Part shown: piece after piece, positions 1-39,272 of the stretch
How positions within the stretch are numbered: the stretch's first letter is position 1
How the letters are laid out: every line of letters starts with the position of its first letter
From: an uncultured Clostridia bacterium
GTDB taxonomy: Bacteria > Bacillota > Clostridia > Christensenellales > UBA1242
Direction: 5' to 3'
DNA: 39,272 nt
NCBI GenBank assembly: GCA_947591785.1
Contig: CANQDK010000004.1
Location: forward strand, 76,137-115,408
Program-made: the position numbers and the translations under genes
The notes under the pieces: model-generated
What the model was told of the DNA's origin: nothing
What the model saw: the letters and a program-made list of their open reading frames with translations, nothing else
Database searches by the model: none

Positions 1-165
1 TCCAATGACGAATTGATGGATATGCTTTCATCAGAAATTCAACACCAAAAAGAAAAGGGTGTTTTTGACTATGAAGCACTTTGTAATACTATTGAAAAAG
101 TGAAATTGTATCTTCCAAAGGATACTTATCAAAATATGCTAAGGATTATTGATAATTTAAGATGA
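1..165 (+). CDS. C-terminal end of an unrecognised protein (partial)
   Basis: Frame 1 is open from the first base to a TGA at 163-165 and encodes the last 54 residues of a protein that begins outside the window. The tail is charged and helical-looking, with no motif I recognise. Its stop overlaps the ATG of the following subtilase gene in an ATGA arrangement (162-165), so the two are probably co-transcribed and translationally coupled. Function cannot be assigned from this fragment. Confidence 0.75.
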   Translation, partial: SNDELMDMLSSEIQHQKEKGVFDYEALCNTIEKVKLYLPKDTYQNMLRIIDNLR

Positions 166-1307
166 ATATTAATAAAATTGACTGCAAACTGCTTAAACAA
201 ATAGCAATTTTAACAAAAGAACATTCTGTTTTCTGTTTTATTTATGCCCATAATTTTCAAAGAATGAAAGATTTTTTAAGTAATAAAAAAATACATATTC
301 AGGCCGAATATCCTTTTATCAACACATTTCTTTGCCAAATTAATGAAAAACAAATCAAATTTTTGTCAAATGTTGAATATGTCGATTATATATCATCTCT
401 TTCAACTGCGACTGCAATGATGTTTGTTTCAAAAAACATTTTGGAAAGGCACAAACTTAAATGCTATGGCGATGGAGTTGGGGTTGCGTTTATTGATACG
501 GGAATTGCTTCTCATTGTGATTTTATGATTGGAAAAAATCGGCTTGAAATATTCAAAGATTTTGTCCAAAATCATAGTTGTCCCTATGATGACAATGGCC
601 ACGGAACTTTTGTTTGTGGAGTTTGCTCTGGTAATGGAGCATTGTCAAAGTTTAGATATTCTGGTATTGCTCCAAAAACAAAAATATTTGCTTTGAAAGC
701 ATTAAATGAAAATGGAGAGGCGAGTGCAAACAAAATTATTGATGCAATGGAATGGATTTTTGATAATCATAAAAAATATGACATTAAAGTTGTTTGTATG
801 AGCTTTGGAAGTGAACCTTTAGGGCATAATGATCCAATTATGCTTGGTGCAGAAGCTTTATGGAAAGATGGAGTTGTTGTCGTTGCTGCTGCGGGAAACA
901 GTGGGCCAGAATTTCAAACAATAAAATCTCCTGGAATAAGTGGAAAAATTATTACTGTCGGCGGAATTGATGACAATCGTTATGATAGATTTTCCTATAA
1001 TAAAAAATATTTTGAAATTGCAGAATTTTCTTCTCGTGGTCCTGCTTTTAAAAATTTTAAACCTGATGTTGTTGCTCCAAGTATTGATATAATTTCGTGT
1101 GGTATAAAAACTCCTTATACCATTTTAAGTGGAACTTCAGTTGCAACTCCAATGATAGCTGGACTTTCTTGTTTACTTATTGAAAAATATAAAGAAGCAA
1201 ATCCAAATCAAATTAAAGGTATGTTGATTCGAGCATGTAAGCCACTTGGCTTTGATAAAAATTTGGAAGGATTTGGTCTGCCAAGTGATTGGAAATTTTT
1301 AAACTAA
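162..1307 (+). CDS. Subtilisin-like serine protease (peptidase family S8)
   Basis: This 381-residue protein has the full subtilase active site: Asp112 in VAFIDTG, His147 in DNGHGT, the oxyanion-hole Asn246 in AAAGNSGPE and nucleophile Ser326 in SGTSVATPM. About 85 residues before the catalytic domain resemble a short I9-type propeptide. No hydrophobic signal peptide is visible at the N-terminus, which begins MNINKIDCKL, so the enzyme may act in the cytoplasm or leave by a non-classical route. It overlaps the preceding partial gene by 4 bp (ATGA), so a shared function or substrate is possible. The catalytic domain ends close to the C-terminus and there are no extra domains. Family assignment is secure; the substrate is unknown. 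Confidence 0.95.
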   Translation: MNINKIDCKLLKQIAILTKEHSVFCFIYAHNFQRMKDFLSNKKIHIQAEYPFINTFLCQINEKQIKFLSNVEYVDYISSLSTATAMMFVSKNILERHKLKCYGDGVGVAFIDTGIASHCDFMIGKNRLEIFKDFVQNHSCPYDDNGHGTFVCGVCSGNGALSKFRYSGIAPKTKIFALKALNENGEASANKIIDAMEWIFDNHKKYDIKVVCMSFGSEPLGHNDPIMLGAEALWKDGVVVVAAAGNSGPEFQTIKSPGISGKIITVGGIDDNRYDRFSYNKKYFEIAEFSSRGPAFKNFKPDVVAPSIDIISCGIKTPYTILSGTSVATPMIAGLSCLLIEKYKEANPNQIKGMLIRACKPLGFDKNLEGFGLPSDWKFLN

Positions 1308-1594
1308 TTTTAATTAAATTAATATTATTTAAAATAAGTTTTTTTGATTTTTTTATTTTAAATTATTTTTTAGATTTTATTTTTATTTAAATTTAGACTT
1401 TATTAAATTTAGATTTAATTTTTTTGATATTATTTTTATTTAAAATTTTTTCATATTTATTTAAATTATCAATTTCAAATTTTTGATTTATAAAACATTG
1501 TTTTTTTATTTTGTTTAGTTTTAAATTTTTATTTATTTTAATTTCTATTTTTTATTTCTAATTATTTTTTTTATTTTCATATTTTAATTTATTT
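1308..1594. other. Extremely AT-rich convergent spacer
   Basis: These 287 bp separate the convergent subtilase and murG genes. They are almost entirely runs of T and A with recurring TTTATTTAAATTT-like stretches. I see no ORF, clear hairpin or promoter. Confidence 0.6.
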
Positions 1595-2629
1595 TTATGG
1601 GTTTATCTTCTCTTCAATTAATCTTGCAATTTTTGATGAAGCATCATTTTTTGCATTTATTTTTAGATTTTTTTTGATTTTTTCACTATTTTTTTGCAAA
1701 AGATTGAGTTTATTTATAAAATTTTCAAAATTATAATTTTCTTCTTCAAGTATTTCTGCATAGCCCAATTCTTTAAATAATTTTGCATTTTCGATTTGGT
1801 CACCTCTACTTGCTTTTTTTGAAAGTGGAATTAATAACATTGGTTTTTCAAGTGCAAGAAGTTCATTTATAACACCACTTCCGCTACGCGATAAAACAAT
1901 ATCTGCGGTTGCATAAAGGTCTTCAATTTTTTTGCTAAATGCGAAATTTTTATAATTTTTATGGTTTATTTCTTTAAAATTATTTTTTCCACAAATATGA
2001 ATTATATTGTATTTTTCCGTTAGCTGTTCAAGATTCTCAAAAATAACGTCGTTTAAGAATTTTGCACCAAGACTCCCTCCAAGAACAAGTAAAACTGGTA
2101 AATTTTTTTGAAAATTAAAATTTTGTTTCTGCCCTTTAAATATTTTTTCACGAATTGGTTGGCCAGTAAAAATACATTTTTTATTTTCTTTTTTTGTTCT
2201 TTCAAATGTTGTGCACATCACATCACAATAATGTAAAATTATTTTGTTTGCAAGCCCTAAAGAGAGGTCACTTTCGTGACTTATAATTGGCACTGATAAT
2301 TTTTTTCCAGCAAGAACAACGGGTAAAGAAACAAATCCACCTTTTGAAAAAATTATGCTTGGAGAAACACTTTTAAGTTCGTTTTTTGTGAATTTTATTG
2401 ATTTAAAAAGTTTGAATGGAATTAATAAATTCTTTGGAGTTAGTTTCCTTTCTAATTTGACAGTTGGAATTTCATGAAATTTTATTTGTGGATAATCTTT
2501 TAAAATTTCCTTTTCAATTCCGTTTCCGCCAAAATAGTGAATTTCATATCCTTGCAATTTCTCTGCAACAGCCATGGCGGGATAGACATGCCCAGCAGTT
2601 CCGCCACCACATAAAACAATTCTCTTCAT
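1595..2629 (-). CDS. murG: UDP-N-acetylglucosamine transferase MurG
   Basis: MurG transfers GlcNAc from UDP-GlcNAc to lipid I at the inner face of the membrane, giving lipid II for peptidoglycan. The 344-residue product starts with the diagnostic glycine-rich loop CGGGTAGHVYPA (about residues 7-18). It has the second-domain loop LVLGGSLGAKFLN and the UDP-GlcNAc-binding stretch SRSGSGVINELLALEKP near the C-terminus. Length is slightly under the usual 355-370. The gene stands alone on the minus strand rather than in a division and cell wall (dcw) cluster, diverging from parE. No strong Shine-Dalgarno precedes the ATG at 2629, only an A-rich leader. The lysine/asparagine-rich surface fits the AT-rich genome. 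Confidence 0.96.
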   Translation of the reverse strand: MKRIVLCGGGTAGHVYPAMAVAEKLQGYEIHYFGGNGIEKEILKDYPQIKFHEIPTVKLERKLTPKNLLIPFKLFKSIKFTKNELKSVSPSIIFSKGGFVSLPVVLAGKKLSVPIISHESDLSLGLANKIILHYCDVMCTTFERTKKENKKCIFTGQPIREKIFKGQKQNFNFQKNLPVLLVLGGSLGAKFLNDVIFENLEQLTEKYNIIHICGKNNFKEINHKNYKNFAFSKKIEDLYATADIVLSRSGSGVINELLALEKPMLLIPLSKKASRGDQIENAKLFKELGYAEILEEENYNFENFINKLNLLQKNSEKIKKNLKINAKNDASSKIARLIEEKINP

Positions 2630-2893
2630 ACTTTTATTTTATTTATATTTTGTGTTGTTTATACATTTATCAATTTTGTTTTATTTTTTACTTTATTTCT
2701 GTTTTTTTAAAGTTTTTCATCACAAAATATTATTTAATAAGGTTCAATAAAATATTTTTGTTAATAAAGCGTCGCAAAAATTTTTAAACATTTTTGATAA
2801 AAACTGTTTTAAAGTTATGATATTTTTAATTATTGAAACATTAAAAATCTATAGAATTTTACGCATTTTTGTTTTTTTATTTTTCCTAATTTG

Positions 2894-2902
2894 TGTTACA
2901 AT
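2894..2902 (+). promoter_or_regulatory. Extended -10 promoter of the topoisomerase operon
   Basis: TGTTACAAT is an extended -10 element (TGn followed by TACAAT at 2897-2902), 32 bp before the parE ATG. The -35 region is only T-rich, as is common with extended -10 promoters. A GAGGG ribosome site lies just before the start. The rest of the 305-bp murG-parE gap is AT-rich with no other gene visible. Confidence 0.55.
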
Positions 2903-2934
2903 AGACTTGGAAATTATTTATTTGCGAGGGATTT

Positions 2935-4911
2935 ATGGCTGAAAAAGAATACAAATCAAAAGACATTGTTGTTTTAGATGGTCTTGATGCTGTCAGACTT
3001 CGCCCAGGAATGTATATCGGCACGACAAGTGCAAGAGGCTTTCATCACATTTTGTGGGAAATTGTTGACAATGCTATTGACGAAATCTCAAATGGACATG
3101 GTGACACTATTAAAATTTTCTTGAATAATGATGGAAGTGCAACCGTTGAGGATAATGGTCGTGGCATTCCTGTGGATATGCATCCTACTTTGCATAAAAG
3201 TGGGGTTGAGGTTGTTTATACCACTTTGCACGCAGGTGGAAAATTTAATAATGAAAATTATAAGTTTTCTGGTGGTCTGCATGGTGTTGGTGCATCTGTC
3301 ACCAATGCACTTTCACGCTGGTGTAAGGTAACGGTTAATAGGGGCGGAAAGAGTTATTTTGTTGAATTTCATTCGTATGAAGATGAAAATGGAAAAATTC
3401 ATAGTGGAATTCCTGTTGCACCTTTGAAGGAAGTTGGCTTAAGCAAACAAACTGGAACAAGTGTGACTTTCCTTCCAGATGACAGGGTGTTTGGACAACA
3501 GAGTTTTAGTTTTGAAACGATTGCAAGGCGTGCAAGAGAACTTGCTTTTCTTAATAAAGGATTAAGGATAGAAATTGAAGATGAAAGAAGTGGAGAAAAA
3601 AATGTTTTTCACTATGAGGGCGGAACTATTGATTTTGTAAATTATCTTATTGAAGGCAAAAATGCTCTTTTTAAAACTCCAATTTTTTTCCACACAGTAA
3701 GTAAAATTATTGATTTGGAAGTGAGTTTTATTTCAACGGATAGTTACACTGAAAACACTTTTTCTTATGTCAACAATATTCCAACAACAGAGGGTGGAAT
3801 GCATGAAATTGGATTTAAAAGTGCGTTTACAAAGGCTTTTAATGACTATGCCCGTGCAAACAATCTTTTAAAAGAAAAAGAACAAAATCTTTTGGGAGAG
3901 GACTTTAGAGAAGGACTTGTGACAGTCATAAATTTAAAAATGAATAATGTGCAATTTGAAGGGCAGACAAAGACTAAACTTGGAAATCCTGAAGCTCGCA
4001 CTGAGGTTGAAGCTCTGACATTGCAAGAACTTTCAAAACTGCTTGCAGACAAGAAAAACGCAACTATGGCGGAAGTTATTGTCAACAAAGCAGTTCAAGC
4101 AATGAAAGTTAGGCTTGCTGCGAAAAAAGCAAAAGAATTGACACGTGCAAAGAATAATGCAGAAAATTTTAATTTGGTTGGAAAACTTGCTTCTTCAACC
4201 TCTCGTGACAGAGAAAAGAGCGAACTCTTCATTGTTGAAGGTGATTCGGCTGGAGGTTCTGCAAAACAAGGACGTGACAGAAAATATCAGGCCATTTTGC
4301 CTCTTAGAGGAAAGCCTCTTAATGCAGAGAAAAAACGTGTTGATCAGGTGCTTGCAAATGAAGAAATTCGCACAATTATTTCCGCATTGGATACAGGGTT
4401 TGGTGAAGATTTTGATTTGTCAACACTTAGATATAATAAAGTTATTATTCTTTCAGATGCCGATCAAGATGGTGCACATATACGTGCAATTCTTTTAACA
4501 TTCTTTTATCGTTACATGAAACCACTTATCACTGACGGACATGTTTTTATTGGCTTGCCACCGCTTTACAAGGTTTATAAGAAAGATTATGAAAAATATG
4601 TGTATAGTGATGCGGAACTTCCAACTGCTGTTGCAGCTGCTGGAAAAGGATATATGATTCAAAGGTATAAAGGACTTGGAGAGATGAATCCAGAACAACT
4701 TTGGGAAACAACAATGGATCCCCAAAACCGCACATTGATTCAGGTTACCATTGAAGATGCGGCACAAGCAGAAAAAATGATAACAACTCTTATGGGTGAC
4801 GATATTGAAGAACGAAAGGCTTACATTTCTGAGCATGCAAATTTTGATAGAGAAGACACTTTTATGAGAGACTATAAAAAATTTGGAAACGAAGGTAAGA
4901 ACGCAATTTAA
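2935..4911 (+). CDS. parE: Type IIA DNA topoisomerase subunit B (ParE, or GyrB)
   Basis: This ATPase/TOPRIM subunit works with the next gene product to pass DNA duplexes through double-strand breaks. The 658 residues show the GHKL ATPase site (E42, D45, N46 in WEIVDNAIDE; DNGRGIP at 73-79; GGLHGVGA at 113-120), the QTKTKLGN loop, and a TOPRIM domain with E435 in VEGDSAGGSAKQGRD and metal ligands D508, D510 and D512 in SDADQDGAH. It ends with the QRYKGLGEMNPEQLWETTM region. KLGN recalls GyrB, whereas HKSGVEVVYTTLHAGGKF and the tail look closer to clostridial ParE. The partner lacks a GyrA box, so I favour topoisomerase IV. A recF/dnaA context is absent, which also fits ParE. The family is certain; the ParE-versus-GyrB choice is about 60:40. 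Confidence 0.96.
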   Translation: MAEKEYKSKDIVVLDGLDAVRLRPGMYIGTTSARGFHHILWEIVDNAIDEISNGHGDTIKIFLNNDGSATVEDNGRGIPVDMHPTLHKSGVEVVYTTLHAGGKFNNENYKFSGGLHGVGASVTNALSRWCKVTVNRGGKSYFVEFHSYEDENGKIHSGIPVAPLKEVGLSKQTGTSVTFLPDDRVFGQQSFSFETIARRARELAFLNKGLRIEIEDERSGEKNVFHYEGGTIDFVNYLIEGKNALFKTPIFFHTVSKIIDLEVSFISTDSYTENTFSYVNNIPTTEGGMHEIGFKSAFTKAFNDYARANNLLKEKEQNLLGEDFREGLVTVINLKMNNVQFEGQTKTKLGNPEARTEVEALTLQELSKLLADKKNATMAEVIVNKAVQAMKVRLAAKKAKELTRAKNNAENFNLVGKLASSTSRDREKSELFIVEGDSAGGSAKQGRDRKYQAILPLRGKPLNAEKKRVDQVLANEEIRTIISALDTGFGEDFDLSTLRYNKVIILSDADQDGAHIRAILLTFFYRYMKPLITDGHVFIGLPPLYKVYKKDYEKYVYSDAELPTAVAAAGKGYMIQRYKGLGEMNPEQLWETTMDPQNRTLIQVTIEDAAQAEKMITTLMGDDIEERKAYISEHANFDREDTFMRDYKKFGNEGKNAI

Positions 4912-4971
4912 AAAATTTTGAATTTAAGATTTTGAATTTACACAAACACAAAAGAGTTGAACGAGGTTTTG

Positions 4972-7900
4972 ATGAAAATTGATGATGACGATTTTGAATA
5001 TGAATCAAACGAACCTATTCCTGGTCAAATGTGTTATGACGAACTTCTGACTCCAATTGAAGAATTGAACGAAGAGGAAAAGCCTGACACAACGGTCGCT
5101 GACGGACAACTTGATATGTGGAATCTGAAAAATGACGAAAAAAATGAATTAAAATTGCAAAATTCTTCAATAAATGAAGTTGATAAAAAAGAAGAAAATA
5201 TTAAAAAAAATAATGATGGAAATTCCAATTTTGAAAAAGAAAAAACAGATTTTGTGACAAAAAATGAAAATTTAGAAAAAATAAAAAATGAAGAAAATTC
5301 TTTAAAAAATGAAGAAAAATCAATAAAAAATTTAAATAAAAGTGAAAAAATTATAAAAAAACAGGAATTTTTTAGTGAAACTAACAATAATTTTGATGAC
5401 GAAAATTTAGAAGAAAAACAAGAAAAATTCAAATTAAATTATGATAAAATTGAAGAACGAGAAGAAAAAAATAAAAACATAATTCAAAATGATTTAAAAA
5501 ATTTAGAAACACAAAATGTCGAAGAGGAAATCTTTATGAAAGAAAAAGAAAATGAGTTTGAAAATATTAAAATGAATTTTGAAGACGACTTAAAAAATGA
5601 CTCATCACAAAGTGAAGGGGAAACGGAAAAGGAAGAGCATAATGGTGGAAATGGTGGTTCTTCTGTTGGTGGCTATTATGGTGGAAATGGAGTTCTGTTC
5701 AAGCCACTCGAAGAAGTTTTGCACGACAGTATGATTCCTTACACCGAACATGTTGTCCTTGATCGTGCTTTGCCTCGTGTTGAAGATGGACTTAAACCCG
5801 TTCAAAGAAGAATTTTATATTCTATGCTTGAACTTGGGCTTACACCCGACAAACCATACCGAAAATCTGCTCGTATTGTTGGTGATTGTATGGGTAAATA
5901 CCATCCTCATGGCGACAGTTCTGTGTATGACGCGATGGTGAGAATGTCTCAGGATTTTGTTCTTAGAGCACCTCTTATTGATGGACACGGAAATTTTGGC
6001 TCTGTTGATGGTGACAGTGCGGCCGCAATGAGATACACGGAAGCACGTATGACTCCTTTGGCTATGGAAATTTTGCGTGACATTGAAAAAGACACCGTTC
6101 GTTGGGGGCTAAACTTCGATGATACTTTGAAAGAACCAGATGTTCTTCCAGGAAGATTTCCAAATTTGCTCGTTAATGGTGCATCTGGAATTGCCGTTGG
6201 TGTTGCAACAAACATTCCGCCACATAATCTTGGAGAAGTTATTGACGGTGTTGTTGCTTATATTGACAATCCAAATATGAAACTTGAACAAATGATGAAA
6301 ATCATTAAGGGCCCAGATTTCCCAACAGGGGGAGAACTTGTTCTTGGAGATGGGCTTCGTCAGGCCTATGAAACAGGTAAGGGCAAGATTACGGTTCGTG
6401 CAAAGGTTGGAATTGAGCAAAATGGTGATAAACAAAATTTGGTTATCACAGAACTTCCATATCAAGTAAACAAAGCTCAACTGCTTCAAAAAATTGCTGA
6501 ATTGAAAGAAAAAAATAAAGAAAAATTGTCTTGCATAAGTGAAATTCGTGATGAGAGTGATAGAAGCGGAATGCGTGCGGTTATTCGACTTAAAAAAGAA
6601 GCAAATCCAAAGAAAATTTTGGGAATATTGTTCCAAACCACAAATTTGCAAGTTTCTTATGCCATAAATATGGTTGCAATTGCAGGTGGAAAACCAAAAC
6701 TTCTAAGTCTGATGGACATCATTTCGTATTATACCGCTTTTCAACGAGATGTTGTTGTTCGCAGGACTAAATTTGATCTCAATGTCGCAAAAGACAGAGC
6801 ACATATTGTTGAAGGACTTCTCATTGCAATTAAAAACATTGATGCAGTAATCAAAATCATAAAAACTTCCGCAAATGTTTCAGAGGCAAAACAACGTTTG
6901 AAAGACAAATTTGCACTGAGTGACAAACAGGCACAGGCAATTTTGGATATGCGTCTTGCAAGACTTGTTAATTTGGAAGTGACAAAACTGGAAGAAGAAC
7001 TTAAAGAACTGAAGGCCAGAATTAAGGAACTTCAAGCGATATTGGATAGTAAAAAACTTCAACTTGATGTTGTTAAGAAAGAAATTTTAGAGATTAAGAA
7101 AAAATATGGTTCTCCTCGTCGCTCTCACGAAATTAAATCTGAAGAAATTGTCTTAACAAAAATGGAAGAAATTGAGGATACGAAGGATTATCTTCTTGCA
7201 CTTTCAGCTGGGAAAACATTAAAGAAAGTCAATATGAAAAATTATTCCAAATCAAACAAAATTTTAGGAGATAATTCAACTTTATTTGACATACACACAC
7301 AAATTTTACCAGTTCGAGCAAGTGATACAGTGCTTATTTTTACGGATCGCGGAAATTGCATAAAAACTGTCGTTGAAAAATTGCCAGAGTGTAAGTGGAG
7401 AGAGAAGGGCATAACTCTTAAAAATATTGAAAAAACTATTGATATAATGGAAACCCCTGTCAGCATATTGAAAGTTGAAGGAGATGGGGAGATTGTGTTC
7501 TTTACGGCAAATGGAATTGTGAAACGTTCGACAGAAAAAGATATGCTTGTTGCAAAAACATTCTATCAAGCAATTAAGCTTTCAGAAGGTGACAGACTTA
7601 TTGGCGTTGAACATGAAATAAAGGGCAAAAGTTTTGTTATCCTATCCAAAAATGGATATTGTGTGAATTTTGAAAAAACTGAAGTTCCAATTCAGGGACG
7701 CGTTTCTGGTGGTGTGAAGGGGATAAATCTTGAAGACAAGGACAGTGTTGTCTTTGCTGGACAAAACACTAGCGATGAATTTTTCATCGTCACAAATAAT
7801 GGCTATGTGAAACGACTTCAAAGCCTGCAAATTCCAATTAGTGGAAGGTATAGAAAAGGTGTGAAATATATCAATTTTGAAGGCTCAGGAAAATCTGTTG

Positions 7901-8055
7901 TTTTTGTTGGAACAAGTGACAAATCAGTTGTTGATATGGGAGTGAAATTCTCACTTTTGGAAAGCAAAAAATACAAACTTTCAAATGACAGGTTAAGTGT
8001 TGGACAGGAAGAAGTTAAAAAGAAATTCTTAGGTGTTTATCAATTTATTGAATAG
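4972..8055 (+). CDS. parC: Type IIA DNA topoisomerase subunit A (ParC, or GyrA) with acidic N-terminal extension
   Basis: This is the DNA-cleaving subunit. I start it at the ATG at 4972 because GAGG (4963-4966) sits 5 nt upstream; a TTG at 4957 is in frame but less likely. The 1027-residue protein has the conserved core from about residue 250 ([42 protein letters not shown]) and catalytic Tyr355 in AMRYTEARM, followed by tower, coiled-coil and C-terminal beta-pinwheel blades. The first ~235 residues are a Lys/Glu/Asn-rich low-complexity segment, followed by a glycine-rich hinge ([16 protein letters not shown]). Family members normally start almost directly at the core. The pinwheel region where gyrases carry the QRRGGKG box shows no such motif, favouring decatenating topoisomerase IV over supercoiling gyrase. 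It lies 60 bp after parE and is probably in one operon with it. Confidence 0.95.
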
Positions 8056-8243
8056 GTTTCTATTTCTCCAATGGATTCCCAATTTTTTAAATGAGTTTCA
8101 AATTCAAAGATGATTGATTGAAAATTTCATTAAAATTTTTCATGAAAACGACATTTTTTTGAAATTTGATAAGAATTTTAATGTAAACATTAAAAATAAG
8201 ACAAAATTACCTTATACTTTTTCAGAATTTTGGTAATTTTGTT

Positions 8244-8271
8244 TTGTTTTTTGTCGTAAATTGTTTATAAT
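8244..8271 (+). promoter_or_regulatory. Promoter immediately upstream of the GLUG lipoprotein
   Basis: A perfect TATAAT (8266-8271) is preceded by a weak -35 TTGTTT (8244-8249) at 16 bp. Transcription would be expected to begin about 7 nt after the -10, almost exactly at the ATG (8278), and no Shine-Dalgarno is present. The 222-bp gap after parC holds nothing else I can name. Confidence 0.5.
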
Positions 8272-8277
8272 AATTGT

Positions 8278-11200
8278 ATGAAAAAGAATTTTGTCAAAAA
8301 AAGTCCTGCCAAAAATACTGTTCAGAAAGTTTTGACGGGACTTATCGCAATTTTTATGTCGCTCACACTTTTTAGTGGGTGCTTTGTTCTGTTTAAGAAG
8401 TTGGACAAACCTGTTCCAGAAATTCAAAATGGAGAATCAGACAAAAGGGATTGGGAAGACTTTTCTGTTGACCATTTGGATGGAGAAGGAACTGAAAATT
8501 CTCCTTGGGAAATTTCTAATGCTGAAGATTTGGCGTTTTTATCATCTTCAATGACGAAATTGAAGGATGTCAATGCAGACACAAACAAAATTGCTGTGAC
8601 AAAAGCTCTTTCTGGTGTTTCGATTGAAAAGATTGCTTCTGACACACAAATTATGGCTCTTGCAACAAGCGAAGAAGCTCAAGAAGAAAATTATTTCACT
8701 TTCACTTCTGATATAAATCTTTCAAATTATCGCTGGAATCCAATTCCTGCACTAAATGGAGTTTTAGATGGAAATGGTCACACTCTTGATATTGGTGAGC
8801 GTGTTTTTTCTGATGAAGACTTAAAAAATCCAGTGTATAAACTTGATGAAAATGGATATGGAATTGCTCCGTTTGTTGGGGAGAACACTTCTATTTCAAA
8901 TATTCATGTTTCAGGAACAATGACAACAAGTGTTGTAACGGGAAGCCAAAAGCAAGAGGATAGTGGTGCTGGATGGGGTCAAGCAGGATTTGTCTATGTG
9001 GCAGGATATTCTGTTGTTAATGAAAATAATAAGACTTTAAATAATGTTGTTGTTGATGTAAATATCAAACATACCAGCAATTTTGATGGCGATAATTCAG
9101 TGTTTGTGGGAGGAATTGTTGCCATAAATTGCGGCATGATAAAAAATTGTATGTTTCGTGGAGGGATAGAGGTTTGTGTTAGAGAATGGAACGAACGACG
9201 TTTTGTTTCAGGTGGAATTTGTGCTTCAAATTGTAATGGCGTTATCATGGATTGTTTAAATTATGGAAGTATCAATTTAAGGTCGCTTCCAGTAAACTGG
9301 GCTCTTAGTCGGGCAGAAGATGGAGTTGTAGGTGGAATTTGCGGAGAATCTTTGCCGAAGATGAACTACAACGATGACTTGAAAACGCTGGGACTTAATA
9401 AATATGCATTTCATGATGACAGTTGGTTTAATAATAATCTAGAGTCTTCTTATAGGTCTGCAAATGGTACAATTGTTCGATGTGTAAATTTTGGAACAGT
9501 GGGCTGTTGGCTTACTGATTATACAGTTGATAGTAATCAGACAATTTATGCTTGTGGTGGTATTGTTGGTAAACTTGGCGGATGGGATTTTGGTTGGGGA
9601 GTGAATCAGGCGACTTACTATTATTATGGAGCAGACTGGCAAAGAGTTGAACATTGTGTAAATTTCGGAACATTGAGACTTACAGGAACAGCAGAGAAAA
9701 GAGATCCACCCTCAATAAATTCAGGTGAATCTTATAGACGTCCTCGTCGTGTTAAAATTCAAAGCGGTGGTGTTGGTGGAATTATTGGATTGTTTATTTT
9801 TGGTAACAGAACTAATGGCACAACGATTTGTCAGAATGCTGGAATGTTGGAGTGTGTAAATTATGGAAATGTTTATCGTAATCCTCTCACGGAAATTGAC
9901 AATGCTGGTATTGCCTGTTTAGTTGGGAATGCTAAATATAATGGTGTTAATAGCGGATACGATAATATCAATCTTTCTTTTAGTGGTGCAAATTTTGGTT
10001 ATGAATATTGTGTTAGATATAGTGATGCGGATCCTTCAGGCAGTCATCCAGACTATATGCAGGAAGTAGCATGGGGGCACTCCTCTCAAACACTTTATAA
10101 TGGCAATGATTATGACAAAATGACGGATTATAGTAATAATTATAATTATTTAGTGACCTTTCGTTCTCAAGATTTGCCTAATGGAACAGATGCAATCGGA
10201 GAATCGCTTAAAGATAAGCCTTTTGCAACATCAGTAAATAACAGTTCTGTGACAGCAGCTTTGGGAGAAAAAATTACTATTAATAGCAAAAATACATATT
10301 TTATTCCAATTTCTGCATTGACAGGCGTTAAATTTAAAATCAGAGGACAAAACCCTTATTCAAGTAATTATATTGATATGGCTATGAATCTCAATGATTT
10401 TTCAACAAAAAATTTGGGATATTATGATTCAAACAAATTTTGTAATGAGGCTTTTATGTTCTCAGATTCTGTTTTATATTCTGTTTTGTATTGTTTAAGA
10501 GGGTATGATGTTGGCGTCACGGTTGATTGTAAAAATCACGTATGTTCGGAAAATAATGAGGACTATGTTAATTATAGATATGCTATATACGATATAAGAA
10601 ATGATGCACAAAACAAAAGAACAATTTATGATGAAAATAGAATTAAACTTGATATACCTTTTGCTACTCAACTCAAGATGAATGTTTTTGATTGGAAAGA
10701 TGGAAATGTCCCTAATTATACAGCAGGTAGTCCTTTGTATTTCAATGAAATCATATTTAAGTCCACATATATACAAAGGGCTGACACTTTGGATAGTGTT
10801 AAGATATATGAATATGGTAAATATTTTACACCATTAGAACCTGAGATTTCTTTTGCAAATTTGTCATATAGCAGAAGGACTAAAACAGGAATAACTGAAA
10901 CAGGTAATTTTAATTTGCTTGAGCATTATGATTCTTCAACCCATTATACACTTAATGAAGATGATAAAATTGAATTAAGAATTTCTCCAAAAGTTGGCTA
11001 TGCAATTGCAAGTGTTGGTTTCAATAATAATGGAAGTTCATTTAACAATTTAATTACTGTCTATAATGGAACATCTAAAACGAATAGAACTCCTTCTGCA
11101 AACTATACTAACGAAAGCGGACAATCAAATGCTTCAATCCAATTTAGTCTTGGACAAGGTGGAGGACAGAATGTTTGGTCTGATTATTACGATTATAATA

Positions 11201-13461
11201 GTAATGAATCAAACGATGTATGGCTTGGAGATATTGTGTTGACTGCAACAATCCCAAGGGATATGAAGGCAATGGAAATCCTTTCAAATTTATATATTTA
11301 TTACAAACCTATTTCTTATAAAGTTATGTTTTACTCACGAGAAGGTGAATTTGATAAATCTTATCCACCAAATTCATCTGAAAAAATTAGTGAACAAGCT
11401 TTATCAAGTTCAAATTCTGTTTCTGCTTTTCAGGCTCTTTCAAATTTGAATCCTGGTTTGCGTAGCGGATATATTGCATCTGTTAAATTTTATGACATTA
11501 ATAAGAAGGAACATGACGAAGAAGTTATGCAGTTTGAATTGATGTCAAAAGATGTTTTAAATGAGTTTGGAAGGAGTGCCTATACTTATGATTATGGCAC
11601 AATCTCTTTGGACAAACTCTTGAAGGGTTTTATAAGTGATACTACTTCTGACTGTTTTTATCTTTGCATAATTCAGCAACCAAGAAATTTTTCTATTGAA
11701 ATAGAATCAACTTACAATGATTGGAATCATTTGGAAGAATTTACTGATGTGAGAGCCGATATGGGATTGCGAGCAGGAATAGTGCATAAAAATGATATTA
11801 GTGGTATCTATTATTTGCGTTTCAATACCAATGATAACGATGTTTCTATTGCATGTGGTTTAGATTCAACGCAAGGATATCAATTAAGCGTTGTTGAAGA
11901 TGATTTTAATAAGAAATTTACAACTTTGGCAACTGATAAAAATGGATTGCCTGTTCTTTCAGAATCTGGAACATGGGGGATTATGTATTCTATTGATGTT
12001 CAAAAACTCGCAGATGCTATTTACATGAATCTTGCTAAGTCTAGTAATGCTGGCACCTATTTCCAAAATTTTAAAGATTGCACATTATATAATGATTTAC
12101 TTGCAAGTGCTAGAAGTTATGTTTATCAGGGACAATTTAAATTGCAACAATTCACTCTTAATGGAGAAATCAAAAGCGTTGATGGTAAAAGTGGAACTAT
12201 CACTGTTGCAACTTACTCTTCTGAAAAATTGTCAGTAAACAATTATAAAACTTCTGATACAAAAATATTCTCCAATAATGGCTCTATGAAAGTCTATTAT
12301 AATGCCCCTGTGATTTTAACTGCAAGTAACGAAAGTGATTTTGGTGGATTCTACCTTGTCAAAGAAACTGATTTGGGTGAACAAGAATTTTTGCTTACTA
12401 ACAAAAATTATTTCCATTTCTTTGTTGATGTGAAAGATGCAATAAAAATTATTGATAGTGATGTGTTTAAAGCTGATCTTGGCAAAATTCACATTAAAGC
12501 GGTTTATGGTTTAAATGGTCAATCTGAAAACAAGAGTTCAAAGCCTGCAACTGAACAAGGTGTTTTGATGATTAAAAATGCTTCAGAAATGGTTTGGTTA
12601 AGTGAACAAATGGAAATGGGTGAAACTTTCTCAGGAAGAATCATTAAAATGTGTAATGATATTGACATGCAAAATGTTCCATTTAATCCTATTGGAACAA
12701 ATGTTAATAATGCTTTCCAAGGAACTTTTGATGGGCAATTCCATCATATAAAAAATTTGCTCGTCACTTCCGCTGAAGCAACTAATAGGGCTTACGGCTT
12801 GTTTGGATTTTTAGGTGATGGAGCTGTTGTAAAAAATTTGATTCTTGAATCTGGAAATGTTTCATGTATTAGTGCAAATGTTGGTGCTCTTGTTGGTTAT
12901 GCTAAAAATGCTACGATTTCTCGTGTTGAAAATTATGGTGTCAATGTTGGTGGTGGTATATCTGGTTTCTTTGATATTTTTACAAATCCAACAGAAAAGT
13001 ATATTCTATTCCATTCAACTGTTCAAGAAGAGATAACAAACAATATTCCTTCAACTTTATATGTTAATCCAGATACGCATGCTATTTTCTATACGGAAAG
13101 GCCTTTCAAAGATAATGATTCTGGCATTCAAGGAAGTGTTGGGGGCTTAATCGGAGAAGCAGATTCTGTTTCTATGATTGGTTGTTCAAATCGTGCAGAA
13201 GTCAATGGTGGCGGAGGCTTGATTGGTGATTCAACAAAAACAACTTTAAATCAGTGCTTCAGCACAACTGGTGATAAACTTAACAGTGTTGGCACTGCAA
13301 CATTCACAAATTGTTATCTTGGAGAAATTTCTGGAAAATATAATATGTCTTTATCCATAAGCAATGTTTGGAGTTCTGAATCTACTTTGTCGCAAAATTC
13401 TAAAATCTGGACTATTGTAAATGGAAATATTGCTTTGAAAATTTTCTACTGGGATACTTAA
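8278..13461 (+). CDS. Giant GLUG-repeat surface protein, probable lipoprotein
   Basis: This 1727-residue protein starts with a lysine-rich n-region, a hydrophobic stretch (about residues 18-34) and LFSGC, a lipobox-like site with Cys35, so it is probably exported and lipid-anchored. Two similar modules bracket it. Near residues 70-180 there is GEGTENSPWEISNAEDLAFL followed by GVLDGNGHTLDI. Near residues 1420-1570 there is a matching IKNASEMVWLSEQM, GTFDGQFHHIKNLLV and GLFGFLGDGAVVKNLIL; these are typical GLUG-motif beta-helix repeats. Between them, short repeated strands of the type CVNFGT or CVNYGN recur. The middle third is tyrosine- and asparagine-rich and unrecognised. GLUG proteins are usually adhesins or protease-type surface proteins, but no catalytic motif is evident here. 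A strong terminator follows, so it is probably a single-gene unit. Confidence 0.8.
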   Translation: MKKNFVKKSPAKNTVQKVLTGLIAIFMSLTLFSGCFVLFKKLDKPVPEIQNGESDKRDWEDFSVDHLDGEGTENSPWEISNAEDLAFLSSSMTKLKDVNADTNKIAVTKALSGVSIEKIASDTQIMALATSEEAQEENYFTFTSDINLSNYRWNPIPALNGVLDGNGHTLDIGERVFSDEDLKNPVYKLDENGYGIAPFVGENTSISNIHVSGTMTTSVVTGSQKQEDSGAGWGQAGFVYVAGYSVVNENNKTLNNVVVDVNIKHTSNFDGDNSVFVGGIVAINCGMIKNCMFRGGIEVCVREWNERRFVSGGICASNCNGVIMDCLNYGSINLRSLPVNWALSRAEDGVVGGICGESLPKMNYNDDLKTLGLNKYAFHDDSWFNNNLESSYRSANGTIVRCVNFGTVGCWLTDYTVDSNQTIYACGGIVGKLGGWDFGWGVNQATYYYYGADWQRVEHCVNFGTLRLTGTAEKRDPPSINSGESYRRPRRVKIQSGGVGGIIGLFIFGNRTNGTTICQNAGMLECVNYGNVYRNPLTEIDNAGIACLVGNAKYNGVNSGYDNINLSFSGANFGYEYCVRYSDADPSGSHPDYMQEVAWGHSSQTLYNGNDYDKMTDYSNNYNYLVTFRSQDLPNGTDAIGESLKDKPFATSVNNSSVTAALGEKITINSKNTYFIPISALTGVKFKIRGQNPYSSNYIDMAMNLNDFSTKNLGYYDSNKFCNEAFMFSDSVLYSVLYCLRGYDVGVTVDCKNHVCSENNEDYVNYRYAIYDIRNDAQNKRTIYDENRIKLDIPFATQLKMNVFDWKDGNVPNYTAGSPLYFNEIIFKSTYIQRADTLDSVKIYEYGKYFTPLEPEISFANLSYSRRTKTGITETGNFNLLEHYDSSTHYTLNEDDKIELRISPKVGYAIASVGFNNNGSSFNNLITVYNGTSKTNRTPSANYTNESGQSNASIQFSLGQGGGQNVWSDYYDYNSNESNDVWLGDIVLTATIPRDMKAMEILSNLYIYYKPISYKVMFYSREGEFDKSYPPNSSEKISEQALSSSNSVSAFQALSNLNPGLRSGYIASVKFYDINKKEHDEEVMQFELMSKDVLNEFGRSAYTYDYGTISLDKLLKGFISDTTSDCFYLCIIQQPRNFSIEIESTYNDWNHLEEFTDVRADMGLRAGIVHKNDISGIYYLRFNTNDNDVSIACGLDSTQGYQLSVVEDDFNKKFTTLATDKNGLPVLSESGTWGIMYSIDVQKLADAIYMNLAKSSNAGTYFQNFKDCTLYNDLLASARSYVYQGQFKLQQFTLNGEIKSVDGKSGTITVATYSSEKLSVNNYKTSDTKIFSNNGSMKVYYNAPVILTASNESDFGGFYLVKETDLGEQEFLLTNKNYFHFFVDVKDAIKIIDSDVFKADLGKIHIKAVYGLNGQSENKSSKPATEQGVLMIKNASEMVWLSEQMEMGETFSGRIIKMCNDIDMQNVPFNPIGTNVNNAFQGTFDGQFHHIKNLLVTSAEATNRAYGLFGFLGDGAVVKNLILESGNVSCISANVGALVGYAKNATISRVENYGVNVGGGISGFFDIFTNPTEKYILFHSTVQEEITNNIPSTLYVNPDTHAIFYTERPFKDNDSGIQGSVGGLIGEADSVSMIGCSNRAEVNGGGGLIGDSTKTTLNQCFSTTGDKLNSVGTATFTNCYLGEISGKYNMSLSISNVWSSESTLSQNSKIWTIVNGNIALKIFYWDT

Positions 13462-13468
13462 TTTATTT

Positions 13469-13502
13469 AAAAGAAAGTTATATTGTCATAACTTTCTTTT
13501 TT
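13469..13502 (+). terminator. Intrinsic terminator after the GLUG protein
   Basis: A 13-bp perfect stem (AAAAGAAAGTTAT with its complement) closes a 6-nt loop and runs into a T tract just after the stop codon. Confidence 0.85.
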
Positions 13503-13639
13503 ATTTGGATTTTAATTATAACAATTAAAAAAACTTTTAAATATTGATTTGAATTTTTTTATTCTTTTTTATCTTGATTAATAAGTTTATTAATTGAGAT
13601 GAGTTGCTTTAGGGAGTTAAAGAAATTATAGTTTTTTGT

Positions 13640-13668
13640 TTGATTTGAGTTTGAAACTATTGTATTAT
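13640..13668 (+). promoter_or_regulatory. Promoter of the DprA-like gene
   Basis: TTGATT (13640-13645), a 17-bp spacer and TATTAT (13663-13668) give a plausible sigma-A promoter with a leader of about 22 nt. Confidence 0.5.
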
Positions 13669-13696
13669 GTGGCTGTAAGGATTTAAAGGGGTGAGT

Positions 13697-14530
13697 ATGT
13701 ATTCTCAGATTGCATTAAAAGTATATGGAGCTGTTTGTGAAGGATATATAAAATCTAGAGAAATGTTCTGGAAATTTTTTTCAAATGTTGATGAAATCAA
13801 TCAATTAGAGATAAATACAAAACAATATGAAGAAAAATTGAAAAATGTTAATTTTGATATCGTTTGTGTTTTTGATGAAGGCTTTCCTAAAATCCCAAAT
13901 ATAATAAAGAAAAGCGACAGACCATTTTTGTTTGAATATTGTGGAGATTTGTCGCTTTTAGACAAAGTTGACAATAATATTGCAGTTATTGGCTTAAAAG
14001 AGCCGAATCAAAATATTATTGATAGAGAAAAAGAAATTGTTTCAAAAATCATAAAAAATGGTTGTTGTATAGTTAGTGGCTTAGCCAATGGTTGCGATAC
14101 CGTTGCACATACAGAGTGTGTAAAAAATCATGGTAAAACTGTTGCATTTTTACCATCTAGTATAGAAAATATTTATCCACCTAAAAACTTAGATTTGGCA
14201 GTTGAAATTGTGAAAAGTGGTGGACTGGTTGTGAGTGAATATATAAATGAACCAAAAAGTTATGGTGAAAGGGTTGCTCGTTTTGTTGAACGTGACCGTT
14301 TGCAAGCCATGTTTTCCAAGGCAGTGGTGTTGATTGCAAGCTATCGTAATGGAGAAGGGGATAGTGGTTCTCGTCATGCAATGCAGAAAGCAAAAGAATA
14401 TGATAGACGAAGATTTATGATGTTTGACAAACACATAGATTTTGATAAAGCGTTTTTTGGACTTAATCAGGATTTATTAAATGAAAATGTTACTATCTTA
14501 ACAGAGAAATCAATAGATGATTTGTTTTAA
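13697..14530 (+). CDS. DprA/Smf-like Rossmann-fold protein
   Basis: DprA proteins bind single-stranded DNA and load RecA during natural transformation. This 277-residue protein has the family core: IVSGLANGCDTVAH, KTVAFLPSSIENIYPPKN and RFVERDRLQAMFSKAVVLI, matching the usual SGLARGID-AH, GSGLD-IYPPEN and RRNRIIAGLSKAVVVVEA blocks. I chose ATG 13697 because AGGGGTGA lies just upstream; the GTG at 13691 would overlap that site. The usual N-terminal SAM-like and C-terminal winged-helix domains are not recognisable. It has its own promoter and is not beside topA, where clostridial dprA usually lies. It could be a specialised paralogue or another SLOG-family nucleotide-binding protein. Confidence 0.8.
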   Translation: MYSQIALKVYGAVCEGYIKSREMFWKFFSNVDEINQLEINTKQYEEKLKNVNFDIVCVFDEGFPKIPNIIKKSDRPFLFEYCGDLSLLDKVDNNIAVIGLKEPNQNIIDREKEIVSKIIKNGCCIVSGLANGCDTVAHTECVKNHGKTVAFLPSSIENIYPPKNLDLAVEIVKSGGLVVSEYINEPKSYGERVARFVERDRLQAMFSKAVVLIASYRNGEGDSGSRHAMQKAKEYDRRRFMMFDKHIDFDKAFFGLNQDLLNENVTILTEKSIDDLF

Positions 14531-14593
14531 AGGGATTTTAGTTGTGAAAAATTATTATAAATTTGTAAAAAATATATTAAACAAAAGTTATAA

Positions 14594-14620
14594 AAAAATA
14601 TCGAATATTTCGATATTTTT
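14594..14620 (+). terminator. AT-rich terminator-like hairpin
   Basis: AAAAATATCGAA and its exact complement form a 12-bp stem around a 3-nt loop, ending in T-rich DNA. It lies about 65 bp after the DprA-like gene, is nearly symmetrical, and could work in either direction. Confidence 0.55.
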
Positions 14621-14629
14621 GTTTCTTTA

Positions 14630-14750
14630 ATAGCGATGAGAGAATTTCACTTTGAAATCGCTTATGCATGAATGTGAGTTACTCTTTTCTGGACATTTTG
14701 ATGCATACAAGGTCCATGTACAATTTGCATCAGGGGGATAGTTTTTCATA
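14630..14750 (+). other. Structured intergenic segment of unknown role
   Basis: The gap from 14531 to 14836 (about 300 bp) holds nested inverted repeats. AGCGA pairs with TCGCT around an inner TTTCA/TGAAA hairpin near 14631-14665, and TGATGCA pairs with TGCATCA across about 14699-14735. Two tiny overlapping ORFs (11 and 25 codons) run through it. No known riboswitch or RNA family consensus is recognisable. It may be a small RNA, a relic, or chance. Confidence 0.3.
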
Positions 14751-14836
14751 TTAAGCTTAATTTAAATTTTGTTTTAACATAATATTGTTGCATCAAATTT
14801 ATTTTATATTATCATAAATTTATTATTCTTTTGTGT

Positions 14837-15022
14837 TTATCGCTCTCTAATTTTCTTTTCTTTTCTCTTTTTGATTGCGTTATCAATATTTGAGTTTATT
14901 TCTTCTTCTGTGCGGATTCTTCCCAAATCAATAAGAACCGAATCATCACCAGAACTCATTTGAGAAACACGTGGTAATGAGTATTGTTTTTCCGTGTTTT
15001 TTTTGTTGTCTTCTTTTTTCAT
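14837..15022 (-). CDS. Small charged protein of unknown function (61 aa)
   Basis: I place the start at the ATG at 15022 because AAGGA lies 8 nt upstream on the minus strand; a longer frame reads back into tRNA-derived sequence and is unlikely. The product is highly charged, with a Lys-rich head, a middle containing SLPRVSQMSSGDDSVLIDLG and a Lys/Arg/Glu-rich helical tail. No family is recognised. The gene begins 19 bp after the broken tRNA-Leu copy. A good minus-strand promoter lies further upstream (15219-15247), so the mRNA would carry a ~190-nt leader containing the tRNA fragment. It may originally have followed an intact tRNA-Leu gene. Confidence 0.55.
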   Translation of the reverse strand: MKKEDNKKNTEKQYSLPRVSQMSSGDDSVLIDLGRIRTEEEINSNIDNAIKKRKEKKIRER

Positions 15023-15041
15023 TTTGTAGTTCCTTTTTTGT

Positions 15042-15099
15042 GTTGGTGTCGAAGGTGGGAGTCGAACCCACATGAAGTTGCCCTCGCGGGATTTTGAGT
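15042..15099 (-). pseudogene. 3' half of tRNA-Leu(CAA), putative attachment-site copy
   Basis: These 58 bp match 21461-21518 in the intact tRNA-Leu with a single difference (15049 versus 21468). They cover the sequence from the anticodon loop through the variable arm, T arm, 3' acceptor strand and CCA, plus 2 bp beyond. The match stops abruptly in the anticodon stem and no 5' half follows. Both copies have the same orientation, which is the usual signature of integration into a tRNA gene, with the displaced 3' end marking the far boundary. Confidence 0.8.
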
Positions 15100-15218
15100 T
15101 TTATAATCAACTTCTCATATGTTCATTTTTGATGACAAATAAAGTTGTTTTGTTCCCTTGAATGTCCCGAAAATAAGGACAAAATGCCTTCTGCAACTAT
15201 TTTGTATTGTTGTTTTAT

Positions 15219-15247
15219 ATTATATCATACTTTTTAGGTTTTTGCAA
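15219..15247 (-). promoter_or_regulatory. Minus-strand promoter reading through the tRNA fragment
   Basis: On the minus strand, TTGCAA (15242-15247), a 17-bp spacer and a perfect TATAAT (15219-15224) form a strong promoter. It points towards the tRNA-Leu fragment and the 61-residue gene, predicting a leader of about 190 nt. Confidence 0.6.
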
Positions 15248-15254
15248 TTAATTT

Positions 15255-15289
15255 TTGCAATTTTTCATTAGAAAAATGTAAAATTGCAA
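15255..15289. promoter_or_regulatory. Inverted repeat between divergent promoters, candidate operator
   Basis: TTGCAATTTT (15255-15264) and AAAATTGCAA (15280-15289) are perfect complements around an inner TTTTTC/GAAAAA repeat. A third TTGCAA overlaps the minus-strand -35 (15242-15247). The array lies between divergent -10 elements, so it could bind a regulator of both. Confidence 0.4.
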
Positions 15290-15310
15290 TGCAAAATAAT
15301 TATTTTATGT

Positions 15311-15316
15311 TATAAT
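15311..15316 (+). promoter_or_regulatory. -10 element for the 146-aa/212-aa gene pair
   Basis: A perfect TATAAT lies 26 bp before the start at 15343. The -35 is poor (TGCAAA at 15 bp), suggesting activation or modest strength. AAGGGAG provides the ribosome site. Confidence 0.5.
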
Positions 15317-15342
15317 AAGGCTGAAAAGATAAGGGAGCACTT

Positions 15343-15783
15343 ATGTATAACGAAGAAGAATTTTTAAAATTTTATGAGAAACAAAAGGCATGCTTTGAAA
15401 AAGAAATTAATGAAACAAAAAACATGCTTAAAGAAGTTATAGGAGAAGAAAAAGATGGGTTTTATAGAATAAGCCAAATGTTAAGACTTATTGAATTTGA
15501 TTATAAAGATTTGCTGGAAAGTGTGGGCGAGCTGGCAGAAGCAGTTAATTATACTAAAAAACAGATGGAAAAGTTGAAAAGTTTAGAGGATGAATTTAAG
15601 CAGATAACGAAAATGTCTCCAGAAGAATATGCTTCTGAAGAATTTGATGTGGTGAGTGAAATTGTGAAAAAAGTAAACAGGTTAGATAATCCAAATCAGA
15701 AATTGGCATTATCATATATCAGTGGAATGGTTACGGCTTTTGAGGATAATAAAACAAACAAAAAGCCTAAGAAATTCTTGTAA
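15343..15783 (+). CDS. Unrecognised coiled-coil protein (146 aa)
   Basis: I do not recognise this family. The protein is almost wholly helical and charged, with probable coiled coil from about residue 5 to 75. A C-terminal segment (DNPNQKLALSYISGMVTAF) resembles the short C-terminal helix found after the HTH of some Xre-type regulators, but no helix-turn-helix is visible. There is no signal peptide or membrane segment. A clear Shine-Dalgarno precedes it, and the stop lies 12 bp before the next gene, so the two are an operon. It is the first gene inside the tRNA-Leu-bounded segment and lies beside a candidate operator. Confidence 0.7.
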   Translation: MYNEEEFLKFYEKQKACFEKEINETKNMLKEVIGEEKDGFYRISQMLRLIEFDYKDLLESVGELAEAVNYTKKQMEKLKSLEDEFKQITKMSPEEYASEEFDVVSEIVKKVNRLDNPNQKLALSYISGMVTAFEDNKTNKKPKKFL

Positions 15784-15795
15784 AAGAGAAAAGAT

Positions 15796-16434
15796 ATGAG
15801 TAAAAATGAAATTGTAAAGCAAAAGGCATTGAGAGGGAAAACAAAGATAAGACATCCCATTCATCAGACAGGTCTGTGGGGCGGGTTGTTAGAGGAATAT
15901 GACGAAAACGAAGCAAATTTTTCTTTTAGATTCAAATTAGATCAATATAATTTAAAAAATTTTAGCGAAATTACCGAACTAAACTTTGTTGCAGAAAGTT
16001 ATGCACGTGCTTGTTTAACGCTTTTAAAAGAGGTTAATAAATATAATTTAGGAAACCAAACTTCTATTAATAAAAAAAGAATTTATCGCTATTTGCCCGC
16101 CATGTTTTGTTTTAGACATTATCTAGAATTAAGATTGAAATGTCTTTATATGGATTTAACAAAAGAAAGTTTTTCAATGGAGCATTCTTTATCAAAATTA
16201 TTAGAGGAAGTAAAGAATGCTGGATTTAATATGGACTCATTTGATAAAGCAGTGGAATATATTTCAAATTTAGAAAAAAATGACGACTCTTATTTTAGAT
16301 ATTTAATTTCAAAATCTTTTAAGAGTGTAGACAAATTAACGATACCTGTTCATGAATTTGCAAAAGTAAACAATTGGATAAATAAAATTGAAATTGATTA
16401 TAATCATTTTATAAGAGAAAAAGTGTATGTATAG
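15796..16434 (+). CDS. Unrecognised soluble protein with HEPN-like helix (212 aa)
   Basis: I cannot assign this protein firmly. Its centre, FCFRHYLELRLKCLYMDLTK followed by MEHSLSKLLEEVKN, resembles the pattern of HEPN-like helical proteins (RH..E..LK, then H.L..LL). These are often found in abortive-infection or toxin-antitoxin contexts. The N-terminus has the unusual GLWGGLLEEYDENEANFSF. It has no signal peptide or membrane segment. It follows the coiled-coil gene by 12 bp and ends 28 bp before the promoter of the Asn-tRNA operon. As island cargo the pair could be a small defence or toxin-antitoxin unit, but that is conjecture. Confidence 0.65.
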   Translation: MSKNEIVKQKALRGKTKIRHPIHQTGLWGGLLEEYDENEANFSFRFKLDQYNLKNFSEITELNFVAESYARACLTLLKEVNKYNLGNQTSINKKRIYRYLPAMFCFRHYLELRLKCLYMDLTKESFSMEHSLSKLLEEVKNAGFNMDSFDKAVEYISNLEKNDDSYFRYLISKSFKSVDKLTIPVHEFAKVNNWINKIEIDYNHFIREKVYV

Positions 16435-16462
16435 ATTTGGAATAATTTTCCGAAAAAAAGTA

Positions 16463-16491
16463 TTGACATTTGGGTGAAAGTTGAGTACAAT
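16463..16491 (+). promoter_or_regulatory. Near-consensus promoter of the leader-aspS-gatCAB operon
   Basis: A perfect TTGACA (16463-16468), a 17-bp spacer and TACAAT (16486-16491) make this the best promoter in the window. Transcription should start near 16498, giving a 25-nt lead to the leader-peptide ATG. A very strong constitutive promoter is what attenuation-controlled operons usually show. Confidence 0.85.
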
Positions 16492-16522
16492 AAGGTTGTA
16501 AATTCAATAAAAGGAGCCAAAA

Positions 16523-16603
16523 ATGGTTGCGATTAGAGTTAATAACAACAATAATAATTTCAACGCATTAGTTTTAATGGGTTCCTTTATTGTTGTTGAT
16601 TAA
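16523..16603 (+). CDS. Asn-rich leader peptide (26 aa) of the attenuator
   Basis: AAAAGGAG (16509-16516) sits 6 nt before an ATG that opens a 26-codon ORF. Six consecutive Asn codons (16541-16558; AAT, AAC, AAC, then AAT three times) are followed by Phe and a seventh Asn. The rest is GSFIVVD and a TAA at 16601-16603. The peptide has no other recognisable function. Its stop codon lies inside the RNA segment that would form the antiterminator, so a ribosome finishing the peptide would cover it. This is the layout of amino-acid leader peptides such as trpL, here with Asn as the sensed residue. The downstream genes make Asn-tRNA(Asn). Confidence 0.85.
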   Translation: MVAIRVNNNNNNFNALVLMGSFIVVD

Positions 16604-16660
16604 CTTATAGAAAATTTGAAGTTATCAATGGGGTGGAGGAATTCCACTCCATTGTTTTTT
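16537..16660 (+). promoter_or_regulatory. Asparagine ribosome-mediated attenuator
   Basis: Four segments are visible. Segment 1 (16537-16554, the Asn codons) pairs with segment 2 (16587-16605, end of the leader ORF) over 18 bp with one bulged base. Segment 2 can instead pair, as 16593-16606, with segment 3 (16619-16631) over 13 bp with one bulge and three wobbles at the end, around a 12-nt loop. Segment 3 supplies the lower 5' arm of the 3:4 terminator. A ribosome stalled at Asn codons would cover segment 1, allow 2:3 and prevent termination. A ribosome reaching the stop would mask segment 2, allow 3:4 and terminate. The pairing was worked out by hand; the regulation is inferred. Confidence 0.8.
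16626..16660 (+). terminator. Attenuator terminator hairpin
   Basis: CAATGGGGTGGA (16626-16637) pairs with TCCACTCCATTG (16643-16654): 12 bp with one G-U pair and a 5-nt loop, followed directly by six T residues. It lies between the leader peptide and aspS, so it must be bypassed for the operon to be expressed. Confidence 0.9.
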
Positions 16661-16721
16661 ATATTCAAACTTTGGGTGGAAACGAATTTAATTTGAACAA
16701 AATTTTGAAAGGAGTTTTACC

Positions 16722-16895
16722 ATGAAAAAGAAATTTGATTTTGTTAGAGTTATCAATAATAACGCCGTGGCGGGCGGAGATTTTTCATGGACTAATTTAG
16801 TCAAAAAGGTTTTTAAAAAATACAAAAATTTGTTAAAATTAAAGGAGATTAAAAATGAAAAGGATTTATATCAAAGACATCCAGCCAGATGTTGA
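16722..16895 (+). CDS. Second small ORF with Asn codons, overlapping the aspS start (57 aa)
   Basis: GAAAGGAG (16707-16714) lies 7 nt before ATG 16722. The frame encodes MKKKFDFVRVINNNAVAGG, then a lysine-rich amphipathic stretch, and ends at a TGA (16893-16895), 41 nt inside aspS in another frame. The VRV-(I)-NNN pattern resembles RVNNN in leader 1, and the DNA shares TTAGAGTTA, suggesting a duplicated leader. CCATGAAAAA (16720-16729), covering the start codon, is exactly complementary to TTTTTCATGG (16781-16790), so initiation may be structurally controlled. Ribosomes reading this ORF would run over the aspS ribosome site (AAAGGAG, 16841-16847) and its start. It is probably a second regulatory ORF; a real small peptide is possible. 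Confidence 0.55.
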   Translation: MKKKFDFVRVINNNAVAGGDFSWTNLVKKVFKKYKNLLKLKEIKNEKDLYQRHPARC

Positions 16896-18150
16896 ATGCG
16901 AAATAAGTGGCTGGATTGAAAAAATACGAGAACAAAAGACCATGCTGTTTGTTGTTTTGAAAGACAGCACGGGAAGTGTGCAAGTGGCAATCGAAAAAGA
17001 AAAATTGCCCAAAATGGCACAAAAAATTGGAAAACTTTCAAGGCAAAGTGTTGTAAGGTTTTTCGGAAAGGCAAAAAAGGCTGAAATTGTCAAACTTGGC
17101 GGAATTGAGTTTGTTCCAACAAGTTTTGAAATTGAAAGTGTTGCCGAAGAACTGCCCATCGACAGCGAAAGCGGAAAAGAACTTAAAATGGATTTTCGCT
17201 GGATTGATTTAAGGCAGGACAAAGAGCGATTGATTTTTCAAATTCGCACCTACGCCGAGCACATTATGAGAGAGTTTTTCATTGAGAAAGGCTTTATTGA
17301 AATTCACACTCCAAAAATCACAACGCAGTGTTCGGAAGGTGGTGCAGATGTGTTTGCGGTGGATTATTATGGGCAAAGGGCATATCTCACGCAGAGCCCA
17401 CAATTTTACAAGCAAATGGCAATGGCTGCTGGCTTTGACAAAATGTTTGAAATTGGTCCATATTATCGAGCGGAAAAATCTTTCACGGCAAGGCACACGG
17501 CGGAAGCGACTTGTTTGGATTTTGAAATTGCCCATGTGAAAAGCCATCACGAAATTATGGATTTTGAAGAGGAATTTTTCATCTACACTCTTTCAAAAAT
17601 CAAAGAAAAATATGGCAGTTTAATCAAAGAAGAATTTGATTTGGACATTCTTGTGCCAACAAAAATTCCAAGGCTGAAACTATGCGAAGTTTTTAAGATT
17701 TTCAAAGAAACTTATGGCATTGAAGTTCCGGAAGAAAAGCAACTTGATTTGGACCCTGACCAAGAGAAACTTATTTGCGACTATTCCAGCAAATATTTGG
17801 GCAGCGAGGCGGTGTTTATAACCGACTATCCTGCCGAGGCGCGTGCATTTTATTCCAAAAAAATTGACGGGACGTTTGACTGCATGGCCTTTGATATGTT
17901 ATACAGAGGATGGGAGTTAAACAGCGGAGCCGTGCGTGAGTACCGATATCAAGAGCTTAAAGCACAAATTGAAGAGCATGGCGTGGACAGCGAGAAAATG
18001 AAGGACTATTTGGAATTTTTCAAATACGGCTGCCCACCACACGGCGGAATTGGATTTGGAATTGACCGATTTATTGCAAAATTGTTGGGACTGCCAAGCC
18101 TGAAAGAAAGCATTTTTGTTTTCCGTGGCCCAAGCAGAGTCAAACCTTAG
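16855..18150 (+). CDS. aspS: Archaeal-type aspartyl-tRNA synthetase (aspartate--tRNA(Asp/Asn) ligase)
   Basis: This class II synthetase charges tRNA with aspartate. At 431 residues it lacks the ~150-residue insertion of the standard bacterial AspRS (about 590 aa). It matches the short archaeal/eukaryotic type: OB-fold anticodon domain (1-105), QSPQFYKQ (180-187), motif 2 around R205-A-E207 with RH at 213-214, RGWELNSG at 351-358 and motif 3 around GGIGFGIDRF (397-406). RGWELNSG and PPHGG favour AspRS over the related AsnRS. Its place before gatCAB and behind an Asn leader suggests a non-discriminating enzyme making Asp-tRNA(Asn). Specificity positions aligned by eye to archaeal enzymes are mixed, so specificity is inferred from context. 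AAAGGAG lies 7 nt before the ATG. Confidence 0.93.
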   Translation: MKRIYIKDIQPDVECEISGWIEKIREQKTMLFVVLKDSTGSVQVAIEKEKLPKMAQKIGKLSRQSVVRFFGKAKKAEIVKLGGIEFVPTSFEIESVAEELPIDSESGKELKMDFRWIDLRQDKERLIFQIRTYAEHIMREFFIEKGFIEIHTPKITTQCSEGGADVFAVDYYGQRAYLTQSPQFYKQMAMAAGFDKMFEIGPYYRAEKSFTARHTAEATCLDFEIAHVKSHHEIMDFEEEFFIYTLSKIKEKYGSLIKEEFDLDILVPTKIPRLKLCEVFKIFKETYGIEVPEEKQLDLDPDQEKLICDYSSKYLGSEAVFITDYPAEARAFYSKKIDGTFDCMAFDMLYRGWELNSGAVREYRYQELKAQIEEHGVDSEKMKDYLEFFKYGCPPHGGIGFGIDRFIAKLLGLPSLKESIFVFRGPSRVKP

Positions 18151-18159
18151 GAGGAAGAT

Positions 18160-18429
18160 ATGAAAGTCGATTTAAAGCATTTGGAATATTTGAGCAAACT
18201 CAAAATTGAAGATGGCGAAAAGGAAAAATTTGAGGCCGATTTTGTCAAAATTTTGGATTTTGTGGACGAAATCACAAAACTTGATTTGCCCGAAGAATAC
18301 AAGGCAAAGGCAGTGCCTTTAAGTGAACTTCGAGCAGATGAAGTGCAAATAGTCGAGCCTTGCGATACGCTCTTGAACGCACCAAAGAAAAAAGACGGGT
18401 GTTTTGTGACGCCACTGGTGGTGGAATGA
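18160..18429 (+). CDS. gatC: Asp/Glu-tRNA amidotransferase subunit GatC
   Basis: GatC is the small belt-like subunit that holds GatA and GatB together in the transamidosome. The 89-residue length and the pattern LEYLSKLKIEDGEKEKFEADFVKILDF, followed by a central proline-containing linker and a C-terminal DGCFVTPLVVE, are typical. It starts 9 bp after aspS with GGAGGA upstream, and its stop overlaps the gatA start (ATGATGA). The order aspS-gatC-gatA-gatB places the charging enzyme and the amidating complex in one transcript. Confidence 0.93.
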   Translation: MKVDLKHLEYLSKLKIEDGEKEKFEADFVKILDFVDEITKLDLPEEYKAKAVPLSELRADEVQIVEPCDTLLNAPKKKDGCFVTPLVVE

Positions 18430-19856
18430 TGAAAGCAGAATTTGATAAAATGACTGTTCGCGAGCTTGCGAAAGGGATTAAGTCACAAAAATACAAAAGT
18501 GAAGAAATTGTGCGATTTTTTGCAGAAAAATGCGAAAAATTTGCGAAATTTAATGCAATTATTGAAGTCTTTGATGATGTTTTTGAAAAAGCACGCTCGA
18601 TAGATGAAAAAATTGCTCGCGGAGAAAAAGTGGGGAAACTTGCCGGAGTGCCTGTTGCAATCAAAGATAACATTTTGTGCAAAGGCAAAAAAATGAGTTG
18701 TGCAAGCAAATTTATGAAAGATTTTGTTGCACCTTTTTCTTCCACAATTGTCAATAAACTTGAAAGCGAGGATGCTATTATTTTTGCACGCACAAACATG
18801 GACGAGTTTGCTATGGGTGGCAGCACCGAAAATACAATTTATGGGCCATGCAAAAACGCGTTTGACGAGTCGCGTGTTGCCGGTGGTAGCAGTGGTGGAA
18901 GTGCGGTGGCTGTTGCACTTGGTCTTTGCCCAGTGGCTATTGGAACTGACACTGGCGGCTCAATAAGACAGCCAAGTTCTTTCAATGGCGTTGTTGGAAT
19001 TAAGCCAACTTATGGCACTGTGTCGAGATATGGAATTGTGGCGTTTGCAAGTTCCACCGACCAAGCCAGCCCAATCACAAGAACGATTGCGGATAGTGAA
19101 TTTGTTTTGAGCATTCTCGCCGGAAAAGACGAACATGACATGACTACAATTGACAGCGATTTTGAAAAAGCTTCAACAAAGAAAAAATACATTATTGGGC
19201 TTTGTAAAGAATTGGCTGAAAAAATCAAATCACTGCCAGAATATCCACATTTTAAAGCCGCTGTGGAAAAGATGAAACAAGAAAGCTTTGATTTTGTAGA
19301 AGTTAGCGTTCCGCACATTTTGAACAGTCTTGCTTGCTATTACATTTTGACGCCTGCGGAAGCTGCATCCAACCTTGCTCGATTTGACGGGGTTAAATAC
19401 ACAAGTCGCAGTGCGAGCGCGAGGACTTTGGAAGAAGTTTTTGTGAAGAGCCGCAGTGAAGGTTTTGGGAAAGAAGTGCAACGCAGAATAATGCTTGGCA
19501 ACTTTGTGCTTTCAAGCGGATATTTTGACGCCTATTACAAAAAGGCAAAAGCCCTTCAGCAACTTTTGAAAAAAGAGTTTGCTGCCGCATTTGAAAAGTG
19601 CGATTGCATTCTCACTCCAACAACTCCGGGCGAAGCGTTTGAGATTGGCGGAAAAATCAAAGATCCATTGTCAATGTATCTGGAAGATTTGTTTACTGTG
19701 CCAGCAAGCATTTCGGGCATTCCAGCACTCTCTGTGCCTTACGCGAAAGGTGAGCACGGCTTGCCACTTGGCTTGCAGTTTATGGGCAGTGCAGGAAGTG
19801 AAAAGGTGCTTTATGACATTGCTAAAAAGTTTGAGGGAGGCTGCTATGGAATATGA
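18429..19856 (+). CDS. gatA: Asp/Glu-tRNA amidotransferase subunit GatA (amidase)
   Basis: GatA releases ammonia from glutamine, or from asparagine, for amidation of mischarged tRNA by GatB. The 475-residue protein has the amidase-signature triad at canonical positions: Lys79 in PVAIKDN, cis-Ser154 in AGGSSGGSA and Ser178 in GTDTGGSIRQPSS. I start it at ATG 18429 (18426 is an adjacent in-frame ATG). The frame extends further upstream but would then lie inside gatC. It overlaps gatC at the start and gatB by 11 bp at the end, so translation is tightly coupled. Codon use is richer in GCC, GGC and CGC than in genes outside the segment. Confidence 0.96.
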   Translation: MKAEFDKMTVRELAKGIKSQKYKSEEIVRFFAEKCEKFAKFNAIIEVFDDVFEKARSIDEKIARGEKVGKLAGVPVAIKDNILCKGKKMSCASKFMKDFVAPFSSTIVNKLESEDAIIFARTNMDEFAMGGSTENTIYGPCKNAFDESRVAGGSSGGSAVAVALGLCPVAIGTDTGGSIRQPSSFNGVVGIKPTYGTVSRYGIVAFASSTDQASPITRTIADSEFVLSILAGKDEHDMTTIDSDFEKASTKKKYIIGLCKELAEKIKSLPEYPHFKAAVEKMKQESFDFVEVSVPHILNSLACYYILTPAEAASNLARFDGVKYTSRSASARTLEEVFVKSRSEGFGKEVQRRIMLGNFVLSSGYFDAYYKKAKALQQLLKKEFAAAFEKCDCILTPTTPGEAFEIGGKIKDPLSMYLEDLFTVPASISGIPALSVPYAKGEHGLPLGLQFMGSAGSEKVLYDIAKKFEGGCYGI

Positions 19857-21255
19857 TGTTGTTATCGGACTTGAAATTCATGCCGAATTAAAAACAAAAA
19901 CCAAAGTTTTTTGCTCTTGCAAAAACGAATTTGGTGCAAAGCCGAACGCAAACACTTGTCCTGTCTGCACGGGAATGCCAGGTGCACTGCCAATCATCAA
20001 CAGGCATGCTGTGGAACTTTGTATAAAGGCGGGCTTGTGTTTTGGCTGCTCAATTTCGGAATATGCCGTGATGGAACGCAAAAACTATTTCTATCCCGAC
20101 CTTGCCAAAGCCTATCAAATCAGCCAGATGGTACATCCGATTTGCATTGGTGGAGGAATTGAACTGAAAAGCGGCAAATTGATGCGTTTGAACCGAATCC
20201 ACTTGGAAGAAGATGCGGGAAAACTTACGCATATCAGTCGTGCGGTTGGAACACTTGTGGATTATAACCGTGGCGGAACTCCACTTATTGAAATTGTCAC
20301 TGAGCCTGACTTTTCGACTGCCGAAGAAGTGGATGAATTTTTGAAACGCGTGCGTGAAAGCCTTATTTATGCTGGCATTGCCGACTGCAAAATGGAAGAG
20401 GGTGGAATGCGTTGTGATGTTAACTTGTCGCTCAAGCCAAAAGGCTCGCAAGTGCTTGGCACAAGAACAGAAATGAAAAACCTCAACTCTTTCAAAAGCG
20501 TGACGCGTGCGATTGAATATGAAATCAAACGCCAAGAAGAAATTTTAGATGAGGGCGGAAAAATTATTCAAGAAACACGAAAGTGGGATGATGCCAAAGG
20601 CAAAAACCTTTCTATGCGCACAAAAGAGCAGGCACAGGATTATCGCTATTTTCCTGATCCAGACATTTTACCAATTTCAATTTCAAAAAGCGATGTTGAA
20701 AGAATAAAGGAAGAGATGCCAATGCTGCCAGAAGACAGGCGAAAAAGATATGTCGAAGAGTTTGGCTTGCCTGAATATGACGCGGCAATTTTGACATCTT
20801 CAAAATATGTTTCTGACTATTTTGAAAAGTGCGTGAAAATTTTTGACAGCCCAAAGAAAATCAGCAACTGGATTATGGTTGATTTACTGAAACTCGTCAA
20901 AGAGCAAGAAGATTTTGTTTTTCCAATTTCGGAAGAAGATTTGTGCGAAATAATCAAGATGGTGGAAGAAAAAATTATCAACAAAACTGTTGGACTTCAA
21001 CTTTTGGACGCAGTGATAAAAACCGGCAAAAAGCCAAGCGTTTTGGCAAAAGAAATGAATCTGATTGTGACAATCAGCGAAAAGCAAATTTTGTTGCTTT
21101 TGCAAAAACTTAAATCCGAAAACGCAAAAGTGAGCGAAGATTATGCAAAAGAGCCGCAAAAAGTTGTTGGCTTCATTGTGGGCTATGTTATGAAAAACAC
21201 CGCCGGCAAAGCCAACGCCGAACTTGTGAAAAGTCTAATCCAAAAAGTGTTTTGA
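19846..21255 (+). CDS. gatB: Asp/Glu-tRNA amidotransferase subunit GatB
   Basis: GatB binds the mischarged tRNA, phosphorylates the Asp or Glu side chain and replaces it with ammonia channelled from GatA. The 469 residues begin with YDVVIGLEIHAELKT and the zinc-binding cysteines (CSC...CPVC), then show YFYPDLAKAYQISQ, GKLTHISRAVGTLVDYNRGG, the YRYFPDPDILPI block and a C-terminal helical YqeY-like tail. I chose ATG 19846, which has GAGGGAGG just upstream; the open frame before it is inside gatA. It is the last gene of the operon. The 207 bp between it and the tRNA-Leu hold no clear terminator or gene. Confidence 0.96.
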   Translation: MEYDVVIGLEIHAELKTKTKVFCSCKNEFGAKPNANTCPVCTGMPGALPIINRHAVELCIKAGLCFGCSISEYAVMERKNYFYPDLAKAYQISQMVHPICIGGGIELKSGKLMRLNRIHLEEDAGKLTHISRAVGTLVDYNRGGTPLIEIVTEPDFSTAEEVDEFLKRVRESLIYAGIADCKMEEGGMRCDVNLSLKPKGSQVLGTRTEMKNLNSFKSVTRAIEYEIKRQEEILDEGGKIIQETRKWDDAKGKNLSMRTKEQAQDYRYFPDPDILPISISKSDVERIKEEMPMLPEDRRKRYVEEFGLPEYDAAILTSSKYVSDYFEKCVKIFDSPKKISNWIMVDLLKLVKEQEDFVFPISEEDLCEIIKMVEEKIINKTVGLQLLDAVIKTGKKPSVLAKEMNLIVTISEKQILLLLQKLKSENAKVSEDYAKEPQKVVGFIVGYVMKNTAGKANAELVKSLIQKVF

Positions 21256-21462
21256 AATAAGAAACGAAATTAGCTTTTTAATTATATATTTGTTTTGTGA
21301 AGCAAAAAACCAACTATACTTTTTAAATTTATTAATGTATAAGATTGATATTTGTATCATCAAAGCTGGCATAGAAGAATAAAAAATAAACAAATTAATC
21401 AAAAGAAATAGGCCCACAAATTCTTTGCAAGCGAAAATAAGTCAATAGCATAATATTTTTGT

Positions 21463-21548
21463 TGGTGCCGAAGGTGGGAGTCGAACCCACATGAAGTTGC
21501 CCTCGCGGGATTTTGAGTCCCGTGCGTCTGCCATTCCGCCACTTCGGC
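21463..21548 (-). tRNA. tRNA-Leu (anticodon CAA)
   Basis: On the minus strand the gene runs from the GCCGAAG acceptor strand at 21548 to an encoded CCA at 21463-21465. The anticodon loop reads CTCAAAA, giving anticodon CAA for UUG codons. A long variable arm (GAGG/CTTC), a GTGGG/CCCAC T stem with TTCGACT loop and the CTTCGGC acceptor partner are all intact. Its 3' 56 bases, plus two flanking bases, are duplicated at 15042-15099. Confidence 0.96.
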
Positions 21549-21595
21549 ATATTTATTGCTGATTGCTTTGTGTTTTCATTCACAATTGCTTTTAT

Positions 21596-21624
21596 ATTTT
21601 AGCATACAAAAATAATTTTGACAA
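21596..21624 (-). promoter_or_regulatory. Promoter of tRNA-Leu
   Basis: On the minus strand TTGTCA (21619-21624), a 17-bp spacer and TAAAAT (21596-21601) lie about 45 bp before the tRNA 5' end. Confidence 0.65.
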
Positions 21625-21704
21625 GTGTTTTTCCAAACTTTTTTGATTGGTATAAAATATTTTATTGTTTTATTATTTTATTTTGTCGTTTTATTATTTT
21701 TTTG

Positions 21705-21734
21705 TTGGACAATTTTTTTGAAGAATGTTATACT
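21705..21734 (+). promoter_or_regulatory. Promoter of the sugar-activation cluster
   Basis: TTGGAC (21705-21710), an 18-bp spacer and TATACT (21729-21734) precede the ATG at 21757. GCGAGG supplies the ribosome site. Confidence 0.65.
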
Positions 21735-21756
21735 AAAAAAAATTGTGCGAGGAAAT

Positions 21757-23292
21757 ATGTTTGACTATATTGTTGTTCAAGCGGGTGGAAAAGGCACAAG
21801 ACTTGAACATCTTACAAAAAACAAACCTAAATGCTTAGTTTCAATTGACAATTTGCCAATGATTTTTCATCTTTTTAAATTGTTCCCAAATAAAAAATAT
21901 GTCATTATTGGCGATTATAAGTTTGATGTTTTGAAAAAATATTTAGAAACTTTTGCTAAGGTTGATTTTCAACTTGTCTGTGCATCTGGTCATAGAGGGA
22001 CTCTTGCTGGATTGGAAGACGCTTTTGGTAAAATTCCTTCAGGGGAAAGTTTTATGCTTATATGGTCCGATTTGATATTGGAAGAAGCTGAACAATTAGA
22101 AAATTTGGAAAATTCTAATTTTGTTGCACTTTCAAAAACATTTTCATGTAGATGGAGATATGAAAATAAGAAATTTGAGGAGATTCCATCAATAACAAAT
22201 GGTGTTGCAGGACTTTTTATTTTTAAGGACAAAAACATTTTAACAAATTTGCCTAAAGATGGAGAGTTTGTTCGTTATTTAAGCGAACAAAATATAAATT
22301 TTCAAGAAATATTTCTCCCAAAAACAAAAGAATTTGGATTGTTGGAAGTGGTTGAAGGTTTGAAAAAACCAATTTGCAGACCATTTAACAGACTGACTTT
22401 TTTTGAAGATAGAGTGATTAAAGAACCTATTGATTCTCAGGGAGAACAACTTGCTGTTAGAGAGAAGAGATGGTATCAATACATACAAAATAAGTGTTTT
22501 AGTCAAAATTTGCCAAAAGTTTTTTCGTTTGAACCTTTAACTATTGAGAAAGTTGTTGGAAAAGGTGGTGCTGATTGTCATCTTTATAGCATGGGAGGAC
22601 TTAATATAGATGAAAAAGAAAAAATTTTGACAAGTGTTGTGAATTGTCTTAAAGAAATTCATAAAATTGAAAAAATCCCAACGGATTTTGAGAGCTTTGT
22701 TGATGCCTATCTTATAAAAACAATAAAACGACTGAATACTGTGAAGAATCTAATCCCATTAAGCGATAGGGAAAAAATTGTCATAAATGGGCATGAGTGC
22801 AGAAATATATTCTTTTGTTTGCCACAAATTTCATCAGAAATATTTAAGTATTATCCACAAAATTTTTGTGTTATTCATGGTGATGCAACTTTTTCAAATA
22901 TACTTTTTGATGGGACAAGACCAGTTATAATTGATCCACGTGGATATTTTGGAAAAACGGAATTATATGGTGATGAAGCGTATGATTGGGCAAAATTGTA
23001 TTATTCAATTGTTGGTAATTATGACCAATTTAACTTGGGGAATTTTAAACTTGAAATAAACGAGAATGATATTAAACTTGACATAGGTTCTTCTGGCTTT
23101 GAAGATTTGGAAGCAATATTTTTTAAATTGCTTGAAGGCCGCGTTAAAAAAGCTCAATTAAAACTTTACCATGCGATAATTTGGTATTCCTTGACAACTT
23201 ATGCTTGGAACGATTATGACAGTATTTGTGGGGCTTTTTATAAAGGCTGTATTGAATTGGAAAAATTTTTTGAGGAGATTGAAAATGAATAG
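21757..23292 (+). CDS. Fused sugar-1-phosphate nucleotidyltransferase and APH/choline-kinase-like kinase
   Basis: I start at ATG 21757 (GAGG 4 nt upstream), giving 511 residues. The first ~225 residues form a nucleotidyltransferase with the signature AGGKGTRLEHLTKNKPKCL and an acidic metal site near LMLIWSDLIL-like sequence. The second part is an aminoglycoside-phosphotransferase/choline-kinase fold with the Brenner motif VIHGDATFSNILF (H374, G375, D376) and metal-binding IIDPRG. One chain could therefore phosphorylate a sugar or alcohol and activate it with NTP. It overlaps the SIS isomerase gene by 8 bp, so the two probably supply consecutive steps. The exact substrate is not readable from sequence; a capsule, teichoic or heptose-like precursor is likely. 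Confidence 0.85.
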   Translation: MFDYIVVQAGGKGTRLEHLTKNKPKCLVSIDNLPMIFHLFKLFPNKKYVIIGDYKFDVLKKYLETFAKVDFQLVCASGHRGTLAGLEDAFGKIPSGESFMLIWSDLILEEAEQLENLENSNFVALSKTFSCRWRYENKKFEEIPSITNGVAGLFIFKDKNILTNLPKDGEFVRYLSEQNINFQEIFLPKTKEFGLLEVVEGLKKPICRPFNRLTFFEDRVIKEPIDSQGEQLAVREKRWYQYIQNKCFSQNLPKVFSFEPLTIEKVVGKGGADCHLYSMGGLNIDEKEKILTSVVNCLKEIHKIEKIPTDFESFVDAYLIKTIKRLNTVKNLIPLSDREKIVINGHECRNIFFCLPQISSEIFKYYPQNFCVIHGDATFSNILFDGTRPVIIDPRGYFGKTELYGDEAYDWAKLYYSIVGNYDQFNLGNFKLEINENDIKLDIGSSGFEDLEAIFFKLLEGRVKKAQLKLYHAIIWYSLTTYAWNDYDSICGAFYKGCIELEKFFEEIENE

Positions 23293-23875
23293 TTATTTCA
23301 AAAAAACATTGCATATCATAGAAAATTCTTTGGAATCAATAGATGAAAGCATCTTTGAAAAACTTGTTTGTGATTGTGAAAAAACCTTGAAAAATGGTGG
23401 AAAGATTATTGCCAGTGGTTTGGGTAAAAATGTTCCTATTTGTGAAAAATTTGTTGGAACAATGAATTCTTTTGGCCTTAATGCAAGATTTTTGCATTCA
23501 AACACCGCAGTTCATGGTGATTTGGGTATTGTTAAAAAAGGAGATGTGGTTATTGTCCTTTCAAAAAGCGGAAATACTTGTGAAAGTATTGAACTTATTG
23601 AACATCTAGATTGCAAAGAACCTTGTCTTTGGATTTTTACTTTCAATAAAAATGGAAAAATGTGTCAAAAAACAACTAACAATTTTTGCATGAATCTTAT
23701 TGAAGAAGGAGATTTGTGGGATATAGCACCAAATAATTCCACTACTGTTTTTTTAATTGTTTTGCAAGCTCTTGCAGTTGAACTCTCAAAAAGAATGGGT
23801 GTGTCGCTACAAGACTTTAGAAAAAACCATCCAGGCGGAGGAATTGGCAAAAAATTGGAAAATATGAATGTTTGA
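23285..23875 (+). CDS. SIS-domain sugar-phosphate isomerase, KdsD/KpsF-like
   Basis: I place the start at ATG 23285, preceded by GAGG within the end of the upstream gene; this gives 196 residues. The order of motifs follows arabinose-5-phosphate isomerases: GGKIIASGLGKN, HGDLGIVKKGDVVIVLSKSGNT, IAPNNSTTVFLIVLQALAVEL and FRKNHPGGGIGKKL. The usual C-terminal CBS pair is missing, as in short KpsF-like enzymes. Known relatives interconvert ribulose-5-P and arabinose-5-P or related ketose/aldose phosphates. Together with the nucleotidyltransferase-kinase this suggests an activated pentose or heptose for a surface polymer. Kdo synthesis is unlikely in a Gram-positive organism. Confidence 0.85.
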   Translation: MNSYFKKTLHIIENSLESIDESIFEKLVCDCEKTLKNGGKIIASGLGKNVPICEKFVGTMNSFGLNARFLHSNTAVHGDLGIVKKGDVVIVLSKSGNTCESIELIEHLDCKEPCLWIFTFNKNGKMCQKTTNNFCMNLIEEGDLWDIAPNNSTTVFLIVLQALAVELSKRMGVSLQDFRKNHPGGGIGKKLENMNV

Positions 23876-24023
23876 TAAAAAAATGTTTGCAATATAGCAT
23901 GTTTTTTTCTTCCAAAATACTACTTTACAATTTTGTTAAAAGATTTTTTAAAAAAACTTAATTATAATTTTGTTTTTAATTGTAACTTTTTATTACTTAT
24001 ATTTTAAAATTACAGGGGGCAGT

Positions 24024-24926
24024 ATGACAATATTTGAAGCTTTGCAAAGGGTTGGAGCATTCTTTTCAATTCCATTTTTATATAGAAAATTAGAAAAGGA
24101 AAGAAAACCAGGAGAAACGATTGTTGTTTTAGCACCAAAATTTGGTGATAGTGTTTATGCTATGCTATATGTTGAAGAATTTAAAAAAGAAACAAACAGA
24201 AAAATTGCTGTTTATTGTTCAGAAGCCAATTTAAAATATTTTAAAAATTACGAATGTGTTGACAGGTTCATAACACACAAAAGTAATGAATTTAATCAAT
24301 CAAGAATATTTATGGGGTGCTGGTTTAAATTTTTGTTTAAACGCAAATGTTTAAATAAGGATATAATTTACACTGTTCCACCACAGTATTTTTATAACGA
24401 AAGAAATAGTATAGACATTTACCAAAATGTTGTATTTTCAGTAAAGAATGACAATAAACAACTTTTAAAACTTAAAAAAACTTCAGTTAAATCAATTAGT
24501 GACTTTGAAAAGAATAAAGACAGAATTGTTGTTATAAATTCTTATTCAAATTCTTATAGAAGCAAATGTAGAAAAATTTTGCAGAATGTTGCAAATTTAC
24601 TTATTGAAAAGGGTTATATTGTTTATAGTAATGTGGTTGGAAAACAAAAGCCTCTTGATAATACTATTTCCTTACATTGCCCTGTTGATGAATTGTTTGA
24701 AATATGTAATCATATTAGAGCCTTTATCACAATACGCTCTGGAATCGTTGATTTTGTTGCAGGAACGAATTGTGAAAAGTATATTCTTTATATGCACAAA
24801 AAATTGCTCAAATATTGCTCTATTGCATCTCTTAATAACAACATAAATGAATTTGAAGTTTTGAAAAAAGGAGATGATAAAAATTTTCTAGAATTTGTTG
24901 ATGAAAAATTTACAAAAATGAAGTAA
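24024..24926 (+). CDS. Glycosyltransferase-like protein resembling family 9 (heptosyltransferase type)
   Basis: AGGGGGCAGT precedes ATG 24024; the open frame upstream lacks a better start. The 300-residue protein has an N-terminal Rossmann-like segment (ETIVVLAPKFGDSVYAML, a GDS-type loop) and a second domain with RIVVINSYSNSYRSK and a C-terminal ITIRSGIVDFVAGTNCEKYILY, where GT9-like enzymes bind the nucleotide-sugar. Similarity is distant and read from pattern, not from a search. It lies 148 bp after the isomerase with a weak hairpin between, so it may be separately transcribed. It could use the sugar activated by its two neighbours. Confidence 0.6.
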   Translation: MTIFEALQRVGAFFSIPFLYRKLEKERKPGETIVVLAPKFGDSVYAMLYVEEFKKETNRKIAVYCSEANLKYFKNYECVDRFITHKSNEFNQSRIFMGCWFKFLFKRKCLNKDIIYTVPPQYFYNERNSIDIYQNVVFSVKNDNKQLLKLKKTSVKSISDFEKNKDRIVVINSYSNSYRSKCRKILQNVANLLIEKGYIVYSNVVGKQKPLDNTISLHCPVDELFEICNHIRAFITIRSGIVDFVAGTNCEKYILYMHKKLLKYCSIASLNNNINEFEVLKKGDDKNFLEFVDEKFTKMK

Positions 24927-24973
24927 CAATTATGTTTTTTTAAGTTTTTACAACTTATATTAAGTTAATTAAA

Positions 24974-25972
24974 ATGGTGTTTGGGTTGACTGAAATAAAT
25001 TATGACAGGATTGCAAAGAAAATTGAGAAAAAATCCTCTGACTTGAGACTCAGGGATTTTTATGCTGAACTTACAATGGTAAGTCCTACTTTTTTGCCAA
25101 GAATTTCCAAATTGATTGAACAATCTTCTTCTGCTGAGAGAAAATTAGGTGCTCATAGTTTGTGTTTAGGAGATTTGAAAAGCCTTACTATGAATTTTTA
25201 TCAAGAGCTTAATCATGCTTATCCTGAACAAATTTTGTCTATTTTAAATTCGCCAAACACATTTCTACGAGAGTCTGAGCCAACTCAGTCTTCAGGTAAA
25301 AATTTTGTTGCACAGCTTGGAACTATGTGGTTGATTGAATTACATCCATCAACTAATCTTTCAGGGGTATTAACATTGCCACACGAATATTGTCATTTGC
25401 TTGAGCAACGTATTCAAGAACAAAAACTGCCAAAAGAAGAATGTATTGGTGAAATTGCGACAATGTTTATTGAAAAAATTTTTATTGACTACCTTGAAAA
25501 TCATAAAGTTATTTCTTCTAAAAATTGTCAAACTTTAAGAGATGCCTTAAAAACAACCTTGATTGATGATGCCAAAATTATTGCGGAAGAAAGTTTTGTT
25601 TTTAACTCATTTAAACAACCTATTGATGGACTGCAATTAAAGGATTTTGCAGAGAATTTGAGTGATGAAAAAAAAGCAAAATTTATTAATCGAATCAAAA
25701 AAATGTCAAATTCAAGAGCAGAGAATGGGGCGGTTCAGATGAGATATGTTATTGGTGGGCTTGTCAGCGAAGAAATGTATTACGAATATCTTAAAAATCC
25801 AAAAGATACGCTTGAAAAATTTGATTTTTTCTTGAAACATAATGCTGAAATGTCTGTAAAAGATTCTTTCAAATTGTTATGTGGAGATGAATATGCAACA
25901 AAACTTGGCTTTGATTTAAAGACTGAGAGTTTTCATAAAAGTGACAAAGAAAACATTGTGCGAATTAATTAA
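24974..25972 (+). CDS. Putative zinc metallopeptidase (HExxH, M3-like)
   Basis: The 332-residue protein contains LPHEYCHLLEQ with an HExxH zinc site (H137, E138, H141), and GEIATMFIEKIF in which E160 could be the third ligand. That second motif resembles the E-A-S/T-x-x-x-E helix of M3 oligopeptidases, but the rest is shorter and not otherwise recognised. No signal peptide or membrane segment is seen, so it is probably cytoplasmic. There is no clear Shine-Dalgarno before the ATG, and the start is uncertain. It stands between the glycosyltransferase and recJ without clear operon links. Confidence 0.6.
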   Translation: MVFGLTEINYDRIAKKIEKKSSDLRLRDFYAELTMVSPTFLPRISKLIEQSSSAERKLGAHSLCLGDLKSLTMNFYQELNHAYPEQILSILNSPNTFLRESEPTQSSGKNFVAQLGTMWLIELHPSTNLSGVLTLPHEYCHLLEQRIQEQKLPKEECIGEIATMFIEKIFIDYLENHKVISSKNCQTLRDALKTTLIDDAKIIAEESFVFNSFKQPIDGLQLKDFAENLSDEKKAKFINRIKKMSNSRAENGAVQMRYVIGGLVSEEMYYEYLKNPKDTLEKFDFFLKHNAEMSVKDSFKLLCGDEYATKLGFDLKTESFHKSDKENIVRIN

Positions 25973-26051
25973 TTTTATTTATTTTTAATATTTATTTTGA
26001 TTAATATAATCCATTTTTTAAATGGTTTTTTCTTTGCTGTCAAAAATTTGC

Positions 26052-26081
26052 TTGCTTAATTTATTTTAACTGTGATATAAT
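26052..26081 (+). promoter_or_regulatory. Promoter of the recJ-rel-hemZ operon
   Basis: TTGCTT (26052-26057), an 18-bp spacer and TATAAT (26076-26081). The predicted start near 26088 lies after the first in-frame ATG (26086), which argues for a downstream recJ start. Confidence 0.6.
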
Positions 26082-26115
26082 CAACATGAAAGATTGTATA
26101 GGATTATTATTTGTT

Positions 26116-28464
26116 ATGATTTTTAGGAAATTTTTTAATAAAGATGCTTCTTTGACTGACGAACTTGCAAAGGAATTTAATGTTCTGCCTGAAACAATGT
26201 ATTTAATTCTGTCTAGAGGGTTCTCAACAAGGGAAGAAATATCTGCATATCTCTCCATGGGTGAACTTTTGGACCCTTTTCTTATTTCTGGCATGAAGGA
26301 ACTGTGTGACAGAATTGAACTTGCAAAGAAAATGGGAGACAGGATTCTTATTTTTGGCGACTATGATGTTGATGGCATCTCTGCAACTGCAATAATGTTG
26401 AAAACTTTAAAAAAAATTGGCATAAGTGCTGATTTTTATCTTCCAAATCGTTATGTTGATGGTTATGGTTTGTCCTGTGAGTGTATAGATAAGATTGAAA
26501 AAGATTTTTCTCCAGACCTTATTATCACAGTTGATTGTGGAATATCTTGTGCGAAAGAAGTGGAATACGCAAAGGAAAAAGGAATTGAAATTATCGTCAC
26601 TGACCATCATGAAATCCCAGAAATATTGCCTGACACTTTGGTGCTTAATGCAAAAATTGAAGGGCAAAAATACCCTTTCAAGGAACTTTGTGGCACTGGA
26701 ATGGCATACAAAATCAGTGAAGCAATTCTTGGACAAAAAAAAGCAGAAGAGTTTTTGCCTATTGCTGCAATTGCAACGATAGCAGATATTGTTTCTTTGA
26801 AAGGCGAAAATCGGAATATTGTTAAGCGAGGCTTTAAATATTTTGATAAACTTCCTTATGGACTCAAAATGCTTTTTAAAGAAAATAATGTTTCAATATC
26901 AAATCCAAATGCAACCGACATTGCTTTTAAAATTGCTCCAAAAATCAATTCATCTGGGCGTATGGGTGATGCAAAAGATAGCTTGGCTCTTTATATGAGC
27001 GAAGACCCTGTTGTTGTGAGGAAATATCTTGACAAAATAAAAAAACATAATTTGAAAAGGCAAGAACTTTCTTCAGTTGTTATGGAAGATTGTGAAAAAG
27101 CATTAAAAAAAATGGACCTTTCAAGAACCAGGGTGATTTGTCTTGCATCAAAGAAATGGGACCAAGGAATTTTGGGGATAGTTTGTGCAAAGCTTGTTGA
27201 AGAGTATAATCGTCCAGTTTTCCTATTTTCACAAATTGACAACACATTACATGGCTCTGGAAGAAGTATTGATGACATCAATATTCATGAAATTCTTTCA
27301 TCTTGTCAAGATATTTTGGAAACCTATGGTGGACATACTATGGCTGCAGGGCTGACTTTGAAAAGAGAGTGTTATGAGGAGTTTGTTTCAAGAGTTAATG
27401 CTTTTGTGTTTGAGCATGTCAGCGAAGAAGTCTTTATGCCAATAAAATATTTTGACATGGAAGTTAGAAATGAAAATTTGACAGAAAGATTTATGAAAGA
27501 ACTTGAACTTCTTGAACCAGTTGGATGCGATAATCCTAGACCAAGATTCAAAATTTCAACAGAAAATGTTGAAATCTTGCCAAGAAAATATTCTCCATCA
27601 CATTGTGAAATTAAAATTGGAGATTTGAAACTTACCTATTTTAATTTTATAAAAAATTTCAATGAACTTAAATTTTCAAGATACAAAACTTTCATCTTTG
27701 AATTCCAACGCGACAGTGGTGTTGTCAGCGATTTTGATATGGGTTCGTTTATTGTTGAAAATGCACATTTATACACATATCCAGTCCAATATGGGCAGTT
27801 GGCTTATGAAAATAATTGTCCTGCAGTGTTTTCATACTATACAAATGAACAGATGCTTCCTTTCGTTGCAGGTTTGACTGGGAGTGTCTTTGGAACGGCT
27901 TTCGTGACATATTCTGCCTATGATTTTGTGAATTTTTTGCGTTCCTATTCGAAAGACAACATTTTTAATATTGGAATTTTTGATGAAAATTGTATTGGGT
28001 ATAACAGCATTCTTCTCTCACCAATAGGTGTTGATTGGGCGAAAAATTTTAATAGGATAATTTTCCTTTCTCCATGTCTTGATGAAGGGTTTATAAGCAG
28101 ACTAAATCTTGTCACGAAGGCGGAAATTTTCTTGCCAATTGACAGGCAGAGTGACACGCAAAGATTTGCAGGCGTTGACCTTTCAAGAGAAACTTTTGGA
28201 CAAGCTTTTAAAGCTCTCACTGGACGCGGGGCGGGAAGATATTATTCTATCTTTGACCTATTCAATAATAGAATTAAAGGTAAGATGAATTTTGACACAT
28301 TCTTTGTTGCATTTTTAGTTTTCAAAGAACTCGGACTTATTGAAGTCAAAAAAGATGTTTTTCTTGATATAACACAAGTAAAAGATGTCAAAAAAGAACT
28401 TTCACAGTCAAAACTTTACAACAAATTGTTGTTACTTAAAAAAAGCTTAGCGGAGAAAAAATGA
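26116..28464 (+). CDS. recJ: Single-stranded-DNA-specific exonuclease RecJ
   Basis: RecJ degrades single-stranded DNA 5' to 3' in recombination and mismatch repair. From ATG 26116 the protein has 782 residues, close to the ~786 of Bacillus RecJ. It shows DYDVDG (82-87), VDCGIS, DHH at 163-165, the DHHA1 HGSGRSI motif and the OB-fold region, followed by the long Firmicute C-terminal domain. ATG 26086 is in frame but falls at the predicted transcription start. ATG 26116 has only a weak AGGA 12 nt upstream, so the start is not certain. It overlaps rel by 4 bp (ATGA). The apt gene that usually separates recJ and rel in Firmicutes is absent. Confidence 0.94.
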   Translation: MIFRKFFNKDASLTDELAKEFNVLPETMYLILSRGFSTREEISAYLSMGELLDPFLISGMKELCDRIELAKKMGDRILIFGDYDVDGISATAIMLKTLKKIGISADFYLPNRYVDGYGLSCECIDKIEKDFSPDLIITVDCGISCAKEVEYAKEKGIEIIVTDHHEIPEILPDTLVLNAKIEGQKYPFKELCGTGMAYKISEAILGQKKAEEFLPIAAIATIADIVSLKGENRNIVKRGFKYFDKLPYGLKMLFKENNVSISNPNATDIAFKIAPKINSSGRMGDAKDSLALYMSEDPVVVRKYLDKIKKHNLKRQELSSVVMEDCEKALKKMDLSRTRVICLASKKWDQGILGIVCAKLVEEYNRPVFLFSQIDNTLHGSGRSIDDINIHEILSSCQDILETYGGHTMAAGLTLKRECYEEFVSRVNAFVFEHVSEEVFMPIKYFDMEVRNENLTERFMKELELLEPVGCDNPRPRFKISTENVEILPRKYSPSHCEIKIGDLKLTYFNFIKNFNELKFSRYKTFIFEFQRDSGVVSDFDMGSFIVENAHLYTYPVQYGQLAYENNCPAVFSYYTNEQMLPFVAGLTGSVFGTAFVTYSAYDFVNFLRSYSKDNIFNIGIFDENCIGYNSILLSPIGVDWAKNFNRIIFLSPCLDEGFISRLNLVTKAEIFLPIDRQSDTQRFAGVDLSRETFGQAFKALTGRGAGRYYSIFDLFNNRIKGKMNFDTFFVAFLVFKELGLIEVKKDVFLDITQVKDVKKELSQSKLYNKLLLLKKSLAEKK

Positions 28465-30572
28465 AGAAAGAAATAAAAGATAAGCCAGAAAAAGAAGCTC
28501 TTTTAAAAAAAATTTTTGACAATTTTCAGCTAAATGAAAAAGAGAAAAAAATAGTGAATCTTTCACTCGTTGAAAGTATAAATTTTTCTCGTTTTTCAAC
28601 CGTTTTGGACACGTTAATAAAATATCATATTCAAGACGAAGTGCTTGTTGCCTATTTGCTTTTTCAGTTGTCTAAAAGTGATGAACTTTTGGCAGAAGCT
28701 CACAAAAATATGTTGTCAAAAAGTCAACAAAAACTTTTTGAAATTTTTACAGTTTTGAAAGATGTCACTTCCTTGACAAAAAGTGGAGAAGCAGAAGACA
28801 TTAGACGTATGTTTGTTGCAATATGTCAGGATATGCGAGTTGTCATTATAAAGTTTGCAACAATTCTTTATGATTTAAACCTGATTGAAAATCCTATGAC
28901 TGACCAAGAAAAGAGTTTTATGCAAATGGTTAGTGATATTTTTGCTCCTCTTGCAGAAAGGTTGGGGTTGTCTTACTTTAAGAATAATTTTGAAGATAAG
29001 TGCTTTGAGCTTCTTGAACCTTCTGCGTTTGAACAACTTAAAAACAATGCTCTTCTGCAGACAGACAATAATCAAAAGCAGTTTGAAATAACACGTAAGA
29101 AGTTGGAACAGATTTTAGACGAACTTCATATTGTTGGAGAAATACAATCAAGACAAAAGCATTTTTATAGCGTTTACAAAAAACTTGTAAGAAAAAATGT
29201 GACTCTTGGAAAAGTGTATGACCTTTTGGCTATGCGTGTTCTTGTGCCAACTGTTGAGGACTGCTATGCTGTTTTTGGGAAAATCCACTCCATTTATAGA
29301 CCAATTGCAGGACGAGTTAAGGACTATATTGCCAATCCAAAACCAAATGGATACCAAAGTTTGCATACAACGATTATTGCTGACAACAACAGACCTTTGG
29401 AAATTCAAATTAGAACTTTTGAAATGCACAAAAACAGTGAATATGGTGTTGCTGCTCATTGGATTTATAAAGAAAAAAGAAAATCACAAAATAAGTTTGA
29501 CCAGAAAATGACTTGGTTTAGGCAAGTGCTTGAAAATGCAGAGGATATGAGCAGTGAAGAGTTCTTGGAAACTTTGAAAACTGACTTATACGGAGAATCT
29601 ATTTTTGTTCAAACGCCAAAGGGAAAAGTTATGGAATTTCCTCTTGGTGCTGGAATTATTGATTTCGCTTATGCAATTCATACAGAAATTGGACATAATT
29701 GTGTTGGTGGAAAAATTAATGGAAAACTTGTTCCAATCACCACTGCTCTTTCAAATGGTGATGTTGTGGAGATTCTCACAAGCCAAGGGAATAAAGGCCC
29801 ATCAAGAGATTGGCTTTCCTATGTCAAAACTTCAAGTGCAAGAGCAAAAATAAGAGCGTATTTCCGCACTGAATTGAAAGATGAAAACATTAGAGTTGGA
29901 AAAACAATTCTTGAACAAGCCGTCAAGGCGAGAAATCTTAATCTATCAAAGGTTTTGAAGGAAGAGTATCTTTTGGATATTGCTCACAATTTGATGTTTG
30001 ATGATTTAGATTCTCTTTATGCAGCAATTGGTGCTGGTAGTGTGACAGCAAACAATGTTGTTGGAAGACTTGTGAATCTTTATAACAAAGAAAAAGCAAA
30101 CGATGTTTCTCCACATATAATAACTGTCAAGAAAAACAAAAACGGAATTTTGGTTGATGGTGACAGCGGACTGCTTGTGAGATATGCTGGGTGCTGTTCG
30201 CCAGTGACAGGTGATGAAATTGTTGGTTATATTTCACGTGGGCGTGGAGTCACAATTCACAGAGCAAGTTGTCCAAATCTCAAATATCTTGAACCAGAAC
30301 GACTTATTAAAGCAGAGTGGCAGGACAGTATTGTTTCTGAGTTTATAACAGTAATCAAAATTAATGCGATTGATTCATCGAGCGTTATTAACAATGTTAC
30401 AAATGTTGCAAGAGAACTTAAAAACAAGTTGAAAGGTTTTGCGTTTAAGGTTGTGAAAGATGAACTTGTTTTTGAAGTTGTTATTCAAATAAGCAACAAA
30501 AGCGAGTTGGAAAATATTATTAAATCTTTTGAAAATATTAAAGATGTGAAAAGTGTGCAAAGGAGTGAATAA
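28461..30572 (+). CDS. rel: RelA/SpoT-type (p)ppGpp synthetase with degenerate hydrolase domain
   Basis: This 703-residue long Rel protein makes the stringent-response alarmone (p)ppGpp. The synthetase half looks intact: RQKHFYSVYKKL, DLLAMRVLV, GRVKDYIANPKPNGYQSLHT (RxKD motif at 285-288) and EIQIRTFEMHKNSEYGVAAHW. TGS (IFVQTPKGKVMEFPLGAGIIDFAYAIHT), zinc-finger (AGCCSPVTGDEIVGYISRGRGVTIHR) and C-terminal ACT-like domains follow. The N-terminal HD hydrolase is not functional by sequence. The usual GQ-RKSGEPYI-HP block is absent, HD-VED is replaced by FQLSKS, and ADRLHNM by ATILYDL. So it is predicted to synthesise but not degrade ppGpp. Translation is coupled to recJ and, by a TAATG overlap, to hemZ. 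Confidence 0.93.
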   Translation: MKKEIKDKPEKEALLKKIFDNFQLNEKEKKIVNLSLVESINFSRFSTVLDTLIKYHIQDEVLVAYLLFQLSKSDELLAEAHKNMLSKSQQKLFEIFTVLKDVTSLTKSGEAEDIRRMFVAICQDMRVVIIKFATILYDLNLIENPMTDQEKSFMQMVSDIFAPLAERLGLSYFKNNFEDKCFELLEPSAFEQLKNNALLQTDNNQKQFEITRKKLEQILDELHIVGEIQSRQKHFYSVYKKLVRKNVTLGKVYDLLAMRVLVPTVEDCYAVFGKIHSIYRPIAGRVKDYIANPKPNGYQSLHTTIIADNNRPLEIQIRTFEMHKNSEYGVAAHWIYKEKRKSQNKFDQKMTWFRQVLENAEDMSSEEFLETLKTDLYGESIFVQTPKGKVMEFPLGAGIIDFAYAIHTEIGHNCVGGKINGKLVPITTALSNGDVVEILTSQGNKGPSRDWLSYVKTSSARAKIRAYFRTELKDENIRVGKTILEQAVKARNLNLSKVLKEEYLLDIAHNLMFDDLDSLYAAIGAGSVTANNVVGRLVNLYNKEKANDVSPHIITVKKNKNGILVDGDSGLLVRYAGCCSPVTGDEIVGYISRGRGVTIHRASCPNLKYLEPERLIKAEWQDSIVSEFITVIKINAIDSSSVINNVTNVARELKNKLKGFAFKVVKDELVFEVVIQISNKSELENIIKSFENIKDVKSVQRSE

Positions 30573-31978
30573 TGAAGATTTGTTGCCAAAATGTGGATTA
30601 TGAAAAAGATATGCAAGACCTTGTCAATCTCTTTTTTGATGAAGAAGATTGTCCTTTTTCAATCGAACATTTGGAAGAAAAGAACGGACAAAGTCTCAAA
30701 AGCACTTTTCTTGTTGGAAGCGGAGATGAAAGGAAAAAGTTTGAGAAAAATTTTGTTATTCCAGACAAAATTGACAGCCTTTTAGAAAAAAGTTTGATAA
30801 AGCGTAATTTCAAAAATCATCTTTATGAGGTGCTTTCATCTTTGACTAAAAAAACTTTGCCTTGGGGTTCTTTGACAGGTGTAAGACCAACAAAATTTGC
30901 ACGTGACCTTGTTGACCGTGGTGAAATTAAGCCTCATCTTATAAGTGAAACGCTTGTGAGAGAGTATTATGTTTCACAGGAGAAGGCAAAACTTGTCACA
31001 CAAATTCTGCAAAATCAAAAAAGTATCATAAAAAATGATAAACTTGTTGACCTTTTTTTGAATATTCCAATTTGTCCAACAAGGTGTAATTATTGCTCGT
31101 TTATTTCCAGTGAACTTAAAACTGTTGCAGATAAAGTTGACAAATATTTGGATTGCCTTATCAGAGAACTTGAAGAGATGAAAAAAGTTATTGCGGAGAA
31201 ATCATATATTGTTCGCAATATATACATAGGTGGAGGAACGCCAACTGTTCTCACAGCACAACAACTTGAAAAACTCTTGTCGCACATAACATATCCAGTC
31301 AGTGAATTCACTGTTGAATGTGGAAGGGCGGACACTATAACAAAGGAAAAATTAAATGTTTTAAAGAAAAATGGTGTAACTCGAATTTCAATTAATCCTC
31401 AAACATTCTGTGAAGCAACTTTAAAACGTATTGGACGAAAATCAACAAATAAAGAAGTTTTTGATGCATATATGTTGGCAATGGAGTATGACTTTGTTGT
31501 GAATATGGATATAATTGCTGGGTTGACAGGTGAAAGGTTTGCAACCTTTAAGAAAACAATTTCAACACTATTGGAACTTTATCCACAAAATATTACTGTC
31601 CATACGTTGTCAGTTAAAAACGCATCACAGATTCGTGGTGAAGAAATCAAATTTAAAAATGATATAACAAAAATGGTTGAATATGCTGAAAAAATTCTTG
31701 TCGAAAATGGATATAAGCCATATTATATGTATCGCCAAAAACATCAGGTTGGTGGCTTAGAAAATGTTGGTTTTTTCAGAGATGACACAGTGTGTCGTTT
31801 TAACATTGACAGCATGGAGGACACTTCTTCTGTTATCGCTTTGGGAGCGGGGGCAATTTCAAAAAGAGTTTTTTCAATTGAAAATCGAATTGAACGTCAG
31901 CCAAATTGTAAGTTTATTGAAGATTATATTAGTCGTATTGATGAGATGATTGAGAAAAAAATAAAGTTTTTCTTATAA
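30572..31978 (+). CDS. hemZ: HemZ-like radical SAM coproporphyrinogen III oxidase
   Basis: This oxygen-independent coproporphyrinogen oxidase family member has 468 residues. The N-terminal domain ends in the HemZ-type LPWGSLTGVRPTK (about 96-108). The radical-SAM domain follows, with C168, C172 and C175 in the CxxxCxxC motif of IPICPTRCNYCSF, and IYIGGGTPTVL. The C-terminal YYMYRQKHQVGGLENVGF block is also family-typical. No other haem gene is in the window, so a role in haem synthesis or another radical-SAM reaction cannot be settled. It overlaps the rel stop by one base and follows the recJ-rel order seen in other Firmicutes. Confidence 0.88.
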   Translation: MKICCQNVDYEKDMQDLVNLFFDEEDCPFSIEHLEEKNGQSLKSTFLVGSGDERKKFEKNFVIPDKIDSLLEKSLIKRNFKNHLYEVLSSLTKKTLPWGSLTGVRPTKFARDLVDRGEIKPHLISETLVREYYVSQEKAKLVTQILQNQKSIIKNDKLVDLFLNIPICPTRCNYCSFISSELKTVADKVDKYLDCLIRELEEMKKVIAEKSYIVRNIYIGGGTPTVLTAQQLEKLLSHITYPVSEFTVECGRADTITKEKLNVLKKNGVTRISINPQTFCEATLKRIGRKSTNKEVFDAYMLAMEYDFVVNMDIIAGLTGERFATFKKTISTLLELYPQNITVHTLSVKNASQIRGEEIKFKNDITKMVEYAEKILVENGYKPYYMYRQKHQVGGLENVGFFRDDTVCRFNIDSMEDTSSVIALGAGAISKRVFSIENRIERQPNCKFIEDYISRIDEMIEKKIKFFL

Positions 31979-32066
31979 AATGATTCTTGCACTTGTTTGA
32001 ATTAATGAAAAATTTTAAAAAATTTGAACTTTATTTAATTATTTTTCAGAAATTTAACAAAAATAC

Positions 32067-32096
32067 TTGATTTTTCTTGTGTGTTGATGATATAAT
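32067..32096 (+). promoter_or_regulatory. rpsO promoter
   Basis: TTGATT (32067-32072), an 18-bp spacer and TATAAT (32091-32096). Transcription would start about 32103, at the base of the structured leader. Confidence 0.7.
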
Positions 32097-32101
32097 TAAC
32101 T

Positions 32102-32161
32102 CGTCGATTGACCAAAAGTGCAGTTTTGTGGAGTTCTTCGACCCTTTGCTTCGCTTTTGGA
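32102..32161 (+). promoter_or_regulatory. Structured rpsO leader, candidate S15 autoregulatory site
   Basis: GTCGA (32103-32107) can pair with TCGAC (32138-32142), and CCAAAAG (32112-32118) with CTTTTGG (32154-32160). The two helices interlock, as in a pseudoknot. S15 is known to repress its own mRNA through structured leaders that differ between bacterial groups. The assignment here rests on position and pairing only. Confidence 0.5.
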
Positions 32162-32217
32162 ATAAACAAAAAATTTGAATTGTGAATTTTAATTCAAATT
32201 GAAAAATGGAGAATAAA

Positions 32218-32487
32218 ATGGAAAAACAAGTTAAACAAGACATTATTGCAAAGTTTAAACAAAGCGAAAATGACACAGGTTCTGTTCAGGTTCAAGTTGC
32301 TCTTCTCACTGAAAGAATCAACCACTTGACAGAACACCTCAAAACAAACAAGAAGGACAATCATTCTCGTCGTGGACTTTTGATGATGGTTGGAAAAAGA
32401 AAAGGCTTCTTGCAATATTTGAAAGACCGTGATATTGAAGCCTACAGAAAACTTATCAAAGAATTGAACATTCGTGAAACTAAATAA
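32218..32487 (+). CDS. rpsO: 30S ribosomal protein S15
   Basis: From ATG 32218 (GGAG at 32208-32211, 6 nt upstream) the product has 89 residues, the usual length of S15. An in-frame ATG at 32206 lacks a ribosome site and would contain that GGAG. Family features are clear: [46 protein letters not shown] and the C-terminal [13 protein letters not shown]15 binds 16S rRNA at a central-domain junction early in 30S assembly. The gene directly precedes pnp, a widely conserved arrangement, but each has its own promoter here. Confidence 0.98.
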
Positions 32488-32489
32488 AG

Positions 32490-32520
32490 AAAGGAGGGAG
32501 TTTTTTTCTTCCTTTTTTTT
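32490..32520 (+). terminator. Weak terminator between rpsO and pnp
   Basis: AAAGGAGG pairs with CTTCCTTT (8 bp, one G-U) around a 10-nt loop, followed by a T run. It is probably leaky, allowing some read-through into pnp. The AAGGAGG inside it has no start codon after it. Confidence 0.5.
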
Positions 32521-32541
32521 GTTGTGTGAATGTATTTTATT

Positions 32542-32569
32542 TTGATTTGTGTGAAAAAAGTGTTAAAAT
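32542..32569 (+). promoter_or_regulatory. pnp promoter
   Basis: TTGATT (32542-32547), a 16-bp spacer and an extended -10 TGTTAAAAT (32561-32569) lie just before the pnp ribosome site CAGGAG (32590-32595). Confidence 0.6.
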
Positions 32570-32599
32570 AAATTATATTTGAATTTTACAGGAGTTTTT

Positions 32600-34726
32600 A
32601 TGGATTATAAAAAGTATGTTTTAAATGTTGCTGGAAAAGAAATTTCTTTTGAAACTGGCAAATTGTGTGGACAAAGCAATGGCTCTTGTCTTGTGCGTAG
32701 TGGTGACACTGTTGTTATGGTTAATGTCACAATGAGCGAAGAACCTAAACCAGGACAAGACTTCTTCCCTCTCTCAGTGGAATATCAAGAAAAAATGTAT
32801 TCTGTTGGGAAAATACCTGGTGGATTTAAAAAACGTGAAGGAAAACCAAGTGATAAAGCGATTCTCGTTTCTCGTCTTATCGACAGACCTCTTCGCCCAC
32901 TTTTTCCTAAGGGATTTTTCCACGATGTTGTCGTTGTTGCAACCGCTCTCTCTATTGACCCAGATGTCAGCCCAGAGCCTCTTGCTATGCTTGGTTCATC
33001 TTTCGCTTTGATGATTTCAGATATTCCATTCCTTGGGCCAACAGGTTCTGTTTCGGTTGGGCTTGTTGATGGAAAATTTGTTATCAATCCAAATCAAGAT
33101 GAGCGTGAAAGAAGTCAACTTTCTCTCACTGTCAGCGGAACAGAAGAAGCTGTTTTAATGATTGAAGGCGGTGCAAATGAAGTTCCTGAGGACATTTTCC
33201 TTGATGCAATTATGGTTGCCCATGAAGAAATCAAAAAGATTGTAAAAGAACTTAAAAAGATAAAAGAAGAAATTGGAAAACCTGTAAGTCCAAAAGTTGT
33301 TTATTACACGATTCCAGAAGATTTGGAAGCACAAGTGCGTGAGTATGCAGACAAACTTTATGACCACGTGCTTGACACTTTTGTTCGCAGTGAAAGAGAA
33401 GCTCGTGAAGAAGAAGCAAAAGCAGATGTTCTTGCTCATTTTGCAGAAATTTTTCCAGAAAAAGAGCGTGAAATCTCTGATGTGCTTTACAAAATAAAGA
33501 AAGAAAAGGTTCGTGCACATATCATTGAAAAGGGTGTTCGCCCTGATGGAAGAAAATTAGATGAAATTCGTCCTATTTGGTGTGAAGTTGGTTTGCTTCC
33601 AAGAGTTCATGGTTCAGCGGTGTTCACAAGAGGTGAAACTCAGGTGCTTTCTGCTCTCACTCTTGGAACTGTAAGCGATGTTCAAAAGTTGGAAGGCCTT
33701 GATGATGAAGAAGTGAACAGATATGTTCACCATTACAATATGCCACCTTATGCAACGGGCGAGGCTAAAATGATAAAAAGCACTGGCCGTCGAGAAATTG
33801 GGCATGGTGCTCTTGCTGAAAGAGCCCTTGAACCTGTTATTCCAAGTGAAGATGTCTTCCCTTATGCTTTGAGAATTGTCAGTGAAGTCCTTTCATCTAA
33901 TGGTTCTTCTTCTATGGCAAGTGTGTGTGGCTCAACATTAGCATTGATGGACGGCGGTGTTCCAATCAAAGCTCCTGTTGCTGGAATCGCTATGGGGCTT
34001 ATTAAAGATGAAAAATCAGGAAAAGTTGTTGTTCTTTCAGATATTCAAGGACTTGAAGATTTCCTTGGAGATATGGATTTTAAAGTCACAGGAACTGCAA
34101 AAGGTGTGACAGCAATCCAGATGGATATAAAAATCAAGGGTATTGATAAGGCAATCCTCACTGAAGCTCTTAATCGTGCTAAGATTGGAAGAATGTTTAT
34201 CATGGACAAACTTATTGCTTGCATAAGCGAGCCAAGACCACAAATTTCCAAATATGCACCAAAAATTATCACTATGCAAATTGACCCAGACTTTATCAAA
34301 GATGTTATTGGTTCTGGCGGAAAAACAATCAACAAAATTATTGATGAAACAGGCGTTAAGATTGACATTGAAGATGATGGGCAAGTGTTTATTGCTGGAC
34401 AAGACCTTGCAATGTGCGAAAAGGCACGCGATATTATTATTGGAATTGTTGAAGTTCCAGAAGTTGGCGATGTTTATGATGGAAAGGTTGTTCGTATTAT
34501 GAACTTTGGTGCTTTTGTTGACCTTGGTGGTGGCCGTGAAGGAATGATTCATATTTCAAAACTTTCAAATAAACATGTTGAAAAAGTTGAAGATGTTGTA
34601 AAAATTGGTGACAAAGTCGAGGTTGAAGTTATTAAGGTTGATGATAAAGGAAGAATTGACCTTAAAAGAATAGTCCCAAAAGAAGAACTTGAAAAAAATA
34701 AGGAAAACAAATCCTCTAATAAATAA
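32600..34726 (+). CDS. pnp: Polyribonucleotide nucleotidyltransferase (PNPase)
   Basis: PNPase degrades RNA 3' to 5' by phosphorolysis and can add tails in reverse. The 708-residue protein starts at ATG 32600, a few nt after CAGGAG. It contains two RNase PH domains (first around GKLCGQSNGSCLVRSGDTVVMV, second from GVRPDGRKLDEIRPI), with the second-domain SNGSSSMASVCGSTLALMDGGVP and a catalytic Asp in DFLGDMDFKVTG. A KH domain (IKDVIGSGGKTINKI) and an S1 domain (GDVYDGKVVRIMNFGAFVDL) close the protein. All expected parts are present at normal length. The ribosome site of the next gene begins within its stop region. Confidence 0.98.
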   Translation: MDYKKYVLNVAGKEISFETGKLCGQSNGSCLVRSGDTVVMVNVTMSEEPKPGQDFFPLSVEYQEKMYSVGKIPGGFKKREGKPSDKAILVSRLIDRPLRPLFPKGFFHDVVVVATALSIDPDVSPEPLAMLGSSFALMISDIPFLGPTGSVSVGLVDGKFVINPNQDERERSQLSLTVSGTEEAVLMIEGGANEVPEDIFLDAIMVAHEEIKKIVKELKKIKEEIGKPVSPKVVYYTIPEDLEAQVREYADKLYDHVLDTFVRSEREAREEEAKADVLAHFAEIFPEKEREISDVLYKIKKEKVRAHIIEKGVRPDGRKLDEIRPIWCEVGLLPRVHGSAVFTRGETQVLSALTLGTVSDVQKLEGLDDEEVNRYVHHYNMPPYATGEAKMIKSTGRREIGHGALAERALEPVIPSEDVFPYALRIVSEVLSSNGSSSMASVCGSTLALMDGGVPIKAPVAGIAMGLIKDEKSGKVVVLSDIQGLEDFLGDMDFKVTGTAKGVTAIQMDIKIKGIDKAILTEALNRAKIGRMFIMDKLIACISEPRPQISKYAPKIITMQIDPDFIKDVIGSGGKTINKIIDETGVKIDIEDDGQVFIAGQDLAMCEKARDIIIGIVEVPEVGDVYDGKVVRIMNFGAFVDLGGGREGMIHISKLSNKHVEKVEDVVKIGDKVEVEVIKVDDKGRIDLKRIVPKEELEKNKENKSSNK

Positions 34727-34738
34727 GGAGATTTTATA

Positions 34739-35233
34739 ATGCAAACTCATTTTGAGATTGAAAGAAAATTTTTGATTAAGTTTCTTCCAGATGCTGTTAA
34801 TTGTGCCGAAAAACATAAAATTGTTCAAGCATATAGCAGGGTTGGAGATGAAGTTGAAAGAGTTCGTTCTGTTGATGGGGTGCATTTCTTTAAAACAATA
34901 AAGAAAGGGCATGGTTTGAAGAGAATTGAAACTGAATTTGAAATTTCAAAAAAAGATTATGATGCCGTTTTAAATAAATGTGCTGGAAAGATAATTGAAA
35001 AAGAACGCTTTAAAATTTCTTTGGAAGACAATCTTGTTGCAGAAATTGATGTTTATAAGAATAAATTTTTCAATAAAAAACCTCTTTGTGTTGTTGAAGT
35101 TGAATTTCCAAATATTGAAAAGGCAAATTCTTTTCAAGCTCCAAAATGGTTTGGAGAAGAAGTAACTTTTGATAAAAGATTTGAAAATTCAGTTCTTGCA
35201 CAAACTGGTGAAAATGTGACTATTTCAAAATAA
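34739..35233 (+). CDS. CYTH-domain protein (triphosphate tunnel metalloenzyme)
   Basis: The 164-residue protein begins with the CYTH hallmark ExExK (E6, E8, K10 in FEIERKFL). It carries the alternating charged strands that form the tunnel: VERVRSVDG, FFKTIKKG, RIETEFEIS, EKERFKISL, VAEIDVYK and VVEVEFPN. Members hydrolyse inorganic triphosphate or thiamine triphosphate, or act as class IV adenylate cyclases; the substrate cannot be chosen from sequence. AAGGAG overlaps the pnp stop, so it is the last gene of the pnp operon, and a strong terminator follows. Confidence 0.88.
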   Translation: MQTHFEIERKFLIKFLPDAVNCAEKHKIVQAYSRVGDEVERVRSVDGVHFFKTIKKGHGLKRIETEFEISKKDYDAVLNKCAGKIIEKERFKISLEDNLVAEIDVYKNKFFNKKPLCVVEVEFPNIEKANSFQAPKWFGEEVTFDKRFENSVLAQTGENVTISK

Positions 35234-35240
35234 AATTAAT

Positions 35241-35268
35241 AAAAACACCTTTTTAGGTGTTTTTTTTT
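35241..35268 (+). terminator. Intrinsic terminator after the pnp operon
   Basis: AAAAACACCT, a TTTT loop, AGGTGTTTTT and a further T run: a 10-bp perfect stem just after the CYTH gene stop. Confidence 0.92.
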
Positions 35269-35297
35269 GATGAGTTTTTGTCATTTTATGGGTTCTA

Positions 35298-35891
35298 TCA
35301 TTTATTATTGCCAATTTCTTTGGTGGAATTGTCAATATTGTTTGAATCCTTTGATAGCATTTTTACTGCAATTTTTTCTCCTTTATTTGATGTTTCAAAA
35401 TGGAATCCATTTCTTATGTAAAAAGAATATGAACCCATTGAAAAGTTTCCAAATGGAGAATATTTTGCATAAATTCTTTCACATTTATCTTCTTTTGCAA
35501 TTTGCTCGATTTCTTTAAACATTGCACTTCCAAGTCCAACTTGAAAATATTTTTCATCTAAAATTTCAATATGAAGAAGTTCACACTCTTTTTTTTCAAG
35601 CTGGCATAAAACTTCTTTGTTATCAGTTATTTTTAACTTTAAATATTCTCCATTAAAATCTTTTTCTTTAATAATATTTTTTCCAAACTTATGATAAATT
35701 GTTTTTGAAGGAAGATTATTTGCAGGATTGTTTATTTCGTGGGAAAAAGTGTAAAGGATTGAATAAGCACATTTTGCAATTATATGTCCAAAAAAATCTT
35801 GAGCAGTGATAATATTCTGTTCAGGAAAAGAGGTGTGATATAAGGTTGCTGTTTTGCCATTTTTAAGTTTTATTTTCTTCTTATCAAACAT
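35298..35891 (-). CDS. GNAT-family N-acetyltransferase-like protein
   Basis: AAGGAG lies 6 nt before the minus-strand ATG at 35891. The 197-residue product has a poorly recognised N-terminal half with no clear motif. A C-terminal GNAT core follows: ELLHIEILDEKYFQVGLGSAMFKEIEQIA supplies the strand and acetyl-CoA loop (QVGLGSAMF matching Q/RxxGxG/A), and YSFYIRNGFHFE matches the late motif. The acceptor is unknown. It is monocistronic on the minus strand and converges with the pnp operon, sharing the short spacer that carries the terminator. Confidence 0.75.
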   Translation of the reverse strand: MFDKKKIKLKNGKTATLYHTSFPEQNIITAQDFFGHIIAKCAYSILYTFSHEINNPANNLPSKTIYHKFGKNIIKEKDFNGEYLKLKITDNKEVLCQLEKKECELLHIEILDEKYFQVGLGSAMFKEIEQIAKEDKCERIYAKYSPFGNFSMGSYSFYIRNGFHFETSNKGEKIAVKMLSKDSNNIDNSTKEIGNNK

Positions 35892-36071
35892 AACTTCTCC
35901 TTGTCGTTTTATGAAGTTTTTATTTAATATATTTTTAGTATATCATATTTTTTTTGCGATTTCAAGATGTTAATATTTAAATAATTTTGTTAAAGAGTTA
36001 AAGAGATTGTGTCGAAAAATATTTTTTTCCATAGAATGTTATTGAGCCTATTTTAAAGGAGGATAAAAAAT

Positions 36072-36947
36072 TTGAACAATTTATTTTGTGGTTGTAGGCA
36101 ACCATTCCAAGATAGGTATAACGTCATTCTAACATCTGCTGGACCACAAGGGCCAGTCGGACCTGTGGGAAGAACAGGAGCAACTGGACCAACTGGACCG
36201 CAAGGATTGATTGGACCAACTGGACCGACAGGTGCAACTGGGCCGACAGGTGCAACAGGGCCAACTGGATTTGGTATAATTGGGCCAACTGGTGTGACAG
36301 GTGCAACAGGGCCAACAGGTGCGACAGGAGTAACAGGCCCTACAGGCCCTACTGGAGTAACAGGGGCAACTGGGCCAACTGGTGTAACTCCAACAATAAC
36401 TGTTGCAGAAACAAACACTCTTGACCCAGGCGAAAGTGCTTCTGTGACAGCAACAACAGTTGGTGACAATGTGCAACTGACATTCAATATTCCACAAGGG
36501 CCAACAGGAGAAGCCGCACCAGCAGTCACACAAAGTTATTTGTTGGCTTCGTCAACATCTGCAGCACAAGTTTCTGATGACAGTCCAATTATATTTAACA
36601 CAACTGATGAAGGTTCAAATATAACGCTAAGTGCAACTGATGGAACAATCACAGTTAATGATGCTGGGTTATATTTAGTTCTTTGGACAGTTGCAGTTAC
36701 AAATGGTTCAACTCAACAACAGATTGTTGTAAGTCTTGTAAATGGTGGCCAAACAGAACCCTTAGCAACCAGTTCTTCAGGGAGTGAAGTGGCTCAGTCA
36801 ACAGGAACGGCAACTTTAAATGGTTATGCAGTCATTCAAGCTGATGCTGGAGAGACATTCCAACTTATCAACACATCAGGGGCAGAATTTACGCCAATTA
36901 CAGGGACAGCAACTCCAAACAGAATCGTTTTTGTTAGGATTGTGTGA
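36072..36947 (+). CDS. Collagen-like surface protein (BclA-type), 291 aa
   Basis: AAAGGAGG (36055-36062) lies 9 nt before a TTG start at 36072; no ATG is available before the repeats. The N-terminus is short and cysteine-containing (FCGCRQPFQ). About 27 Gly-X-Thr/Pro triplets, mostly GPT and GAT, follow at residues 24-105 with one interruption. The C-terminal ~170 residues look like a C1q/TNF-type beta sandwich ([31 protein letters not shown]). This plan matches exosporium or spore-surface filaments of spore formers and similar adhesins. No signal peptide is visible, as in spore-coat collagen proteins made in the mother cell. It converges with a paralogue sharing [15 protein letters not shown]. 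Confidence 0.88.
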
Positions 36948-36961
36948 CTTTAATAAAAAAG

Positions 36962-36984
36962 AATAGGGATTTTTCCCTATTTTT
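36962..36984 (+). terminator. Intrinsic terminator after the first collagen-like gene
   Basis: AATAGGGA and TCCCTATT form an 8-bp stem around TTTT, followed by T residues. Upstream A residues make it potentially bidirectional. Confidence 0.85.
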
Positions 36985-37031
36985 TTATTTTAATGAATTT
37001 AATTAATTTTAAAATAATTTTAAGATAGTTG

Positions 37032-37112
37032 ATTTAAAACCTTTTAATGTTCATTTATAACTTTTTAATATGATTTAAAACATTTTTTAATGTTAATTTA
37101 AAACTATTTTAA
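37032..37112. repeat. Short imperfect tandem repeat in convergent spacer
   Basis: Four copies of a unit resembling ATTTAAAAC-TTTTTAATGTT begin at about 37032, 37053, 37073 and 37096, with 20-23 bp periods. They lie between the terminators of the two collagen-like genes. No coding role is seen. Confidence 0.5.
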
Positions 37113-37164
37113 ATTTATATTAGTATTTTAAAGTTCTTTATTTTATATTTTAATTTTAATTGAT

Positions 37165-38451
37165 TTAATTATTTTCTGATGGAGAGAGTTTTGTTATAAT
37201 TATGCTTAATAAAGCACTTGTAAAATATGAATCCGAAATTGTTTCAGTTATGTCACAACCATGAATATAAATTGTTTTCTTCTGCAAGTTGACAAGCTCG
37301 TATGGAGTATTGACATCTGATACCACAAAAACTCCTTGCCCAACTAGGCTTTTTGGAACATGTTCAACCCATGTGTTTCCTGCTGCAAGAATTCCTTCTC
37401 CTCCAACTTCTCGAAATCCTATTGCAATAAAATCTGTTATTAAATCGAAAATTGAACTTGTCATTTGACAACGTGCATTTGTTGAAAATGTTATTCTATA
37501 AACTCCAGTTTCGTTAAAGGTTATTGTGTTGTTTTTTATTGAAATCAAATTTCCATAATTTGTTTCTAATCGCATCAATGGAAGTCGTCCGCCAGACTCA
37601 ATCTTAATCCCATCAACAGGATATAAGTGTCCCGCTTCAGTGTATGAAACTATGTATGCAGATTTTATTTGATATGGTCCTGTTGCTCCTTGTGGCCCTC
37701 GCGGGCCTTGAGGCCCAACTGGCCCTTGCTGTCCTCGCTCACCTTGTGGCCCTTGAACACCTTGTGGCCCTTGTGCTCCAGGAGGGCCTTGAACACCTTG
37801 AATACCTTGTGCTCCTTCACTTCCTTGTTCACCTTGTGGGCCTTGAGGGCCAATTGAACCTTTTGGTATGAAAAATTCTAAATAATGAGTATTGTTTACA
37901 AAAGAATCTTGCACATAAGCCTCTTCTTCTGGTTCAATTGAGTATGTGTTTTGTATTACAATGTTTTCAGCAGGCTCTGAATGTCCAGGTTCACCCTGTG
38001 GAATTCCAAAGTTGAAATAAGATGTGTCTCCTTTGTATGTTATTGTCATTGTTGCGTCTGACGAGGGTGGAAGTGTGGATATTGTTCCAATTGCAAATTC
38101 ACCTCCACCAGCTGCACCTTGAGGCCCTTGTTCGCCTTGAGGTCCTGTTGGCCCTATTGGTCCAGTCGCACCAGTATTACCTTGTGGGCCTGTTGGTCCA
38201 GTTGACCCAATCAAACCAGTTGCTCCAGTGGGGCCTGTTGGGCCAATGACGGTTAAACCTCGTGGTCCAGTTATCCCTTGAATGCCAGTTGCACCAGTAG
38301 GGCCAGTTGGTCCAGTTGCTCCAATTGGTCCAGTCGGTCCTGTTGCTCCAGTCCTTCCCACAGGCCCGACGACAGTTCTTGGATTATTTAAAACAATATT
38401 GCAGTTGTTTTTTGATTTGATGCAATCGCAAGGATTTGTCTTTTTCAACAT
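37165..38451 (-). CDS. Collagen-like surface protein with two collagen blocks, 428 aa
   Basis: AGGAGG precedes the minus-strand ATG at 38451. The protein begins with a Cys-rich head ([13 protein letters not shown]), followed by a GPT/GAT-rich collagen block starting [16 protein letters not shown] non-collagen insert of about 80 residues contains two similar segments ([11 protein letters not shown] and [11 protein letters not shown]). A second, GPQ/GEQ-rich block then leads to a C-terminal beta-sandwich of about 150 residues ([16 protein letters not shown]). The second block resembles phage tail-fibre and Clostridium collagen-like sequence more than the first. There is no signal peptide. It shares its head and first block with the convergent neighbour but has a different tail, suggesting duplication followed by domain exchange. 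Confidence 0.88.
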
Positions 38452-38577
38452 AACTTCCTCCTAAGTTTTATGAGTTATTCAATCAATATATTATATTTTT
38501 TTAACAAAGATTTTGTTATATGTTTTGAATACCTAATTTTTTTTGTGGAAATAATTAAATAATTGAGGTTAAAATAA

Positions 38578-39272
38578 ATGAAAAAACTGCAAGAGTATTT
38601 TAAAAAGCGAAATTTTAATGAGACTGGAGAGCCAAGTGGAGAAATAAATTACAAAAGAAAAAATAAAAAAGATAAAATTTTTGTTGTTCAGCATCATCTT
38701 GCAAGAAAGGAACATTATGATTTTAGATTGGAATGGAAAGGGGTTTTATTGTCTTTTGCTGTTCCAAAAGGCCCTTCATTTAATCCTAAGGATAAAAGAT
38801 TGGCTATTCAAGTTGAAAATCATCCAATTGATTATTCGGAATTTGAAGGAACAATTCCTAAAGGACAATATGGTGGTGGAACAGTTATGTTGTGGGATAG
38901 TGGAGTATATAAGGAATTAAATAATTTCACAAAAGGGCTTAAAGAAGGGGTTCTTAAATTTGAACTTTTTGGAAATCGGCTAAATGGCAAATGGACTCTT
39001 GTTAAGTTTGATATAGAAAACGAAAACAATAATTGGCTTTTAATCAAAGAAAAAGATGAATTTATAAATTATTCTTATGATATTGAAAAATATAACACAA
39101 GTATAAAAAGTGGAAAAACTATGGAAGAAATTGCTGAAAATTCAAAAAATAAAGAAAATATTAATAAAAATAAAGAAAAAATTAATGAAAATCAAGAAAA
39201 AACTGTAAAAAAATTGAATAAAACTAAAAATCCCTTTAATTCTGTTGATTTGGAACTTTGCACTTTATTAAA
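38578..39272 (+). CDS. ligD: LigD-type DNA repair ligase: 3'-phosphoesterase domain and start of ligase (partial)
   Basis: GAGG (38565-38568) lies 9 nt before ATG 38578; the frame stays open to the window end. The first ~150 residues are the LigD phosphoesterase domain: FVVQHHLARKEHYDFRLEW, LLSFAVPKGPSFNPKDKRLA, HPIDYSEFEGTIPKGQYGGG and GKWTLVKF. An Asn/Lys-rich linker and then NPFNSVDLELCTLL follow, which may be the start of the ATP-dependent ligase domain. In Ku-dependent end joining this domain trims 3' ends before sealing. Unlike the mycobacterial fusion, no polymerase domain precedes it. Ku is not in the window. Confidence 0.88.
   Translation, partial: MKKLQEYFKKRNFNETGEPSGEINYKRKNKKDKIFVVQHHLARKEHYDFRLEWKGVLLSFAVPKGPSFNPKDKRLAIQVENHPIDYSEFEGTIPKGQYGGGTVMLWDSGVYKELNNFTKGLKEGVLKFELFGNRLNGKWTLVKFDIENENNNWLLIKEKDEFINYSYDIEKYNTSIKSGKTMEEIAENSKNKENINKNKEKINENQEKTVKKLNKTKNPFNSVDLELCTLL

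Follow-up and report, generated by a model that had tools for sequence, protein, structure and literature searches.

How is the production of Asn-tRNA(Asn) regulated in a bacterium whose genome holds no recognisable asparagine synthetase? The question is raised by the aspS2-gatCAB operon of an uncultured Clostridia bacterium (Christensenellales, UBA1242), which lies within the 39,272-nucleotide stretch of DNA analysed here and called the window. An initial annotation had placed in front of this operon an asparagine-sensing attenuator of the trp type, through which the operon would sense its own product, Asn-tRNA(Asn). Conservation and covariation support that proposal, and from them we infer a response to tRNA charging. 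We propose, with a probability of about 0.88, that the leader is a ribosome-mediated transcription attenuator sensing charged tRNA(Asn).

Results and Discussion

Asparagine supply in the genome of the window

No AsnA match was found in the genome of the window, which is 98% complete, the control search detecting AsnA in 2 of 14 named genomes. The search for AsnB returned MnmA as the sole PF00733 match, the control detecting PF00733 in 11 of the 14. Since neither AsnA nor AsnB is recognisable, asparagine is probably made in this genome through aspS2-gatCAB only, and it is the product of this pathway that the leader would read. An asnS gene is present behind a bacterial aspS with a T-box (L003:1224-1395, contig C6 of genome G000), whose specifier, read from the alignment, is GAC (Asp). 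The genome seems to employ a T-box for Asp and a leader peptide for Asn. Elsewhere in the window, a 1727-aa ORF (8278-13461) with no Pfam match at 1e-5 adjoins gyrB and gyrA.

Anatomy of the leader

The leader occupies the gap between aspS2, which begins at 16855, and a preceding ORF that ends at 16434. The features of the region are as follows.

16463..16491, + strand: sigma-70-type promoter, TTGACA-17-TACAAT, 11 of 12 consensus matches
16510..16516, + strand: Shine-Dalgarno (SD) sequence AAAGGAG of the leader ORF
16523..16603, + strand: Asn-run leader peptide ORF, 26 codons, MVAIRVNNNNNNFNALVLMGSFIVVD
16536..16606, + strand: helix 1:2, 16536-16557 with 16587-16606, predicted by folding to form without a ribosome on the leader; in part of the relatives only
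16541..16564, + strand: six Asn codons in a row, then one Phe and a seventh Asn, the proposed regulatory codons
16579..16644, + strand: antiterminator, 16583-16606 with 16619-16640, core 16579-16591 with 16632-16644, from folding and covariation
16626..16660, + strand: intrinsic terminator, 12-bp stem 16626-16637/16643-16654, T6 at 16655-16660
16722..16895, + strand: second short ORF, MKKKFDFVRVINNNAVAGG..., SD at 16708-16714, running into the start of aspS2 in another frame
16761..16775, + strand: Asn codon AAC and hairpin-capable GCCGTGGCGGGC inside the second ORF
16855..18150, + strand: aspS2, archaeal-type non-discriminating Asp-tRNA(Asn) ligase, NF003483 at 8e-124, above cut-off
18160..18429, + strand: gatC, TIGR00135, above cut-off
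18429..19856, + strand: gatA (ATG at 18426 or 18429), TIGR00132, above cut-off
19846..21255, + strand: gatB, sole copy found in the genome

Promoter, SD sequence and short ORF follow one another in series, the translation of the ORF being predicted. The seven Asn codons (16541-16558 and 16562-16564) mix AAT and AAC. Most of the initial annotation was recovered: the consensus promoter, the 26-codon leader with its strong ribosome site and its six plus one Asn codons, the 12-bp terminator with six T, and, by profile matches, the archaeal-type aspS and gatCAB downstream. Its two alternative helices needed redrawing. The helix described as 18 bp is present in the window, but it extends over about 20 bp with one bulge, and the 13-bp competing helix exists, but only as part of the longer antiterminator. 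In addition, 16510-16518 is complementary to 16580-16588 (GGTTCCTTT), a helix also recovered by RNAalifold from six loci.

The individual signals differ in weight. Promoter-like matches between 16000 and 17000 numbered 6 against 5.1 expected, and as such are not above chance; terminator-like sites numbered two, overlapping, against 0.2 expected, and the fold of the whole leader had a z of -6.1, with 0 of 200 shuffles as good. Runs of five AAY triplets, searched in any frame on both strands of the 1.2-Mb genome, gave 2 + 4 overlapping matches against 4 + 4 for the backwards control. These matches correspond to three distinct sites, the two besides the leader lying in an SD-preceded ORF of 62 codons and in a short open frame. 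The former (L036, G000:C1:59162-59182) is an Asn-rich ORF with seven consecutive Asn codons that ends in GCGCFRNNVLG. The Asn run by itself is no evidence beyond chance; because it is not rarer than the backwards control, it is conservation, gene context and covariation that carry the case.

The proposed switch

Folding of the window leader with positions blocked gave the pattern expected of attenuation. With a ribosome stalled on the third Asn codon and the RNA ending at 16642, the probability of the antiterminator was 0.86. With the ribosome at the stop codon it fell to 0.01 and the full-length RNA formed the terminator with a probability of 1.00, while in the absence of a ribosome helix 1:2 formed and the terminator reached 0.99. 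In the full-length RNA with the Asn-stalled ribosome the terminator still had a probability of 0.97, so that the equilibrium favours termination and antitermination must be kinetic, the antiterminator forming first. In the fold with the ribosome at the stop, 16513-16518 pairs with 16580-16585; by this pairing GGTTCC could mask the SD of the leader itself and block re-initiation.

Taking the computed anatomy, conservation and covariation together, we infer what is sensed, the direction of the response and its kinetics, and propose the following model. When Asn-tRNA(Asn) is scarce, the ribosome would stall on the Asn run and leave 16583-16606 free to pair with 16619-16640 while RNA polymerase advances. 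The antiterminator, with its core of 16579-16591 and 16632-16644, would keep the terminator from forming, and aspS2-gatCAB would be transcribed. With ample Asn-tRNA(Asn), the ribosome would reach the stop codon (16601-16603) and cover the segment 16583-16606, the terminator would form, and GGTTCC might simultaneously mask the leader SD. With no ribosome on the leader, helix 1:2 would form and the terminator would win again. The operon would make Asp-tRNA(Asn) and amidate it to Asn-tRNA(Asn), closing the feedback loop. On the evidence of its sequence, the leader would work like a trp-type attenuator specific for Asn, and the testable structural features are present except for a conserved helix 1:2.

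Conservation upstream of aspS2

Relatives of aspS2 were gathered through the protein, hence independently of the leader. An Asn-run leader with an SD-like sequence was present at all 12 aspS2 loci with at least 55% identity and enough upstream sequence, the window included. At a further locus (L006, identical to L045) the sequence starts 373 bases upstream of the gene; its genome has a leader (L129) at the end of another contig, and this end is identical to the start of L006 over 130 of 130 bases. By the same test, none of the 23 distant aspS2 loci (L012-L034) had such a leader within 600 bases, counting L031, with only 224 bases available, and L016, with an unrelated-looking ORF containing three Asn. 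Of the 80 aspS2 loci in another collection 33 were tested, and the 21 chosen from L054 on had no leader.

A probable asparagine regulon

A covariance model built from six leaders had matches in 30 of 309 genomes of the family. A model built from 38 leaders matched 58 sites, in 53 of the 309 genomes and 12 of 42 genera. The genes behind these sites were identified by tblastn with aspS2, gatC and gatA of the window, an asnA (TIGR00669) and a bacterial aspS: 21 sites precede asnA, 19 aspS2, 10 gatC-gatA and 6 bacterial aspS, giving 56 of 58, and two precede none of them. The aspS2 tally comprises 18 direct cases plus L129, inferred from the 130-base perfect overlap of contig ends, and counts two near-identical sites of one genome (L213 and L214). 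As the downstream genes are absent from the models, their association with the leader is independent evidence. The Asn run and the pairing segment were partly selected for, most loci having been found with leader-built models.

Within a single bacterial family 56 sites with an Asn-run leader were tabulated, 55 of them before genes for the production of Asn or Asn-tRNA. The terminator was placed at 38 of the 39 first loci (8 of the 38 by hand; L140, where no leader was called, was dropped) and at all 18 added loci. As far as their sequences tell, the leaders of asnA, aspS2, aspS and gatC-gatA form one regulon, often with a second conserved short ORF. Outside the family, model R2 found no leader: 5 of 396 genomes of the order and 1 of 391 of the class were matched, all belonging to the family itself, and this absence is weak, the two samples having been run with stricter filters and few candidates scored per genome.

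Some loci depart from the common arrangement. At L144 and L166 an extra gene of no known function stands between the leader and asnA. L174 (G078:C19:40740-41018) has an Asn leader and the second element before a gene, MKKKYIFTKDSKFTHLKDKMHQ..., which is none of the Asn genes. L140 (G187:C1:172607-172758) is a leader-like site in which no usual start codon was seen in the Asn frame; the first ORF of at least 80 codons on the same strand lies about 900 bases downstream and is likewise none of the Asn genes. L140 is possibly a relic.

Covariation of the antiterminator

The apex of the terminator is complementary to a segment that lies within the leader ORF or immediately behind it and reads GGGTTYC in most loci; the two change together. 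The pairs found include GGGTTCC/GGAATCC, GGTTTC/GAAACC, GGGTTTCA/TGAAATCC, GGTTTTC/GAAAACC, GTGAGCC/GGTTCAC, GGACCT/AGGTCC and AGTTTCA/TGAAACT. Over 38 loci the pairing score within the same locus was 20.0 against 15.4 for permuted partners (sd 0.48), and over 56 loci 19.4 against 14.3 (sd 0.38); in each case 0 of 5000 permutations, which ignore kinship, reached the score. For seven gatC-gatA leaders the antiterminator covariation score was 0.276 against at most 0.081 for slid versions; column shuffling, which likewise ignores kinship, gave as high a score in 10 of 500 trials and as high a share of formed pairs in 33 of 500. Compared with shuffles, the antiterminator region had z below -1 at 25 of 38 loci; the aspS2 set contributed 13 of its 14 loci, and the signal was weaker for asnA and aspS.

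The conserved core of the antiterminator is the pairing of 16579-16591 with 16632-16644, the terminator apex. Helix 1:2, between the run and segment 2, is less conserved: clear in the window, it is absent from the minimum-energy fold at 12 of 38 loci. Covariation, proposed beforehand as a test of the three helices, was found for the antiterminator. Loss of the Asn run or of the helices in relatives, named beforehand as the outcome that would speak against the attenuator, was looked for, and the interpretation was not refuted.

A second short ORF and a candidate asnA pseudoknot

The second element is a further short ORF, preceded by an SD, in which an Asn codon is followed at once by GCC(C)...(G)GGC, encoding N-A-x-x-G in most cases. 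It stands between terminator and gene at 19 of 21 asnA, 15 of 18 aspS2, 1 of 6 aspS and 0 of 10 gatC-gatA loci, as well as at the sole locus with an unassigned downstream gene (L174). A second ORF with an SD was called by script at 31 of the 38 first loci; at L010 and L011 the element contains one additional codon. A search of the 309 genomes for the exact pattern AAYGCCGTDGCGGGCG gave 23 occurrences, spread over 22 genomes, and the reversed control gave one; all 23 sites lie behind an Asn leader.

In the window, masking of the aspS2 SD by the second-ORF region was considered and is not claimed: the fold is not unusual, with a z of -1.05 and 30 of 200 shuffles matching it, and the pairing that reaches the SD region is no more than 6 bp of A/U. 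A candidate pseudoknot was noted between the second ORF and asnA at L136, L141, L144, L145, L146, L149, L155, L156, L162, L172 and L173; its anti-SD arm is able to pair alternatively with the asnA SD. An automatic covariation test of the pseudoknot gave 322 of 5000 on 15 loci, which is not significant, and a test anchored on the anti-SD motif gave 104 of 5000 on nine loci. The latter started from the 22 asnA and unassigned-gene loci, of which two lack the second element and one a gene start; ten of the remaining 19 have the motif and nine of these were entered.

We tentatively suggest, at somewhat less than even odds, that this family-specific Asn regulon has two leader ORFs in series. The first would decide termination. 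The second, with its Asn codon, conserved GCC...GGC hairpin and NAVAG motif, would be a separate sensor of the same signal at the level of translation, followed in part of the asnA loci by a pseudoknot that would hide or free the asnA ribosome-binding site.

Alternative explanations

The terminator might be constitutive or otherwise regulated, with the Asn-rich ORF encoding a functional small protein or being a by-product without a sensing role. Asn-rich small ORFs do occur elsewhere in the genome of the window, as at C1:59162, yet in leaders that vary outside the run, in length and in stop position, the run itself, the SD and the covarying antiterminator are retained. The leaders also precede genes of the Asn pathway. 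Counted over the 56 runs, which by definition are stretches of Asn or Asp, AAT (249) and AAC (121) are mixed, alongside 9 GAT and 5 GAC; such a mixture of synonyms would be expected where it is the amino acid, and not a DNA repeat, that is conserved. A conserved small protein is improbable since the peptides outside the run differ between gene classes, and we regard this whole explanation as very unlikely.

Slightly less likely again is a ligand- or tRNA-binding mechanism, in which the leader would be a riboswitch of an unrecognised kind responding to Asn, to tRNA(Asn) in the manner of a T-box, or to a protein, translation of the leader being secondary. Neither the window leader nor the leaders of L007-L011 match any Rfam family at gathering score, and the T-box model (RF00230) has no match in the window at that score, whereas a like scan does detect the T-box before the bacterial aspS of the same genome; a T-box or other known RNA at the leader was therefore rejected. 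Moreover, the conserved parts are the run, the pairing segment and the terminator. The least likely possibility is that the leader reads the general state of translation or growth through ribosome availability and that the Asn run is just a slow stretch. Helix 1:2 and the masking of the SD tie the switch to leader translation in any case, which accords with such a role, but the position of Asn runs before genes producing Asn-tRNA or Asn, at 56 of 58 model sites, speaks against it. Attenuation by a ribosome reading the Asn run is the interpretation we retain.

Relation to known regulatory systems

The Asn leader shares with the ribosome-mediated attenuators of the trp, his and leu type, known from Proteobacteria, Actinobacteria and as Rli60 from Listeria, a small leader ORF carrying the regulatory codons, an antiterminator and a terminator that exclude each other, and an operon product that is the sensed residue. 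Rli60 places this type of attenuator in Firmicutes (PMC5864092), and candidate trpS and leuS leaders are described for Streptomyces (PMC1262725). Unlike these systems, the leader described here would sense Asn, its antiterminator has a conserved core that pairs with the apex of the terminator, and it would control tRNA-dependent amidation; a second leader-like ORF often follows it. The uORFC-8-2 attenuator of cysS in Rhodobacterales likewise has leader codons cognate to the downstream aminoacyl-tRNA enzyme (PMC8632094); it differs in reading Cys and in belonging to alphaproteobacteria, and the likeness lies in the arrangement as described. The LEU element of actinobacterial leuA comprises a leader ORF and a candidate pseudoknot acting on the ribosome-binding site (PMC1262725), and so is similar to what follows the second ORF in some asnA relatives; it concerns Leu, and the likeness was not seen in the operon of the window.

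Control of the tRNA-dependent amidation pathway by T-boxes is indicated by titles cited in PMC4206432, and the same pathway would there be under tRNA control. T-boxes bind tRNA directly; at the Asn leader no T-box was found and the ribosome would be the sensor. A 2008 survey (PMC2494555) reports no T-boxes before amidotransferase genes in the species surveyed. No asparagine leader-peptide attenuator was found in the literature searched, most subscription papers lying outside its coverage.

If the model is correct, the leader would be an asparagine-specific leader-peptide attenuator that corresponds, with the ribosome as sensor, to the T-box reported for tRNA-dependent amidation, and different bacteria would have placed the same pathway under two unrelated sensors of tRNA charging. 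The second ORF in series would offer a new test case for two-level leader control. In the genome of the window, which has no recognisable asparagine synthetase, tRNA-dependent Asn synthesis would be tied to a direct readout of its product, and asnA, aspS2, aspS and gatCAB would make up one asparagine regulon in a family of uncultured gut Clostridia.
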